Assembly: GCF_026339875.1 (NCBI RefSeq)
Contig: NZ_JAPEPZ010000001.1
Location: 6,200,001 to 6,264,000 of the forward strand
DNA from: Streptomyces sp. NBC_01571
Lineage (GTDB): Bacteria > Actinomycetota > Actinomycetes > Streptomycetales > Streptomycetaceae
Reading direction: 5' to 3'
DNA: 64,000 bases
The notes under the pieces are model-generated. The model made no database searches. It had not been told where the DNA came from and worked only from the letters and a program-made list of their open reading frames with translations. Both the position numbers and the translations under genes were made by a program. Below are positions 1-64,000 of this stretch, one piece after another (position 1 is the stretch's first letter; each line of letters starts with the position of its first letter).

Positions 1-471
1 CTTCACGTTCTCCAAGCAGGGTGGGGCACCCCCCGGTTCTCTGGCATGGCGTTGGCCATGTGCGGAGGTGCGCGCCATTTTCGGGAATACGTGCCGACTG
101 TCCTGTGAAGATACCGTGAGCCGCTTATGCCTTCAAGGTAAGGGTGAGGTTAAGAAACCGTCGCACGGTGGAGCGAATAATGCTCCGATGTCTCTTTTGC
201 AGTCTATTCCTCCAGGGTGGGCCTTTCCTGTTTGTGGGCAGGGAGAAGCGCCGGGAAACCCGCCGCCGAGTGGACGTCCTGGGCGCGGGCGGCTCCTGAC
301 CGCAGGTCACGCTCCCCTCCTGTTCGGCGGCGGCGATGGAGCGGGTGCGCCCCGGACAACGCCCTGATCAGCGCATTCGCTGCCAGTGCTCACTGGCGTG
401 GTGTGTGCACCCCGTGAAAGGGGGTTACCAACGGGTACCCAAAGCCCTCGCGCCGTCATACCCTGCGCTTC
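1..471. other. Left-edge intergenic region, no gene recognised
   Basis: No reading frame here has the codon bias of the neighbouring genes. The stretch at about 85-230 is richer in A+T than the rest of the window and contains runs such as gaataatgc, so it may be upstream regulatory DNA of a gene lying left of the window. No tRNA, terminator or known riboswitch was recognised. Confidence 0.4.
459..464 (+). promoter_or_regulatory. Candidate -10 element giving a leaderless dehydrogenase mRNA
   Basis: TACCCT fits the TANNNT form of housekeeping -10 boxes and ends 7 bases before the ATG at 472, so transcription would start at or next to the start codon. No Shine-Dalgarno sequence precedes the ATG, which agrees with a leaderless message. 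The -35 region is weak, so this is tentative. Confidence 0.35.
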
Positions 472-2109
472 ATGACGGACTCGCAGGCCCCGGAAATCCT
501 CGGTACGGACCAGCCGGAAAAGACCGGCACCAACCCCCTCGCCCCCGCCCCCGCGGGCGCCCGCACCGCTGCCGATGTGGTCACGCCCGAGCTGGTCGCG
601 CAGCTCACCAAGGGTGTCGTCGGCTCCGGACGCACCGCCAACCACACCCCGTTCACCGGCGAGAAGCTGGCCGACCTGCCCGAGTCCACCCCCGAGGACG
701 TCGCCACGGCCTTCGAGCGGGCGCGCCAGGCGCAGACGGTCTGGGGCGCCACCCCGGTGCGGCAGCGCGCCGCCGTCCTGCTGCGTTTCCACGACCTGGT
801 GCTCGCGCGGCAGGCCGAGGTGCTGGACCTCATCCAGCTGGAGACGGGCAAGGCCCGGCTGCACGCGCACGAGGAGGTGCAGGCCGTCGTCGTGGCCGCG
901 CGCCACTACGGCCGCAAGGCCCCGGCGTACCTGCGCCCCAAGCGGCACGCCGGTGCGATGCCCACCCTCACCAAGGTCACCGAACTGCGGCACCCGCGCG
1001 GTGTCGTCGGTCAGATCGCGCCCTGGAACTACCCGCTCGAACTCTCCGTCGGTGACGCCCTTCCCGCGTTCGTCGCGGGCAACGCGGTCGTCATGAAGCC
1101 CGACACCGAGACCTGCCTCACCGCGCTCTGGGCGCGCGACCTGCTGATCGAGGCCGGGCTGCCCGCCGAGGTCTTCCAGGTGGTCATCGGGGACGGTCCG
1201 GTCGTCGGACCCGAGGTCGTCAAGCACGCCGACTACGTCTCCTTCACCGGGTCCACCCGTACCGGCCGTGAGGTCGCCCAGGGCGCCGCGGCCCGTCTCG
1301 TGGGCGTCTCCCTCGAACTCGGCGGCAAGAACGCCATGGTGGTCCTGGAGGACGCCGACATCGACAAGGCCGCCGCGGGCGCCGTCCGCGCCTGCTTCTC
1401 CTCCGCGGGACAACTCTGCATCTCGATCGAGCGGTTGTACGTCCACGAGTCCGTCGCCGACGTGTTCGCGGAGCGTTTCGCCGCCCGCACCAGGGCCATG
1501 CGGCTCGGCACCTCCCTCGCCTACGGGGCCGACATGGGCTCGCTGGTGGGGGAGCGGCAACTGGAGACCGTGACCCGGCACGTGGAGGAAGCGGTCGCGA
1601 AGGGGGCGAGGGTCCTCGCCGGAGGCGTCGCCCGTCCCGACGTCGGGCCCTACTTCTACGAGCCCACCATCCTCGACGGCGTCGAGGCGCCCATGGCCGT
1701 CTGCAACGAGGAGACCTTCGGGCCGGTGGTCTCCCTGTACCGCTTCAGGACGGAGGACGAGGTCGTCGAACTCGCCAACTCCACCGCGTACGGCCTCAAC
1801 TCCTCCGTCTGGACGAAGGACGGCCGGCGCGGACGCGCGGTCGCCGCCCGGCTGCGCACCGGGACCGTGAACGTCAACGAGGGCTACGCGCCCGCGTACG
1901 GCAGCGTCCAGTCGCCCATGGGCGGCATGAAGGACTCGGGGCTCGGCCGGCGCCACGGCTCCGAGGGCATCCTCAAGTACACCGAGGCGCAGACCGTCGC
2001 CCAACAGCGGCTGCTGCCGATGGCGCCGTCGCTCGGGATGGACGACGAGAAGTACGCCGCGTTCATGAGCCGGAGCCTCCAGGTCATGAAGGCGCTGCGG
2101 CTTCGCTAG
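472..2109 (+). CDS. gabD2: NADP-dependent succinate-semialdehyde dehydrogenase
   Basis: A 545-residue class 3-type aldehyde dehydrogenase that would oxidise succinic semialdehyde (or a similar aldehyde) to the acid with NAD(P)+ in the cytoplasm. The family hallmarks are in order: PWNYPLELSVGDALP for the cofactor fold, a FTGSTRTGREV loop near residue 257, catalytic Glu in ELGGKNAMVV near 282, and catalytic Cys in SAGQLCIS near 316. The C-terminus GSVQSPMGGMKDSGLGRRHG is typical of the succinate-semialdehyde group. The first 60 or so residues are a low-complexity extension rich in Pro and Ala. The gene stands 68 bases upstream of the GMC oxidoreductase in the same direction and may be cotranscribed. 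Substrate is inferred from family resemblance only; the general aldehyde dehydrogenase call is secure. Confidence 0.85.
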   Translation: MTDSQAPEILGTDQPEKTGTNPLAPAPAGARTAADVVTPELVAQLTKGVVGSGRTANHTPFTGEKLADLPESTPEDVATAFERARQAQTVWGATPVRQRAAVLLRFHDLVLARQAEVLDLIQLETGKARLHAHEEVQAVVVAARHYGRKAPAYLRPKRHAGAMPTLTKVTELRHPRGVVGQIAPWNYPLELSVGDALPAFVAGNAVVMKPDTETCLTALWARDLLIEAGLPAEVFQVVIGDGPVVGPEVVKHADYVSFTGSTRTGREVAQGAAARLVGVSLELGGKNAMVVLEDADIDKAAAGAVRACFSSAGQLCISIERLYVHESVADVFAERFAARTRAMRLGTSLAYGADMGSLVGERQLETVTRHVEEAVAKGARVLAGGVARPDVGPYFYEPTILDGVEAPMAVCNEETFGPVVSLYRFRTEDEVVELANSTAYGLNSSVWTKDGRRGRAVAARLRTGTVNVNEGYAPAYGSVQSPMGGMKDSGLGRRHGSEGILKYTEAQTVAQQRLLPMAPSLGMDDEKYAAFMSRSLQVMKALRLR

Positions 2110-2177
2110 TCCCGCGACAGGCACCGGCCCCGGTCCTTTCGCGCGTCCGCACCCGTTCTCGACGAGGAGAGCAGCAC

Positions 2178-4031
2178 GTGTCACAGGAGAACTCCGCCCA
2201 GGAGCAGCACGACGACTCCCCGCACGACTCGGCGCGCGACTCGGCGCACGACGCGCGCGACTCGGCGTACGACTACGACGTCCTCGTGGTCGGCTCCGGG
2301 TTCGGCGGTTCCGTCACGGCCCTGCGCCTGACGGAGAAGGGCTACCGCGTCGGAGTGCTGGAGGCCGGCCGCCGCTTCACCCGCGACACGCTGCCGAAGA
2401 ACTCCTGGGACATCAGGAACTACCTCTGGGCCCCGCCGCTCGGCATGTACGGCATCCAGCGCATCCATCTGCTGGGCAACGTCATGGTGCTGGCGGGCGC
2501 CGGCGTCGGCGGCGGCTCCCTCAACTACGCCAACACCCTCTACGTACCGCCGAAGGCCTTCTTCGACGACCCGCAGTGGAAGGACATCACCGACTGGCAG
2601 GAGGAGTTGGAGCCGTACTACGACCAGGCCCGGCGCATGCTCGGCGTACGGCTCAACCCGACGATGACCCCGTCCGACGTCCACCTCAAGGCGGCCGCGC
2701 AGCGGATGGGCGTCGGTGACACCTTCCACATGGCGCCGGTCGGTGTCTTCTTCGGGGACGGGCAGGACGCGGACGGCACGGCCGAGGCCGGGCCCGGCGG
2801 CGAGGTCGCGGACCCCTACTTCGGCGGCGCCGGACCCGACCGCAAGGCGTGCACCGAGTGCGGTGAGTGCATGACCGGCTGCCGGCACGGCGCGAAGAAC
2901 ACCCTCAACGAGAACTACCTGTACCTGGCCGAGAAGGCGGGCGCGGTCGTGCACCCGATGACGACCGCCGTGTCCGTCACCGACGACTCGCGCGGCGGGT
3001 ACGCCGTCGCCACCCTCCCCACGGACGGGAAACGCAAGAGCGCGGGCCGGATGTTCACGGCACGCCGGGTCGTGATCGCCGCCGGTACGTACGGCACGCA
3101 GACCCTGCTGCACCGCATGAAGGCGGGCGGCCAGCTGCCCCGTCTGTCGCCGAGGCTGGGTGAGCTGACCCGCACCAACTCGGAGGCGCTGGTGGGCGCG
3201 CAGACGGACAACCGCCGGTACCGCAGGGCCACCGGTGCGCCGAAGGTCGACTTCACCCGGGGCGTCGCCATCACGTCCTCGATCCATCCCGACGAGAACA
3301 CGCACATCGAACCGGTCCGTTACGGCCGGGGATCGAACTCGATGGGCAGTCTCTCGATCCTCCAGGTCCCGTACGCGGAGGGCTCGTCGAGGGCTCTGGG
3401 CTGGCTGGCCAACGCCCTGCGGCACCCGCTGCTGGTGGCCCGTTCGCTCTCCAACCGGCACTGGTCGGAGCGGACCATCATCGGCCTGGTGATGCAGTCG
3501 CTCGACAACTCGCTGACCACGTACCTGAAGCCGAAGGGCGCGGGCAAGGGGCTGTTGACTGCCCGTCAGGGACACGGGGCACCCAACCCCAAGCAGATCA
3601 GGGCGGCTTCGCAGGCCGCCTCCACCATTGCCGCCGAGATCAACGGCTTCGCCGGCAGCAACGTGGGCGAGCTGATGGGCACGCCGCTGACCGCGCACTT
3701 CCTCGGCGGCTGCCCGATCGGCGCGAGTGCCGACGACGGCGTGATCGACGCCTACCACCGGCTGTACGGCCACCCGGGGATCTCGGTGGTCGACGGCGCC
3801 GCCGTCTCCGCGAACCTGGGCGTCAACCCGTCGCTCACCATCACGGCCCAGGCCGAGCGCGCGATGTCGTACTGGCCCAACAAGGGCGAGGCGGACCCGC
3901 GCCCGGCGCAGGGAGCCGCGTACGAACGGCTGAAGCCGGTCGAGCCCCTTCGGCCCGCCGTCCCCGCGGACGCCTTCGGCGCTCTGCGGCTGCCGTTCCT
4001 GGGGATGCCGACGGTGCCACCGAAGAAGTAG
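2178..4031 (+). CDS. GMC-type FAD oxidoreductase, cholesterol-oxidase-like
   Basis: A 617-residue flavoprotein of the glucose-methanol-choline family. The dinucleotide-binding motif VVGSGFGGSVTALRL lies near residue 37 and the conserved C-terminal FAD/active-site segment HFLGGCPIG...GISVVDGAAV...NPSLTITAQAE near 510-560. A cysteine cluster, CTECGECMTGCRHGAKN at about 222-238, resembles a ferredoxin-type cluster segment and is characteristic of the cholesterol oxidase-like branch. The first 30 residues are an acidic Asp/Ser/His repeat. The GTG start at 2178 is preceded by a gagga ribosome-binding site. It oxidises an alcohol, possibly a sterol or hopanoid, using FAD; the substrate cannot be read from the sequence. 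It follows the dehydrogenase at 472-2109, so an alcohol-to-aldehyde-to-acid pair is possible but unproven. Confidence 0.85.
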   Translation: MSQENSAQEQHDDSPHDSARDSAHDARDSAYDYDVLVVGSGFGGSVTALRLTEKGYRVGVLEAGRRFTRDTLPKNSWDIRNYLWAPPLGMYGIQRIHLLGNVMVLAGAGVGGGSLNYANTLYVPPKAFFDDPQWKDITDWQEELEPYYDQARRMLGVRLNPTMTPSDVHLKAAAQRMGVGDTFHMAPVGVFFGDGQDADGTAEAGPGGEVADPYFGGAGPDRKACTECGECMTGCRHGAKNTLNENYLYLAEKAGAVVHPMTTAVSVTDDSRGGYAVATLPTDGKRKSAGRMFTARRVVIAAGTYGTQTLLHRMKAGGQLPRLSPRLGELTRTNSEALVGAQTDNRRYRRATGAPKVDFTRGVAITSSIHPDENTHIEPVRYGRGSNSMGSLSILQVPYAEGSSRALGWLANALRHPLLVARSLSNRHWSERTIIGLVMQSLDNSLTTYLKPKGAGKGLLTARQGHGAPNPKQIRAASQAASTIAAEINGFAGSNVGELMGTPLTAHFLGGCPIGASADDGVIDAYHRLYGHPGISVVDGAAVSANLGVNPSLTITAQAERAMSYWPNKGEADPRPAQGAAYERLKPVEPLRPAVPADAFGALRLPFLGMPTVPPKK

Positions 4032-4033
4032 GA

Positions 4034-4056
4034 CGCGGCCGGGCCCACCGGCCGCG
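4034..4056 (+). terminator. Hairpin terminator after the GMC oxidoreductase gene
   Basis: Nine-base perfect arms (cgcggccgg / ccggccgcg) with a 5-base loop start 3 bases after the stop codon at 4031. There is no T-run, as is usual for Streptomyces. Confidence 0.6.
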
Positions 4057-4117
4057 GGGAGAAGCGGCCAGAGGCAGGCGGGCGCGGGAAGACGCCGGCC
4101 GGCGCGGGAACGCGAAA

Positions 4118-4151
4118 AGGGACCTGTGCCCCCCTCCGAGCCCAGGTCCCT
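4118..4151 (-). terminator. Terminator for the LAxTG surface-protein gene
   Basis: Arms agggacctg and caggtccct enclose a 16-base loop. Read on the minus strand the hairpin is followed by a short T-run (TTTT), so it is best assigned to the minus-strand gene ending at 4258; it could also catch readthrough from the left. Confidence 0.65.
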
Positions 4152-4257
4152 CTTCTTGCACCTGTACGAGTTCCTGTACCGAGTTCCAGTACCGGGTTCC
4201 TGTACGTGTACTGCTGGGAGGCGTGCCGTCTGCGCGGCCCGTCCCCGGTGTACCGCC

Positions 4258-5277
4258 TTACGCGGCCGCGCCACCCGACTTGCGACGACGCACCGTGAAC
4301 ACCGCGCCGGCGCCCGCGACGACGGCGATACCGCCCACGAGCGCGATCGTCGGCAGGGCGGACGAGGAACCGGTCGAGGCGAGGCTGCCGGTGGCCGGGA
4401 TCTCGTCGGCGCCACCCTGCGGCTTCGTGCCGCCGGACGGCTTGTCGCCCTTGCCCGGCTTGGGCTTGCCCGGGTTCTCGTTGCTGCTGCCGGCCGCGAG
4501 GACGGTGAGCTCGTAGAACGCGAAGGAGCTGTGGACGCAGTCCTTCTCCTGGTCCACGTAACCGCCCAGGCCGAGGGCGTAGCCGTCGCCGGCCGGGGCC
4601 TTCGAGCTGATGTTGACACGCAGCTTGATGGCGACCGTCTGCTTGCCGCCCAGCGTGGTCTCACCGAAGTAGATGCCGTTGCCGACCTCGTCCGCGATGG
4701 ACTCCCACGACTTGCTCGTGGGGTTGAAGTACTCGAGCTGGGCGTACGTGCTCAGCCAGTCGTTCTCGTCGTCGCTGTCCGAGTAGTTGTCGACCGTGGC
4801 GAGCCACTGGACCTGACCGAGGTCCTGGTCGCTGTGGTTGGCGGCGGAGAGCGTGAAGTTGTGCCAGCCGCTGCCCGCGACGATCTTGCCGGGCAGCCCG
4901 GAGACGGCCAGCGACAGCTGCGAGCCGGCGTCCACACCGTCGTCGTCGACGGGGCAGTCCTCCGTCGGCCACGCCGACGGCTCCGCGGACTGCGACGGAG
5001 TGGCGGACGCGGACGGCTTGCCGGACTCGCTGGCGCTGGCGCTCGCACTGCCGCTCGGGGCCGGAGCGGACCCGCTCGCGGACTCGGAGGCGCTCGGCGC
5101 GGGAGCGGAGTCGCTCGACGACGCGGACGCGGACGCCGACGCGCTCGTGGACTCGGACACCGACGCGCTCGGGGAGGAGCTGTCGTCCGACGCGAATGCG
5201 GTCGGCGCCGAAAGCAGTGCCAGCGGAGCTATGGCTGCCGTCGCGGCCGCTACGGCCATGGCACGGCGAAGCTTCAT
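4258..5277 (-). CDS. LAxTG-type cell-wall-anchored surface protein
   Basis: A 339-residue exported protein. The N-terminus MKLRRAMAVAAATAAIAPLALL is a signal peptide ending near AFA-S at about residue 30. Residues 30-115 are a Ser/Ala/Pro-rich, probably glycosylated linker. A globular region follows, then a Gly/Lys/Pro spacer and the sorting signal: LASTG at 299-303, a hydrophobic segment, and the RRRK charged tail. LAxTG followed by membrane segment and basic tail is the substrate signature of class E sortases in Streptomyces. The protein should therefore be covalently linked to peptidoglycan. No sortase is encoded in the window. The central domain is not one I recognise, so the surface function is unknown. 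Convergent with the oxidoreductase gene. Confidence 0.8.
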   Translation of the reverse strand: MKLRRAMAVAAATAAIAPLALLSAPTAFASDDSSSPSASVSESTSASASASASSSDSAPAPSASESASGSAPAPSGSASASASESGKPSASATPSQSAEPSAWPTEDCPVDDDGVDAGSQLSLAVSGLPGKIVAGSGWHNFTLSAANHSDQDLGQVQWLATVDNYSDSDDENDWLSTYAQLEYFNPTSKSWESIADEVGNGIYFGETTLGGKQTVAIKLRVNISSKAPAGDGYALGLGGYVDQEKDCVHSSFAFYELTVLAAGSSNENPGKPKPGKGDKPSGGTKPQGGADEIPATGSLASTGSSSALPTIALVGGIAVVAGAGAVFTVRRRKSGGAAA

Positions 5278-5298
5278 GAAGACCTCAAAAAGTCCGGT

Positions 5299-5318
5299 GT
5301 ACCGCGACGCCGCGGTAC
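5299..5318. promoter_or_regulatory. Palindrome in the leader of the LAxTG gene
   Basis: GTACCGCG-ACGC-CGCGGTAC, perfect 8-base arms, sits 22-41 bases upstream of the minus-strand ATG at 5277. It could be an operator or an mRNA stem near the ribosome-binding site. Confidence 0.4.
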
Positions 5319-5413
5319 GCGTATGGGGTGAGGCCTCCGCGTGTGGGGCGCGGGTGTGGCCGTTGGTTCAGCAGGTGTGACCCGTGGAACCCGCGAAGGG
5401 TTGTGCCGTCATT

Positions 5414-5430
5414 CACATAATCTTTATGTG
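5414..5430. promoter_or_regulatory. A+T-rich palindromic operator candidate
   Basis: CACATAA-TCT-TTATGTG has perfect 7-base arms and is one of the few A+T-rich spots in this region. It lies in the divergent promoter interval, 63 bases before the GTG at 5493 and 137 bases before the minus-strand LAxTG start. This placement suits a regulator site; no regulator is adjacent. Confidence 0.4.
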
Positions 5431-5492
5431 TGCTGGGTCACATGCGGGTACGGCTTGTGGACACCCGTTCTATCCGCTTAGAACTGACCCTC

Positions 5493-6698
5493 GTGTCTGA
5501 GAAGCAGCCCGAAAGGGCAGGTGAGCCCGAGCGGCCGGAGGAGTCCTCCGTTCCTGACGAGGTGTGGGAGCGGTTCATCCGCGACTCCGAGCGGGACATC
5601 CGGGCCTCGGCCCCCAAGGAGCCGTCCGCCCGCGCTCGCATGGTGACCGAACGGCTGCGGCAGCGGGAGGCCCGGGGAGTCGAACCGGAGGGGTGGCGGA
5701 CCGGGCCCGCCTGGCAGGAGATGCGGAAGGCGGAGGGCCGCACGGCCCGGCGCCGACGGCTGTGGGCGATCTTCGGCGTCCCCGTCGCGGCCGCCGTGGC
5801 GCTGGTGGCCGTACGGCCGTCGCTGCTGCCTGGCGATCCCTTCGGAACCTCTTCCGGCAGCTCCTCCTCCGGACGGACGTCGTCCGACGACGCGGGGCCC
5901 GTCGCCGAACTGCCCGCCGAGACCGCGGCCCCGACCGCCGCGCCCTCGGAGGTCGCGCCCGGCACACCCACCCTCGACCGGCCGTTCGCCGGATCACCCG
6001 CCGAGCGGTACGCCGACGGCGCGGCGGGCATCGTCGTACCGGAGGCGAAGCCGGTCGGCCCGCTCACCAAGGAGCAGGTCGCCAGGGCACTGCGGCGGAC
6101 CAAGGCGCTGCTCGTCGGCGCGAACATCGACCGGAAGACACTGCTCGGTGGCCGTCCGACGAGCGTGCTCGCCCTCCTCGACCCCCAGCAGCCGAAGATG
6201 GTCGACGACGTGAACAGCTGGCTGCGCAAGCCGGACGTGAAACACGATCCGCTCTGGCTCTTCAGCCGGTTCGACCCGCACGAGGTTCGGCTCGTCGGGG
6301 ACGTGGTCAAGACCCGCGGCCGTATGACGTTCAAGGCGGGCACCCGCGCGTCCGTCGTCATCCACGCCGACTACACCTTCGTCTATCCGCTGGCCCAGGC
6401 GGACCGGGACTCGACCGAGGTGGCCCGCACCATCGTGCGCCGTGTCCTGGACATCGAGGTCTCCGACCCGGCGAAGTACCGGGTCACCCCGGGCAAGCTG
6501 GCGCTCCTCGCCTACGACGAGGACCTCTCGAACTCGGCCTGCTTCGTCTACGACGGCTTCCTGCACCCGCAGTTCGACTCGGCCGCCCCGACCGGGGCGA
6601 CGCCCAGCGGACCCGCGGTCGATCCGTACGACCGGAGCCGGCCCCTCCATCACTCCGACTCCGACTCCGCGTCCTGCGGTTCCGTCTCCCGGACCTGA
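5493..6698 (+). CDS. Single-pass membrane protein of unknown function
   Basis: A protein of about 401 residues with no family I recognise. A hydrophilic N-terminus rich in Glu and Arg is followed by one membrane segment (WAIFGVPVAAAVALVAV, about residues 85-105), a Ser/Thr/Pro linker, and a larger extracytoplasmic domain of about 230 residues that ends in a Ser-Asp-Ser tail. The frame is open up to 5430, but GTG at 5493 gives a normal hydrophilic start and avoids reading through the palindrome at 5414-5430. The stop codon falls inside the first unit of a 23-base tandem repeat (6684-6775). Because 23 is not a multiple of three, changes in repeat number beyond the stop do not alter the protein. 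Confidence 0.6.
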   Translation: MSEKQPERAGEPERPEESSVPDEVWERFIRDSERDIRASAPKEPSARARMVTERLRQREARGVEPEGWRTGPAWQEMRKAEGRTARRRRLWAIFGVPVAAAVALVAVRPSLLPGDPFGTSSGSSSSGRTSSDDAGPVAELPAETAAPTAAPSEVAPGTPTLDRPFAGSPAERYADGAAGIVVPEAKPVGPLTKEQVARALRRTKALLVGANIDRKTLLGGRPTSVLALLDPQQPKMVDDVNSWLRKPDVKHDPLWLFSRFDPHEVRLVGDVVKTRGRMTFKAGTRASVVIHADYTFVYPLAQADRDSTEVARTIVRRVLDIEVSDPAKYRVTPGKLALLAYDEDLSNSACFVYDGFLHPQFDSAAPTGATPSGPAVDPYDRSRPLHHSDSDSASCGSVSRT

Positions 6699-6775
6699 GC
6701 GGATCGGTCTCCCGGACCTGAGCGGATCGGTCTCCCGGACCCGGGCGGATCGGTCTCCCGGACCTGAGCCGGAGG
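6684..6775. repeat. 23-base tandem repeat, four units, over a stop codon
   Basis: Four units beginning gtctcccggacctgag start at 6684, 6707, 6730 and 6753. Unit three differs by two bases. The stop codon of the membrane protein (6696-6698) is in unit one and the other units lie between the stop and the terminator at 6795. Confidence 0.9.
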
Positions 6776-6794
6776 GCATCCGGACGCACGCGCG

Positions 6795-6828
6795 AAGGGC
6801 CCCGCGGGACGGAAGCCGCGGGGCCCTT
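6795..6828. terminator. Strong hairpin terminator
   Basis: Perfect 13-base arms aagggccccgcgg and ccgcggggccctt with an 8-base loop and a pyrimidine-rich tail. It ends transcription from the membrane protein gene 97 bases upstream. Confidence 0.85.
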
Positions 6829-7352
6829 CTGCGTCAGCACCGGCGTCAGGGCGGCGCCGGTGCCTGGGGCGCGGCGCCGGAGGGGGTGCGCCGCGGGTCA
6901 TGGAAGGAGGTCGTTCGTCCACGGGGACATGGAACTGGTGTCGCGGCAGGAGCCGGGACCCTGGGACGTGGGGGTGGGTACCTTCTTCGGGTGGGGTCCG
7001 TCGAAGGGCCTCGGTTCCGCCGGCCGGTCGGACGATTGCGCCGGTCGGCCCCGGGCGTCCCCGGAGCCGACCGTTCTCTTGAGTGACCGGGCCGCTGTCC
7101 CCTGCCGTCCGGTCACACCCCTGGGGCGAGGTCCCACGACGCACGGCACGATCCGTACGTCTCATCGCCCCAGCGGAGCCACGCGTGGTTGTTTCGGGCC
7201 CGCCCCTGGCTGGCACGGACACCGGGACCAACGAAGGCCGCCGCACCCCGGTCACGCGCCGTACGGGTGAGACGGCATGCGTACGTGCGTACGCGGCGTG
7301 ACGGGATGCACGGGACGGACCGGGCGCACGTGACACGAGCCGGGCACGGGGT
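6829..7352. other. Long intergenic region, no gene recognised
   Basis: More than 500 bases between a strong terminator and the 3' end of the convergent chorismate mutase gene. Several open frames cross it, but none has a plausible start with ribosome-binding site or a recognisable product. It contains short direct and inverted motifs (for example cgtacgtgcgtacg near 7280) but no defined element. Confidence 0.4.
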
Positions 7353-7646
7353 TCAGATGCGGCCGCGGCACAGCTCGAGCAGGGTCATGGCCAGCGCTGT
7401 GCCCGGCTTGCCCAGCGCCTCGCGGTAGCGGCCGAGGACCTCCATCTCGCGGGAGAGGTTCACGCGCCGGCCACCGGACTCGATCCGGGCCTTCTGGATC
7501 ACCGCGGAGACGGCCATGCGTTCCTGGACGAGGCCGATGATCCGGTCGTCGAGGGCGTCGACACGGTCGCGGGCGTCGGTGATCACGTCAGCGGCCTCGT
7601 CGGTGCGGGCGCCGGTCTTGTCGAGTACGTCGGCTGCGTCGGCCAT
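7353..7646 (-). CDS. aroQ: Chorismate mutase, AroQ type
   Basis: A 97-residue all-helical chorismate mutase that rearranges chorismate to prephenate, the branch step to phenylalanine and tyrosine. The family pattern is visible: RVDALDDRIIGLVQERM in helix 1, with the active-site Arg/Lys in VIQKARIESGG and RRVNLSREMEV, and the C-terminal helix ALAMTLLELCRGRI. Length matches stand-alone actinobacterial enzymes. The ATG at 7646 has a good aaggag site 7 bases upstream. Upstream on the same strand lie a Phe/Tyr-containing leader peptide (7761-7832) and a strong hairpin (7706-7740). This indicates transcription attenuation by phenylalanyl- or tyrosyl-tRNA supply. Confidence 0.9.
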   Translation of the reverse strand: MADAADVLDKTGARTDEAADVITDARDRVDALDDRIIGLVQERMAVSAVIQKARIESGGRRVNLSREMEVLGRYREALGKPGTALAMTLLELCRGRI

Positions 7647-7705
7647 GGTGGGGCTCCTTCGGATCTGTGGAAGGGGTGCCCCGGGGCGGTCCGGCCCGGA
7701 AACGG

Positions 7706-7740
7706 CAGGCGCCCCGGGCCTTGTCGGCCCGGGGCGCCTG
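7706..7740 (-). terminator. Attenuator hairpin in the chorismate mutase leader
   Basis: Perfect 15-base arms (caggcgccccgggcc / ggcccggggcgcctg) with a 5-base loop lie between the leader peptide and the chorismate mutase start, 60 bases before the ATG. In this position it is not a normal end-of-gene terminator but a likely attenuator. A second, smaller stem (GGCA-a-CCGG / CCGG-c-TGCC) can form within the leader codons at 7778-7799. Confidence 0.7.
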
Positions 7741-7760
7741 GGGAGTCGCTTGTCAGTTGC

Positions 7761-7832
7761 TCAAGCAGCACGACCATGGCAGCCGGTGGGCCGGTTGCCA
7801 TAGGTAAACGCGAAGGTGTGATGCGTGAGCAC
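7761..7832 (-). CDS. Phe/Tyr leader peptide of the chorismate mutase gene
   Basis: A 23-codon frame starting with GTG at 7832 and ending TGA at 7761. It begins VLTHHTFAFTYG and ends GCHGRAA, so Phe-Ala-Phe-Thr-Tyr falls at positions 7-11, directly before sequence that can form alternative RNA stems and 21 bases before the attenuator hairpin. The cognate amino acids are the end products of the pathway that chorismate mutase feeds. A TTGGCC-N17-CATACT promoter places the predicted transcription start at the GTG itself, so the leader would be translated from a leaderless message. Too short for ordinary gene finding. Assignment is by position, composition and structure; no translation data are available. 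Confidence 0.7.
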   Translation of the reverse strand: MLTHHTFAFTYGNRPTGCHGRAA

Positions 7833-7838
7833 GTGACC

Positions 7839-7867
7839 AGTATGCCCGCGCCTCCGGAACGGGCCAA
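7839..7867 (-). promoter_or_regulatory. Promoter of the chorismate mutase leader transcript
   Basis: On the minus strand TTGGCC (7867-7862), a 17-base spacer, and CATACT (7844-7839) resemble housekeeping -35 and -10 boxes. The expected start is near 7832, the first base of the leader GTG. Confidence 0.5.
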
Positions 7868-7919
7868 GCCGGTTCGGATACTGAGACAGTCGTCCGGTTC
7901 CGGGTGCGGGTGGTCGAGG

Positions 7920-8107
7920 ACTTCTCCAGCCCGTCCGGAACCATCCAGCGCGCGCCGCATCTCCAGCCCGTCCGGCGCTTGAGGACGAGGCCGTCCAGGC
8001 CGAACGGGGGTCTGGGGGCGGAGCCCCCTGGTACGGATGACGGGGGTCCCCCCTGTTCGAGCGAAGCCGAGAGCTTGGGGGAGGGTAGGGGCGGCGGGGG
8101 CGAAAAC
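7920..8107. repeat. Dispersed intergenic repeat, copy A
   Basis: Reads ccagcccgtccggcgcttga, then gaggccgtccaggccgaacg, a gggggcggagcccc stem, and a tail with ttcgagcgaagccgagagc and gggtaggggcggcggggg. The same modules recur, in order and in part inverted, at 46663-47247 and 56053-56400. Located in the leader region before guaA. Confidence 0.85.
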
Positions 8108-8184
8108 GGCGGGACGGCACCCCCACGCGCACCCCCGGTAGACTCGACACCCCACACCCCCTGCTCACCGCCGGAAGGCAAACC

Positions 8185-9765
8185 GTGCCAGAAGCGTCCC
8201 CCGCCGCCCCCGACACCGTCCTGGTCGTCGACTTCGGTGCGCAGTACGCCCAGCTCATCGCCCGTCGCGTCCGCGAGGCCCGGGTCTACAGCGAGATCGT
8301 GCCGAGCACCATGCCGGTCCAGGAGATGCTCGCCAAGAACCCGGCGGCGATCATCCTCTCCGGCGGCCCCTCGTCGGTGTACGCCGAGAACGCCCCCCGC
8401 CTCGACCGTGAGCTCTTCGAGGCAGGCGTCCCCGTCTTCGGCATGTGCTACGGCTTCCAGCTGATGGCGACGGCCCTCGGCGGCACCGTCGACAACACGG
8501 GCGCCCGCGAGTACGGCCGTACGCCCCTGCACGTCTCGAAGTCGGGCTCCACCCTGTTCGAGGGCACCCCGGACGAGCAGTCGGTGTGGATGTCGCACGG
8601 CGACGCGTGCAGCGCCGCCCCCGAGGGCTTCACGGTGACGGCAGCCACGGACGTCGTCCCGGTCGCGGCCTTCGAGAACGACGAGAAGAAGCTGTACGGC
8701 GTCCAGTACCACCCCGAGGTCATGCACTCCACGCACGGCCAGCAGGTGCTGGAGCACTTCCTGTACCGCGGCGCCGGCCTCAAGCCGGACTGGACGACCG
8801 GCAACGTCATCGAGGAGCAGGTCGCCCTCATCCGCGAGCAGGTCGGCGGCAAGCGCGCCATCTGCGGTCTGTCCGGCGGTGTGGACTCCGCCGTCGCCGC
8901 CGCCCTCGTGCAGAAGGCCATCGGCGCCCAGCTGACCTGCGTGTACGTCGACCACGGTCTGATGCGCAAGGGCGAGACGGAGCAGGTCGAGAAGGACTTC
9001 GTGGCCGCGACCGGCGTGCAGCTGAAGGTCGTGGACGCGCAGGAGCGGTTCCTCGACGCGCTCAAGGGTGTCTCGGACCCCGAGGAGAAGCGGAAGATCA
9101 TCGGCCGGGAGTTCATCCGGGTCTTCGAGCAGGCCCAGGCGGAGATCGTCGCCGAGGCCGCGGAGGGCGAGGACGTCGCCTTCCTGGTGCAGGGCACCCT
9201 CTACCCGGACGTGGTGGAGTCCGGCGGCGGCACCGGCACCGCCAACATCAAGTCCCACCACAACGTCGGCGGCCTCCCCGAGGACCTCGAGTTCGAGCTC
9301 GTCGAGCCGCTGCGCAAGCTGTTCAAGGACGAGGTCCGGATGGTCGGACAGGAGCTCGGCCTGCCGGACGAGATCGTCCAGCGCCAGCCCTTCCCGGGTC
9401 CCGGCCTCGGCATCCGTATCGTCGGCGAGGTCACCAAGGACCGCCTCGACCTGCTGCGCGAGGCCGACGCCATCGCCCGCGAGGAGCTGACGGCGGCCGG
9501 CCTCGACCGCGACATCTGGCAGTGCCCGGTGGTCCTGCTCGCCGACGTCCGCAGCGTGGGCGTCCAGGGCGACGGCCGTACGTACGGCCACCCGATCGTG
9601 CTCCGCCCCGTGTCGAGCGAGGACGCGATGACGGCCGACTGGTCGCGCCTCCCGTACGACGTCCTCGCCAAGATCTCCACCCGGATCACGAACGAGGTCG
9701 CCGACGTCAACCGTGTCGTCCTCGACGTGACGAGCAAGCCCCCGGGCACGATCGAGTGGGAGTAG
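8185..9765 (+). CDS. guaA: GMP synthase, glutamine-hydrolysing
   Basis: A 526-residue two-domain enzyme that converts XMP to GMP with ATP and glutamine, the last step of guanine nucleotide synthesis. The N-terminal class I glutamine amidotransferase domain has the nucleophile in FGMCYGFQ near residue 88 and the His-Glu pair in YHPEVMH near 179. The ATP pyrophosphatase P-loop [11 protein letters not shown] is near 233. The dimerisation domain ends with the conserved PPGTIEWE. The GTG at 8185 has a ggaagg site. Immediately upstream lies a copy of the dispersed repeat (7920-8107). Convergent with the oxidase-like gene at 9775, only 9 bases away. Confidence 0.97.
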
Positions 9766-9774
9766 TCCCTCCCG

Positions 9775-10251
9775 TCAGGTCCGCCTGAGAGTCCGCACCG
9801 GCTCCGAGGGCTTCCAGACCTGGACGACCAGATACGTGTCGTTCTCGACGAAGGTCCGTACGACCTCCGTCAGCTCGGTGCGGAAGAGGTGGAACGGCTC
9901 CGGCGGTTCCACCTCTTCCACGTACGCCCGTTTCAAGTCGCCGTCGGTGACCTCCACCGCCCGGCCGCTGATCCGTACGTCGCCCCCGCCCATCGCGGTG
10001 CCCGGCCCCGGGTTCGCCTGGAGCGCGAAGCGCGGGTCGCGACGCAGGTCGAGCGCCTTGAGCGAGTCCGGCATCATGCCGAGCCACAGCTCGCCGAGCA
10101 GGAAGCGTGTCTCGATGCCGCTGGTGCGGGGCGCGCCGTCCTTGCGGAGGGTCGCGAGGACATGGTGGGTGAACGCTCCGAAACGCTCCTCGGCCGGCCG
10201 GGCGAGTTCGGGTGCGGAGGCGGTGAAGGCGGCCCAGTTCGTACGACTCAT
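9775..10251 (-). CDS. Pyridoxamine 5'-phosphate oxidase family protein
   Basis: A 158-residue split-barrel protein of the FMN- or F420-binding oxidase superfamily. Recognisable elements are FTHHVLATLRKDGAPRTSGIE (first strands, split here for reading), WLGMMPDSLKALDLRRDPRFAL and VRISGRAVEVTD, which match the small actinobacterial members rather than true PdxH. The ATG at 10251 begins MSRTNWAAF; the frame stays open upstream to 10485, but that part is unlike protein and crosses short repeats. Likely cytoplasmic, reducing or binding a small substrate with a flavin-type cofactor; no specific reaction can be assigned. Convergent with guaA. Confidence 0.75.
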   Translation of the reverse strand: MSRTNWAAFTASAPELARPAEERFGAFTHHVLATLRKDGAPRTSGIETRFLLGELWLGMMPDSLKALDLRRDPRFALQANPGPGTAMGGGDVRISGRAVEVTDGDLKRAYVEEVEPPEPFHLFRTELTEVVRTFVENDTYLVVQVWKPSEPVRTLRRT

Positions 10252-10627
10252 GCGAGGAGTGTCGCGTCGATACCCGACATCTCCTGTCACGTATGGGGAG
10301 GTTCTCGGCGGCAATCCCCGCGGGCACCGGGCACCGGGCACCGGGCACCGGGAACCGGGGACGCGGGGCGCCGATCGGAGCGCCCGCCACGAACAGACCG
10401 GAAGGCTGTCCGGGTACCGGGCCGCACGACTGTCCGCGAGACCGCTTACATACCGGACGCGGGACCGCTCACGTACCGGCCGCACGACTGCCCGCGAACC
10501 GACCGGACGGCTCCCACGACACTCCCGCGTAACGGTTGCGCACTCTCTTCACCGAACGGCCCTGTTCTCCTACGGCGCCCGGAGGTAACTTCCGCTGCGT
10601 ATCGGACACGCCAGTGCTGGAGGACAT
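10252..10627. other. Intergenic region with short degenerate repeats
   Basis: Contains a 7-base tandem repeat (gcaccgg, four exact units and one variant, about 10323-10357) followed by degenerate repeats of the form accgg-n-ccgcacgactg-n-ccgcga at 10415-10500. The right end must hold the aldolase promoter; no clear -10/-35 pair was found. Confidence 0.5.
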
Positions 10628-11422
10628 ATGCAAGGGCCCACACCGCCCCTGCCCCTACCGACCGACCAGCTCCAGTTCGCCATGCCGCCGATGTACGACT
10701 CGCCGGACGACGAGCGACGCCACCGCAAGGAGCGGCTGGCCGGAGCGCTGCGGATCTTCGGGCGGCTCGGATTCGAGGACGGGGTCTCCGGCCACATCAC
10801 CGCGCGCGACCCGGAGTACAGCGACTGCTTCTGGGTGAACCCCTTCGGGATGCCCTTCAAGCACGTCACCGTGAGCGACCTGGTCATGGCCAACCAGGAC
10901 GGGCAGGTGGTCGAGGGCCGCTACCACGTGAACCAGGCGGCGTTCACCGTGCACGCCCAGGTCCACGCCGCCCGCCCCGACGTCGTCGCCGTCGCCCACT
11001 GCCACTCGGTGCACGGCCGCGCGCTCTCCGCCCTCGGTGACCTCCTCGACCCGATCAGCCAGGAGAGCTGTGCCTTCTACGAGGACCACGCGCTCTACGA
11101 CACCTACAGCGGTGTCGCCGTGGACACCGAGGAGGGCCGCCGGATCGCCGGCGCGCTCGGCACCCGCAAGGCGCTGGTGCTGCGCAACCACGGACTGCTC
11201 ACCGTCGGCGACTCGGTGGACGCGGCGGCCTGGTGGTTCCTGTCGATGGAACGCTCCAGCCAGGTGCAGCTCACCGCGCAGGCCGCGGGCCGCCCGGTCC
11301 TCATCGACCACAAGCAGGCGGTCGCGACCCGGGAGCAGCTCGGGGGCGACCTGGTGGCGTGGATCAACTACCAGCCCCTGTGGCAGGACATCAGCAGGAG
11401 CGAGCCCGATCTCCTCAGCTGA
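10628..11422 (+). CDS. Class II aldolase/adducin family protein
   Basis: A 264-residue zinc-dependent aldolase-fold protein related to fuculose-phosphate aldolase. The metal ligands are seen as AHCHSVHGRALSALG near residue 120 and RNHGLLTVG near residue 185; the Gly-rich GVSGHITARDP loop near 53 binds the substrate phosphate in characterised members. The ATG at 10628 follows ggagg by 4 bases. It would cleave or epimerise a sugar phosphate or related aldol in the cytoplasm, but substrate varies widely in this family. The stop codon overlaps the end of the convergent DUF4429 gene by 8 bases. Confidence 0.85.
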   Translation: MQGPTPPLPLPTDQLQFAMPPMYDSPDDERRHRKERLAGALRIFGRLGFEDGVSGHITARDPEYSDCFWVNPFGMPFKHVTVSDLVMANQDGQVVEGRYHVNQAAFTVHAQVHAARPDVVAVAHCHSVHGRALSALGDLLDPISQESCAFYEDHALYDTYSGVAVDTEEGRRIAGALGTRKALVLRNHGLLTVGDSVDAAAWWFLSMERSSQVQLTAQAAGRPVLIDHKQAVATREQLGGDLVAWINYQPLWQDISRSEPDLLS

Positions 11423-12308
11423 AGCCCTTCAGGACCGCCGCCTTCGTCGCCGTGAACTCCTCGTCCGTGAGCACCCCGTCCCGGTGCAGCTCACCCAGCT
11501 CGCGCAGCCGGCGCAGGAGTACGTCGTGATGGTCGGCCTGGGCCGGTACCGGCGCGCCGGCGGGCGGCTGCGGGGGCCGGCCGGTGAACTCGCCCGCCCG
11601 GACCGACGGATGCGGCAGCCGGGCCGTCACCGCGGCGGCGACGAGTGCCGTGAGCAGGTCACGGCGCGCGCTGCCCCACAGGTCGAGCGCGAACGGATCC
11701 TTCTCGGGCGGCAGTTTGGAGAACACGGTCTCGCGCGTGACGAAGCGCAGGAACCCGTCCTCGTAACCGGAGTTGGGCAGCCATTCCACCTGCACCAGGT
11801 CGCCGACGGCGATGATCCGCGGGCCCGTCGCGCGCTTGACCCGGTCGGAGGTGTCCGCCCAGTCGATGCGTACCTGCGCGCCGTCGAAGGAGACCGTGCC
11901 GTCACTGGACCGTACGGAGACGGGCACCGGCGGCCCCGCGAGCAGATAGGTCTTCGCCGGTTCCTGGGGGACCTGGTCCAGGAGCAACGCACGGCGGATC
12001 TCCTCGGCGACGTACCCGGCGACCCCGGAGCGGTCGGCGTCGACCGTCAGCCGGTACGGATCGGCCGCGTCCGGAAGCCGTCCCCCGGTCGCCTGGAGCA
12101 GCGGATCGGCGCCTTCGCGCAGCCTCAGGCGCAGCCGGCCGCGCTTGCGTTCCGGTTCGTGGACGATGCCGGACACCGCTTCCAGGGGAACCGTGATCTC
12201 CCCGTACGTCTGCCGGAACAGGGGCACGGAACGGTGCAGCCCCGGCGTGATCCTGACCGTGCTGCCGTCGAAGGCCCAGGTCCCGTCGCGCTGGATGATC
12301 TCGGCCAT
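11415..12308 (-). CDS. DUF4429 protein with C-terminal SHOCT domain
   Basis: A 297-residue protein with two copies of the DUF4429 beta-rich domain (about 1-110 and 120-215; each has a GT.(A/S)FDG..VRI start) and a C-terminal short helical SHOCT domain, LLRRLRELGELHRDGVLTD followed by EEFTATKAAVLKG. SHOCT domains are thought to mediate oligomerisation. A Pro/Ala linker joins the two parts. No enzyme motif or membrane segment is visible. Function is unknown. The ATG at 12308 has little upstream Shine-Dalgarno sequence. Confidence 0.8.
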   Translation of the reverse strand: MAEIIQRDGTWAFDGSTVRITPGLHRSVPLFRQTYGEITVPLEAVSGIVHEPERKRGRLRLRLREGADPLLQATGGRLPDAADPYRLTVDADRSGVAGYVAEEIRRALLLDQVPQEPAKTYLLAGPPVPVSVRSSDGTVSFDGAQVRIDWADTSDRVKRATGPRIIAVGDLVQVEWLPNSGYEDGFLRFVTRETVFSKLPPEKDPFALDLWGSARRDLLTALVAAAVTARLPHPSVRAGEFTGRPPQPPAGAPVPAQADHHDVLLRRLRELGELHRDGVLTDEEFTATKAAVLKGFS

Positions 12309-12465
12309 GGGGGAATTCTCGCAGCCGGGTCAACACGGGGTCCGGCACTTCACCCGCGCTGACCCAGACCTGCCGGACGCGGGTGCTGTTGCGTACGGCA
12401 CAATTCGCTGTCATCGCGGGGCAGTTGTAAGGCAGTTGTACGGGAGTCAGGCGTGCGGGGCGTAC

Positions 12466-12522
12466 GGAGACGTACGACTCCGCGTGAGGACGTACGCAGG
12501 CGTACGCAGACGTACGAGGATC
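12466..12522. repeat. acgtacg-rich short repeats
   Basis: Five or six copies of the palindromic core cgtacg (for example acgtacgcaggcgtacgcag) occur within 57 bases upstream of the membrane protein gene at 12566. They could form small hairpins or bind a dimeric regulator. Confidence 0.5.
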
Positions 12523-12565
12523 TGGCCGCACGGGAGTTCCCGGTGCGGGGAAGGCGGCAACGGGC

Positions 12566-13879
12566 GTGGCGGTGCAGGAGGCGAGACACGGCGCGGAGCG
12601 CGGTGCGGGGCGCGGTGGCGGGCTCGGCGCCGGGCAGGGCGCGCATGGTGGCGGCTGTACCTGCGGGGACTGTCCGCACGGGGCGCGCGAGGGACACCGG
12701 CGGGCCGTCGCCGCGTTCCTCGCCAAGCGCGACGAACTGGCGTCGGGACAGGGACTGCCGGCTGCCGTCGCGCACTCGGCGTCCGCGTCCCGGCAGTGGG
12801 TCTCGGACGAACTCACCCAGTCCGCCGACCTCGTCGCCGAACGCGGCCGCGTCGACGGCGAGGCCTGGCTGGGGCGCCTGTGGCGGCGTACGGCGTTCGC
12901 GGTGTGGGGAACCGTCGTGGCGCTGCTGCTCGTGCAGGCGCTCACCGCGATCGGCGCGGGGTGGTCGGCGGCGCGGACGGCGGGGCTGGTCGCCGCCGCC
13001 GTGGTGGCCGGCGTGCTGACCGGTGCGGGTTATTTCCACCGGGCGCGCGGCGGTGCCCTCGCGCCGGTCATCGGCGAGGACAACCGTCTCTCCACCTCGC
13101 GTGCGATGGCCGCCGCGTGGGTGCTGTTCGTGGTGTACGCGGTGCTCGTCCTGGTGGGTCAGCTGGCGGCGGCCTCCGCCCACGGCAGGCGCGACGACCT
13201 GATCGCCGGGCTGGAACTCGCGCGGGGCGCCGGTGTCGTGACCGTCGTCGCGGTGGTGTGCGGGATCGCGGTGCTGGTACGCCGTGTGGTGGGCGTGCGG
13301 GTCCTCGGGCAACGGCTGCAGAAGGTACGGGCCGACCGGCCGCGCGCCGCCGACCTCCTCACGGACGACTCGGGCAAGGGCAGCTTCGCCGACATCCAGT
13401 ACGTCGTCATCGGCGCCGTCGCCCTGGTCTTCGCCGCGGTACGGCTGGCCCGGCGGCCGGAACAGCTGCCCGACCTGCCCTGGGGCCTGGCGCTGCTCGT
13501 CCTGGTCTCGGCGGCCACCTACCTCTCGGGCAAGTACGCCGAGGGCGGCCGGCCCGTGATCCTCTCGGTCGTCCGCTCCCGCGAAGCCGGTGACCTCGAC
13601 GCTCCGATCCGCACCGGGGACGACATCGAGATCCGGGGGGCCGGTTTCGTCCCTCCGGGCGCCCAGACCGCGGACCGGCTCTCCCGCATGGTCGTCCGCA
13701 TCGGCGCGGTCCATGTGCATGTACCGCTGGTCCCGGTGCCGGGCGGCTTCAGCAGTCCCACTGACGCCGTGCTCACCGTGCCGGGGCCGGTCGACGTGGA
13801 GCCGGGACGCGTGGAGGTCCAGGTGGTGACGGCGGCGGGTGTGGAGACCAACCGCTGCGTGATCGACGTGACGGACTGA
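12566..13879 (+). CDS. Multi-pass membrane protein with cysteine-rich N-terminus
   Basis: A 437-residue protein of unknown function. The first 45 residues are Gly/Ala/His-rich with a CTCGDCPHG cluster (C-x-C-x-x-C) that could bind metal. A soluble helical region (50-100) is followed by membrane segments near 110-130, 135-155, 175-195, 215-235, 275-295 and 305-325. The C-terminal 100 residues form a soluble beta-rich domain (DDIEIRGAGFVPPG, VVRIGAVHVHV, VEVQVVTAAGVETN) resembling an IPT/TIG immunoglobulin fold. The GTG at 12566 has a ggaagg site about 12 bases upstream; other nearby starts are possible, so the N-terminal length is uncertain. Confidence 0.6.
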   Translation: MAVQEARHGAERGAGRGGGLGAGQGAHGGGCTCGDCPHGAREGHRRAVAAFLAKRDELASGQGLPAAVAHSASASRQWVSDELTQSADLVAERGRVDGEAWLGRLWRRTAFAVWGTVVALLLVQALTAIGAGWSAARTAGLVAAAVVAGVLTGAGYFHRARGGALAPVIGEDNRLSTSRAMAAAWVLFVVYAVLVLVGQLAAASAHGRRDDLIAGLELARGAGVVTVVAVVCGIAVLVRRVVGVRVLGQRLQKVRADRPRAADLLTDDSGKGSFADIQYVVIGAVALVFAAVRLARRPEQLPDLPWGLALLVLVSAATYLSGKYAEGGRPVILSVVRSREAGDLDAPIRTGDDIEIRGAGFVPPGAQTADRLSRMVVRIGAVHVHVPLVPVPGGFSSPTDAVLTVPGPVDVEPGRVEVQVVTAAGVETNRCVIDVTD

Positions 13880-14236
13880 GAGGTGCCGGACCGACGGACC
13901 GGAGCTGACGGTCCGGAGGGGCGACGGGCCGAGGGAGCGACAGGCCGACCGGAGGGTGAGAAGCCCTGGACTGAGGGAGCGACGGGCCCAGGGGGCCGCG
14001 ACACCGGAGTGCCGCGGGAGCGGGTCACCGGGTCATCGGGTCACCGGGTCACCGGTTCGGCGGTGGCGGGCGGAGGCGGAATCCTCGCCCGGCCGCACCG
14101 GTACTCCGGGGCCGGAAGGCGGCCGGGAGGTGTCTCCGGGCAAGAAAACCGGTCCCGGCCATTGAGCGCGGACCCACTCTCGTACGTATGGTCTGTTGAG
14201 GGGTCAACGGAATACGGGTGAGAGGCGGCGAGAGCG
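13880..14236. other. Intergenic region with short G+C-rich repeats
   Basis: Holds degenerate repeats of gcgacgggccgagggagcga (13920-13990) and ggtcaccgggtca (14023-14053). Near the DoxX start a small palindrome GTTGA-GGGG-TCAAC (14195-14208) may be part of the promoter. No gene seen. Confidence 0.5.
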
Positions 14237-14776
14237 ATGACTCACGGTATGCGGACGGATACCCAGAGCTCCTATGTCGACAACGGCGGACGGGGCGGAT
14301 GGCGCGAGACGGCCACGCGCTACGCCCTGTTGCCGCTGCGGATCTTCCTCGGTGTCACCTTCATCTACGCGGGGATCGACAAGCTCACCAACAGCGCCTT
14401 CCTCTCCGCCTCGGGCTCCGGCTCGATCGGGGACTTGATGCGCACGGTGCGGGACTCCTCGGCGATCCCGGCCCTGGTCGACCTCGCGCTGAAGAGCCCC
14501 GTCGGCTTCGGCTACGCCATCGCCCTCGGCGAGCTGGCCGTCGGCATCGGCACCCTCATCGGACTGCTGGCGCGCCTCGCGGCGTTCGGCGGCGCGCTGA
14601 TCTCCCTCAGCCTGTGGCTGACCGTCAGCTGGGCCTCCGACCCGTATTACTACGGCAACGATCTCGCCTATCTCATGGCCTGGCTGCCCCTGGTCCTCGC
14701 CGGCGCCTCGGTCTTCTCGCTCGACGCGGTCTGGCGGGCGCGACGAGGGCAACGGAGCGGGGAGTACCGCTACTAG
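14237..14776 (+). CDS. DoxX family membrane protein
   Basis: A 179-residue integral membrane protein of the DoxX/SURF4 group. Features: LRIFLGVTFIYAGIDKLTN in the first segment (residues 33-51) with the family Gly-x-Asp-Lys signature, and further segments near 85-105, 110-130 and 140-160. Some family members work with thiol redox proteins or thiosulfate:quinone reduction; nothing here indicates which. The ATG at 14237 has a ggcgagag site. A strong terminator follows at 14788, so it is probably a single-gene transcript. Confidence 0.85.
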   Translation: MTHGMRTDTQSSYVDNGGRGGWRETATRYALLPLRIFLGVTFIYAGIDKLTNSAFLSASGSGSIGDLMRTVRDSSAIPALVDLALKSPVGFGYAIALGELAVGIGTLIGLLARLAAFGGALISLSLWLTVSWASDPYYYGNDLAYLMAWLPLVLAGASVFSLDAVWRARRGQRSGEYRY

Positions 14777-14787
14777 ACGGGACGATT

Positions 14788-14821
14788 CCGGCTGCCGGCC
14801 GGGGGACCGGCCGGCAGCCGG
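14788..14821 (+). terminator. Terminator after the DoxX gene
   Basis: Perfect 15-base arms ccggctgccggccgg / ccggccggcagccgg with a 4-base loop, 12 bases after the stop codon. Confidence 0.85.
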
Positions 14822-15000
14822 CAGGCCGGGTGGACCGCCGCCTGCCGACCGCCCACCGGCCGCGCGTCCGACCCACCCGGTCCCGTCGGCCCGTACGCGG
14901 GTCCCGGCCGGCACGAACCACCGCACACACAGGACCGTGAGGCCGCGGCGCCGGTGCCGAAGGCCGAGCGGTCCGTTCGTGTGCCGAAGCACCTGCCGGG

Positions 15001-15261
15001 TCAGCCCGCCACGTGCGAGTCCCCGGGGCCTCTGTTCGCCGCCCCCGAGGCCGCCCGCCGTGCGCCCGCCCTGCGTCGCCGTATGCCGTGGGTCAGGAGC
15101 GCCACCGCTCCGGCCAGACAGAGTCCGCCCGTGACGAGCGGGATCATCACGAACCACGGGGTGTCCCACCAGCCGCCCGCGTCACCGGCGTACACGACGC
15201 CCGCGGTGGCGAGGAAGAAGCCCGCGACCAGCTTTCCCGGCTGGAACTCATGACGTGCCAC
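15001..15261 (-). CDS. Small two-segment membrane protein
   Basis: An 86-residue protein with two hydrophobic segments (LVAGFFLATAGVVYAG and FVMIPLVTGGLCLAGAVALL) and a basic tail. The GTG at 15261 lies inside the last codons of the PspC gene and overlaps it by 14 bases, so the two are translationally coupled in one operon. Its place makes it an accessory part of the PspC/LiaF-like module. No family assigned. Confidence 0.7.
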   Translation of the reverse strand: MARHEFQPGKLVAGFFLATAGVVYAGDAGGWWDTPWFVMIPLVTGGLCLAGAVALLTHGIRRRRAGARRAASGAANRGPGDSHVAG

Positions 15262-16618
15262 GGGTCACCTCCGCCTGGCCGACACCGACGTGCAGGTCGA
15301 GGTCGAGGGTTCCGCCGTGCCCGGTGCCGGCCGCGGGGGCCAGCGTCACCTGCTTGAACTTGCCGGGCTCCACGTCCACGTCCTTCTTGCCGTCGCCGGG
15401 CAGCTGGATGTCTCCGAGACCCACGTCGATGTTCAGTCTCACGGTCGCGTCCTTCGGGACCACCACTTCGAGGCGGCCCGCCCCCACCTCCGCGCGCGTC
15501 GTCACCGTCTGTCCCTTGGCGAGGTCGAGCCGGCCGAGGTCGAGGGTGCCCACGCCGGAGCCGAGTTCGTAGTTCTTCTGTACGTCGGTGACGGCGGCCG
15601 GTGTCCAGTCGGTCCGCTTCCAGTGCGTGCTGATGTCCCTCGGCAGGGCCACCGAACCGGCCAGCAGGGCCGCCGTGACCACGGCCAGGAAGAGCGAGCC
15701 CGCGCTCGTACGCCCCACGAACGCGCTGAGCGCGATGCCCAGGCCGAAGACGACGAGCGCGCATGACAGACCGATCTGCAGGCTCGAACCGAGCGGCCGG
15801 TCGTGCCACGTCAGGCCCGAGCCGAGGCCGCCCGCGACGAGCGCGAGCAGGAACACCCAGCCGCCGATCCAGCGCGGCCCGCGCGGCCGCGGCTCCCTTG
15901 CCGCGCGCAGGTCGGGACCCGGTGTGCCGCGGGCGATGTTGACCGCAGCCGCGACATCCCGGTCCCGGGCGTCCCGCGGGCCCCAGAGATAACCCGTGCC
16001 GCCGACGTGCGAACCGTCCTTGACGATCGGGTCGCGCCACCAGGAGGGGTAGGAGGCGGGGACGGGCGGGGCCTGCGCCTCGGGCGGGGCGTCGGCCACG
16101 GCCTGCGCGGCGAGCGGGTCCGGGTCGGGAGCGCCGCGCTGCTGCGACCAGTACCCCGCGCCCGCGAGGAGCAGGGTGAGGACCACGGCGAAGGTGAGCA
16201 CCCCGCCGTTGTTGAGCATGGAGAGGAAGACACCGCAGCCGACAAGGGCGAAGAGCACGGCCGTCAGCGCCTGGCCGTCCACGCGGCCGGTGAGGAGCTT
16301 GCGCACCTCGTTCTCGTCCTCGTCGTCGTACGGGACGAACAGCCAGAAGAAGCCGTACAGGATGAGGCCGATGCCGCCGGTCGCGGAGAGTACCGCGAGC
16401 ACGATCCGGAAGATCACCGGGTCCATGTCGCACTGCCGGCCGAGGCCCGCGCACACACCGCCCAGCATCCTGTGCCGCCGGTCGCGCCGGAACCTGTGCG
16501 GGGCTTCGGGCGTCACCACGTCGTCGTGCGCGCGCGGCTCACCACCCGTGGCGGTGCCCGGTGGCGGGGCGCCGGAGCCACGGGGCGGCTCCGCTGCCGC
16601 GCGCTGCTGATCTGTCAT
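15248..16618 (-). CDS. PspC domain protein with LiaF-like C-terminal domain
   Basis: A 456-residue membrane protein. An N-terminal Pro/Gly-rich cytoplasmic region precedes a PspC domain (HRMLGGVCAGLGRQCDMDP near residue 62, then a hydrophobic segment ending FFWLFVPYDDEDE). Four to six more membrane segments follow, then a beta-rich C-terminal domain (GVGTLDLGRLDLAKGQ, GRLEVVVPKDATVR, IDVGLGDIQLPG) resembling the toast-rack/LiaF domain that senses envelope damage. The ATG at 16618 starts MTDQQRAAAEP. It is divergent from a PspC-domain histidine kinase, so the products likely form one sensory complex at the membrane. Regulation is probably shared through the ACCCTGAT boxes in the 178-base divergent region. 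Confidence 0.85.
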   Translation of the reverse strand: MTDQQRAAAEPPRGSGAPPPGTATGGEPRAHDDVVTPEAPHRFRRDRRHRMLGGVCAGLGRQCDMDPVIFRIVLAVLSATGGIGLILYGFFWLFVPYDDEDENEVRKLLTGRVDGQALTAVLFALVGCGVFLSMLNNGGVLTFAVVLTLLLAGAGYWSQQRGAPDPDPLAAQAVADAPPEAQAPPVPASYPSWWRDPIVKDGSHVGGTGYLWGPRDARDRDVAAAVNIARGTPGPDLRAAREPRPRGPRWIGGWVFLLALVAGGLGSGLTWHDRPLGSSLQIGLSCALVVFGLGIALSAFVGRTSAGSLFLAVVTAALLAGSVALPRDISTHWKRTDWTPAAVTDVQKNYELGSGVGTLDLGRLDLAKGQTVTTRAEVGAGRLEVVVPKDATVRLNIDVGLGDIQLPGDGKKDVDVEPGKFKQVTLAPAAGTGHGGTLDLDLHVGVGQAEVTRGTS

Positions 16619-16673
16619 GTGTCCATGGTGACGGGCGGGAAGGCGCGACGGGAGTCGGGACGACCCTGGCCGA

Positions 16674-16762
16674 ACCCTGATATCGGCCCTGACGGGTGCG
16701 CGGGGAGCCGTTCGAGGACCGGCTCGTCGAAGATCAGGGGAGTCTCGGGGGTCGACCCTGAT
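16674..16762. promoter_or_regulatory. Three ACCCTGAT boxes between divergent PspC genes
   Basis: ACCCTGAT occurs at 16674-16681 and 16755-16762 in direct orientation and inverted at 16733-16740. The last two form an inverted repeat with 14 bases between. This is the only space between the PspC/LiaF-like gene and the kinase gene, so it is the best candidate for response-regulator binding. Confidence 0.45.
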
Positions 16763-16796
16763 GCTCCGGTCGCCCGGCCGTGTGAACATCGTTGGC

Positions 16797-18086
16797 ATGC
16801 CGGAAGCCGCAGCAGTGCCTCTCGACGAGCCGCGGCCCCCGCGCAAGCTCTACCGCAGCAGCGACGGACGCTGGCTCGGCGGTGTGGCGCGGGGGCTCGC
16901 CGGGCACCTCGGGCTGCCCGTCATCTGGGTGCGGCTGGTGTTCGTCGGCCTGTTCATGGCGGACGGTCTCGGCGCGCTGCTCTACGCCGCCTTCTGGTTC
17001 TTCGTGCCGCTGGGCGTCGGCGGGGTCGACTCCGAGCGCGCGTCGGCCTTCACCACCGAGACCGCTGCCGACGGCCGCCGCAGACTCGTCGCCCGCAAGC
17101 CGGACCGGGGCCAGATCGTCGCCCTGCTGCTCATGGTCGTCGTGGCCATGGTCTTCGTCGGCAACGTGAACCTCGGAGGCGGAGCCAAGGCGTATCTCTG
17201 GCCCACCGTCCTCGTCGGCGCGGGCGTCGCCCTGGTCTGGCGCCAGGCGGACAACGCGCGGCGGGCCCGCTGGGTGGAGGTCGGCCGCCGCCGCCGGACG
17301 CTCACGCTGCTGCGGTCCGCGGCCGGTGTCCTGCTCGTCACCGCGGGCGTCACCGGGATATTCGTCCTCCAGGGGTCCGCGGCCCACCTCGGCTCCGTCC
17401 TGCAGGCGGCGCTCGCCGTCCTCGTCGGCACGGCGCTCCTCGCGGGCCCCTATCTCGTCCGCATGACGCAGGACCTCTCCGAGGAACGCCTGATGCGCAT
17501 CCGGGCCCAGGAGCGCGCCGAGGTGGCCGCCCATGTCCACGACTCGGTGCTGCACACCCTGACCCTGATCCAGCGCAACGCGGAGAACGCGAACGAGGTG
17601 CGCCGGCTCGCCCGGGCCCAGGAGCGCGACCTGCGGGCCTGGCTCTACAAACCGGAGGGCACCGGCAAGGACGAGGCCGACGAGCCCGCCACCCTCGCCG
17701 AGGCGGTCCGCCGCAACGCCGCCGAGGTCGAGGACAAGCACGGCGTCCCCATCGAGGTCGTCGTGGTCGGCGACTGCCCGCTCGACGAGGGCCTGACCGC
17801 ACAGATGCAGGCCGCACGGGAAGCCATGGTGAACGCCGCCAAGTACGGTGGCGAGGGCGGCGCCGTACAGGTCTACGCCGAAGTCGAGGGAAGGACGGTC
17901 TTCGTGTCCGTCCGCGACCGCGGCCCCGGCTTCGACTTCGACGCGATACCCGCCGACCGCATGGGCGTCAGAGAATCGATCATCGGCCGCATGGAGCGCC
18001 ACGGCGGCACGGCGCGACTGCGCGCGGTGCCGGACGGCGGCACGGAGGTCGAGCTGGAAATGGAGAGGGCGGAGAAGACGTCATGA
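16797..18086 (+). CDS. PspC domain sensor histidine kinase
   Basis: A protein of 429 residues. The N-terminal PspC domain (RKLYRSSDGRWLGGVARGLAGH, shown here only as a landmark near residues 15-36) is followed by membrane segments near 40-65, 105-120, 125-140, 170-190 and 195-215. The phosphoacceptor helix has AAHVHDSVLHTLTLI near residue 248, and the HATPase domain has the N box EAMVNAAKYGG near 345 and the G1 box RDRGPGFDFD. The chosen ATG at 16797 begins MPEAAAV. The stop overlaps the start of the LuxR regulator in an ATGA arrangement, so kinase and regulator are coupled. Likely senses envelope state together with the divergent PspC/LiaF-like protein. Confidence 0.9.
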   Translation: MPEAAAVPLDEPRPPRKLYRSSDGRWLGGVARGLAGHLGLPVIWVRLVFVGLFMADGLGALLYAAFWFFVPLGVGGVDSERASAFTTETAADGRRRLVARKPDRGQIVALLLMVVVAMVFVGNVNLGGGAKAYLWPTVLVGAGVALVWRQADNARRARWVEVGRRRRTLTLLRSAAGVLLVTAGVTGIFVLQGSAAHLGSVLQAALAVLVGTALLAGPYLVRMTQDLSEERLMRIRAQERAEVAAHVHDSVLHTLTLIQRNAENANEVRRLARAQERDLRAWLYKPEGTGKDEADEPATLAEAVRRNAAEVEDKHGVPIEVVVVGDCPLDEGLTAQMQAAREAMVNAAKYGGEGGAVQVYAEVEGRTVFVSVRDRGPGFDFDAIPADRMGVRESIIGRMERHGGTARLRAVPDGGTEVELEMERAEKTS

Positions 18087-18901
18087 GCGACGCGAACGGG
18101 CCGACCGGACAGACGGCCGGGCCCACCGGCCCGAAGGAACCGAGCGACACCGCGACCGGAGCGGGGGCGGTCGCCGGGTCCCCAGGGGCGAGCGGGCCGG
18201 CCGCCGCCGACACCGCCGTGCCGTCCGGAGCCACGGGCGGGCGTCATGTGCGGGTCGTCCTCGTCGACGACCACCGCATGTTCCGTACGGGGGTGCAGGC
18301 CGAGATCGGACAGACCGAGCGGACCGGCGTCCAGGTGGTCGGCGAGGCCGCGGACGTCGACCAGGCGGTCACGGTCATCACGGCCGCCCGGCCCGAGGTC
18401 GTGCTGCTCGACGTCCATCTGCCGGGCGGCGGCGGTGTCGAAGTGCTGCGCCGCTGCGCCCCGTTGATGGGTGACGCCGAGCAGCCGGTCCGTTTCCTCG
18501 CGCTGTCCGTGTCGGACGCCGCGGAGGACGTCATCGGCGTGATCCGCGGCGGCGCCCGGGGATACGTCACCAAGACGATCACCGGGACCGACCTGGTGGA
18601 CTCCATCTTCCGTGTCCAGGAGGGCGACGCGGTCTTCTCGCCCCGCCTGGCCGGATTCGTCCTGGACGCCTTCGCCTCCACCGACGCCCCGCCGGTCGAC
18701 GAGGACCTCGACCGTCTCACCCAGCGCGAGCGCGAGGTGCTGCGCCTCATCGCCCGCGGCTACGCGTACAAGGAGATCGCCAAGCAGCTGTTCATCTCCG
18801 TCAAGACGGTCGAGTCCCACGTCTCGGCGGTCCTCAGGAAGCTCCAGCTCTCCAACCGGCACGAGCTGACGCGATGGGCGACGGCGCGGCGCCTGGTGTG
18901 A
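18083..18901 (+). CDS. LuxR/NarL-family response regulator
   Basis: A 272-residue regulator. An unusual 50-residue Thr/Gly/Ala-rich N-terminal extension precedes the receiver domain, which starts HVRVVLVDDHRMFRTG near 54 with acceptor Asp in VVLLDVHLPG near 110 and the conserved Lys in GYVTKTI near 158. The C-terminal LuxR helix-turn-helix is LTQREREVLRLIARGYAYK followed by EIAKQLFISVKTVESHVS near 212-250. It is the partner of the upstream PspC kinase (4-base overlap). Expected targets include the divergent PspC operon. Confidence 0.93.
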   Translation: MSDANGPTGQTAGPTGPKEPSDTATGAGAVAGSPGASGPAAADTAVPSGATGGRHVRVVLVDDHRMFRTGVQAEIGQTERTGVQVVGEAADVDQAVTVITAARPEVVLLDVHLPGGGGVEVLRRCAPLMGDAEQPVRFLALSVSDAAEDVIGVIRGGARGYVTKTITGTDLVDSIFRVQEGDAVFSPRLAGFVLDAFASTDAPPVDEDLDRLTQREREVLRLIARGYAYKEIAKQLFISVKTVESHVSAVLRKLQLSNRHELTRWATARRLV

Positions 18902-18903
18902 CA

Positions 18904-18931
18904 CGCCGTCCGCCGGGCCGCGCGGACGGCG
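18904..18931 (+). terminator. Terminator after the two-component operon
   Basis: Perfect 10-base arms cgccgtccgc / gcggacggcg with an 8-base loop directly after the regulator stop codon. Confidence 0.7.
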
Positions 18932-18938
18932 GAGATCC

Positions 18939-19083
18939 CTCGGCGTTCCGCGGCGGACGCACCCCGGCTGTTGCTGGGTGTCCCGCGGCGGACGCCCGAA
19001 TGTCGCCGGTGTCTGCCGGGGGGCTTCCGCCGGTGTTCTGCGGTGGGTGCCGGACGCCTACCGGTGTTCCGCGGCGGGCGCCG
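18939..19083. repeat. Degenerate tandem repeat, about five units
   Basis: Variants of gtgttccgcggcggacgcc recur at irregular spacing between two convergent genes. It lies immediately beyond the terminator at 18904. Confidence 0.55.
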
Positions 19084-19690
19084 GTCCCAGGATGCGCAGC
19101 GCCCACCGGTAGTGGCGTACGGCCTTGGCGATTCCGATGAGACCGGTCATCCACAGGATCAGGCCGATTCCGACGCCCTGGACGACATCGCTGTACAGGC
19201 CGTGACCCGCCCCGGCCGGTGCCGCCGCGTCGTAGGACGTCCAGACGCCGATCGCACAGACGCCGAGCGAGGAGAGCAGCCAGAAGAGGCTGAGCCCGGG
19301 GGAGCGGAGCCGGGAGTCGGTCGCGGGGTGGCGGTCCAACTCGGTCCAGGCCTGCAGCAGTTCGTGCAGGCGACGGTCGCTGCGGACGGACAGGGCGACG
19401 GCGAGGATTGTTGGGGCGAGCGCGGCCAGGCCCAGCAGGGCGAACAGCGGCCCCAGGACGACACCGGTGGGGTCGCGCTGCTCGATCTGCTGCAGCGGCA
19501 GCACCAGCAGGGCCCAGCCGACGATCGCCGCGAGCGCCAGCAGCCAGAGCAGCAGCACCCGGTGCACCCCGAGGCTCCGTCCGCGCAGTTCCTCCAGTGC
19601 CCGCCCCCGGTCGGCCAGCAGTGTCGCCCGGTCCGGCCAGGAGCGGATGTGCGCGGGCGGCGGAGGCGGCGGCAACAGGAAGCCGGGCAT
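19058..19690 (-). CDS. Four-segment membrane protein, function unknown
   Basis: A 210-residue protein. A short Pro-rich N-terminus and a charged helix are followed by membrane segments at about 47-65, 80-100, 135-152 and 165-185, with a soluble Arg-rich loop between segments two and three. No catalytic motif or named family recognised. The ATG at 19690 has an aggtcct-type leader with weak Shine-Dalgarno sequence. Convergent with the PspC two-component operon; it may be transcribed alone. Confidence 0.65.
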   Translation of the reverse strand: MPGFLLPPPPPPAHIRSWPDRATLLADRGRALEELRGRSLGVHRVLLLWLLALAAIVGWALLVLPLQQIEQRDPTGVVLGPLFALLGLAALAPTILAVALSVRSDRRLHELLQAWTELDRHPATDSRLRSPGLSLFWLLSSLGVCAIGVWTSYDAAAPAGAGHGLYSDVVQGVGIGLILWMTGLIGIAKAVRHYRWALRILGPAPAAEHR

Positions 19691-19807
19691 CAGGACCTCT
19701 CGGACGACGGAACGGAGTCCGCGTCGACGCTACCGCGATCCACCCCCGCGCCCCCACCCCGCCCATCCGCTCCGGTGTCTTCGCGCCACCCGGGTGGACC
19801 TGTGCCC

Positions 19808-20878
19808 TCAGGCCACCCGGGTGGCTCCCGCGAACGGCATCTCGTCGACGGGCGCGAGACGCACCGGCGCGGTGGGGTTCGGGGCGTGGATCATCATCCC
19901 GTTGCCCACGTAGATCCCCACATGGCTGATGCCCGAGTAGAAGAACACAAGGTCACCGGGGAGGAGTTCGGAGCGGGAGACCCGTCGGCCCGCGTTGATC
20001 TGGGAGTACGTCGTGCGGGGCAGCTGGACGCCCGCCGAGCGGTACGCGGCCTGGGCCAGGCCCGAGCAGTCGAAGGCGTCGGGACCGGTGGCACCCCAGA
20101 CGTAGGGGCTGCCGAGCTTCCCGTAGGCGTACGAGACGGCGGCGGCCGCACGGGAGTTGGGGGCCGCGACGGAGCCGGCCGAGGGTGAGGCGGACGCCGG
20201 GCCCAGGTCCCGCGCGGCGGACCGGGAGGCGTGCCGCGCCGTGCCCGCCGCCCCGAGGCGCGCCCGCTGCTCGTCGGTGAGCCGTGACAACAGCTGCCGC
20301 GCGGAGTCCAGCTTTCCGGTGATCGTCTTCTTGGCCCGCTTCAGCTCCGCCTGACGCGAGGTGAGCGACGTCAGCTCGACGTGTGCGGCCCCGCGCAACT
20401 GCTCGATCTCCCGCAGCTGCTTGCGTACCCGGGCCACCGCCCCCGCCTGCCGGTCGCCGACCCGCTCGGCGAACGCGGCCCCGTCCAGGTACTGGTCGGG
20501 CCGGTCGGAGAGCGCGAGCTGCAGGGCGGGGTCGAGGCCCCCACTGCGGTACTGCGCCGCGGCGATCGAACCCAGCGCGTCCCGCGCCGCGTTGAGCCGG
20601 TCCTCCTTGCGCGCCGTCTCGTCGCGCAGGTCGCGCAGCCGCCGTGACGCCTGGTCGGCCTTCTCCTTCGCCCCGTCGTACTTCTCCGTGGCGACCTCGG
20701 CCTCTTCGTACAGCTTGTCGACCCTGGCCTTCACCTGCGCCGGGGACAGTTGCGGCTCCGCGTGCCCCGTGCCCTCGAATCCGGCCGTCGTCGCCGCGCC
20801 GGCGAGGGCGATGGTCGCGGCCGTGCGGACCGTATGGCCGCCGAGTGAGCGCTGTCTGGGCTTGCGGTGCGCTGCCAC
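19808..20878 (-). CDS. Secreted NlpC/P60 peptidoglycan endopeptidase
   Basis: A 356-residue RipA-like wall hydrolase that cleaves stem peptides. A signal peptide (to about residue 40) is followed by a long coiled coil (45-210), an Ala/Ser linker and the C-terminal NlpC/P60 domain: YVWGATGPDAFDCSGLAQ with nucleophile Cys near 271 and SHVGIYVG with catalytic His near 318. Reading from ATG at 20890 would put the ggaagg site directly against the start; GTG at 20878 is 12 bases away and gives the usual VAAHRK start, so it is preferred. It is a paralogue of the gene at 22907-24067 but has no c-di-AMP riboswitch upstream. Confidence 0.9.
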   Translation of the reverse strand: MAAHRKPRQRSLGGHTVRTAATIALAGAATTAGFEGTGHAEPQLSPAQVKARVDKLYEEAEVATEKYDGAKEKADQASRRLRDLRDETARKEDRLNAARDALGSIAAAQYRSGGLDPALQLALSDRPDQYLDGAAFAERVGDRQAGAVARVRKQLREIEQLRGAAHVELTSLTSRQAELKRAKKTITGKLDSARQLLSRLTDEQRARLGAAGTARHASRSAARDLGPASASPSAGSVAAPNSRAAAAVSYAYGKLGSPYVWGATGPDAFDCSGLAQAAYRSAGVQLPRTTYSQINAGRRVSRSELLPGDLVFFYSGISHVGIYVGNGMMIHAPNPTAPVRLAPVDEMPFAGATRVA

Positions 20879-21283
20879 GAGGGCCCACATCCTTCCCGGG
20901 GGACGTGACCGCCGAGGAGAGCGCGGTCATCGGTGACGCGTCCGGCGACGGCCCGCACAGGGGGAGCGGGTCGCCGCCGGACCTTTCTCGGCGGTGGTGT
21001 CCGACTGCCGCCCCTGGCCCGGGCGGCGGTGGGGAGCCGGGCACCTGGTGGAGGACGCTAAACCTGAGTGTGAGGGCTCGGTAACACCATGTACGGAACT
21101 GGCCTAACTGGATCGCTGGGTGACCGTATGTGACCGTGATCCGCGCTCGGCGCCGGCGACTTCACGCAGGGTGATGACCGATGGGAAGGTTCCGGGCCAA
21201 CCGGGGGTCCTCAGGTGCTACGGGTCCCGAGGGGGTGGGCCGGTGCGAAGGGGGACACCCACCGCCGATTAGGCTCCGGCCCC
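20879..21283. other. Divergent promoter region of hydrolase and membrane gene
   Basis: About 400 bases between divergent starts. On the minus strand TTACCG-N18-TAGCGT near 21053-21085 is a possible promoter for the hydrolase, which would give a leader of about 170 bases rich in G+C hairpins. I compared this leader with the c-di-AMP riboswitch pattern at 24085 and did not find its conserved segments. Confidence 0.4.
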
Positions 21284-21637
21284 ATGGACGTACTCATCCA
21301 TCTCTTCGTGGGCCTGCACATCATCGGCATCGCCTCGCTGCTCGGCGGCTTCCTCACCCAGATGAAGGCGATGGGCCGGGGCACCGCCCGGTTCGTCCCC
21401 GCCATGCTGCACGGCGCGCTGACCATGCTGGTCACGGGTGTCGTCCTGGTCGGTCTCAACCAGGCCGACGACCACTCGGTCAACACCGTCAAGATCGGCG
21501 TGAAGCTGGCCCTGCTGATCGTGATCCTCGGACTGGTCTATGTGAAGCGGGACGACGAGAAGGTCGACAAGGGCCTGTTCGGGCTGGTCGGGCTGCTGAC
21601 GACCGCGAACGTCTTCATCGCGGTGCTGTGGACCTGA
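21284..21637 (+). CDS. Small four-segment membrane protein
   Basis: A 117-residue, almost wholly hydrophobic protein with segments near 3-22, 40-60, 66-82 and 96-115. The ATG at 21284 begins MDVLIHLFVGLHIIG; the frame is open to 21215 but that part is not hydrophobic. Function is unknown. Its 3' end overlaps the end of the convergent transporter-like gene by 23 bases. Confidence 0.7.
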   Translation: MDVLIHLFVGLHIIGIASLLGGFLTQMKAMGRGTARFVPAMLHGALTMLVTGVVLVGLNQADDHSVNTVKIGVKLALLIVILGLVYVKRDDEKVDKGLFGLVGLLTTANVFIAVLWT

Positions 21638-22592
21638 GGGTTCCGGCCGCCACCAGCAGCCAGGCCGCCACCGAGATCCACAGCAGTACCTGCCCGAGCG
21701 TCCTGAGCCAGGAGAAGCCGACGGCGTCCGCGACCGTCAGGGCCGCCACCGCCGTCATGGCCATCGGGAACACGGTCGCCCAGCGCCGCACGTCGTACCG
21801 CGGACGCCGCCACAGCAGCTCCGCGACGGCCAGCACGGCGTACCAGGCGAGCGTCACCATGATCAGCGCCTGGGTCACCCAGCGCATCACGCCGTTGTCG
21901 TCGTAGTTCCACAGATAGATGTCCGCCTGGTAGGCGAGGACCAGTTTCGAGGCGGCCAGCGCCGAGATCGCGAGCGCGCCGCCCGCGATCCAGTGGTCGC
22001 CGCCCCCCGTGGCCGTCTCCCGGAAGTCGAAGCACGTCAGCGCCACCACGTAGAGCACCAGGAACCCCAGCCAGAACAGCACCAGCGCCGCGTACGCGAG
22101 CCAGTCCGCGCGCGCGGCCCCGGCGAGGGACGCGGCGAGCACCGCGAGGGCCTGTGTGGCCACGCACCCGAGGAACACGCTTCCGGGCATCCGGAGCCGC
22201 AGGTTTCGGAGGAGCAGGTAGAGCAGCCCCGGCCACAGCACCGCGGCGAGCGCGAGCAGCACCTCGGCGGCCCCGAGCCACCCCAGGTCGGTCAGCCGGG
22301 TGCCGATTACGGCGGTCGCGGCGACCCCGGTGAGCGCGCTCGGCGTGCCGGCCTCCTCCCACCACCGCTCCCGCTCCCGCATCAGGCGGACCGTGAAGTC
22401 CACGGCGAACCCGAGCCAGGCGACGGCCGCCAGGACCAGCGCGATCCGGGACACGATCTCGTCACCGGTCTCGTACAGCCCGACCGAGAGGATGCCGGTG
22501 GCCAGGACGACGGCCGCGGCGGCGGGCGGGCTCTCCGCCCACCAGGTGCGGAGTCGGACCCACGGGCTGCGGGGCGGCGAGGTGGCTGACAT
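21615..22592 (-). CDS. TehA/Mae1 (TDT) family membrane transporter
   Basis: A 325-residue protein with about ten membrane segments, resembling the tellurite-resistance/dicarboxylate transporter family (TDT). Segments such as PAAAAVVLATGILSVGL, VLFWLGFLVLYVVALTCF and VFPMAMTAVAALTVADAVG carry the family's Pro/Gly-rich helix pattern. The ATG at 22592 begins MSATSPPRSP. Such proteins are anion channels or exporters, but the substrate cannot be deduced here. It lies between the two NlpC/P60 genes. Confidence 0.7.
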   Translation of the reverse strand: MSATSPPRSPWVRLRTWWAESPPAAAAVVLATGILSVGLYETGDEIVSRIALVLAAVAWLGFAVDFTVRLMRERERWWEEAGTPSALTGVAATAVIGTRLTDLGWLGAAEVLLALAAVLWPGLLYLLLRNLRLRMPGSVFLGCVATQALAVLAASLAGAARADWLAYAALVLFWLGFLVLYVVALTCFDFRETATGGGDHWIAGGALAISALAASKLVLAYQADIYLWNYDDNGVMRWVTQALIMVTLAWYAVLAVAELLWRRPRYDVRRWATVFPMAMTAVAALTVADAVGFSWLRTLGQVLLWISVAAWLLVAAGTLRSTAPR

Positions 22593-22906
22593 GGCCCCGA
22601 TGCTAGGGATCCGCGAGCGGGTTGCCCGGGGGGCGCGCGCGTGCTTCACGAATGCGGGGTCGGCCGGACGGGTGCGCGGGGTCCCGGGCGCGGGAGTACA
22701 AGTGCGCGGGCGTACGGCGGTACCGGCCCGCGGTGGTGCGGGCGCCGGCACGGGGTGGCAGGAGAGGGCGAGAGCTGTCGCCCTCCCAGGCGGGAGAGGG
22801 AGACGCCGGCGCACGGGAGAGGTGGGCGCGGATGGTACGGGCACGCGTGAGGGCACGCGCGCGTGGAGCCCGGGAGACCTCACGCGCGCGTGCCCCGCGC
22901 CGGGGC
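22593..22906. other. Intergenic region, G+C-rich, with terminator
   Basis: Contains alternating cgcg and gtacg motifs and the 14-base inverted repeat at 22851-22895. No gene recognised. Confidence 0.5.
22851..22895 (-). terminator. Terminator after the second NlpC/P60 gene
   Basis: Perfect 14-base arms GGGCACGCGCGCGT / ACGCGCGCGTGCCC with a 17-base loop, 12 bases beyond the minus-strand stop at 22907. Confidence 0.7.
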
Positions 22907-24067
22907 TCACGCCGGGCGCACCACGCTGTGGATGATCGACTCGCCCGCGTAGAAGATCGACTCCTCACGGACGTACGCACCCGGCTTGGGGGCGTGGATC
23001 ATCATCCCGTCGCCGATGTAGAGGCCCACGTGGCTGATGTCGTCGTAGAAGAAGACGAGGTCTCCGGGCTCGATGGCGGAGAGGGAGACCGTGGTGCCCG
23101 CGTTCACCTGGTCGTAGGTGGTCCGTGGGAGGGTGACGCCGGCGGCCTTCCAGACGGCCTGGGTGAGACCGGAGCAGTCGTACGAGCCGGGCCCGGTCGC
23201 GCCCCACACGTACGGCTTGCCGATCTGGGCGCGGGCGAAGGCGATGGCCTTGCCGGCCTTGGTGGCGTACGAGGAGTCGGTGGCCGGGGTCCCGGAAGTC
23301 CCCGTGGTTCCGGCCGGCGTGCCCGGCTGCCGGGCCGTCTCCCGGGCCTTCCTCTCCGCCGCGGCCCGCTCGGCAGCCAGTTCGGCCGCTTCGCGGTCGG
23401 CCGCTTCCTGCTTCTTCTACGCGATCGCGGCGAGCCGCGCCTTCTCGTCGGCGGTCAGCTTCGAGAGCAGGTCGCGGGCCGCGGCGAGCTTGCCCTGGAC
23501 GTCCGCCTTGGAGGTCTTGAGCGCGTCCTGCGACGTGGTGAGCGTCCGCAGGCTCCGGGAGGCCTCCCCGCGTTTCTTCGAGGTGGCGGCCTGTTCGGCG
23601 GCGTAGTCGTCGACGGCCGCCTTCTGGCGGGTGGTCAGACGGTCCATCAACTGGGTCTGGTCGAAGTAGTCCTGCGGGTTGTCGGCCAGCAGCAGACTCG
23701 CGCTGCCGGGTGCGGACGCCCCGGTGCGGTACTGCGCCGCGGCGAACGAACCCAGCTCCTCGCGCGCGGCGTTGAGTCTCTCGGTGCGCCGGGCCACGTC
23801 GTCGAGGAGGGAGTCGACCCGCTTGCGCTGCTTGGCGGTCTTCTCCCTGGTCGCGTTGTACTTCTCGGTGGCCGTCTCGGCCTGGTGGTAGAGGTCGTCG
23901 ACCTTCTTCTCGACCTCTTCGAGGCTGGGCCGGGGCTCGGCCGGGGGTGCGGCGTTGGCCGTCTGCGAGAGCAGGGCCACGGAGGTCAGGGCGGCCGTGG
24001 CGAGGGCCGGGGTCCGTACGCCCGTCCTGCGCGGGCCGGGGGGACTCCACTTGCGGTGCGACGCCAA
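22907..24067 (-). pseudogene. NlpC/P60 wall endopeptidase split by an in-frame TAG
   Basis: The frame from TTG at 24067 (MASHRKW; ggaaggag site 9 bases away) encodes a signal peptide and a coiled coil for 216 residues, then meets TAG at 23419-23417. The same frame continues without another stop through KKQEAADREAAELAAE, a Thr/Gly linker and a complete NlpC/P60 domain (YVWGATGPGSYDCSGLTQ, SHVGLYIGDG) to 22907. The full product would be 386 residues, close to its paralogue at 19808. No start codon lies between the TAG and the catalytic domain, so the domain cannot be made by simple re-initiation. A CAG or GAG to TAG change is the simplest cause; a sequencing error or stop-codon readthrough are alternatives. 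A c-di-AMP riboswitch precedes the gene. Confidence 0.85.
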
Positions 24068-24084
24068 GAGAGGCGACTCCTTCC

Positions 24085-24240
24085 GTCATCCGCCTACCGG
24101 GTTAGCTGTCGGGTTCGGGCGGGTACTTCCGGAAGGTTTGCCCTACGGTCCTTGCCCCAGGGGCGGCTGGACCGATTCACCCCAAAGTCGGTTGGGTCCC
24201 CGGCTCCGGTCGCCGCACGGGCGCGCCGGACTCGGCGGAG
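24085..24240 (-). promoter_or_regulatory. c-di-AMP riboswitch (ydaO/yuaA class)
   Basis: Minus-strand RNA carries the class signature in order: GGAGCCGGGGACCCAA, then TTGGGGTGAATC, GTAGGGCAAACC, and CCGAACCCGACAGCTAACC followed by CGGTAGGCG, ending about 18 bases before the TTG start of the NlpC/P60 gene. This class senses cyclic di-AMP and in Streptomyces commonly controls cell-wall hydrolase genes by premature termination when the ligand is high. Exact ends are approximate. Confidence 0.93.
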
Positions 24241-24532
24241 GCCGCTCGGCCCGGCGACGTTCGCCGGTTGCCGTCGAGCGGTCTGCCCGGCACGCTAGCC
24301 AACGCGTAAGTGTTCTGTGAAGTTTGATGTGCGATATGCCCGATACATTTTCGTGACCTGAACCGCCGGGGCGCCCGGAGTGGCCGACCGTAGTGGGGCG
24401 GTGCCGCAAGGTGAGGGCGCATCGGGGCGGGAGGGGCGGCCCGTTTTCCGTGGGCGCGCCGGACCGGACTCCGTGGTGGATCCAGCCTGGACTCCGTGGG
24501 AAATCCGGCCCAGTTTCCGGGGTGGCGGCGGG

Positions 24533-24555
24533 TTGTCAGTGCGGCCGCCTAGACT
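24533..24555 (+). promoter_or_regulatory. DNA-damage promoter (RecA-NDp/PafBC type) of pcrA
   Basis: TTGTCAGTG (24533-24541), 8 bases, TAGACT (24550-24555). This is an exact match to the actinobacterial TTGTCRGTG-N8-TANNNT motif of LexA-independent damage-induced genes. The expected transcription start is near 24562, three bases before the ATG. Confidence 0.85.
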
Positions 24556-24564
24556 CGGAGAGCG

Positions 24565-27129
24565 ATGAGCAGCCTCTTTGATGACAGCTTCCTGGCGGAC
24601 CTCAGGCCTTCCGGGGCCCATGAGGAAGAGTCCCCGCCGCCGCCCGAGGACGAGGCGGCGGAGCCGCTTCCGGACGACCTGTTCGGCGGCCGCTTCGACG
24701 TGCCCCCGGACCGCGACGCGTACTACCGCGACGGCGCCCACCGGCCCGCCGTCGACCCGGCGGCCCTGCTGGACGGGCTGAACGAGAACCAGCGCGCGGC
24801 CGTGGTGCACTCCGGCTCCCCGCTGCTCATCGTGGCCGGCGCCGGCTCCGGCAAGACCCGGGTGCTCACGCACCGGATCGCGCACCTGCTGGGCGAGCGC
24901 CATGTCCACCCCGGCCAGATCCTCGCGATCACCTTCACGAACAAGGCCGCGGGCGAGATGAAGGAGCGCGTCGAGCAGCTCGTGGGCCCGCGCGCCAACG
25001 CCATGTGGGTGATGACCTTCCACAGCGCGTGCGTGCGCATCCTGCGCCGCGAGTCGAAGAGGCTCGGCTTCACATCCTCCTTCTCGATCTACGACGCCGC
25101 CGACAGCAAACGCCTGATGGCCCTGGTCTGCCGTGACCTGGACCTCGACCCGAAGCGTTTCCCGCCGAAGTCGTTCAGCGCCAAGATCTCCAACCTGAAG
25201 AACGAGCTGATCGACGAGGAGGACTTCGCCGGCCAGGCGGCGGACGGCTTCGAGAAGACCCTCGCCCAGGCCTACGCGATGTACCAGTCGCGGCTGCGCG
25301 AGGCCAACGCGCTCGACTTCGACGACCTGATCATGACGACGGTCAACCTGCTCCGCGCCTTCCCGGACGTCGCCGAGCACTACCGCCGCCGCTTCCGCCA
25401 CGTCCTGGTCGACGAGTACCAGGACACGAACCACGCGCAGTACGCCCTGGTCAGGGAGCTCGTGGGACCGGCGAGCGGCGATCGTCCCGAGGACGTGCCG
25501 CCGGCCGAGGGCGACCTCGGGCCCGCCGAGCTGTGCGTCGTGGGCGACGCCGACCAGTCGATCTACGCCTTCCGCGGTGCGACCATCCGCAACATCCTCC
25601 AGTTCGAGGAGGACTACCCGGACGCGACGACGATCCTCCTGGAGCAGAACTACCGCTCCACCCAGACGATCCTCAGCGCGGCCAACGCGGTCATCGAGCG
25701 CAACGAGTCGCGCCGCCCCAAGAACCTGTGGACCAACGCGGGCGCGGGGTCGAACATCACGGGCTACGTCGCCGACACCGAGCACGACGAGGCACAGTTC
25801 GTCGCCGACGAGATAGACCGTCTCACCGACGCGGGCGAGGCGAAGGCGGGCGACGTCGCGGTCTTCTACCGGACGAACGCCCAGTCCCGTGTCTTCGAGG
25901 AGATCTTCATCCGCGTCGGCCTGCCCTACAAGGTCGTCGGCGGTGTCCGCTTCTACGAGCGCAAGGAGGTCCGGGACGTCCTGGCCTACCTGCGGGTCCT
26001 GTCCAACCCCGAGGACTCCGTCCCGCTGCGCCGGATCCTGAACGTCCCCAAGCGAGGGATCGGCGACCGCGCCGAGGCGATGATCGACGCCCTCTCGCAG
26101 CGGGAGAGGATCAGCTTCCCGCAGGCTCTGCGCCGCGTCGACGAGGCGTACGGCATGGCGGCGCGCTCGACGAACGCCGTGAAGCGGTTCAACACGCTCA
26201 TGGAGGACCTCCGTACGATCGTCGAGTCCGGCGCGGGCCCGGCGACGGTCCTGGAGGCGGTCCTCGAGCGCACCGGCTATCTCGCCGAGCTCCAGGCCTC
26301 CACCGACCCGCAGGACGAGACCCGCATCGAGAACCTTCAGGAACTCGCGGCCGTGGCGCTGGAGTTCGAGCAGGAGTCCGGTGGGGGCGAGGACGGTGCC
26401 GGAGCGGCTGCCGGGACCGCGGCGGCCGACGAGGCTGGAGCGGCCGGCGGGGCTGGAGCGGCCGGGGCGGCCGGCGGGCTCTCCGAGTTCCTGGAGCGGG
26501 TCGCGCTCGTCGCCGACTCCGACCAGATCCCCGACGAGGACGACGGCAACGGCGTCATCACCCTGATGACCCTGCACACCGCCAAGGGCCTGGAGTTCCC
26601 GGTCGTGTTCCTCACCGGCATGGAGGACGGGGTCTTCCCGCACATGCGTGCGCTGGGGCAGGTCAAGGAGCTGGAGGAGGAGCGGCGGCTCGCGTACGTC
26701 GGCATCACGCGCGCGCGGGAGCGGCTCTATCTCACCCGCTCGTCCATGCGCAGCGCGTGGGGCCAGCCCTCGTACAACCCGCCCTCCCGCTTCTTGGAGG
26801 AGATCCCGGACACGCATCTGGAGTGGAAGCGCACGGGCGCGACGGCTCCGGTGTCCTCGGGGCCCGTCTCGGGGGTGGCGGCCTCGCTGTCGTCCTCGCG
26901 CTCGCGGTCCGCGGCGTCCGGGGCCTCCGGTTTCGCGACGCGCCGCGGGGCCTCCGAGAAGCCGGTCGTCTCGCTGGCGGTGGGCGACCGCGTCACCCAC
27001 GACCAGTTCGGGCTCGGCACGGTGGTCGGCGTGAAGGGCATGGGGGCGAACGCGGAGGCCACGGTCGACTTCGGAGAGCCCAAGCCGAAGCGGCTGCTGC
27101 TGCGGTACGCGCCGGTGGAGAAGCTCTAG
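24565..27129 (+). CDS. pcrA: UvrD/PcrA-type ATP-dependent DNA helicase
   Basis: An 854-residue superfamily 1A 3'-5' helicase for DNA repair and for clearing RecA filaments or stalled forks. Motifs in order: Q motif LNENQRAAV near 71, Walker A AGAGSGKTRVL near 92, Ia ITFTNKAAGEMK, II VDEYQDTN near 286, III GDADQSIYAFRGA, IV LEQNYRST, V TLHTAKGLEFPVVF near 672, VI LAYVGITRARERLYLTRS near 710. The C-terminal 60 residues (VGDRVTHDQFGLGTVV) form the Tudor-like RNA-polymerase-binding domain of PcrA/UvrD. An Ala/Gly repeat insert of about 35 residues lies near 612-645, before motif V. It is controlled by a DNA-damage promoter and is nearly leaderless. Confidence 0.96.
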   Translation: MSSLFDDSFLADLRPSGAHEEESPPPPEDEAAEPLPDDLFGGRFDVPPDRDAYYRDGAHRPAVDPAALLDGLNENQRAAVVHSGSPLLIVAGAGSGKTRVLTHRIAHLLGERHVHPGQILAITFTNKAAGEMKERVEQLVGPRANAMWVMTFHSACVRILRRESKRLGFTSSFSIYDAADSKRLMALVCRDLDLDPKRFPPKSFSAKISNLKNELIDEEDFAGQAADGFEKTLAQAYAMYQSRLREANALDFDDLIMTTVNLLRAFPDVAEHYRRRFRHVLVDEYQDTNHAQYALVRELVGPASGDRPEDVPPAEGDLGPAELCVVGDADQSIYAFRGATIRNILQFEEDYPDATTILLEQNYRSTQTILSAANAVIERNESRRPKNLWTNAGAGSNITGYVADTEHDEAQFVADEIDRLTDAGEAKAGDVAVFYRTNAQSRVFEEIFIRVGLPYKVVGGVRFYERKEVRDVLAYLRVLSNPEDSVPLRRILNVPKRGIGDRAEAMIDALSQRERISFPQALRRVDEAYGMAARSTNAVKRFNTLMEDLRTIVESGAGPATVLEAVLERTGYLAELQASTDPQDETRIENLQELAAVALEFEQESGGGEDGAGAAAGTAAADEAGAAGGAGAAGAAGGLSEFLERVALVADSDQIPDEDDGNGVITLMTLHTAKGLEFPVVFLTGMEDGVFPHMRALGQVKELEEERRLAYVGITRARERLYLTRSSMRSAWGQPSYNPPSRFLEEIPDTHLEWKRTGATAPVSSGPVSGVAASLSSSRSRSAASGASGFATRRGASEKPVVSLAVGDRVTHDQFGLGTVVGVKGMGANAEATVDFGEPKPKRLLLRYAPVEKL

Positions 27130-27227
27130 CCCACGGGGTTCGGGGCCGGGCGGGGGTTCTCGTCCGGTCGCGGGCCCAGGAGCTGGATCACGACGAGCGG
27201 GTCACGGCGAGTGGGTTGCGGTGGTGC

Positions 27228-28790
27228 TCACGTCGGGTCCAGGCCGTGGCTGCGCAGCCACGGCAGGGGGTCGATGGCCGAACCGCCCGCGGGCCGGACC
27301 TCGAAGTGCAGGTGCGGGCCGGTCGAGTTCCCGGAGTTCCCGGAGAACGCGATCTGGTCACCGGCCTTCACGACGGTGCCCGACGGCACCGTGTAGCTGG
27401 AGAGGTGGCAGTACCAGGTCTCCGTGCCGTCCTTCGCGGTGAGGATGGCCATGTTCCCGTACGCGCTGTTCCACTGCGTCCGTAGGGTTCCGTCCGTCGC
27501 GGCCATCACCGTCGTGCCGTACGACACGGGGAAGTCGATGCCCGTGTGCACGGACATCCAGTTGACCCCCGCCTGACCGAAGTAGGCGCTGAGTCCTTTC
27601 TGCGTGACCGGCAGGACGAACTTGGGCCGCAGCCGCTCCTTGCGGGCCGCCTCGGCCACCGCCTTCTGCCGCTCGGCGGCCTGCTGGGCCTTGAGGTCGA
27701 TGCGTTCCTGGGTCCGGCTGGCCCGGTCGGCGAAGTCGTCCGCACCCGCGGACAGGCTCTGGAGCTGGGTGTCCAGCTTGTTGTTGGCGGTGGACGGCTT
27801 CACCGCGGTCGCGTCGGACGCGCTGGCCGTCGTGTTCTTGGTGTCGTCCCCGCCCATGGTGCCCACGGAGGCGGCGGCGATACCGGCGACGCCCATCACG
27901 CAGGCCGAGGGCACGGCGACGGTGAGCAGCGCGGAACGCTTGGCCGGGGAGCGGCGACGGGAGCGGGAGGCCGGCCGGTTCGCGGCACGGGGGGCCGGAG
28001 TGACCTCTTCCATGTCGTCGAGCAGCGGCGTCTCGTGCGCGGGATCGGCGTCCTCGAAGTCGTACGCGTCCGGCAGTTGCTCGAAGGTGGCGGTGGCCTG
28101 CTGGTCGAAGGGCTCGGGATCGGCCTGCTGCTCGTACGGGTCGGCGGAGGGCTGGTGTTCGTACGGGTCCGCCGCGGCCTGGTGCTCGTAGGACTCCGCC
28201 GCGACCTGGTGTTCGTACGGGTCGGCGGCGCGGTGCTCGTGCGACTCGCCCTGCTGGGGGTGCTCGTAGGCCTCGTACGGGTCGTGTTCCCCGACGGTGT
28301 TCCACTGCGTGGCGTCGTAAGCGCCCGTCTCCTGGGTGGGGGCGCTCCACTGCTGCGTCTGGCCGGCCTGCTCGGCCTGGAGCCAGGCGGCCGCGTCCCA
28401 CTGGCCCGTGGCGTCGGGGCCCGGATGCTGCGCGGGGATGTCGGCGAGCTGCTGGTAGCCGGTCGCCCAGGCGGTGGTGTCGTAGCCGCCGGTGTCGTAC
28501 GCGGTCTGGTGCTGCGCGGCGTACGGGTCGTAGGACGGTGTCTGGTGGCCGCCGGTGTTCCACTGCGTCGCGTCGTACGAACCCGTGCCGTCGCCGCCCG
28601 ACATGTCGCCGAAGAGGGGGTCGGTCTCGAAACTCGCGGTCGCGTAGGCGCCGGTTCCGTTGTAGCCGTCGTGCATGGTGAAGTCGCCGTACTGGACTTC
28701 CTGGCCGGCGTACGACGCGTAGTGCGCCGAGGCGGCATCGGAAGCCGGAGCCGGGGGGGTCACGGTCCCCGACGGGTGACGGTCGTTCAC
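27228..28790 (-). CDS. Membrane-anchored M23 family metalloendopeptidase
   Basis: A protein of 520 residues. Residues 1-270 are a Gln/Tyr/Asp/His-rich cytoplasmic domain with repeats of DPYEHQ, SYDATQWNT and similar. A basic patch ([16 protein letters not shown]) precedes one membrane segment near 290-310. A coiled coil follows, and then the LytM/M23 domain with zinc ligands in SVHTGIDFPV (HxxxD) and GPHLHFEVR (HLH) near the C-terminus. It should cut peptidoglycan cross-bridges outside the cell. GTG at 28790 is preferred over upstream frame because of the agagaag ribosome-binding site. The repeat-rich N-terminus is unusual for the family and may bind cytoplasmic partners. Confidence 0.9.
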   Translation of the reverse strand: MNDRHPSGTVTPPAPASDAASAHYASYAGQEVQYGDFTMHDGYNGTGAYATASFETDPLFGDMSGGDGTGSYDATQWNTGGHQTPSYDPYAAQHQTAYDTGGYDTTAWATGYQQLADIPAQHPGPDATGQWDAAAWLQAEQAGQTQQWSAPTQETGAYDATQWNTVGEHDPYEAYEHPQQGESHEHRAADPYEHQVAAESYEHQAAADPYEHQPSADPYEQQADPEPFDQQATATFEQLPDAYDFEDADPAHETPLLDDMEEVTPAPRAANRPASRSRRRSPAKRSALLTVAVPSACVMGVAGIAAASVGTMGGDDTKNTTASASDATAVKPSTANNKLDTQLQSLSAGADDFADRASRTQERIDLKAQQAAERQKAVAEAARKERLRPKFVLPVTQKGLSAYFGQAGVNWMSVHTGIDFPVSYGTTVMAATDGTLRTQWNSAYGNMAILTAKDGTETWYCHLSSYTVPSGTVVKAGDQIAFSGNSGNSTGPHLHFEVRPAGGSAIDPLPWLRSHGLDPT

Positions 28791-28994
28791 CAACTTCTCT
28801 TTCGCCTCGACAACAGGGGCTGGCAGAGCAGTGCGGCGACTGTACCCGGCGGTATGCGGGCGCGACAATCTTCGGCAGGTTTCCTCCTCTCAGGAAACGG
28901 GCATTCGGCCGTCTTTCGGGGGAGTGCGGGCACGGGCTTGGCCTGGCGTTCGATGAACGTTCGAAATTGTGGCGCCTTCTGGCCCGTGTCCGAC

Positions 28995-29062
28995 TCCTGT
29001 CCGACCCTCGCCCGGGCCCTCTCCTGACGGTCGGAGAGGGCCCGGGCGAGGGTCGGACAGGA
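28995..29062 (-). terminator. Very long perfect hairpin terminator after the lipase gene
   Basis: Perfect 30-base arms (28995-29024 and 29033-29062) with an 8-base loop, starting 5 bases beyond the minus-strand stop codon at 29068. One arm contains cgaccctcgcccgggccctc. Confidence 0.9.
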
Positions 29063-29067
29063 CGGCG

Positions 29068-29943
29068 TCACGCCACGGTGAGGCCACCGGCTTCGGCCAC
29101 GGCCTCCGCGGCGGAGGTGCGGACGGCCGTCTCCTCGCTGTCGAGCGCCTGGCGTATCCCGGTGGCGACGGCGGGGTGGACCGGCAGGGCGAGATGCCCG
29201 ATACCGCTCACCTGGACGCTCTGTGCGAGCAGGTCGGGGTGGTCGATGGCGGCGGTCTCCAGCGGGTCCATCAGATGGTCGAGGTCGCTCCAGAAACTCA
29301 CGAAACGCGTGCGGCAGTCGGGCGCGGGCTCGCGCAACTCCTTGATCACTTCGGAACCCGGGCGCATCTGACGGACGATCGGGTGTGCGTTCATCAGCGG
29401 GACGACCCGGGTGCCCGAGTGCGGTGTGCCGAGCGTGACCAGCGTGCGGACCCGCAGGTCGCCGCCGAGGCGCTGCACGTAGTAGCGCGCGATCAGTCCG
29501 CCGAGGCTGTGTCCGACGATGTCCACCTGGTCGCGCCCCGTGCGCTCGCAGATGTCCTCTATGTGCCGGCCGAGCAGCTCCGCCGCGGTGCGGATGTCGT
29601 ACGTCAGCGGTGAGTAGTTGAGCGATTCGATGTGCTGCCTGCCGTGCTGCGCGAGGTTGCGGCGCAGCAGGACGAAGACCGAGCGGTTGTCGATGAAGCC
29701 GTGCAGCAGGACGACCGGGGGCTTGGTCTCGGTGGGCAGCCGGGTGGCGTCGGACGGGGCGGGCGCGGGAGAGGTGCGGCGCTCCTGGACGATGCCGGAG
29801 GGATAGAGGAGGAGGTGCCCGGCGAGGATCGCGATCTCCAGAGCCGTCGCCTTCAGCAGGGCCACCGAGAGGCCTGTCAGCCTGCCTGGCAACAGGCGCT
29901 GACGGAGCGGGAGAACGGGCGACTCTGTCCCGGTGACCTTCAT
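29068..29943 (-). CDS. Alpha/beta-hydrolase, lipase-like
   Basis: A 291-residue triacylglycerol-lipase-type hydrolase. A hydrophobic N-terminal segment (LSVALLKATALEIAILAGHLLLY is too long to be cytoplasmic; about residues 24-47) suggests membrane anchoring or export. The oxyanion region is VVLLHGFIDNRS near 76, the nucleophile serine is in VDIVGHSLGGLIARYY near 141-156, the acid is likely in SDLDHLMDP, and the His in GIGHLALPVHP near 250. Ester or lipid hydrolysis is expected; the natural substrate is unknown. ATG at 29943. It ends in a very strong terminator, so it is transcriptionally separate from the M23 gene. Confidence 0.85.
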   Translation of the reverse strand: MKVTGTESPVLPLRQRLLPGRLTGLSVALLKATALEIAILAGHLLLYPSGIVQERRTSPAPAPSDATRLPTETKPPVVLLHGFIDNRSVFVLLRRNLAQHGRQHIESLNYSPLTYDIRTAAELLGRHIEDICERTGRDQVDIVGHSLGGLIARYYVQRLGGDLRVRTLVTLGTPHSGTRVVPLMNAHPIVRQMRPGSEVIKELREPAPDCRTRFVSFWSDLDHLMDPLETAAIDHPDLLAQSVQVSGIGHLALPVHPAVATGIRQALDSEETAVRTSAAEAVAEAGGLTVA

Positions 29944-30437
29944 GGCCGACCTCCAGTCGACACGCGAAGGGACCGCTCTGTCCCCCGTGTGCCCTTGTGG
30001 AAAGCCGGGGTGGCGGAGGCCGACGGTGCGTTCGCGACGCGTGGTGCGCCGGTGGCGCGGCGGGAATCCCTGCCGTCGTGCTCCCGCCGGTGTGCCGCAC
30101 CGTCGTCGCGCCTCGTCGGCGCGGTGCCGGTGCCGCCACCTGCTGGCGGCTCTCCTTGCGCAGGCTCCGGTCGTGGCCCGCGCGACGCAGGTTCCTGCGG
30201 CGCGTGTGCCGCTGAAGCGCGGAGCGATGCGCGGCGAATGTGTCCCACCGTGTGATTTCCCCCTCGCTCTTCAGCGGGAAACTGCGGTTTGCACGGATCT
30301 GACGATAACGTTCGTTCACTTCCCCGGCCGGTGCGGTGCGGGGCGCCTGTGCCGCAGAGGTGCGTCCCGTGCGGCGAGCGGCGGAATGTTCGATACGTGT
30401 CGGTACGGGTCGTTGTGGTCCGTTCATGGAGGCAGTG
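29944..30437. other. Divergent intergenic region between lipase and icmB
   Basis: About 490 bases holding the promoters of both genes. An A+T-richer patch at 30285-30320 (gtttgcacgg, cgataacgttcg) is the most likely site of the icmB promoter. No small gene or known RNA element recognised. Confidence 0.45.
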
Positions 30438-30854
<417 letters not shown>

Positions 30855-30899
30855 CGCCTGGCCGGCGAGGGGCGGGCCGTGCGGGTTTCTGCCCTGGTC

Positions 30900-30984
30900 G
30901 CCCTTGACCGTCCCCGGGTGGGGGGTCGTTGTCCGCGGGTGGGTGGGGCCGGCCGCGCAGTTCCCCGCGCCCCTGCCGGGGCGC
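30900..30984. repeat. Dispersed G+C-rich repeat ending in a hairpin
   Basis: Contains gccgcgcagttccccgcgcc and the perfect hairpin GCGCCCC-TGCC-GGGGCGC (30967-30984). Sequence of this form is common between Streptomyces genes. It separates the convergent icmB and DUF5691 genes and may terminate both. Confidence 0.6.
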
Positions 30985-31005
30985 TGGGGGCCCCGGCCCC
31001 GGTGT

Positions 31006-32652
31006 TCATGGCATTGTCGGAGCCCGCTCGGGTTCCGGCACCGCCAGCTCCGCGGTCATCTCCGCGCGCAGCCGCAACGTGGTGACGAGGCGCTGGAAGG
31101 CCTCGGCCCAGTAGCCGCCGGCCCCCGGCGCCGCGTTCTCCGTCTCGTCGGGAATCGCCGTGAGCGCGTCGAGCCGACCGGCCTCGAGCGGATCCAGGCA
31201 CCGCTCTGCCAGCCCCATCACCCCACTGAAGCTCCATGGATAACTCCCCGCGTCGCGTGCGATGTCGAGCGCGTCGACCACCGCACGCCCCAGGGGCCCC
31301 GCCCACGGCACCGCACAGACCCCCAGCAGCTGGAACGCCTCGGACAAGCCGTGCGTGGCGATGAACCCCGCCACCCACTCGGCCCGTTCGGCCGGACCCA
31401 GCGTGGCGAGCAGCTTCGAACGCTCCGCCAGCGACACCGCCCCCGGTCCGCCGGCCTCCGGCGCGGAGGGCGCGCCGAGGAGCGCCCGGGACCACCCGGG
31501 GTCCCGCTGCCGTACCGCCGCCCGGGACCACGCGGCGTGCAGTTCGTTCCGCCAGTCGTCCGCCACGGGAAGCGCGACGATCTCCTCCGGTGTGCGTCCC
31601 CCCAGCCGCCGCGGCCATGTCCCGAGCGGCGCTGCTTCGACCAACTGGCCCAGCCACCACGACCGTTCCCCTCGTCCCGCCGGAGCTTTCGGTACAACAC
31701 CGTCCCGCTCCATGCTCGCGTCGCACTCGTGCGGCGCCTCGACGACGATCGAGGGCGTCCCCTGCGTGCGGTCGACGGCCACGCACGAACCGGCCCGTGC
31801 CGCCATCCGGGCGGCCAGCGCCGAACCGGGCAGCGCGGACAGCAGCTCCGCGGCCGTGGCCCGGACATTGCGGCTGCGGTCGGTGAGCGCCCGCTCCAGG
31901 AACGGCTCGTCGGCCGGCCCCAGCCCTGACCGCAGCGAGTCGAGGAACATCAGCCGGTCCTCGGCCCGCTCCGCCCCCCAGGTGGTGGCGAGCAGCTCGC
32001 GCGCGGTCGCCGGACGCCGGGCCCGCAACGCTGTGAGCAGCGCGACCCGCTCGGCGAACAGGCCCTCCTGCCACAGCTGTTCCGTACGCTCGGGCTCGTC
32101 GGGCCCGGGCAGCGCGGCGCCGCCCCCCGGCAAGGAACGCAAGGCGAACCGCCAGTCGGGGTTCAGCCGGGCCAGCCACAGGGCGCGCGGTCCGGCGAAG
32201 GTCAGCGCGGCCGGCCGCAGATCCGTACGGCCCCGGGCCGCGTCGAGGAGTGCGGGCAGCGCTTCCGGAGGAGCCGCGAAACCGTGCGTGTTGGCCAGCG
32301 CGAGCCACTGGGGCAGCAGTTCCACGAGGTCGGGGGCCGCGCCCCGGCGGCCACCTCCGGTGCCGGGCCGGTCGGCCAGCAGCACCGCGAGGCGGTGGGC
32401 CGCGGCGGGCGGGAGGGGGTGTCGCGGGTCCGGCGCCGCGGGCTCGGGCCGGGCGGCCGCCCGGCCCGGCCGCATCCCGGCCCGCCGCCGCAGGGTCGCC
32501 GCGGCGGCCGCGTCCAGGACGGCCACCGGCACCTCGCGCCCCGCCGCCCACGCGGGCGGTGTACGCCGCTCGGTCCCGAGCAGCGCCACGGTGACGAGCT
32601 CGTCCCAGGAGCCCTCGACGGGCGCACCCGTCGAGGCGGAGGTCGCGTTCAT
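31006..32652 (-). CDS. DUF5691 family protein
   Basis: A 548-residue, Leu/Ala-rich, largely helical protein with repeats reminiscent of HEAT-type solenoids (LTDRSRNVRATAAELLSALPG near 270-290). The N-terminus WDELVTVALLGTERR is the family landmark. It has no membrane segment or catalytic motif that I recognise. The ATG at 32652 lies 88 bases after the SWIM gene stop in the same direction, so the two are an operon, and the family is usually seen beside SWIM-domain proteins. With the divergent MoxR-DUF5682-VWA operon it forms one system; a scaffold or adaptor role is inferred. Confidence 0.8.
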   Translation of the reverse strand: MNATSASTGAPVEGSWDELVTVALLGTERRTPPAWAAGREVPVAVLDAAAAATLRRRAGMRPGRAAARPEPAAPDPRHPLPPAAAHRLAVLLADRPGTGGGRRGAAPDLVELLPQWLALANTHGFAAPPEALPALLDAARGRTDLRPAALTFAGPRALWLARLNPDWRFALRSLPGGGAALPGPDEPERTEQLWQEGLFAERVALLTALRARRPATARELLATTWGAERAEDRLMFLDSLRSGLGPADEPFLERALTDRSRNVRATAAELLSALPGSALAARMAARAGSCVAVDRTQGTPSIVVEAPHECDASMERDGVVPKAPAGRGERSWWLGQLVEAAPLGTWPRRLGGRTPEEIVALPVADDWRNELHAAWSRAAVRQRDPGWSRALLGAPSAPEAGGPGAVSLAERSKLLATLGPAERAEWVAGFIATHGLSEAFQLLGVCAVPWAGPLGRAVVDALDIARDAGSYPWSFSGVMGLAERCLDPLEAGRLDALTAIPDETENAAPGAGGYWAEAFQRLVTTLRLRAEMTAELAVPEPERAPTMP

Positions 32653-32740
32653 GAACGTCCTTTCCGTACGGAGGCACGGAGCCGGGGAAAGCGGGCGGTG
32701 CCCGGGACGGGGAAGCCGGTGGTGGACGTGGTGTCGCGGG

Positions 32741-34096
32741 TCAGCACAGCCGTACCGCCTCGCCCGCGCCCTCGGGCCAGGCCGTGAGCGGAGCGAAGCC
32801 ACGGTGACCGCACTCGCCGAAGACCGTGACGGGGGCGCCGCCGGAGAGGGCGGCCAGCCGCCACAGCCCGGGGCCGGAGAGCGCCGAGGGCGTGAGGGGG
32901 AGCGCGCAGTCACCCTCCGCGTCAGCGAGTTGCCAGGTGTCTCCGTCCGGGGTGGGTATGACCCGGGACAGCGTGACCGGGCAGGCGTCGAGCCAGGGAT
33001 CGTCCCGCAGGGCCTCGCCGTAGCGGGCCGCCGCGCGGAGTGTGCTCACTCCCGGCGGGCGGGTGCGCGTGGGTGCCGGGAGGGTGAACCGCTCGCCCAG
33101 GGACGCTCGTTGCTGCCCCGTGCCCGGGTACGCCGACACCTCCGCCTCGAAGGCCAGGCCCACCGGCAGGGTCAGCTGCGGCGCGCGGCCGGCCGCCCCG
33201 TAGGAGAGGACCCGGACCGTGCGGCCGGACTCCGCGCCGTACAGCCAGATCCTGCGGGTGGTGAGCCGGCTGTCCGCCGTGTCGTACTGGGCGAGGACCA
33301 GCCAGCGGTCCCGCAGCGGGGGGCCGCCCGCCGGGCCGGACAGACCGACCCGGGAGCGGACCGTCGCGGCCAGGCCGTCCGGCAGCGACTCCCGGCGCAG
33401 CCAGCCCTGGTCGAGGAGATGGAGCAGCGCGCACTCCTCCAGCAGCCGTACGGGCCAGCCCGGCCCGGAAGCGGGGACCGCCCCCAACTCCCGCACCCGC
33501 GCGGCCAGTCCGGGCGCCTGCGCGTCGACCATGCGGGCCGCCGTCTCCTCCCACATCCCGTACCCCGCCTGCTCGGCCGCGGCGAGGCCGCCCCGCAGCA
33601 GGTCGGCCAGCCGCCGCTCCAACTCCCCCGCCCCGGCGGTGATCCGCGCGGCCCGGCGCTCCGCCCTGCGCCGGGCCGCCTCCGGGTCAGCCGGTGACGC
33701 CGTCCCAGATGCCGCGTCCGTCGTCCGAGTCGCCGCCGCTCGCTCCCTTCTCCCCTCCGTCCATCGCTCCGCCCAGTCCGGCACGGGTCCCCGCGGCACC
33801 GTGCCCTCCTCGCCCGCCCAGAGCAGGAGCAGTCCCAGCGTGTGTTTGCACGGGACCTTCCGGCTCGGACAACTGCATGTGCACGCGGGCCCGGTGGAGT
33901 CCGCGATGTCGACGACCGTCCGATAAGGCGTGCTGCCGCTTCCTCTGCACAGTCCCCATAGCGTCCCCTCGTCAGAACTGCCTGTTTCCGACCACGGTCC
34001 GGCGGTGCCGAGCTTGCTGCCCGCTCTGCGTGACGCCACGTCAGGCGCCAGTGCCAGCACCTGATCCGCCGTCCAGCGCACCCCCTGCTGAGTCAT
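32741..34096 (-). CDS. SWIM zinc-finger protein
   Basis: A 451-residue protein. The SWIM zinc finger is CTCSCPSRKVPCKHTLGLLL near 72-91 (C-x-C...C-x-H). After a charged Arg/Ala-rich helix the rest has no family I can name. SWIM domains bind DNA or proteins. The ATG at 34096 begins MTQQGVRWT; a perfect damage-type promoter predicts a transcription start at 34097, so the message would be leaderless, which explains the lack of a ribosome-binding site. First gene of a two-gene operon with DUF5691, divergent from the MoxR operon. A similar grouping of SWIM, MoxR and VWA genes is known in Escherichia coli (the yehL-yehP-yehQ region). Confidence 0.88.
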   Translation of the reverse strand: MTQQGVRWTADQVLALAPDVASRRAGSKLGTAGPWSETGSSDEGTLWGLCRGSGSTPYRTVVDIADSTGPACTCSCPSRKVPCKHTLGLLLLWAGEEGTVPRGPVPDWAERWTEGRRERAAATRTTDAASGTASPADPEAARRRAERRAARITAGAGELERRLADLLRGGLAAAEQAGYGMWEETAARMVDAQAPGLAARVRELGAVPASGPGWPVRLLEECALLHLLDQGWLRRESLPDGLAATVRSRVGLSGPAGGPPLRDRWLVLAQYDTADSRLTTRRIWLYGAESGRTVRVLSYGAAGRAPQLTLPVGLAFEAEVSAYPGTGQQRASLGERFTLPAPTRTRPPGVSTLRAAARYGEALRDDPWLDACPVTLSRVIPTPDGDTWQLADAEGDCALPLTPSALSGPGLWRLAALSGGAPVTVFGECGHRGFAPLTAWPEGAGEAVRLC

Positions 34097-34103
34097 GTCG
34101 TCG

Positions 34104-34126
34104 AAGGTAGGTCCCACCACTGACAA
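34104..34126 (-). promoter_or_regulatory. DNA-damage promoter of the SWIM-DUF5691 operon
   Basis: Minus strand: TTGTCAGTG (34126-34118), 8 bases, TACCTT (34109-34104). It is an exact match to TTGTCRGTG-N8-TANNNT. Predicted start at 34097, adjacent to the ATG at 34096. Confidence 0.85.
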
Positions 34127-34164
34127 TCGACCTTCGCGAGCGCGTCCGTGCAGGTCAGAGCGGA

Positions 34165-34187
34165 TTGTCAGTGGTGTGGTGCACGGT
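34165..34187 (+). promoter_or_regulatory. DNA-damage promoter of the MoxR-DUF5682-VWA operon
   Basis: TTGTCAGTG (34165-34173), 8 bases, CACGGT (34182-34187). The first half is exact; the -10 matches TANNNT except for its first base. It mirrors the promoter at 34104-34126: together they form the inverted repeat ACCACTGACAATC (34116-34128) and GATTGTCAGTGGT (34163-34175), with outer arms ggtccca and tgggacc. Confidence 0.75.
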
Positions 34188-34230
34188 GGGACCAGATCCG
34201 AACCGGCCGAGCAGGAGGGGGGACCGAGCC

Positions 34231-35430
34231 ATGACCGTGTCCATCGAGTCCGTGGAACCGACGTCCGTCGATACGCCGGCGGGACAGGCCGGGGGAGCGG
34301 CCCCGGGCGACAGCGCCGACGGGAGCGCGGGGGGAGCCGGCGGGACCGCGGGCGAGGTGCTGCGGCCGCACGCCGAGCACGCCTTCGCCGCCGAACTCGC
34401 CGCGCTGGCCGCGCAGGACGACCGGCCCCGCCCGGCCCGCTGGCGGCTGTCGCCGTGGGCGGTGGCGACCTATCTGCTGGGCGGCACCCTGCCGGACGGC
34501 ACGGAGATCACACCGAAGTACGTGGGCCCGCGCCGCATCGTCGAGGTCGCGGTCACCACCCTCGCCACCGACCGCGCCCTACTGCTGCTCGGCGTGCCCG
34601 GTACCGCGAAGACCTGGGTGTCCGAGCACCTGGCCGCGGCGGTCAGCGGCGACTCGACCCTCCTGGTGCAGGGCACCGCCGGCACACCGGAGGAGGCGAT
34701 CCGCTACGGGTGGAACTACGCGCAACTGCTCGCGCACGGCCCCAGCCGGGACGCGCTCGTGCCCAGTCCGGTCATGCGCGCCATGGCCGAGGGCATGACG
34801 GTCCGCGTCGAGGAGCTGACCCGTGTCCCGGCCGACGTACAGGACACGCTGATCACGATCCTGTCGGAGAAGACCCTGCCCATACCGGAGTTGGGCCAGG
34901 AGACCCAGGCCGTCCGCGGCTTCAACCTGATCGCCACGGCCAACGACCGCGACCGCGGTGTGAACGAGCTGTCCAGCGCCCTGCGCCGGCGCTTCAACAC
35001 GGTGGTGCTGCCGCTGCCGGAGAGTGCCGAGGCCGAGGTGGACATCGTCTCGCGCCGCGTCGACCAGATCGGCCGCTCGCTCGACCTCCCGTCGGTCCCG
35101 GACGGCGTCGACGAGATCCGCCGGGTCGTCACCGTCTTCCGTGAGCTGCGCGACGGAGTGACGGCGGACGGGCGTACGAAACTCAAGTCGCCCAGCGGCA
35201 CGCTGTCCACCGCCGAGGCGATCTCCGTCGTCACCGGCGGGCTGGCGCTGGCCGCCCACTTCGGCGACGGCGTTCTGCGCGCCTCGGACGTGGCCGCGGG
35301 CATCCTCGGCGCCGTCGTCCGCGATCCGGCGGCCGACCGGGTGATCTGGCAGGAGTACCTGGAGGCGGTCGTCCGCGAGCGCGAGGGCTGGAAGGACTTC
35401 TACCGGGCCTGCCGGGAGGTGAGCGCGTGA
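34231..35430 (+). CDS. MoxR-family AAA ATPase
   Basis: A 399-residue AAA+ chaperone-type ATPase. After a Gly/Ala-rich N-terminal 50 residues come Walker A GVPGTAKTW near 122, Walker B-type TVRVEELTRVP near 190, sensor 1 FNLIATANDRD near 230, and the arginine-finger region SSALRRRFNTV near 249. The ATG at 34231 follows aggagggggg. Its stop codon overlaps the GTG of the next gene (GTGA). MoxR ATPases typically act with VWA proteins, remodelling or inserting a metal or cofactor into a target; the VWA partner is two genes downstream. Transcribed from the damage-type promoter at 34165-34187. Confidence 0.93.
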   Translation: MTVSIESVEPTSVDTPAGQAGGAAPGDSADGSAGGAGGTAGEVLRPHAEHAFAAELAALAAQDDRPRPARWRLSPWAVATYLLGGTLPDGTEITPKYVGPRRIVEVAVTTLATDRALLLLGVPGTAKTWVSEHLAAAVSGDSTLLVQGTAGTPEEAIRYGWNYAQLLAHGPSRDALVPSPVMRAMAEGMTVRVEELTRVPADVQDTLITILSEKTLPIPELGQETQAVRGFNLIATANDRDRGVNELSSALRRRFNTVVLPLPESAEAEVDIVSRRVDQIGRSLDLPSVPDGVDEIRRVVTVFRELRDGVTADGRTKLKSPSGTLSTAEAISVVTGGLALAAHFGDGVLRASDVAAGILGAVVRDPAADRVIWQEYLEAVVREREGWKDFYRACREVSA

Positions 35431-38141
35431 CCGGACCACGGGAGGGGGCGGGTGAGGAACGCGTCCCCGGAGTGCGGGAGGGGACGCAGAGCGAGGAACT
35501 CGGCCTGCGAGAAGGGACGGAGAGGGAGGAACCCGCCGTCCGGGAAGGGGCGGAGGAGCCCGGTGTGCGGGAGGGGACGCGGCGCGCGGTCGGGGCGGGG
35601 CCGGATCGGGTGCCTCCCGCGCGGGCGGGCGGGCCGCTGCTGCTGGGGGTGCGGCACCACGGCCCCGGCTCGGCGCGTGCCGTGCGGGCCGCGCTGGACG
35701 CGGCGACACCCCGGACCGTCCTGATCGAGGGACCCCCGGAGGCCGACACGCTCATTCCGCTCGCCGCCGACCCTGACATGCGTCCTCCGGTCGCGCTCCT
35801 GGCCCATGTGGTGGACGAGCCGGGCCGCTCCGCCTTCTGGCCGCTGGCCGAGTTCTCCCCGGAGTGGGTGGCGATCCGGTGGGCGCTGGATCACGGTGTC
35901 CCGGCCCGCTTCATCGACCTGCCGGCGACGCACACGCTGGCATGGGGGAAGGAGGAACCGCCCCGGTCACCCGCCGAACCCGCCGAACCCGCGGGCGACG
36001 CCGTGCGGATCGACCCGCTCGCCGTGCTCGCCGAGACAGCCGGTCACGACGATCCCGAGCGCTGGTGGGAGGACGCGGTCGAGCACCGGAGCGGGACCGG
36101 TACCGATCCGTTCGCGCCGTTCGCCGTGCTGGAGGAGGCGATGGGCGCACTGCGGGAGGCGTACGGGGGCGGCGGACACGACCGCGATCCGGAGCGGGAG
36201 GCGTACATGCGGCTCCAGGTACGCGCGGCACAGCGCGAGTTCGGGGACGACGTGGCCGTGGTGTGCGGAGCCTGGCACGTACCCGCGCTGCGCCGCAGAA
36301 CCACGGTCGCCGCCGACCGGGCGCTCCTCAAGGGGCTGCCCAAGGCCAAGGCCGACATGACGTGGGTGCCGTGGACGCACCGCCGGCTGTCCCGGGCCGG
36401 CGGGTACGGCGCGGGCATCGACTCGCCGGGCTGGTACGGGCACCTCTTCGGCGCCCCCGACCGTCCGGTCGAGCGGTGGATGACGAAGGTGGCCCGGCTG
36501 TTGCGCGACGAGGACCGGATGGTCTCCTCCGCGCACGTCATCGAGGCGGTGCGGCTGGCCGACACGCTCGCCGCCGTACGGGGCCGCCCGCTGCCCGGGC
36601 TGACCGAGGCCACCGACGCCGTACGGGCCGTGATGTGTGAGGGCTCGGACGTGCCGCTGGGGCTCGTGCACGACCGGCTCGTGGTCGGCGATGTGCTGGG
36701 CGAGGTGCCGCGGTCCGCACCCGCGGTGCCGCTCCAGCGCGACCTCGCCCGGCTCCAGAAAAGGCTGCGGATCAAACCGGAGCCGCTGGAGCGGGAGTTG
36801 GAGCTCGACCTGCGGGGCGAGAACGACGCGGGGCGGAGCCGGCTCCTGCACCGGCTGCGGCTGCTCGGCATCGGCTGGGGCGAGGCCGCCGCATCCCGCG
36901 GCAGCACCGGCACCTTCCGGGAGACCTGGCGGCTGCGCTGGGAGCCGGAGCTGTCCGTGCGGGTCGCCGAGGCCGGGGTGTGGGGCACGACCGTGCTGTC
37001 CGCGGCGACCGCCAGAGCGGAGGCGGACGCCGTCGCCTCGCCGGCCCTGGCCGACGTCACGGCACTCGCCGAACGCTGTCTGCTCGCCGGACTCACGGAC
37101 GCCCTGCCCGTGGTGATGCGGGTCCTCGCCGACCGGGCCGCGCTGGACACGGACGTCGGCCACCTCGCACAGGCGCTGCCCGCGCTGGTCCGCGCCCTGC
37201 GCTACGGGGACGTTCGCGGCACGGACACCCACGCTCTCACCGAGGTCGCCGCGGGCCTCGCCGAGCGGATCTTCGTCGGTCTCCCACCGGCCTGCGTGGC
37301 ACTCGACGCCGACGCCGCCGAGGACATGCGGCGCCACGTGGACGCGGTGCACGGCGCGGTGGGACTGCTGGGAGAGACGGGACTCCGGGGAGAGACGGGA
37401 CTGTTGGGAGAGACGGTCGCGGTGCGACCGTCCGTCGACGGACCGCCCGGCACGCGGATGCGCGGTCGGTGGCACTCCGTGCTGCGGGTGCTGTCCGGCC
37501 GCGACACCGTTCCCGGTGTGCTCCGTGGACGGGCCGTGCGGCTGCTGCTGGACGACGGCGAGCTGGGACAGGAGGAGGCCGCCCGGCTCATGGGGCTCGT
37601 GCTGTCGCCGGGCACGGAGCCGGGGGACGCGGCCGCGTGGATCGAGGGGTTCGTCGGCGGCGGCTCCGGCGGAGGCATGCTGCTCGTGCACGACGAGCGG
37701 CTGCTCGGATTGGTCGACGCGTGGCTGACGGGGGTACCGGCGGAGGCGTTCACCGATGTGCTCCCGCTGCTGCGGCGCACGTTCTCGGCGTACGAGGCCG
37801 GGGTGCGCAGGACGCTGGGGGAGCTGGTCCGGCGCGGCCCGGGGGCGCGGGGGAGCGCCGCGGCCGCCGCTTCCGGCATACCCGGGTTCGCCCCCGAGCT
37901 GGACGCCGGGCGCGCCGACGCCGTCCTGCCGGTGCTGCGCCTGCTGCTCGGGCAGGACGACAACGAAACCAACGAAACCACTGGCGCCGACGAATCCGCC
38001 GACGCGGACGCCGACGAAACCGGCGCCGATCAAGCCGCCGACGCCGACGCCGATGAAGCCGCCGACGCCGACGCCGACGCCGATGAAAGCGACGGCGACG
38101 AATCCGCAGACGCCGACGACCTCGTGGGGGCGGACCGATGA
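35427..38141 (+). CDS. DUF5682 family protein
   Basis: A 904-residue protein. The conserved N-terminal motif GVRHHGPGSARAVRAAL near 72-88, then VLIEGPPEAD, and a later VVCGAWHVPAL near 283, place it in DUF5682, which resembles EreA/ChaN/TraB-type folds with paired His-containing loops; hydrolase or binding activity is unproven. Two low-complexity expansions stand out. Residues 4-55 carry repeats of VREGT/LREGT. The C-terminal 60 residues are an Asp/Ala/Glu-rich tail (DADADE, repeated), very acidic. A three-unit GETGL repeat lies near 650. It overlaps MoxR by 4 bases (GTGA) and the VWA gene by 4 bases (ATGA), so the three are tightly coupled. Confidence 0.85.
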   Translation: MTGPREGAGEERVPGVREGTQSEELGLREGTEREEPAVREGAEEPGVREGTRRAVGAGPDRVPPARAGGPLLLGVRHHGPGSARAVRAALDAATPRTVLIEGPPEADTLIPLAADPDMRPPVALLAHVVDEPGRSAFWPLAEFSPEWVAIRWALDHGVPARFIDLPATHTLAWGKEEPPRSPAEPAEPAGDAVRIDPLAVLAETAGHDDPERWWEDAVEHRSGTGTDPFAPFAVLEEAMGALREAYGGGGHDRDPEREAYMRLQVRAAQREFGDDVAVVCGAWHVPALRRRTTVAADRALLKGLPKAKADMTWVPWTHRRLSRAGGYGAGIDSPGWYGHLFGAPDRPVERWMTKVARLLRDEDRMVSSAHVIEAVRLADTLAAVRGRPLPGLTEATDAVRAVMCEGSDVPLGLVHDRLVVGDVLGEVPRSAPAVPLQRDLARLQKRLRIKPEPLERELELDLRGENDAGRSRLLHRLRLLGIGWGEAAASRGSTGTFRETWRLRWEPELSVRVAEAGVWGTTVLSAATARAEADAVASPALADVTALAERCLLAGLTDALPVVMRVLADRAALDTDVGHLAQALPALVRALRYGDVRGTDTHALTEVAAGLAERIFVGLPPACVALDADAAEDMRRHVDAVHGAVGLLGETGLRGETGLLGETVAVRPSVDGPPGTRMRGRWHSVLRVLSGRDTVPGVLRGRAVRLLLDDGELGQEEAARLMGLVLSPGTEPGDAAAWIEGFVGGGSGGGMLLVHDERLLGLVDAWLTGVPAEAFTDVLPLLRRTFSAYEAGVRRTLGELVRRGPGARGSAAAAASGIPGFAPELDAGRADAVLPVLRLLLGQDDNETNETTGADESADADADETGADQAADADADEAADADADADESDGDESADADDLVGADR
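37940..38120. repeat. Tandem repeat coding for the acidic tail of the DUF5682 protein
   Basis: Multiple gccgacgcc / gacgccgat units of 6 to 9 bases, giving Asp-Ala repeats. The units are in-frame multiples of three, so expansion or contraction would change tail length without frameshift. Confidence 0.7.
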
Positions 38142-39418
38142 CCTCAGTACCGCTGGACCCGGCCGACGCGCCCCGACCTGACAGCGCGCCCCGGCCGACG
38201 GACGCACACCAGACGGTCGACGCCCCCCGACCGGTCGACGCACCGCGGCCGGTCGGTGTGCGCCGTGCGAACGCCTCGGCCGGCGAGCGGCTGCGGCGCT
38301 GGCGGCTCGTGCTCGGGGGCGACGAGGCGGACGGCACCGGACACGCGCTCGCCGGGCAGGACGCGGCGATGGACGGCGCGCTCACCGCGTTGTACGGGAA
38401 GGGGAGCGGGACGCAGTCGGGGCGGGACCGTTCGGCGGGGCTCGGGGCGTCCGCACCGTCGGTCGCGCGCTGGCTCGGGGACATCCGGACGTACTTCCCG
38501 TCGTCCGTCGTGCAGGTCATGCAGCGGGACGCGATCGACCGGCTCGGGTTGTCCGCCCTGCTGCTGGAGCCCGAGATGCTGGAGGCGGTGGAGGCCGACG
38601 TGCACCTGGTGGGCACCCTCCTCTCCCTCAACAAGGCCATGCCGGAGACGACGAAGGAGACCGCGCGGGCCGTCGTGCGCAAGGTCGTCGAGGACTTGGA
38701 GAAGCGGCTCGCGACCCGCACCCGGGCCTCGCTCTCCGGCGCCCTCGACCGCAGCGCCCGCATCAACCGCCCCCGCCACCACGACATCGACTGGAACCGC
38801 ACGATCGCGGCCAACCTGAAGCACTACCTGCCCGAACACCGCACGGTCGTTCCCGAGCGGCTGATCGGTCACGGACACGCCTCGCAGTCCCTGAGGAAGG
38901 AGGTCGTCCTGTGCGTCGACCAGTCGGGCTCGATGGCCGCGTCCGTCGTCTACGCGTCCGTCTTCGGGGCCGTCCTCGCGTCGATGCGGTCCATCGCCAC
39001 CCGGCTCGTCGTCTTCGACACGGCCGTCGTCGACCTCACCGACCAGCTCGACGACCCGGTCGACGTCCTCTTCGGCACGCAGCTCGGCGGCGGTACGGAC
39101 ATCAACCGGGCGCTCGCGTACTGCCAGTTGCAGATCACCCGGCCCGCCGACACCGTGGTCGTGCTCATCAGCGACCTCTACGAAGGGGGCATACGCGACG
39201 AGATGCTGAAGCGGGTAGCGGCGATGAAGGCGTCGGGGGTGCAGTTCGTGACGCTGCTGGCCCTGTCCGACGAGGGGACGCCGGCCTACGACCGTGAGCA
39301 CGCGTCGGCACTCGCGGCGCTGGGCGCACCGGCGTTCGCCTGCACACCCGATCTGTTTCCCGACGTGATGGCGGCGGCGATCGAGAAGCGTCCGCTTCCC
39401 GTGCCCGACGCCGTGTGA
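38138..39418 (+). CDS. VWA domain protein, CoxE-like
   Basis: A 426-residue protein. The first 45 residues are Pro/Asp/Arg repeats (DAPRPVDAPRPVG). A helical region (50-240) precedes a C-terminal von Willebrand A domain with a complete MIDAS: VLCVDQSGSMAAS near 252 (DxSxS), the Thr in GTQLGGGTDINRAL near 317, and the Asp in VVLISDLYEGG near 342. The MIDAS binds Mg or Mn and a partner ligand. The start overlaps the DUF5682 stop (ATGA). With MoxR it forms the classic MoxR-VWA pair; DUF5682 between them is the likely specific component or client. Last gene of the operon. Confidence 0.92.
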   Translation: MTSVPLDPADAPRPDSAPRPTDAHQTVDAPRPVDAPRPVGVRRANASAGERLRRWRLVLGGDEADGTGHALAGQDAAMDGALTALYGKGSGTQSGRDRSAGLGASAPSVARWLGDIRTYFPSSVVQVMQRDAIDRLGLSALLLEPEMLEAVEADVHLVGTLLSLNKAMPETTKETARAVVRKVVEDLEKRLATRTRASLSGALDRSARINRPRHHDIDWNRTIAANLKHYLPEHRTVVPERLIGHGHASQSLRKEVVLCVDQSGSMAASVVYASVFGAVLASMRSIATRLVVFDTAVVDLTDQLDDPVDVLFGTQLGGGTDINRALAYCQLQITRPADTVVVLISDLYEGGIRDEMLKRVAAMKASGVQFVTLLALSDEGTPAYDREHASALAALGAPAFACTPDLFPDVMAAAIEKRPLPVPDAV

Positions 39419-39517
39419 CGAGAGCCGAAAAACCGGACATGAATACCCATCGGTAACAGGGGGCTTGCGCAACCGCGGGAGTCCCGTGCGAGGATCATCG
39501 CCTCTTCGAATCGAACG

Positions 39518-40837
39518 GTGCGCCGAGTTCTGTCCCGTACCGTCCGGCCCCGCCGCACGGAGGCTCTCCCCGTCTTGCTCCCGACCGCCGCACCGCCCGT
39601 CGCCGGTGCCGCTCTGCGCCTGCTGCGCACGGCGGCGGGGCGGCGCGCGCTGCAGGCTTCGTTGCTGGTGGGCGGGGTGTTCGCGCTCGGCTTCCTCTGC
39701 GGGGAACAGGCACGCGCGGCGGACGGCCGGACGCCCACGGCTCTGACGACGCAGGTGGCTTCGGCGGCGGAACGGGCCGCGCAGCCGCTCCTCGCCGCGA
39801 CCACCGGGGCACCGGCCGGGCAGCCTGCGGGCAACTCGGCCGAGCGGAACCGGAAGCCGCAGCCGGACCACTGGCCCCAACCGAACGAGAAGCCGCAGCC
39901 GGGCCTGAAGCCCGACCCGAACGAGAAGCCCCACCCGAACCAGAAGCCGCAGTCGAACCAGAAGCCGCAGTCGAACGAGAAGCCCCACCCGAACCAGAAG
40001 CCGCAGTCGAACGAGAAGCCGTATCCGAACCAGAAGCCCGAGTCGAACGAGAAGCCGCGGCTGAAGCCGGAGTTGTTCCAGAAGCCGGGGGAGCGCGGGG
40101 AGCCGCGGCAGAAGCAGCTCGCGGCACCGACGAAGGCGCCCCGGGTACCGGCGTCGGCCGACCGTGCCGGCTCCCTGGTCGCCGAAGCCGTCGGCAGCGT
40201 CGTACGACCGGTTGCCGACACCGCCGTACGGCCGGTCGGTGATCTCGTGGAGACGCTCACCGGGGAACTGACCACCTCCCTGCCGGAGACTCTGCCGCCC
40301 CTCCCCGCACTCCCGGCAGTGCCGCCGGTGGGGGCAGTCCCGTCGCTTCCGTCCCCGCCCTCGCCTCCCGGCGTGTTCCCGCCCGCGCCGAGCAGGGGGG
40401 ACAGGGAACAGCTTCCGCCCGCGGATCCGGACCACCCGCAACATTCGGGCGCGGTGGGCGCGCCGGTCCCGCACCCGGTGGCACCCCGCGCCGCCGGGAG
40501 GGAGCCGGGTTCCACGGCTGTCCTCGCGTACGGTCCCGCGTCCCTCCGTGTGGACGTCCGGGCGGGTGCCACGCACGCGGGACATGGTCACGACGGCCAC
40601 CATGGCGGTCGTCAGGTCACAGGACCGGCTCGCGCACGTCAGGCGCCGGTCGGTGACTCCTCGGGCGCGCCGGGTGACCGGCCCGCTGTCGACGGCGGGG
40701 TGTCGCGGCACGGCGACGCGTATGCCGTCGCCCCGGACCACCGCGCGCCGCTGCGGCTCGTGTCCGGCACGTCCGAGGCCGTGACCGCGGCCGGGACCCG
40801 GGACAGGTACCGGGACATTCCGCTTTTCCCCGGCTAG
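39518..40837 (+). CDS. Secreted or anchored proline-rich repeat protein
   Basis: A 439-residue protein with an N-terminal hydrophobic segment (LQASLLVGGVFALGFLCG, about 43-61) ahead of an exported, Pro-rich chain. Residues 105-185 consist of about twelve 6-residue units of the form NEKPHP / NQKPQS. The region after this is Pro/Ala-rich, with a His-rich patch (HAGHGHDGHHGG near 352). No domain recognised; a wall-spanning or extracellular structural role is a guess. The GTG at 39518 lacks an obvious ribosome-binding site. It lies 99 bases after the VWA gene and is probably not part of that system. Confidence 0.6.
   Translation: MRRVLSRTVRPRRTEALPVLLPTAAPPVAGAALRLLRTAAGRRALQASLLVGGVFALGFLCGEQARAADGRTPTALTTQVASAAERAAQPLLAATTGAPAGQPAGNSAERNRKPQPDHWPQPNEKPQPGLKPDPNEKPHPNQKPQSNQKPQSNEKPHPNQKPQSNEKPYPNQKPESNEKPRLKPELFQKPGERGEPRQKQLAAPTKAPRVPASADRAGSLVAEAVGSVVRPVADTAVRPVGDLVETLTGELTTSLPETLPPLPALPAVPPVGAVPSLPSPPSPPGVFPPAPSRGDREQLPPADPDHPQHSGAVGAPVPHPVAPRAAGREPGSTAVLAYGPASLRVDVRAGATHAGHGHDGHHGGRQVTGPARARQAPVGDSSGAPGDRPAVDGGVSRHGDAYAVAPDHRAPLRLVSGTSEAVTAAGTRDRYRDIPLFPG
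39858..40075. repeat. 18-base tandem repeat inside the proline-rich protein gene
   Basis: Units such as aacgagaagccgcagccg and aaccagaagccgcagtcg recur about twelve times in frame, each giving six residues. The high identity of several adjacent units suggests recent expansion. Confidence 0.85.
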
Positions 40838-41367
40838 GACCCTCCTACCCCGGTCGGTGACCCGCCCGCGCGAGGACGGCACGCGTACCTCCCATCGCCC
40901 CCCGAGGGGGGATGTCCGGGGCATGACCGAGCCGGCCGTCCCGCGCACCAGGCACACCTGACTGGTCCGTACACACCTGAGACTCCGCGGGGCCGCAGCC
41001 CCGGACGGCCGAAAACCGTCGGACCCGTCCGGCCGTACCCCGCGGACGGGACAGGTGGTCCCCATTGGGGTGGGGAGCACCTGTCCCGGGCCCCTCAAGG
41101 GCCTGTTCAAGGGGCCTCACCGGGCCAACCCCAGCCCGGTGAGGCCCTGCCCCGCCAAGGGCCCGGCGAGATCTGTGACAGGTATCACCGCTCAGGTGTG
41201 ATCTGCGATTTAGGGACCCACGTCCTGCGGCGATAACCTGCGGGACGGACATGCCGCGCGCTCGGACACCGTGTGCGCCTCCCTAGTGACAGCGGACGTC
41301 ACGTTGCCCTTCGCGGCACGCCCACGCATCCAACGAACCGCGAGATCACTGATAGGGACGGACGCGC
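40838..41367. other. Long intergenic region upstream of sucC
   Basis: About 530 bases. The left half contains G+C-rich inverted repeats including the hairpin at 41112-41147. The right part (41170-41250), with ctgtgacaggtatcacc, gtgtgatctgcgatttag and gcgataacctgc, is the probable sucCD promoter region. No gene recognised. Confidence 0.5.
41112..41147 (+). terminator. Hairpin terminator upstream of sucC
   Basis: Perfect 14-base arms gggcctcaccgggc / gcccggtgaggccc with an 8-base loop. It would insulate sucCD from transcription entering from the left. Confidence 0.7.
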
Positions 41368-42546
41368 GTGGACCTGTTCGAGTACCAGGCGAGGGACCTC
41401 TTCGCCAAGCACGGTGTACCGGTGCTGGCCGGTGAAGTCATCGACACGCCTGAGGCAGCCCGCGAGGCGACCGAGCGTCTTGGCGGCAAGTCCGTCGTCA
41501 AGGCCCAGGTGAAGGTCGGTGGCCGCGGAAAGGCCGGCGGCGTCAAGCTCGCCGCCACCCCGGACGAGGCCGTCGCCCGCGCGACGGACATCCTCGGCAT
41601 GGACATCAAGGGCCACACGGTCCACAAGGTGATGATCGCCGAGACCGCGCCCGAGATCGTCGAGGAGTACTACGTCTCGTACCTCCTCGACCGCACGAAC
41701 CGCACCTTCCTCGCCATGGCGTCCGTCCAGGGCGGCGTGGAGATCGAGGTCGTCGCGGAGGAGAACCCCGACGCCCTCGCGAAGGTGCCGGTCGACGCCA
41801 ACGAAGGCGTGTCGATCGAGAAGGCCCGCGAGATCGTCGCCCAGGCGAAGTTCCCGGCCGAGGTCGCGGAGCAGGTCGCCGAGATCCTGGTGACGCTGTG
41901 GGACACCTTCATCAAGGAGGACGCCCTCCTCGTCGAGGTGAACCCGCTCGCCAAGGTCGCCTCCGGCAAGGTCATCGCCCTCGACGGCAAGGTCTCCCTC
42001 GACGAGAACGCCGAGTTCCGCCAGCCGGACCACGAGGCGCTCGTCGACCACGCGGCGGCCAACCCGCTCGAGGCCGCCGCCAAGGCGAAGAACCTCAACT
42101 ACGTCAAGCTCGACGGCGAGGTCGGCATCATCGGCAACGGCGCGGGTCTCGTCATGAGCACCCTGGACGTCGTCGCGTATGCCGGTGAGAACCACGGTGG
42201 CGTGAAGCCCGCCAACTTCCTCGACATCGGCGGCGGCGCCTCCGCCGCGGTCATGGCGAACGGCCTGGAGATCATCCTCGGCGACCCGGACGTCAAGTCC
42301 GTCTTCGTCAACGTCTTCGGTGGCATCACCGCCTGCGACGAGGTCGCCAACGGCATCGTCCAGGCGCTGCAGCTGCTCGCCGACAAGGGCGAGGAAGTCA
42401 CCAAGCCGCTGGTCGTGCGTCTCGACGGCAACAACGCCGAACTGGGTCGCAAGATCCTCTCGGACGCCAACCACCCGCTGGTCCAGCGCGTGGACACCAT
42501 GGACGGCGCGGCCGACAAGGCCGCCGAGCTCGCGGCTGCGAAGTAA
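41368..42546 (+). CDS. sucC: Succinyl-CoA ligase, beta subunit
   Basis: A 392-residue ATP-grasp subunit. With SucD it interconverts succinyl-CoA and succinate with nucleotide triphosphate formation in the TCA cycle. Landmarks: [18 protein letters not shown] at the start, the nucleotide-binding [14 protein letters not shown] near 49-62, EINPLA-type motif VEVNPLAKV near 190, [12 protein letters not shown] near 256 and [13 protein letters not shown] near 314. GTG at 41368 with aggga upstream. sucD follows after 21 bases. Length is as usual for the family. Confidence 0.97.
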
Positions 42547-42567
42547 GGGACGAGGGACTAAACAGCC

Positions 42568-43452
42568 ATGGCTATCTTCCTCAACAAGGACAGCAAGGTC
42601 ATCGTCCAGGGCATGACCGGTGCCACGGGTATGAAGCACACCAAGCTCATGCTCGCGGACGGCACGAACATCGTCGGTGGCGTGAACCCGCGCAAGGCGG
42701 GCACGTCCGTCGACATCGACGGCACCGAGATCCCCGTCTTCGGCACGGTCGCCGAGGCGATCGAGAAGACGGGCGCCAACGTCTCCGTCCTCTTCGTGCC
42801 GCCGGCCTTCGCGAAGGCCGCCGTCGTCGAGGCGATCGACGCGGAGATCCCCCTCGCGGTCGTCATCACCGAGGGCATCGCCGTCCACGACTCCGCCGCC
42901 TTCTGGGCGTACGCGAAGGCGAAGGGCAACAAGACCCGCATCATCGGCCCGAACTGCCCCGGCCTCATCACCCCGGGCCAGTCCAACGCCGGCATCATCC
43001 CGGGCGACATCACGAAGCCGGGCCGCATCGGCCTGGTCTCGAAGTCCGGCACGCTGACGTACCAGATGATGTACGAGCTCCGTGACATCGGCTTCTCGTC
43101 CGCCGTGGGCATCGGCGGCGACCCGGTGATCGGTACGACGCACATCGACGCGCTCGCCGCGTTCGAGGCCGACCCCGACACCGACCTGATCGTCATGATC
43201 GGTGAGATCGGCGGCGACGCCGAGGAGCGGGCCGCGGACTTCATCGCGAAGAACGTGACGAAGCCGGTCGTCGGCTACGTCGCGGGCTTCACCGCGCCCG
43301 AGGGCAAGACCATGGGCCACGCCGGCGCCATCGTCTCCGGCTCCTCCGGTACGGCCGCCGCGAAGAAGGAGGCCCTCGAGGCCGCCGGCGTCAAGGTCGG
43401 CAAGACGCCGACCGAGACGGCGAAGCTGGCGCGCGAACTGCTCAAGGGCTGA
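42568..43452 (+). CDS. sucD: Succinyl-CoA ligase, alpha subunit
   Basis: A 294-residue CoA-binding subunit. The Rossmann CoA site is [16 protein letters not shown] near 12-27. The [12 protein letters not shown] loop is near 125, the second catalytic region SKSGTLTYQ near 155, and the phosphorylated His is in [13 protein letters not shown] near 249. The ATG at 42568 ends a short spacer with gaggga. It forms an operon with sucC, closed by the terminator at 43466. Confidence 0.97.
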
Positions 43453-43465
43453 CACGCGACAGCGA

Positions 43466-43499
43466 GACGGGCCCGCACCCCCTGGGGTGCGGGCCCGTC
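43466..43499. terminator. Terminator between convergent sucD and the sigma-like gene
   Basis: Perfect 16-base arms gacgggcccgcacccc / ggggtgcgggcccgtc with a 2-base loop, between the two stop codons, so it can act in both directions. Confidence 0.85.
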
Positions 43500-43506
43500 C
43501 GCGTTC

Positions 43507-44838
43507 TCACCGCGGATCCGGGACCAGCCGCTCCGGACCGCTCGCCGTCGCCGCCTTGAGCCGGGCGCGCAGGGCCAGCTCCTCATGGGACAGCGGCCCC
43601 GGAGCGATCCGCGGCGGCAGACCGGTCACCGTCGCCCCCGGGGCGAGGGGCGGTTCGTAGTGGTCGGGGGCGGCCCTGAGGGTCAGCGAGGTGATGCCGA
43701 TGAAGACGGCGGTGAAGGCTATCGCCGCACGGGTCCAGCGCTGCACCCGGCGCTCGCTGCTCCAGCGGACCATGAAGGGTTTCCCGGCCCGCAGCCGTTC
43801 CGTCCCGGCGACCTCGGCTAGCCGCCGGTGCAGATGCTCGGGCGCCGCGAGCTCCGGCAGCCGGGCGGCCACGGTCGCGCGCGCGTGCAGCAGCCGGTTG
43901 GCCGCGGCCGGCGTGCTCGCCTCCGTCTCGGCCGCCGTCTCCGGCAGGTCGAGTCCGACACCGTCGTAGAGCAGCAGGGTCCGCCGGTGCATCGGCGGCA
44001 GTTCCAGGAGTACGGAGAGCAGCTCGCGGTCGGCGGGGTCTTCGGGCGATGGCTCCTCGTGCCGGTACCGCGGGCGGATCCGGTGCCAGGGCGAGAGGGC
44101 GTACTCGTACGCGACCGCCCGCACCCACCCCGCCGGATCCCGGTCCACGGCCACCTCGGGCCACCGCTGCCAGGCCGACTGGAAGGCCCGCTCCACCGAC
44201 TCGCACGCCAGCTCGCGCCGCCCGGTGAGCAGATAGGTCTGCCGCAGGAGCGCGGGAGCGCAGAACCCGTAGAGCGCGTCGAAGGCCTGAGCGGGCGTCA
44301 GGCCGACAGACGCGGGCTGGAAACCGGGGCCCCATCCGGGCCCGGCCGCGGGACTCGCCTCGGAGTCGGCGTGTGCCGCCGGCGGCCGCGGCGGCCTGGG
44401 GAGCGGCTGTTCGGGGCCGGCGGCGACACCGGCCAGGACGGGGGCGGCCTCGTCCTGCGCGTCGCCCGGACGTGCGTGCCGTACGCCGTCGCCGTCGCCG
44501 CGACGGCGGGGGCTCCGGCTGCTCCGACGTCCGCTCCGGCGGTCGCCGCGCGCGCCGGGGCTGTCCGGGACGCCGGGGCCATCGGCGACGTCGGGGGCGA
44601 CGCGGACATCCCCCTGACGGCCGGTCACCTCATGGGAGGTCAGCAGCTCGGCGTACGCCTCCCGTTCGCGGCCGCACGGCGTCGCACGGCCGGACTCCCA
44701 CGAGCGTACGGTCGCGGCGGTGACGCCCACCGCGGCCGCGATGTCGGCATGGGTCAGCGACTTGGCCTCGCGCAGTCGGCGGCGCTCCTCGCGGCCGGGC
44801 AGGGGAGTCGCGGAGTCTCCTGTCATCGTGGACCCCAC
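43507..44838 (-). CDS. Cro/C1 HTH protein fused to a sigma-factor-like domain and membrane segment
   Basis: A protein of about 443 residues with an unusual order of parts. An N-terminal helix-turn-helix of the Cro/C1 type ([32 protein letters not shown], residues 35-75) is followed by a disordered Arg/Pro/Ala linker. A sigma-70-like pair then appears: [20 protein letters not shown] and [16 protein letters not shown] (region 2, about 185-225), and [20 protein letters not shown] with [14 protein letters not shown] (region 4, about 285-335). A single membrane segment ([17 protein letters not shown], about 378-394) precedes a short outer tail. GTG at 44838 has ggaaggg 7 bases upstream; ATG at 44826 is the alternative. 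It may be a membrane-tethered regulator. It is divergent from the DUF6350 gene. Confidence 0.75.
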
Positions 44839-44943
44839 AGGGCTGCCCTTCCGTACGAAAAGGTACATAGCTGCATATTGAGCGACACATCCAAGCTTTC
44901 CCTGTTACGACGAGAAAGCGCGTGTCGTTGGGAGCATGACGGG

Positions 44944-46650
44944 GTGACACAGATGACCGACCACAGGCTTTCGTTGTCGCTCCTGATCACGCGGATGCGT
45001 CGCCGATCCCCCGGACTGGCCGCCGGATTCCTGGGCGGTGCGCTCGCGGCGGGGCTCGGGCTCGGCTCGCTCGCCGTCCTCGTCATGATGCTCTGGATCA
45101 GCTCGCCGTACCCGGACAGCGGACCCGGCGGCGCGCTGCACGTCGCCGCCGCTCTGTGGCTGCTCGCGCACGGAGTGGAGCTGGTCCGCACCGACACCCT
45201 GTCGGGACTGCCCATGCCGGTGGGTCTCACCCCGCTGCTCCTGGTGCTGTTCCCCGTATGGCTGCTGCACCGCGCCGCGCGCGACGCCGCGGACGCCGAC
45301 GCGGGGGCCTCGGCACGCACCGTGTGGGCCGGGACCGTCGCGGGCTATCTGACCCTGAGCGCGGCGGCGCTGCTCTACACCGCGGGCGGCGAACTGCGGC
45401 CGTCCTGGGCGTGGTCGGGTCTGTGCCTGCCACTGCTCACCGCGAGCGCGGCCGGGGCCGGGGTGTGGACGGCGTACGGGCACCCGCGCGGGCCGGTCCC
45501 GTTCTGGGTGGGCCGGGCTCTCGGCCGCCGGCCGTTGCCCGCCGGGGTACGCCGCTGGGCCACCGGCGAGCTGCCTGCGCCGTGGGCCGGGCGATGGCTC
45601 GGCGCGTCGGCACGGGCGGCGGTCGCCGGGGCGGCGGTGCTCGTCGGGGGCGGGGCACTGCTGGTGGGGGCGTCGCTGGTGTGGCACGGCGATCTGGCGC
45701 GGGAGTCCTTCCAGCAGCTCACCGCGGTGTGGTCGGGGCGGTTCGCCGTACTCCTGCTCTGTCTGGCACTGGTGCCGAACGCGGCGGTGTGGGGGGCCGC
45801 GTACGGACTCGGGCCCGGTGTGGTGCTGGGGGCCGGACACGTCGCGGGGCCCTTGTCCGCGGCTGCGCCGGGGCCGTTGCTGCCGCCGTTTCCGCTGCTG
45901 GCGGCGGTGCCGGAGGCCGGGGGGCCGTGGAGCTGGGCGGCGGCGGGGGTGCCGGTGGCGGCCGGGGTCACGGTGGTGTGGTTCCTGCGGAAGGCGGCCG
46001 GGGGCCGCGGGGGTGCGGCGGACGGGGCCGGGACCGGGGCAGGGCCAGAGGAAGGGGGCGAGGGCTGGTCCCGGGGGCGGGTCGTCGCGGGGGTGGGGGT
46101 CGCGGGTGTCCTGTGCGGTCTGGTGATGGCGCTGCTCGCCGGGCTGGCGGGCGGGCCGCTGGGGGTTGGAGCGCTGGCCCACTTCGGGCCGGTGTGGTGG
46201 CAGGTGGGGGGTGCCGTGATGGTGTGGACGGTGGGGGTGGGGGTTCCGCTGGGGGCGGTGGTGCCGGGAATCGGGCAGGGGCGTCGGCGGCTTTCCTGGG
46301 CGTCTTTGGTGCCTGTGGTGCCTGTGGTGCCCGTGGTGTCTGTGCCGGCGTGGTTGTCGTGGTCTTCGTGGCGGGCGCGTGGTGACGGGGCGCAGGTGTC
46401 GGCGTCGAGGCCGGGGGTGGGATCGGTGGGATCGGTGGTGTCGCAGGCGGTCGGGGAATCGGTCCTCGTGCCGGAGTCGGAGGGTGAGCGGGATCCCAGT
46501 CATGCGCCGTACGACCTTCTGCCGTCCGACGACGACATGGGGATGGCGTCGTGGCACGAGGATGTGGTGCGGGAGGCGCGGTGGGCGGCGTTGCGGGAGG
46601 CGTCGTCGTCGGTGGACCTACGGGAGCCCGATCCGGACCCGGAGGGCTGA
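44944..46650 (+). CDS. DUF6350 multi-pass membrane protein (PerM-like)
   Basis: A 568-residue protein with about ten to twelve membrane segments across residues 20-450 and a soluble acidic tail ([19 protein letters not shown] near 520). The family has been linked to cell division through the mycobacterial protein PerM; that role here is by resemblance only. The GTG at 44944 has a gggag site. Hydrophobic stretches are unusually rich in Val, Gly and Ala, including [14 protein letters not shown] coded by a gtgcctgtg repeat (46310-46340). Followed by a large repeat-filled intergenic region. Confidence 0.75.
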
Positions 46651-46662
46651 GGTAACGCACGG

Positions 46663-46828
46663 TTTCTCGCCCCCGCCGCCCCTACCCTCCCCCAAGCTCT
46701 CGACTTCGCTCGAGCAGGGGGACCCACATCGTCCCCGGGTCTCCGCCCCGGACCCCGCCAGGGGCGCTGCGCCCCCTGGACCCCCGCCGTCGCCCGAAGG
46801 GCTCGTCCTCGAACGCCGGACGGGCTGA
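46663..46828. repeat. Dispersed intergenic repeat, copy B (inverted)
   Basis: Inverted relative to copy A: cccctaccctcccccaagct, ttcgctcgagcaggggga, a gccaggggcgctgcgccccctgg-type stem, then cgtcctcgaacgccggacgg. It is joined to copy C through the segment gtgccccatcagcgcggg (46860-46877), which is identical in the 56-kb pair. Confidence 0.85.
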
Positions 46829-46863
46829 CATGCGTGACCCCGAGCGTCAGCCTTCGAGGGTGC

Positions 46864-47247
46864 CCCATCAGCGCGGGCCCGCACCCCCAGCCCGTGCGGG
46901 CCACCCCGCCTGTGCGGAAACATCCAGCCCGTGCGGGCCATCCCGCCTGTGCCGAACCATCCAGCCTGTGTCGAACCATCCAGCCCGTGCGGGACCATCC
47001 CGCCTGTGCCGAACCATCCAGCCCATGCCGAACCATCCAGCCCATGCCGAACCATCCAGCACATGCCGAACTCTGCAGCCCATGCCGACATCTCCAGCGC
47101 ACGCCGGAGTCCAGCGCATGCCCACATCTCCAGCGCTCGCCGGAGTCTCCAGCGCGGGCCCGCATCTCCAGCCCGTCCGGCGTTTGAGGACGAGGCCGTT
47201 CAGGCCGAACGGGAGTGTGGGGGCGGAGCCCCCAGGGGCGGCAGGGG
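46864..47247. repeat. Dispersed repeat copy C with a 19-base minisatellite
   Basis: Between 46885 and 47160 about fourteen units of a 19- to 20-base repeat occur; the clearest, gaaccatccagcccatgcc, starts at 47011, 47030 and 47049. Other units read catcccgcctgtgccg or catctccagcgcacgccg. The array ends at the normal module ccagcccgtccggcgtttga (47169) followed by gaggccgttcaggccgaacg and a gggggcggagcccccag stem. Copy A (7920-7975) has the same lead-in with two or three units, so the array is an expansion of that lead-in. Confidence 0.85.
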
Positions 47248-47274
47248 CGGCAGGGCCAACGGACCTCTTGCGCT

Positions 47275-47375
47275 GAAGATCTCCAGCCCAGGCCCGCATC
47301 AACAGCCCGTCCGGCAAGGCCGTTCAGGCCGGAGCGGGGGCCCCGGGGGCGGCAGCCCCCGGAGGCGGGGACGCG
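47275..47375. repeat. Dispersed intergenic repeat, partial copy D
   Basis: A truncated copy: gatctccagcccaggcccgc, acagcccgtccggcaaggcc, gttcaggccggagcggg and a ccgggggcggcagcccccgg stem, ending at the stop of the next gene. Confidence 0.75.
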
Positions 47376-48242
47376 CTAGTTCTGCGTCCCCAGCACGCCC
47401 CGCAGCTCCTTCGGCAGAAGCTGGTTGCAGGACTGCTTGGCCGCATTGGTGAGCGCGTCGTTCGTGCACGAGTAGTAGTCGCTGTAGACGAGCTGCGCGG
47501 AGAACATCGCGGCGACCATGGCGATGGCGAGGGACGCGGTGACGAGACCGCTGACGGCCGCGGTCGTCTGCGGGCGGCTGTTCGGATCGGGTGCCGGCGC
47601 GTCCGGGTCCGGCTTGCGGGGCTTGGCGCGCAGGGCGCTGACACCCCAGTACAGCGCGAGCGCGCCGAGCAGCAGGGCCACGTACGGCCAGCTGAACAGG
47701 GCGAAGAAGAAGGCCCACATGCCGGAGAGCAGCGCGTAGCGCGCCCGGCGCTGGGCGGGGTCCGTCGGGTCCCAGCGCATTCCGGAGCCAGGACCGCCAC
47801 CGGGTCCTTCCGGGCCGCCCTGGCCCTGCGGGGCCCCGGGCCGCTCGCCGAAGCCGCCGCCGCTCGAGCGGCCCGGCTGCTGGTCGCTCCACTGGCTGCC
47901 CCAGGGGGAGTGCTGTCCGGAGCCGCCGCCGTTCTCGTCCGGGCCCTGTCCGCCGCCCTGTCCGCCCGCGGGCCGTCTGGGCTGCCAGGGCCGGTCGGGC
48001 GTGCCCTCCGGCGGCGGAGCGAACGGATTGTGGTCGTCGGAGCCGGAGCCGGAGCCGGAGCCGGGGCCTGACCCGGACCCCGAGCCGCTCCCACCTGCCG
48101 AGCCGCCCCCGACCGAGGAGTCGCGTCCGCCCGGGGAGTCGCCCTTGCCCGAGGGCGCGTCCCCGTTCTCCTGCGGCGGGGTGGGCGAAGGGCGCCGCTC
48201 GCGCAGCAGGAGCGGAGGGAGTCGGAGACTGCGGTCCGGCAT
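47376..48242 (-). CDS. Membrane protein with long Gly/Ser/Pro-rich N-terminus
   Basis: A protein of 288 residues. Residues 1-150 are Gly/Ser/Pro/Gln-rich, with a (GS)n run coded by a ggagccggagcc repeat near 48040-48070. Three hydrophobic segments follow ([30 protein letters not shown] as two closely spaced helices near 170-200, and [19 protein letters not shown] near 235-255). The C-terminal 35 residues, probably outside, contain two Cys ([21 protein letters not shown]) that could form a disulfide. The ATG at 48242 begins [10 protein letters not shown]. Function unknown. Divergent from purN. Confidence 0.65.
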
Positions 48243-48625
48243 CAGGTGTGCGTCTTCCCCTTGGTGGTTCTGGCGGGCGGCGTGTCCGCACGGCTTCGTG
48301 CTCGCGACGCGTACCCCGGGTTTCCTGTCCAGGACTCGCACCCAGGGCTCGTACCCCGGACGTTCGTCCCCGGGGCGTCCGCCCCGGATGTTCCTGCCCG
48401 TCCCTGGTCAACGTCCCGCAGACACAGGGCGTTCCCCATGCCGAACGGTGTTCCCGGGAGGGTCCTCCCCAGACGCTACCTTCCGGCCACGCCCCCGTCC
48501 CGTGGGGGCTGCCCGGTGTGCCGGTATCGTTGCTGACGGTCGGCCGGTTCGTAGACTTCCCCGTATCCCGGGGCGCGAAGCATTCGTACGACCGTACAAA
48601 CGCTCCCCCGAGAAAGGGCCCCGTC
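48243..48625. other. Divergent intergenic region before purN
   Basis: About 380 bases. The left part has degenerate repeats of cccggggcgtccgccccgga type (48345-48400). The right part (ttcgtagacttccc, cgtacgaccgtacaaac at 48540-48600) probably holds the purN promoter. No gene or known riboswitch recognised. Confidence 0.45.
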
Positions 48626-49246
48626 GTGGCCAAGGCCAAGCGCCTCGTCGTGCTGGTCTCCGGATCAGGCACGAATCTGCAGGCACTGCTCGACGCCGTC
48701 GCGGAGGCCGGCCCCGAGGGCTACGGGGCCCGGATCGTGGCCGTCGGCGCCGACCGTGACGGCATCGAGGGGCTCGCGCGCGGTGAGCGGGCGGGGCTGT
48801 CCACCTTCGTCCGGCGCGTGAAGGACTACGGCACCCGGGACGAGTGGGACGCGGCGCTCACCGAGGCGGTCGCCGCCCATGAGCCCGACCTCGTGATCTC
48901 CGCCGGGTTCATGAAGATCGTGGGGAAGCAATTCCTCGCCAGGTTCGGCGGGCGGTTCGTCAACACGCACCCCGCCCTGCTGCCGAGTTTCCCGGGGGCC
49001 CACGGCGTGCGCGACGCGCTCGCGTACGGCGCGAAGGTCACCGGATGCACCGTCCACTTCGTCGACGACGGCGTCGACACCGGACCGATCATCGCTCAGG
49101 GCGTGGTCGAGGTCCGGGACGAGGACGACGAGAGCGCTCTGCACGAGCGCATCAAGGAAGTCGAGCGAGAACTGCTCGTCGATGTCGTGGGGCGGCTCGC
49201 CCGCAACGGCTATCGCATTGAGGGACGAAAGGTAGTTATCCAGTGA
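48626..49246 (+). CDS. purN: Phosphoribosylglycinamide formyltransferase
   Basis: A 206-residue enzyme of purine synthesis that formylates GAR using 10-formyl-tetrahydrofolate. The phosphate loop [15 protein letters not shown] is near residues 8-22. The folate and catalytic region is [20 protein letters not shown] near 111 with the catalytic His and, downstream, [11 protein letters not shown] with the conserved Asp near 148. GTG at 48626 has an agaaagg site; the frame is open far upstream but lacks conservation with the family. Its stop overlaps the purH start by 4 bases (GTGA). folD, which makes the cofactor, lies 2.6 kb downstream. Confidence 0.95.
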
Positions 49247-50832
49247 CCGCCGACAGCACAGTCACGGCCGAGGGCACTGCGGGCACCAGGCGGGCCATCC
49301 GGCGCGCGCTCGTCAGTGTCTACGACAAGACCGGGCTCGAAGAGCTCGCGCGCGGGCTGCACGAGGCCGGTGTCGAGCTGGTGTCCACCGGCTCCACCGC
49401 CGCCCGCATCGCCGCGTCCGGCGTCCCCGTCACCAAGGTCGAGGAACTCACCGGCTTCCCCGAGTGCCTCGACGGCCGCGTCAAGACCCTGCACCCCCGG
49501 GTACACGCGGGCATCCTCGCCGACCTGCGCCTCGACAGCCACCGCGAGCAGCTCGCCGAGCTCGGCGTCGAGCCGTTCGACCTCGTCGTGGTGAACCTCT
49601 ACCCCTTCCGTGAGACGGTCGCCTCCGGCGCGACGCCCGACGAGTGTGTCGAGCAGATCGACATCGGCGGTCCCTCGATGGTGCGGGCGGCCGCCAAGAA
49701 CCATCCGTCCGTCGCCGTCGTCACCAGCCCGGACCGGTACGCCGCCGTCCTGGCCGCCGTCGGGATGGGGGGCTTCGACCTCACCGCCCGCAAGCGGCTC
49801 GCGGCGGAGGCCTTCCAGCACACCGCCTCGTACGACGTCGCCGTCGCCTCCTGGTTCGCGGACGACTACGCCGCGGCCGACACCAGCGGCTTCCCCGACT
49901 TCCTCGGGCACACCTACGAGCGGAAGAACACCCTTCGGTACGGGGAGAACCCGCACCAGGGTGCCGCGCTGTACGTCGACGGCACGGGCGGCCTCGCCGA
50001 GGCCGAGCAGCTGCACGGCAAGGAGATGTCGTACAACAACTACACGGACACGGACGCCGCGCGCCGTGCCGCGTACGACCACGAGGACCCCTGCGTCGCG
50101 ATCATCAAGCACGCAAACCCGTGCGGCATCGCGGTCGCCTCGAACGTCGCCGAGGCGCACCGCAAGGCGCACGCCTGTGACCCGCTGTCCGCGTTCGGCG
50201 GCGTGATCGCGGTCAACCGGCCGGTGACCAAGGAGATGGCGGAGCAGGTCGCGGACATCTTCACCGAGGTCATCGTGGCGCCGGAGTACGAGGACGGCGC
50301 GCTCGAAGCCCTCACCAAGAAGAAGAACATCCGGGTCCTGCGCGCCCACCGGGCGCCCGCCAACCCGGTCGAGATCAAGCAGATCGACGGCGGCGCGCTG
50401 CTCCAGGTCACCGACCGGCTCCAGGCCGACGGCGACAACCCGGCGAGCTGGACCCTGGCCACCGGTGACGCGCTCGGCCATGGCGAGCTGGACGAACTGG
50501 CCTTCGCCTGGCGGGCCTGCCGCGCGGTGAAGTCCAACGCCATCCTGCTCGCCAAGGACGGCGCGTCGGTCGGCGTCGGCATGGGTCAGGTCAACCGCGT
50601 CGACTCCGCGAAGCTGGCGGTCGAGCGGGCGGGCGCCGAGCGTGCCCGCGGTGCGTACGCCGCCTCGGACGCGTTCTTCCCCTTCCCCGACGGCCTGGAG
50701 ATCCTTGCCGAGGCGGGTGTCAGGGCCGTGGTGCAGCCGGGCGGTTCTGTCCGTGACGAGCTGGTGGTGGAGGCCGCGAAGAAGGCCGGCATCACGATGT
50801 ACTTCACCGGGACGCGTCACTTCTTCCACTGA
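49243..50832 (+). CDS. purH: Bifunctional AICAR formyltransferase/IMP cyclohydrolase
   Basis: A 529-residue enzyme for the last two steps of IMP synthesis. The N-terminal IMP cyclohydrolase domain has [15 protein letters not shown] near 24, STGSTAARI near 50, and [11 protein letters not shown] near 117. The C-terminal AICAR transformylase domain has [11 protein letters not shown] near 290 with the conserved Lys-His, [16 protein letters not shown] near 310, and the end [14 protein letters not shown] at 49243 overlaps the purN stop. The operon ends in a hairpin at 50896. Confidence 0.97.
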
Positions 50833-50895
50833 GCGCGGGCTGCTGCTCACTGGCTGCTGCTCACTGACCATTGATCGCTGATCGTGCAGGCCCGG

Positions 50896-50937
50896 CGGCG
50901 GTTTCCGGCTCCCTTCCGGGAGGGCTGGAAACCGCCG
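50896..50937. terminator. Terminator after purH
   Basis: Arms cggcggtttcc / ggaaaccgccg, extended by a partly paired ggctccc / gggagggct stem. Located 64 bases past the purH stop and before the convergent gene at 51029. A 14-base direct repeat (ggctgctgctcact, twice) lies at 50838-50865 just before it. Confidence 0.75.
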
Positions 50938-51028
50938 TCTGCGCGTCGGCGGACCGGTGTCGGTGGCAGCGAACAGCAAACAGTGGGCAGCAGGCGGTGC
51001 GCGGTGCGCGGTGGGCAGTGGGCGGAGC

Positions 51029-51631
51029 TCAGTACTTCGGCCGGTTGAACCAGGCCTCGCCGTCGGCCTTGCCGACGAACACCGCGATGAGGATCGCGAG
51101 CACGGTGTGCGCCAGTCCGATGACGATGAACGGGTAGATGCCGAGGATCGCGGTCAGGATGCCGAACACCATCGTGGTGATGCGCACGCCGTTGCCGCCG
51201 TTGGCGCACTTCACCCCGAGCCAGATCGCGAGGACACCCCAGGCCAGCACCGCGACCGTCACACCCCACAGGGCGCCGGCCGAGTAGTCGGCGAGCTGCT
51301 GGAACCGGACGTCGTCCTTGAGCTCCGCGTTGTTCTTCGCGGCCGAGACGGCCACCGCGGAGAACGCGATCAGAATGGCGCCGAGTATCTGGAGACCGCC
51401 GATGACGAACAGCATCACGCGTGCGGACTTCACCCCGCCGGGCATCACCATCGGGCCGCCGGGGTAGCCGCCGTACGGCGACTGCTGGACCGGCGGGGCC
51501 TGCGGGTAGCCGTATCCGGGCTGCTGCGGGACGTCCTGGGGGTAGCCGTAGCCGGGCTGGCCCTGGGGCGGGTAACCCGACGGCTGGCCCTGCGGGGGAC
51601 CGTAGGGGTTGTTCGGGTCGCCGAAACTCAT
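51029..51631 (-). CDS. Pro/Gln/Tyr-rich N-terminal, multi-pass membrane protein
   Basis: A 200-residue protein. Residues 1-65 are [18 protein letters not shown] low-complexity sequence. Four membrane segments follow near 75-95, 118-138, 148-165 and 170-190. The ATG at 51631 begins [11 protein letters not shown] and has a gaggaatcc leader. Such Pro-rich cytoplasmic tails on small membrane proteins are frequent in Streptomyces; no specific function is known. Convergent with purH. Confidence 0.7.
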
Positions 51632-51788
51632 GGCGGGGATTCCTCCGTTGCCTGGTGCAGGGACGAGGCGCGGCACGGTGCGGAGGAGAGTTTCTGCAGA
51701 GCGGTCCGTCCCCCCGGTACTGCCCGCGGCACTGTGTCGTTCATCGTTCTCAATGCCTTCCTTATTTGTCCAGAGTGCTTCCGGGTGC

Positions 51789-51810
51789 GTTGTGCATGTG
51801 TTGTGCAAGT
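51789..51810. promoter_or_regulatory. Tandem 11-base direct repeat upstream of folD
   Basis: GTTGTGCATGT (51789-51799) and GTTGTGCAAGT (51800-51810) are adjacent and differ at one base; gcaacat follows and gives partial dyad symmetry. One helical turn apart, this could be a regulator site for folD or for the divergent membrane protein gene. Confidence 0.4.
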
Positions 51811-51906
51811 GCAACATCGCTGATCACGGCGGGATCGGGGGAGACGAGGGCGCATGGGAGGCGCCCGGATTGGAACCAGGAGCGGGTCATCCGCGAGGAT
51901 GGGACC

Positions 51907-52761
51907 ATGACCGCCCAGATTCTCGATGGCAAGGCCACCGCAGCCGCGATCAAGTCCGATCTGACCGTCCGCGTGGCGGCCCTGAAGGAGAAGGGCGTCA
52001 CGCCCGGCCTGGGGACCGTCCTGGTGGGCGACGACCCCGGCAGCCAGAAGTACGTCGCGGGCAAGCACCGCGACTGCGCGCAGGTGGGCATCGCCTCCAT
52101 CCAGCGTGAACTGCCCGCGACCGCCACGCAGGAGGAGATCGAGGCGGTGGTACGGGAACTCAACGAGGACCCCGCGTGCACCGGCTACATCGTTCAGCTC
52201 CCGCTCCCCAAGGGCATCGACGAGAACCGCATCCTGGAGCTGATGGACCCGGACAAGGACGCGGACGGACTGCACCCGATGAACCTCGGCCGCCTCGTGC
52301 TGAACGAGCCGGCCCCGCTGCCCTGCACCCCGAACGGCGTCCTCACCCTCCTGCGCCGCTACGGCGTGGAGATCAAGGGCGCCGAGGTCGTGGTCGTCGG
52401 CCGCGGGGTGACCATCGGCCGTCCGATGCCGCTGCTGCTGACGCGGCGCAGCGAGAACGCGACCGTGACCCAGTGCCACACCGGTACCCGGGACCTCTCC
52501 GCGCACCTGAAGCGCGCCGACATCATCATCGCCGCGGCCGGCTCCGCGCACCTCGTCCGCGCCGAGGACGTGAAGCCGGGCGCCGCCGTCCTCGACGTCG
52601 GCGTCTCGCGCAGCGCCGAGGGCAAGATCGTCGGCGATGTCCACCCGGACGTCGCCGAGGTCGCGGCGTGGATCTCCCCGAACCCGGGCGGCGTCGGTCC
52701 GATGACCCGTGCCCAGCTGCTCGTCAACGTGGTGGAAGCGGCGGAGCGCAGTGTCGGCTGA
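51907..52761 (+). CDS. folD: Bifunctional methylene-THF dehydrogenase/methenyl-THF cyclohydrolase
   Basis: A 284-residue enzyme that makes 10-formyl-tetrahydrofolate for purine synthesis, using NADP. Landmarks: [14 protein letters not shown] with the catalytic Lys near residue 47, the folate-site [12 protein letters not shown] near 97, [13 protein letters not shown] near 115, [18 protein letters not shown] near 160 and [14 protein letters not shown] [14 protein letters not shown] near 259. The ATG at 51907 has an aggatggg leader. The DUF3017 gene overlaps its end by 11 bases. Confidence 0.97.
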
Positions 52762-53455
52762 CGGCAGCTCCGAGAGGGCCGACTCCGCATCGGCCGTACG
52801 GGAAGCGGAGGCAGTGGCGGAAGCCGCCGTACGGGCCGAGGGGTCCGCACGGACGGACGGGGCCGCACGGACGGAAGGGGCCCCGCGGACGGATGCGGCC
52901 GCACGGGCCGAGGGGGCCGCGCCGGCCGTGACGGGGGCGCGGGCCGAGGCCGGGGCCCCGGACGGCGCCGGGTCCGGGGACGACGCGAGGTCCGGGGGCG
53001 ACGCCGAGGAGGGCGACCCCGGGGTGATCGACGCCGTGAGTGCCCCGGACGCCGAGGGGCGGCCGCGCCGCACCACGCGCCGCTTCCCGCTGTTCACGAA
53101 GGACACCGCGCGGCCCGAGGGCGGCGGCCGGGCGGCATCGGGCGACGCCCCGGCCCCGGCCCGCCAGTGGCCCATCCTGGCCGTGCTGGGTTCCGTCGGG
53201 CTCGGCCTGCTGCTGGTCGCGCTGGACGCGTTCCGGTTCGGCACGATCCTGATCGGCGCCGCCTTGCTGGCCGGTGCCGTGATGCGCTGGATGCTGCCCG
53301 ACGTGGGCATGCTCGCGGTCCGCTCCCGCTTCACGGACATGGTCACGTACGGCGTGCTGGGCCTCGCCATCGTCCTGCTCGCGCTGATGGCTCAGCCCAA
53401 TCCGTGGCTGGTGATCCCGTTCCTGGACGACACGCTGCACTTCACGGTCCGCTGA
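52751..53455 (+). CDS. DUF3017 membrane protein
   Basis: A protein of 234 residues. The N-terminal 115 residues are an Arg/Ala/Glu/Asp low-complexity repeat ([16 protein letters not shown]), coded by an 18-base repeat at 52840-52930. The C-terminal DUF3017 part has three membrane segments near 140-158, 160-178 and 197-215. GTG at 52751 overlaps folD by 11 bases with ggag upstream, so the two are coupled. The link between folD and DUF3017 is a common actinobacterial arrangement; the function is unknown. Confidence 0.8.
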
Positions 53456-53732
53456 GACCCCCGCGCCGTCCACGCACGGCGCCGCGACCCGTCCTCTCCC
53501 CCGAGTAAGGACGGGCCGCGGCCGGGCGGCCGTGCCGCCCGGGGACAACCCTTCTGCACCGGAACGGGCCTTACAACAGCCGGCAGTTCGCTGTGGCACG
53601 GAAGTGACCGTTCCGCCACCGTGTCCGCGTCGCGTGACGGGAACCGTCCCACCGTCCGGCGCCGTCCCTCGCTCACAGGGAACGCCGGAGGCGGACGAAC
53701 GTCTCCGGAACGCCGCGGGAGGTGGGTGAGCG

Positions 53733-54383
53733 ATGGGTGCCTGGCAGCCGCTGCCGGGGGAACTTCCCGCGGAGGTACGGGACTTCGTCGAGCAGGTACG
53801 GCTGCTCAAGGACAGCACCGGGCTGAGCCTGGTCGCGCTGGGCGCGCGCACCGCGTACAGCAAGTCGTCCTGGCAGCGCTACCTCAACGGGACCCAGCCG
53901 CCACCCAGGCAGGCGGTCGCGGCCCTGTGCCGGGTCGCGGGTCTCACCGGCGCCGACGCCGAACGCTTCGGCGTGCGCTGGGAGCTGGCGGTACGGGTCT
54001 GGCCCCGCGAGCCCGCGCCCTTACGTCTCCCGGTGGGCGGACCCGTCCCCGGCGGGCGTGACGGCGCGCAGGACGGACGCGGCGAGCACGACGAACACGA
54101 CGGACGCGACGAACACGACGGACGCGACGAACGCCACGAGCACGACGAACACGACGAGCACGACGAGCACGACGGACGCGACGGACACGGTGGCGCGGCG
54201 CAGGGTGCGGACGACCGTGCGGGCGCGTGCGGGTACGAGGAGGAGCCCACGCTTCCGTGGTGGGACCTGCTCGACGAGGAACCCCCGCCCGGTCCGCGCA
54301 CGGGACGTCTCCTCCTCTACGCGGCCCTGCTCGTCCTCGCGCTCCTCCTCGTCGCTGTCGCGGGTGCCGTCGCTCTCGGGTGA
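53733..54383 (+). CDS. HTH domain protein with His/Asp-rich linker and membrane anchor
   Basis: A 216-residue protein. An N-terminal Cro/C1-type helix-turn-helix (FVEQVRLLKDSTGLSLVALG, TAYSKSSWQRYLNG; residues 17-60) is followed by a linker made of EHDEHDGRD-type units (about 110-150), very rich in His, Asp and Glu and possibly metal-binding. A single C-terminal membrane segment (LLLYAALLVLALLLVAVAG, about 193-212) follows. ATG at 53733 with gggaggt upstream. It is a paralogue of the next gene, sharing the HTH and membrane layout. Confidence 0.75.
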   Translation: MGAWQPLPGELPAEVRDFVEQVRLLKDSTGLSLVALGARTAYSKSSWQRYLNGTQPPPRQAVAALCRVAGLTGADAERFGVRWELAVRVWPREPAPLRLPVGGPVPGGRDGAQDGRGEHDEHDGRDEHDGRDERHEHDEHDEHDEHDGRDGHGGAAQGADDRAGACGYEEEPTLPWWDLLDEEPPPGPRTGRLLLYAALLVLALLLVAVAGAVALG

Positions 54384-54764
54384 CCCGAGTTCGTTGACGA
54401 CCGGCGGGGGAGCACCCGTGTTCCCGCTGTGTCGACGTCCTGACAGGTTCGACGACCGGGCCTGATCCGTCCCGACCGACACTTGTGCGGAGGTCGAGAG
54501 TCCGTCTGGCCGGCGCGGGGGAAATGGGACACTGGGACCGCGGCCCGACGGGCGTGCAACGGCGCATGCCCCGGCCCGAACGCTCCTGTGCGCCCCCGTT
54601 CCGGGAACTGAGGTCCTGGCCGGACGCATCCCTGTGGGTAACCAGAACGGGGACTCGGCGGCGATGGGCCACTCCCTTGCCCGCACGCGGGGGAGAGCCC
54701 GGGGGAGCCGCGCGGGGGGAAATGTCAGGCACGCACGGGGGGAAAGAAGCAGGGGGGAACAGCA
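54384..54764. other. Intergenic region between two HTH genes
   Basis: About 380 bases without a recognisable gene. The last 100 bases are purine-rich (ggggagagcccgggggag, acggggggaaagaagcagg) and end in the start region of the second HTH gene; the aggggggaac tract at 54750-54760 is its probable ribosome-binding site. Confidence 0.45.
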
Positions 54765-56012
54765 ATGCCTCGTTGGAAGGCCTTGCCGGATGAACTCGAT
54801 CCGCAGGTCAGGGAGTTCGCCGGCCAGCTGCGCCGATTGGTCGACCGGAGCGGGCTGAGTGTCGCCGCCCTGGCCGACCGTACGGGCTACAGCAGGACGT
54901 CCTGGGAGCGTTACCTCAACGGCCGGCTTCTCGCTCCCAAGGGTGCGATCGTCGCCCTGGCCGAGGTGACCGGGAGCAGTCCCGTTCATCTGACCACCAT
55001 GTGGGAGCTCGCCGAGCGTGCCTGGAGCCGTTCGGAGATGCGCCACGACATGACCATGGAAGCGATCCGCATCTCCCAGGCGCGGGCCGCGCTCGGGGAG
55101 TCCGGGGCGTCCCCGGCGAACGGGGGCGACGGCCAACAGGCACGCAAGGGCCGCAGCGCGACCGTGACGCCCGGGGTCGCCGGGCCCGCGGGTGTGGCGC
55201 CGTCGGTACCGCCGCAGCCGACCGCGGCGGACGTGGAGGACTCGGTGTCCGGGGCCTCGTCGCCGAACGCGGGTGGTGTGCGCGGGGGTTCCCCGTCCGG
55301 TGGCTCCTCGTCCGGAGGGGCTTCGCGGGGCGCTGGGGGCGGTGGCTGGGGGGCCGTCGCCACGCCGTCGTCCGGGAGCCCGGGGCGGTTCGGGCCGCCG
55401 GTGGCGGCCGGTCCGGCGGGGCCCGCCGCGTCCGCCGACGGTCCGCCGGCGGGTGGCCGGCCGGCCGCCGGGAAGCCTCACGACGGGGCGTCGCCCGGCG
55501 GAGCCGGGGCCGACGGGGCGCGGCGCAAGCGGCGGTTGACGATGTTCCTCGCGGGTGTCGTGGGTGCGCTCGTCGTCATCGCCGTGGCCGTCCTCCTCAC
55601 CGGGGGTGGCGGTGACAAGAAGGAGCAGAGCACGCCCGGGACGCCCACGACGTCCGCCGCCGTCCATCCCGACCTGCCGGCCGGGGTGAAGTGCAGTGGC
55701 AGCGACTGCACGGGCAAGGACCCGGAGAACATGGGCTGCGGGGGGCAGTTGGCGACCACCCCCACCAGCATCACCGTCGGTACGACACTGGTCGAGGTCC
55801 GCTACAGCAAGACCTGTGCCGCGGCCTGGGCCCGTATCACGCAGGCCGTGGCCGGTGACTCGGTCGTGGTCTCCGCCGCCGGTGTGCCTCAGCAGACCGG
55901 TTCGGTGGACACCGACACCGACGCGTACACCCCGATGGTCGCCGTCAAGGGGGCCGGTGAGGCGAAGGCGTGCGTGACGTTGAAGTCGGGGCAGCGGGGG
56001 TGTACGCGGTGA
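54765..56012 (+). CDS. HTH-membrane protein with DUF2690 domain
   Basis: A 415-residue protein. A Cro/C1-type helix-turn-helix (FAGQLRRLVDRSGLSVAALA, DRTGYSRTSWERYLNGR; residues 18-60) lies at the N-terminus, then a long Gly/Ser/Pro linker (110-250). One membrane segment (LTMFLAGVVGALVVIAVAVLL, about 262-282) follows, and an outer C-terminal DUF2690 domain with paired Cys (VKCSGSDCTGKDPENMGC near 310, YSKTCAAAWARIT near 345, AKACVTLKSGQRGC at the end). The layout, DNA-binding inside and disulfide-rich domain outside, suggests a one-protein transmembrane sensor-regulator. It is followed by repeats rather than another gene. Confidence 0.82.
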   Translation: MPRWKALPDELDPQVREFAGQLRRLVDRSGLSVAALADRTGYSRTSWERYLNGRLLAPKGAIVALAEVTGSSPVHLTTMWELAERAWSRSEMRHDMTMEAIRISQARAALGESGASPANGGDGQQARKGRSATVTPGVAGPAGVAPSVPPQPTAADVEDSVSGASSPNAGGVRGGSPSGGSSSGGASRGAGGGGWGAVATPSSGSPGRFGPPVAAGPAGPAASADGPPAGGRPAAGKPHDGASPGGAGADGARRKRRLTMFLAGVVGALVVIAVAVLLTGGGGDKKEQSTPGTPTTSAAVHPDLPAGVKCSGSDCTGKDPENMGCGGQLATTPTSITVGTTLVEVRYSKTCAAAWARITQAVAGDSVVVSAAGVPQQTGSVDTDTDAYTPMVAVKGAGEAKACVTLKSGQRGCTR

Positions 56013-56052
56013 GGTAGGAGGGGCTGGGGTGGTGCGGGGAGGTCGGGGGAGG

Positions 56053-56220
56053 TTTCTTCGCCCCCGCCGCCCCTACCCTCCCCCCAAGCTCTCGGCTTCG
56101 CTCGAGCAGGGAACCCCCGTCATCCGTACCTGGGGCTCCGCCCCGGACCCCGCCAGGGGCGCTCCGCCCCCGGACCCCCGCTCGCCCGAAGGTCTCGTCC
56201 TCAAACGCCGGAGGGGCTGA
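56053..56220. repeat. Dispersed intergenic repeat, copy E (inverted)
   Basis: Same modules and orientation as copy B: cccctaccctccccccaagc, ttcgctcgagcagggaac, a gccaggggcgctccgccccc stem and cgtcctcaaacgccggaggg. Joined to copy F by gtgccccatcagcgcggg (56251-56268). Confidence 0.85.
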
Positions 56221-56287
56221 CATGCATGACCTGGGCGTCAGGCTCTGAGGGTGCCCCATCAGCGCGGGCTCGCCTCTCCAGTGCAGG

Positions 56288-56400
56288 CCGGCATATCCAG
56301 CCCGTCCGGGCGCTTGAGGGCGAGGCCGTTCAGGCCGGAGCGGGGGTCTGGGGGCGGCAAGCCCCCAGGTACGGACGGGTCGGGTAGGGGTGGCGGGGCG
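56288..56400. repeat. Dispersed intergenic repeat, copy F
   Basis: Direct orientation: atatccagcccgtccgggcg, gaggccgttcaggccggagc, a gggggcggcaagccccc stem and gggtcgggtaggggtggcgg. It forms with copy E a large imperfect palindrome in the space between the DUF2690 gene and mdh. Confidence 0.8.
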
Positions 56401-57778
<1,378 letters not shown>

Positions 57779-57814
57779 GCCCTCGCACCCCGCCGCACCT
57801 CGCGGTACCTCACG

Positions 57815-57849
57815 CAGGCCCCGCCCGGGTTTCCCGGGCGGGGCCTGCG
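57815..57849 (+). terminator. Terminator after mdh
   Basis: Perfect 16-base arms gcaggccccgcccggg / cccgggcggggcctgc with a TTT loop, 37 bases past the stop codon. Confidence 0.9.
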
Positions 57850-57959
57850 CCGTTCCTGTGAATAAACGCGGCAGGGATGCCACACGACCCCTATGCTGTG
57901 ACGCCGGACACACCAACGCGTGTGCGGAACACGGCAGTTCACGCCTCGGGGGAGCAGCG

Positions 57960-59816
57960 TTGACGCAGACATTCCAGTTACCTCAGCAACCACAGCCACC
58001 ACGGACCACCGTGACCGGCGAGCCCGGTGTGCCGCCGGGGGCGAGTGAGGCGACGCGGCTGCTCTGCGCGGGCACCTACCTGGACGCGGGCTACCGCGAC
58101 GCGGTGATCGAGGAGCTGTACGTCCACGAGGAGCGCCTCGCCGCCCCCTCGCTCGGCCATGACGCGGCGCGCGTCCTGGCCCACGCCCTGCGCGCACGCC
58201 GGCTCGAAGGGGGCTGGGCGGCCGCGATCCTGGGACTGTGGGCGGTGGGTTTCCCGCTCTCCAACTACCTGCTGGCCGCCCTTCTGCTTCCGTGCCTGGT
58301 GCTCGCCACCGCCTCCTGGATCCGGGGCGCGCAGGAACGTCCCCCGTGGTACCGGAGATTCCCCGCGTGGTGGCTGCGCTGGTGGGGGCGGATTTTCCTG
58401 ATCTACGCCTCGGTCACGACGGTGCGCGCGGCCTTCGGCGTCGTGGACCAGCGGGAGCTCTTCGAATTCTTCGACGCCTTCCTCCCCACCCCGCTGGCGA
58501 CGGCACTCTTCGAGAACGGCGGGGTGCGCATCCAGCCGGTCAACGCCTGGTCCGCGCTGCTCGTCCTGCTGCTGGTGGCGGTGTGCGTCGCCCTGCAGCG
58601 CGGTCAGTTCGCGCGGGCGCTCGGGCACGAGCTGCACCCGGCGCGTTTCGGGGACATGGCCGCCGACCCGGCCGAACTCGCCGAGGGGCGGCGCTTCCAG
58701 CGGCTGCGGCAGCGCATCCGTGTCGAGCAGCACTCGCCCCTGGTGATGTACCACGCGGCGCACCCCTTCTGCGGTGCCGGGCGGGCGTACGACACCTGGA
58801 GTCTCGCCGTCGAGCTACGGCCGGACCCGGAGCGCCGGGAGCCGCCGCTGCCCATCAACAACCGGGTGATCCTCGACCGGATCCACGAGCTGCTGGCGCG
58901 GTTGCGGCTGCCGTCGCCGCACGCCGGGGGCGCGGTCCGGGACCGGCTGCGCCGCCTGGAGATCGACGAGTGCGTGTTCCTGCCGGTGACGGGGCTGCCC
59001 CGCAGGGACCTCGCGCCGTACCACCAGGACGCGTTCGTCCTGCACAGCGCCGAGTCGGTCGAGGAGGGCGGCGAGACCCGCCGGCACTTCCTGCGGGCAC
59101 GGGTCGGCGGCTGGGAGGAGGAGGTCGTCACCACCGTCTTCGTCCGCGTGCACACCCAGGGCGGCATGCTGATGCTGGAGATCGCCCCGCACGTCCTGCT
59201 GCCGGTCCGCGCCGACTTCGAGAACGCGGACCGCATCGCCCACCAGCACCGTCACAACAGCCCGCTGGGCAAGGCGGTGTGGGCGCTGGCGCGTACGCCT
59301 CGCTCGGCGCCTCTCGCGGCCGCGACAGTGGGCCGGGGAGTGGCCCTGACCTGGCGGATCCTCACCGCGGGCTACGGCGCGGCGATGCCGGACGGGCCCG
59401 CCCGGTCGGTGCGCGAGCTGGGCTCCGGGGACAGCGCCTCGCTCTTCCAGGACATGGACGTCACCCGCTATCTCAAGTCGATCCAGGACCGGGTCGCGCA
59501 GGGAGTGCGGCAGGTTCTGAAGGACTCGGGCTACCGGACCGACGAGTTCGCCCAGAAGGTCGTCAACGTGAGCGGCGGCAGCACCCTGATCGAGAACGCG
59601 CAGGGGGCGTTCGCCCTCGGTGACAACAACGTCGTCACCAACAGGGCGCCGAGTACGTCGGGTACGCCAGGCGAGCCGAGTGCGCCGAACACGCCGGGCG
59701 CGCCGAACACGCCGGGCGCGCCGAGTACGTCCGGTGCGCCGGGCCCGTCGAACGCGCCGGGCACGCCCAGCACACCGAGCACACCGAACGGGGCGGGAGG
59801 GGATGGCAATGGCTGA
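57960..59816 (+). CDS. Membrane protein of unknown function with C-terminal GAFALGD motif
   Basis: A 618-residue protein, first of three genes that appear to be one unit. A soluble N-terminus (1-80) with [17 protein letters not shown] is followed by membrane segments near 87-105, 140-160 and 200-215, then a large soluble region of about 300 residues. Near 535-560 comes [20 protein letters not shown] and DNNVVTN, a Gly/Asn motif that recurs in the next protein. The tail (560-618) is a Thr/Pro/Ala repeat (APNTPG units). The start is TTG at 57960 with gggag 5 bases upstream; the frame is open into mdh but not coding there. I recognise no enzyme signature. Confidence 0.65.
59650..59790. repeat. 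9/18-base tandem repeat coding for a Thr-Pro-Gly tail
   Basis: Units such as gcgccgaacacgccgggc (two exact copies at 59689-59724) and gcgccgagtacgtc recur in frame at the 3' end of the membrane protein gene. Confidence 0.75.
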
Positions 59817-60186
59817 CGAGCAGGCCGCCGGAAGAGGATCCATCAACATCAGCGGTGTCAGCGGGGCCTTCGCGATCGGCGACGGCAACAACGTCGTCAA
59901 TCAGCCGGGCGCCGGAGTGCCGGGCCGCGACCCGGCGCACGAGGAGCTGCTGCGGCAGGTGCGTGAACTCCGCGCCGACCTGGGGCGGCTGGTCGCCAGC
60001 AGCCAGACGGCCGGCCTGGACGCCGAACTCGCCGTGGCCCAGGCCGAGATCGAGGAGTCGGGCCGGGCGGGGCAGAGCCGGCTCGCCCGGCTCCGGCAGG
60101 CCCTCACGGACGCCGGCGCGCTGACCGGGCTGCTGGCCTCGGCGGGCGCGGTGGCCGAATCCGTCGCCGCGCTGCTGGGGAACTGA
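59809..60186 (+). CDS. Small protein with GAFAIGD motif and coiled coil
   Basis: A 125-residue protein. After [10 protein letters not shown] comes INISGVSGAFAIGDGNNVVN (residues 12-31), closely matching the C-terminal motif of the preceding protein. A coiled coil (ELLRQVRELRADLGRLVAS and AELAVAQAEIEESGRAG, about 45-90) and a C-terminal helical region (LRQALTDAGALTGLLASAGA) follow. The C-terminal part resembles small Streptomyces proteins of unknown function. The start overlaps the upstream stop by 8 bases; ATG at 59809 has ggagggg 6 bases upstream and is preferred over ATG at 59803. No membrane segment. Predicted to associate with the upstream protein through the shared motif. Confidence 0.7.
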   Translation: MADEQAAGRGSINISGVSGAFAIGDGNNVVNQPGAGVPGRDPAHEELLRQVRELRADLGRLVASSQTAGLDAELAVAQAEIEESGRAGQSRLARLRQALTDAGALTGLLASAGAVAESVAALLGN

Positions 60187-60188
60187 CC

Positions 60189-61241
60189 GTGGCCGGCAAG
60201 GACGAGGTCCACTGGAACGCCGAGACGCAGAGCTGGGAGACGGGCGGCGCGCCGCGGGGCCGCTACACCCCGCCGCCTCCGCCGCGCCCGGAGTTCGAAC
60301 CGGTCCACCCGCCCGCGCCCGCCCCCGCGCCGGGTCCGGGTCCTGCCCCGGGCCCGGAGGACGGCTCCGGCCCGGGTTCCGGCTCCGCCACCGGTTCCGG
60401 CACCGATTCCGGCCCGGGTCCCGACCGGCGGAGCCAGTATCCGGCCCCCGCCTTCTTTCCCGGTCCCGATCCGGGCGCCTACCCCCCGGCCCATCCGGCC
60501 TACTCGACTCCTGGTCCCCTTCCCGCTCCGGGTCCCGCCTCGCGGCCCTCGGTGCGCCGCGTGGTCGCGGTGCTGACCGCGGCCCTGCTCGTCGGCGGGG
60601 CGGCGGGGTTCGGCGGCTGGTACCTGTGGAGCGGGGACAGCGGCGGTACGCACAAGGACGACGCCCGCACCAAGGTGTCCACCGCGCCCACCGGCCGGAG
60701 CGCCCAGGACCCCACGCCCGTACCCACGCCCACACCGACCCTGGACGCCACCTCGGCATCCCCCTCGCCGAGCGCTCTCCCGGCCGGATACCACCGGGTG
60801 TCGAACGGCGAGTTCGATACCGCCGTACCGGACGGCTGGCAGCCGGAGACGCAGAGCGGCAAGAACGGCGTCACGATCTACTTCTTCCGGGAGTCCGGCG
60901 GAGGACCCCGCTATCTCCAGGTCTTCCGGGTCAGCGAGGACGACCCCACCCCGCGCGGCACGCTCACGGCGGCCGAGAAGGACCTCAGGAAACAGCTGCC
61001 GGGTTACCACCGCAACAGCCTCACGACCGTGCCCGACGCCCGGGGCGAGGCCGCCGAGCTCGACTACTCCCACCCCAGCCAGAAGTGGGGCGTCGAGGTG
61101 CGCACCCTGGACCGGGTCGTCCCGGCCGGCGGCGGTGAGCTGTACGTCGTCCTCACCTCGGGACCGGCCGACGCATGGCCCGCGCAGCGGCAGGTCCAGG
61201 AGACGGCGGTGACGTCGTTCTGCCTGGCCGGCGCCTGCTGA
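60189..61241 (+). CDS. Membrane-anchored protein with proline-rich cytoplasmic region
   Basis: A 350-residue protein, third in the unit (2 bases after the previous stop). Residues 1-20 (VHWNAETQSWETG) precede a 90-residue Pro/Gly/Ser/Ala stretch. A single membrane segment (VVAVLTAALLVGGAAGFGGWYLW, about 122-142) follows, then a Thr/Ser/Pro linker and an outer domain of about 150 residues: YHRVSNGEFDTAVPDGW, IYFFRESGGGPRYLQVF, KWGVEVRTLDRVV, ending in SFCLAGAC. The outer domain recalls the ligand-binding-like domains seen at the end of Streptomyces serine/threonine kinases and membrane sensors. GTG at 60189. Function unknown. Confidence 0.7.
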   Translation: MAGKDEVHWNAETQSWETGGAPRGRYTPPPPPRPEFEPVHPPAPAPAPGPGPAPGPEDGSGPGSGSATGSGTDSGPGPDRRSQYPAPAFFPGPDPGAYPPAHPAYSTPGPLPAPGPASRPSVRRVVAVLTAALLVGGAAGFGGWYLWSGDSGGTHKDDARTKVSTAPTGRSAQDPTPVPTPTPTLDATSASPSPSALPAGYHRVSNGEFDTAVPDGWQPETQSGKNGVTIYFFRESGGGPRYLQVFRVSEDDPTPRGTLTAAEKDLRKQLPGYHRNSLTTVPDARGEAAELDYSHPSQKWGVEVRTLDRVVPAGGGELYVVLTSGPADAWPAQRQVQETAVTSFCLAGAC

Positions 61242-61257
61242 ACCAGGGCACCGCCCG

Positions 61258-62016
61258 TCACGGGAGCGGCTTCGGGCACGCTCGGAGTCGCTTCTCGAAC
61301 CAGTGAGCGGCGTAGACGTTGTCGTCGTACCGGGGGATCTCCTCGTATCCGCACGCCCGGTACATCGACTGCGCCTCGGTGAGCACCGCGTGCGTGTCGA
61401 GCCGTACGACGGCGCAGCCGCGTCCGGCGGCCTCGCGCTCCAGCCCGTCGAGGATCCGTCGCGCGAGACCGAGCCGCCGGGCCCCCGGACGCACCCATAC
61501 ATGGCGGATCTCGCCGACCCCCGGCTCCAGGAGCCGCAACGCCCCGCACCCCACGGGACGCCCCTCCTCGTACGCGACGAGGAAAGCACCCGAGTCCCCG
61601 GACACCTCGTCGGGCCGTACGAGGGCGGCGGGGTCGAACCCTTCCGGGAACCGCTGGTCGATGTCGGCGGCGTACCCGGCGAGGCAGTCGCGCGCGTCGT
61701 GCGAGGCGCCGTCGACGGACTCGACGGTGATGCCCGCCAGCCGCAGCAGCCGCTCGGCGGCGCCGATGGCGGCGGTGAGTTCGTCGCGCTGCCGCTCGTC
61801 GAGCCCGCCGAGCAGACCTTCGGCGAGCGCGTCGGCCCGCCGGTTCTGCTCCTCGACCTCGTCGCGGCCGGCCGGCGTGAGCTCCGCGACCCGTAGCCGG
61901 CTGTCCTCGGCCGGCACGCTCACCCGAACCAGCCCCTGCGCCTCCAGCGCCCGGACCATCCGGCTCAGATATCCGGCGTCCAGGCCGAGCCGGCTCCGCA
62001 GCTCGCGCAGGGACAC
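61258..62016 (-). CDS. MarR-type regulator fused to a GNAT acetyltransferase, 5' end disturbed
   Basis: The open frame from GTG at 62016 encodes 252 residues: the winged helix of a MarR domain (LRSRLGLDAGYLSRMVRALE, then LVRVSVPAEDSRLRVAELT) and a C-terminal GNAT domain (GAFLVAYEEGRPVGCGALRL, IRHVWVRPGARRLGLARRIL with the acetyl-CoA loop). MarR domains need about 35 more residues, and these are present in the same frame upstream (DLRRFNRYFTRRIGVLDDRY, then GEARLLFEL) back to 62133, but no start codon precedes them. The natural ATG at 62135, next to a palindromic operator, is one base out of frame. A small deletion after the ATG would explain this. Convergent with the membrane-protein unit. 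Confidence 0.75.
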   Translation of the reverse strand: MSLRELRSRLGLDAGYLSRMVRALEAQGLVRVSVPAEDSRLRVAELTPAGRDEVEEQNRRADALAEGLLGGLDERQRDELTAAIGAAERLLRLAGITVESVDGASHDARDCLAGYAADIDQRFPEGFDPAALVRPDEVSGDSGAFLVAYEEGRPVGCGALRLLEPGVGEIRHVWVRPGARRLGLARRILDGLEREAAGRGCAVVRLDTHAVLTEAQSMYRACGYEEIPRYDDNVYAAHWFEKRLRACPKPLP

Positions 62017-62136
62017 CCCGCCCCCGAGCTCGAACAGCAGCCGTGCCTCGCCGAGCGGCCGGTCCTGTCCGAGGTAGCGGTCGTCCAGGACTCCGATGCG
62101 GCGGGTGAAGTACCGGTTGAAGCGCCGAAGGTCATT

Positions 62137-62154
62137 CTTTGACCGTAGTCAAAG
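62137..62154. promoter_or_regulatory. Palindromic MarR-type operator
   Basis: CTTTGAC-CGTA-GTCAAAG is a perfect 18-base palindrome (7-base arms). On the minus strand it contains TACGGT, a -10-like box placed 6 bases before ATG at 62135, so binding would block a leaderless transcript of the MarR-GNAT gene. Autoregulation is usual for this family. Confidence 0.7.
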
Positions 62155-62366
62155 AAAGGGGAAGGAGGGAAGGAGGGCAGGCCGGGCCGACCACCCTGTC
62201 ATGCGTCGCTTCTGGTCGTATTTCTGCTGATTTTTCAGTGACACGGCGCACTTCCGGTCACCGATCGTGCATGCAATCCGGGCCGGGGGGCATGCGCTCC
62301 CGGTCCCTGAGAGTGACACGTACGTGACACAGGGGAACGGATCAGGAACGGAAGGCAGCACCGACC
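62155..62366. other. Divergent region upstream of the betaine-aldehyde dehydrogenase gene
   Basis: Contains a polypurine tract (aaaggggaaggagggaagga at 62155-62175) and an A+T-richer part at 62218-62240 (gtatttctgctgatttttca) likely to hold the dehydrogenase promoter. Two tgacac motifs flank acgtacg near 62315-62330. Confidence 0.4.
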
Positions 62367-63887
62367 ATGGCCGGACACCGGGCTCAGCAGGCAGAACAGA
62401 CGCTCCACGTGGGCGGGGAGTGGCGCGCGGCCGCATCCCGCGCGACCCGCGAGATCCTCGACCCCGCGGATGCCAAGCCGTTCGCCGTGGTCGCGGAGGG
62501 TGACGAGAGGGACACCGACGCGGCCGTCGCGGCCGCCCGCGACGCCTTCGACACAGGCCCGTGGCCGCACACCCCCGTCGCCGAGCGCGCGGCGTTGCTG
62601 CGCCGCGTCGCCGACCTCCTGGTCCGCGACCGTGAGGAGCTCGGGCTGCTGGAGAGCCGGGACGCGGGCAAGACGGTCGAGGAAGGGCGCGTCGACATCG
62701 ACTGCGTCGCGGACGCCTTCCGGTACTTCGCCGATCTCGTCGTGGGGGAGGGCGGCGGCCGGGTCGTCGACGCCGGGTCCGAGGACGTCCACAGTGTCGT
62801 CGTGCACGAGCCGGTGGGCGTCTGCGCACTGATCACACCGTGGAACTATCCGCTGCTGCAGGCCAGTTGGAAGGTCGCGCCCGCCCTGGCCGCCGGGAAC
62901 ACCTTCGTGATCAAGCCGAGCGAGATCACGCCGCTGACGACGATCGCGCTGCTGCGGCTGCTCGTCGAGGCCGGTCTGCCGGCCGGGGTCGCCAATCTCG
63001 TCACCGGGCCTGGACACACGGTCGGCGCCCGCCTCGCCGAGCACCCCGACGTCGACCTCGTCTCCTTCACCGGTGGCCTGGTCAGCGGCACGAAGGTGGC
63101 CAGGGCCGCCGCCGACACCGTCAAGAAGGTCGCCCTCGAACTCGGCGGCAAGAACCCCAACGTCGTCTTCGCGGACGCCTGCGCGACGGACGAGGACTTC
63201 GACACCGCCGTCGACCAGGCGCTCAACGCCGCCTTCATCCACAGCGGCCAGGTCTGCTCGGCGGGCTCGCGTCTCATCGTCGAGGAGTCCGTGCGCGAGC
63301 GCTTCGTCGCCGAACTCGCGCGCCGCGCCGGGCGGATCAGGCTGGGCCGCGGCACCGAGGAGGGTGTCGAGTGCGGCCCGCTGGTCTCCGAGCAGCAGCG
63401 GGAGAAGACCGAGGCGTACGTCGCCTCCGCGCTGGCCGAGGGTGCGGTGCTGCGGGCCGGCGGGCAGCGTCCGGAACCCTCCGGCAGCAGGCCCGCCACC
63501 GGCTACTTCTACGAGCCGACCGTTCTCGACCAGTGCCACCGCGGGATGAAGGTGGTCCGCGAGGAGGTCTTCGGGCCCGTCCTGACGGTGGAGACCTTCC
63601 GCACCGAGGAGGAGGCCGTCGCGCTCGCCAACGACACCGAGTACGGGCTCGCGGGTGCCGTCTGGACCACCGACGCGGGCCGTGCCCGCCGGGTCGCCGG
63701 ACGGCTGCGGCACGGCACCGTCTGGATCAACGACTTCCACCCCTATCTCCCGCAGGCGGAGTGGGGCGGCTTCGGCAAGAGCGGTGTGGGGCGCGAACTG
63801 GGCCCGGCGGGCCTCGCCGAGTACCGCGAGACGAAGCACGTCTACCAGAACCTCGCGCCCAAGCCGGTCCGCTGGTTCGCGGGCTGA
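62367..63887 (+). CDS. betB: Aldehyde dehydrogenase, betaine-aldehyde dehydrogenase type
   Basis: A 506-residue NAD-dependent dehydrogenase. Landmarks: CALITPWNYPLLQASWKVAP near 152, NTFVIKPSEITPLT near 178, SFTGGLVSGTKVA near 232, catalytic Glu in ALELGGKNPNVVF near 255 and catalytic Cys in IHSGQVCSAGSRL near 295, with the C-terminal WGGFGKSGVGRELG. It would oxidise betaine aldehyde to glycine betaine, an osmoprotectant; the downstream GMC gene supports this choice. The ATG at 62367 has a ggaaggc site. A related aminoaldehyde substrate is possible. Confidence 0.88.
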   Translation: MAGHRAQQAEQTLHVGGEWRAAASRATREILDPADAKPFAVVAEGDERDTDAAVAAARDAFDTGPWPHTPVAERAALLRRVADLLVRDREELGLLESRDAGKTVEEGRVDIDCVADAFRYFADLVVGEGGGRVVDAGSEDVHSVVVHEPVGVCALITPWNYPLLQASWKVAPALAAGNTFVIKPSEITPLTTIALLRLLVEAGLPAGVANLVTGPGHTVGARLAEHPDVDLVSFTGGLVSGTKVARAAADTVKKVALELGGKNPNVVFADACATDEDFDTAVDQALNAAFIHSGQVCSAGSRLIVEESVRERFVAELARRAGRIRLGRGTEEGVECGPLVSEQQREKTEAYVASALAEGAVLRAGGQRPEPSGSRPATGYFYEPTVLDQCHRGMKVVREEVFGPVLTVETFRTEEEAVALANDTEYGLAGAVWTTDAGRARRVAGRLRHGTVWINDFHPYLPQAEWGGFGKSGVGRELGPAGLAEYRETKHVYQNLAPKPVRWFAG

Positions 63888-63937
63888 TCCCAGTGACGCA
63901 ACCCTCCACCGCACACAGCACCCTGGAGCACGACCAC

Positions 63938-64000
63938 ATGCACGAGAACACGTACGACTACGTCGTCATCGGAGGCGGAACGGCCGGCTCCGTGATCGCC
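63938..64000 (+). CDS. GMC oxidoreductase, choline-dehydrogenase-like (cut by window edge)
   Basis: Only 21 residues are inside the window: MHENTYDYVVIGGGTAGSVI is the FAD-binding N-terminus of a GMC oxidoreductase. Next to a betaine-aldehyde-type dehydrogenase it is likely choline dehydrogenase. ATG at 63938 has ggag 9 bases upstream; an in-frame GTG at 63893 could add 15 residues. Confidence 0.75.
   Translation, partial: MHENTYDYVVIGGGTAGSVIA

Follow-up and report, generated by a model that had tools for sequence, protein, structure and literature searches.

Two divergent operons of Streptomyces sp. NBC_01571, one encoding a SWIM zinc finger protein and a DUF5691 protein on the minus strand, the other a MoxR-type AAA+ ATPase, a DUF5682 protein and a VWA protein on the plus strand, are separated by a pair of damage-type promoter sites, and are best explained, with a probability of roughly 0.6, as encoding a DNA-damage-induced AAA+ remodelling machine, perhaps aimed at ssDNA. 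Evidence for the promoters is strong, whereas the mechanism is what we infer. On motif sequence and conservation, both operons are very probably regulated by a promoter of the PafBC/RecA-NDp type, and the system is likely to take part in the DNA damage response. That the SWIM protein aims the machine at ssDNA, a proposal drawn from a structure model, has somewhat less than even odds. The system lies in the window, the 64,000-nucleotide stretch (C1:6200001-6264000) of the 11.5 Mb genome that was analysed, and its features are collected in Table 1.

Table 1. Genes of the two operons and damage-type promoter sites in the window.
Feature	Position	Strand	Remarks
DUF5691 protein	31006..32652	-	548 aa; Pfam E 2.8e-174; start corrected
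SWIM zinc finger protein	32741..34096	-	451 aa; Pfam SWIM
SWIM-DUF5691 damage-type promoter, TTGTCAGTG-N8-TACCTT	34104..34126	-	exact match; ATG 7 nt downstream
MoxR-DUF5682-VWA damage-type promoter, TTGTCAGTG-N8-CACGGT	34165..34187	+	one -10 mismatch (C for T, first -10 position)
MoxR-type AAA+ ATPase	34231..35430	+	399 aa; Pfam AAA_5 E 7.9e-37; Walker A GVPGTAKT
DUF5682 protein	35427..38141	+	904 aa; Pfam E 6e-299; 4-nt overlap with MoxR gene
VWA_CoxE protein	38138..39418	+	426 aa; Pfam E 1.8e-59; 4-nt overlap with DUF5682 gene
Third exact motif copy, upstream of pcrA (24565-27129)	24533..24555	+	same regulon, outside the system

A preliminary description of this DNA had placed back-to-back motifs between the operons, the minus-strand copy exact and the plus-strand copy with one -10 mismatch. 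Both are present in that form, following the pattern TTGTCAGTG-N8-YANNNT, against a chance level, from shuffles of the window, that averages 0.00 sites with the YA pattern and 0.35 when two mismatches are allowed. The third copy, which that description leaves out, ends 9 nt before the pcrA gene start. Conservation was assessed in 60 Streptomyces loci, comprising the window and 59 genomes drawn from the 94 with a DUF5682 place above 750 bits; the 60th stretch fetched, L098, proved to be a paralogue and was set aside. Retention of the motif upstream of orthologues, a check named beforehand, was found in 60/60 loci for both sites, allowing at most one core and at most one -10 mismatch. The SWIM site is exact in 56 loci; the MoxR site is of a different kind, with the exact nine-base core in 58 loci, a C opening the -10 element in 59, and a conserved TGGTG in its spacer. 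Over the 60 loci, information content is 1.5-2.8 bits per position in the nine-base core, compared with at most 0.8 from -30 to -10. Perfect TA sites number 56 in the 727 kb of 59 loci, matching the expectation from the SWIM sites and the single TA-type MoxR site. Since the ATG of the SWIM reading frame follows the -10 element by 7 nt (57 loci) or 6 nt (three loci) in all 60, the SWIM mRNA is probably leaderless.

At the genome scale the motif is rare and specific. The genome analysed here has 33 copies of the TA form and one of its reversed pattern, and 62 of the YA form as against two; across 61 Streptomyces genomes the TA form gives 1523 matches versus nine reversed, with 11-44 per genome. 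It lies upstream of recA, uvrB, ruvC, rarA, dnaX and pcrA. The downstream protein was scanned for 22 of the 31 TA sites outside the window. Repair or replication proteins account for nine of the 22: RarA/MgsA, RuvC, a DEAD helicase closest to Hel308 models, an HHH_RecD2 protein, UvrB, an O6-methylguanine methyltransferase, DnaX, RecA and a DinG/YoaA-like helicase. Wadjet JetA proteins, assigned to types 1 and 2 by PADLOC, make up a further two, and ribosomal protein S6 another one. The remaining ten comprise a SUKH-4 protein, a DUF4253 protein, a methyltransferase, a sigma factor, a CoA-transferase and five proteins that match no Pfam family; one of these five (L133) is encoded at the head of the type-D gene set discussed below. 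Eight of the 28 CA sites outside the window were scanned, their targets being a HolB-like protein, Lhr, topoisomerase IV A, Tex, NAD ligase, a DUF1963 protein, a DtxR-like protein and an ArsR-like protein.

As given in excerpts of the respective papers, the LexA-independent damage genes of Mycobacterium tuberculosis share the consensus tTGTCRgtg-N8-TannnT (PMC5656591), the RecA-NDp promoter extends to other actinobacteria according to a review (PMC8223512), and mycobacterial PafBC is ssDNA-bound and acts by sigma adaptation (PMC11804915). The Streptomyces regulon resembles the mycobacterial one in its promoter consensus, in a WYL pair near a putative pafA, and in having RecA, UvrB and RuvC as targets; the pair consists of two adjacent WYL domain genes about 2.4 kb from a gene of the Pup-ligase family, and is a candidate for pafB-pafC by position only. 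The two regulons differ in the CANNNT element of the MoxR promoter, and in the DUF5682 systems and Wadjet, which are not named as mycobacterial targets in the excerpts of those three papers. With both sites kept in all 60 loci and two WYL genes in the pafB-pafC place, the earlier proposal that the system is driven by damage promoters is well supported.

Pfam assignments bear out the five proteins and two divergent operons of the preliminary description, with start codons corrected to ATG 34231 (MoxR), ATG 34096 (SWIM) and ATG 32652 (DUF5691). The MoxR protein has VRVEE at the position of the usual hhhhDE, and the MIDAS of the VWA protein is, as had been claimed, intact, with D261-x-S-x-S (D261/S263/S265), T320 and D346 all in place. 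Judged by sequence, the five genes represent in Streptomyces what yehL-M-P-Q are in E. coli, with a MoxR of the YehL subfamily: yehL, yehM, yehP and yehQ likewise encode AAA_5, DUF5682, VWA_CoxE and SWIM proteins together (Pfam, both sets), and the E. coli MoxR is 41% identical. The E. coli set differs in the DUF4132 protein YehI, encoded upstream of the yeh genes, and in DUF5691, which was not found in the search of the E. coli control genome; profile comparison showed no relation between DUF5691 and DUF4132. The SWIM protein and YehQ align over 24 profile columns, corresponding to the finger and not the full length. The preliminary description had named neither these E. coli relatives nor the three related gene sets and the predicted OB folds described below. 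YehL is one of seven MoxR subfamilies, as stated in an excerpt of PMC3893208; the texts consulted give no function for it, and among the matches listed in a literature search no paper ties these Streptomyces genes to DNA damage.

Other MoxR-VWA pairs, such as NorQ-NorD and RavA-ViaA, also combine a MoxR ATPase with a MIDAS-bearing VWA protein; the Streptomyces system differs from them in having a damage-type promoter and, as additional subunits, DUF5682, SWIM and DUF5691. MoxR and VWA proteins occur too in the MoxR-vWA-beta-propeller ternary conflict systems (PMC7159879), but the bpMoxR domain score of the Streptomyces MoxR is 25.6 bits, under the curated cut-off of 27, and the searched text of that paper makes no mention of SWIM, YehL or YehM.

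Structure predictions cover the SWIM and DUF5682 proteins. For the SWIM protein (AlphaFold model, pLDDT 89.8), structure matches that are weak by score suggest two OB folds in the C-terminal part, besides the SWIM finger. For the DUF5682 protein the AlphaFold model (pLDDT 83) suggests, weakly by score, a Tiki/ChaN-like N-terminal domain, and a GxRHH/E/GxxH pattern is one that we take to resemble the Tiki/TraB/ChaN superfamily. Weak matches to ChaN (PF04187) occur in 5/40 DUF5682 members (best E 0.044) and to TraB in one (E 0.24); no Tiki/TraB/ChaN entry was among the matches listed in the structure search. NorQ appeared among the PDB matches of MoxR; when DUF5691, SWIM and DUF5682 were searched by sequence against the PDB, no convincing match emerged.

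The same promoter type recurs in related gene sets, here called types B, C and D to distinguish them from the type A of the window. Type B has the E. coli gene order, DUF4132, MoxR, DUF5682, VWA and SWIM, with a WGR domain in L160. An exact site was found in 5/5 loci of a first type-B set (L158-L161, L194). A second set, which shares at least one strain with the first, comprises 80 loci, 74 of them with enough upstream sequence; here an exact site lies 3.0-6.5 kb before DUF5682 in 14/23 Streptomyces loci as against 3/51 others, with two exact sites elsewhere in 1.71 Mb and none for the reversed control. In type C the first gene encodes DUF4132 in 3/3 loci scanned, and the site is present in 12/12 loci (11 exact) when the upstream 3-4 kb are read; a further locus, L153, was dropped, having no more upstream sequence. 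Type C had initially been taken as a motif-free control (0/7 loci in a first scan), and was rejected as such once full upstream sequence proved positive; the first result was an artefact of stretches whose left edge fell within the first gene or directly ahead of it. Comparison of the type-C large protein with the type-B DUF4132 protein gave nothing significant. Type D, represented by the second DUF5682 copy of this genome and by two others, has the site in 3/3 loci, two of them exact. As the MoxR proteins of types B, C and D share 42-47% identity with the type-A MoxR, these sets are old paralogues with a common promoter type; all three are patchy from genome to genome. The two strong MoxR-proper loci and the two other CoxE-VWA loci of the same genome have no TA site upstream. 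One MoxR-proper gene has a CA site inside its frame, but on the other strand.

Type A itself is nearly core in Streptomyces, with a DUF5682 place above 750 bits in 94/101 genomes of the genus. DUF5691 was found in 44/196 genomes of the class and 13/81 genera, Streptomyces counted. In other actinomycete genera the SWIM, DUF5691, MoxR and DUF5682 genes all run in one direction; they are likewise co-directional in Deinococcus, in Methylosinus and on a Rhizobium plasmid, with an annotated VWA gene in Deinococcus and Rhizobium. Among 24 type-A loci from outside Streptomyces (one of which, L165, is cut before the SWIM start), two have an exact site and six a one-mismatch site. In five of these eight the site falls at the gene start, 38-39 nt ahead of aligned SWIM residue 7; gene-start placement was counted for these five, the other three (L166, L168, L197) belonging to a single genus. 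No such site was found in the remaining 16, of which L171, L173 and L178 show TTGTC...TA there. On a Deinococcus taeanensis plasmid (L283), a DdrO-box-like site with two mismatches (4732-4748) lies 19 nt before the SWIM gene, but is suggestive only, as one locus with 0.35 expected by chance in 20 kb. The Deinococcus DdrO targets DRA0166 (DUF4132) and DR2173 (WGR) are damage-induced members of families found in the type-B system; they are under a different regulator, DdrO, and are likened by family. Neither alphaproteobacterial GTTC-N7-GTTC nor actinobacterial GAAC-N4-GTTC was found at the type-A operon starts of L284-L288, and the E. coli yeh region has no LexA box by CTGT-N8-ACAG or by the long consensus at three mismatches. 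In a type-B-like locus of Sinorhizobium (L289), a single GTTC-N7-GTTC precedes the AAA gene by about 700 bp.

By analogy with PafBC work in mycobacteria, ssDNA-bound PafBC would, after damage, allow housekeeping RNA polymerase to use both promoters, such that all five proteins would rise together with RecA, UvrB, RuvC and PcrA. From protein families and models, MoxR would be the ring ATPase and engine of the machine, and the VWA protein its adaptor, holding a partner via the MIDAS metal; DUF5682, with its predicted Tiki/ChaN-like N-terminal domain, may serve as scaffold or enzyme, and the SWIM protein, if it binds ssDNA by its two predicted OB folds, could aim the machine at damage. Its likely work would be to use ATP to remove or remodel proteins that are stuck on damaged DNA or ssDNA, or to activate a repair complex there.

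Several observations count against a damage-induced machine. Exact sites are few outside Streptomyces (2/24 type-A and 3/51 type-B loci), and neither the E. coli yeh region nor the alphaproteobacterial type-A operon starts have a LexA box. The low scores behind the OB and Tiki assignments also count against it. In excerpts of PMC9380542, the M. smegmatis PafBC motif is described as not conserved in S. venezuelae by an initial search, a remark with which the motif counts reported here disagree for the genus, and uvrD, among the S. venezuelae genes with intragenic LexA sites, is unchanged by mitomycin C, which counts against a damage promoter if the uvrD promoter of that species has the site. 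The sites might then be ordinary or differently regulated promoters, as the off-consensus -10 of the MoxR site in 59/60 loci could also indicate. This seems improbable, given how rare and specific the motif is, how many of its targets are repair genes, and that its consensus is that of the M. tuberculosis LexA-independent damage genes (excerpt of PMC5656591).

The preliminary description had also raised the idea of a conflict system, and this part of the claim has been weakened. In such a scheme, the promoter would fire when phage or plasmid DNA replicates, and the system would attack or silence foreign DNA, in keeping with the patchiness of types B, C and D and with the known presence of MoxR-VWA modules in conflict systems (excerpt of PMC7159879). 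The near-core spread of type A in the genus, the sub-threshold bpMoxR score and the 9/22 targets in repair or replication point elsewhere, as does PADLOC, which at E 0.01 has no family for DUF5682, VWA, SWIM or DUF5691 and only a weak RtcR-like match for MoxR. Defence is unlikely, though the two Wadjet JetA genes behind the same motif speak for such a use. Slightly less likely still is a metal- or cofactor-insertion chaperone resembling NorQ-NorD, maturing an enzyme needed after damage, with DUF5682 handling metal or haem: the NorQ match, the CoxE-like VWA protein and the weak similarity to ChaN, a haem-binding member of the Tiki superfamily, would fit, but no metalloenzyme gene lies within the two operons and none is annotated inside the gene sets of several phyla.

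Taken more broadly, the damage-induced remodelling machine leads to a tentative proposal, which we consider rather doubtful as a whole: that MoxR-VWA-DUF5682 systems of the YehL class may be an unrecognised, widespread arm of the bacterial damage response, in which a ring ATPase aimed by SWIM and tandem OB folds would strip or remodel stuck nucleoprotein, under regulators differing by phylum (PafBC in actinomycetes, DdrO in Deinococcus) and with Streptomyces paralogues on one promoter type. The results also indicate that Streptomyces, like mycobacteria, has a damage regulon independent of RecA, contrary to the remark in the PMC9380542 excerpt, and this regulon provides a concrete list of targets, the two Wadjet JetA genes among them. 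The findings offer a testable role for the YehL subfamily of MoxR, for DUF5682 and for DUF5691, and, if the predicted OB folds are borne out, the system would be an AAA+ remodeller whose place of action is ssDNA.

The damage-type promoter motif precedes several further genes in the genome of the window. Its third exact copy in the window itself lies before pcrA, and the 9-nt spacing is, again, near-leaderless.

Features associated with exact copies of the damage-type motif (G000, genome of the window; L, fetched stretches)
Feature	Position	Remark
Third exact motif copy	window 24533-24555	9 nt upstream of pcrA start
pcrA	window 24565-27129	NCBIfam pcrA match above cut-off
Motif copy, Wadjet JetA gene	G000:C1:8687407-8687429	L135
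Motif copy, Wadjet JetA gene	G000:C5:69016-69038	L148
Motif copy, ECF sigma factor gene	G000:C1:6346668-6346690	L123
Motif copy, DEAD-box helicase gene	G000:C1:2653419-2653441	L006
Second, divergent set (two unknown genes, VWA_CoxE, MoxR, DUF5682-like)	L291:441-8172 (G000:C1:8293940 onward)

An exact copy also precedes the second, divergent set with MoxR and DUF5682-like genes; a further CoxE-VWA gene, some 14 kb beyond this set and on the opposite strand, is without the motif.

At the MoxR site (window 34165-34187), a -10 element beginning CA, together with a fixed TGGTG spacer, is kept in 59 of the 60 Streptomyces loci. In the genome-wide list for the window's genome, 20 of the 29 CA sites end in CANNAT, whereas 2 of the 33 TA sites have A in that position; the CA form may be a second promoter class, or be partly due to chance. 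In Lentzea, TTGTCAGAC-N8-TA stands upstream of a type-B gene (of the sister DUF4132-containing gene set) at three loci (L261, L265 and L266), and is possibly a lineage-specific form of the motif.

The WYL pair (putative pafB-pafC) and the Pup-ligase gene stand some 3.5 kb upstream of the DEAD-box helicase gene, which places this gene close to the putative regulator. The ECF sigma factor is of the SigX5/TIGR02960 type, and could extend the damage response. The two Wadjet proteins, identified with PADLOC as JetA1 (L135, E 5.7e-198) and JetA2 (L148, E 2.4e-115), are encoded by genes starting 128 and 36 nt, respectively, downstream of their motif copies, and Wadjet in this genome may therefore be under damage control.
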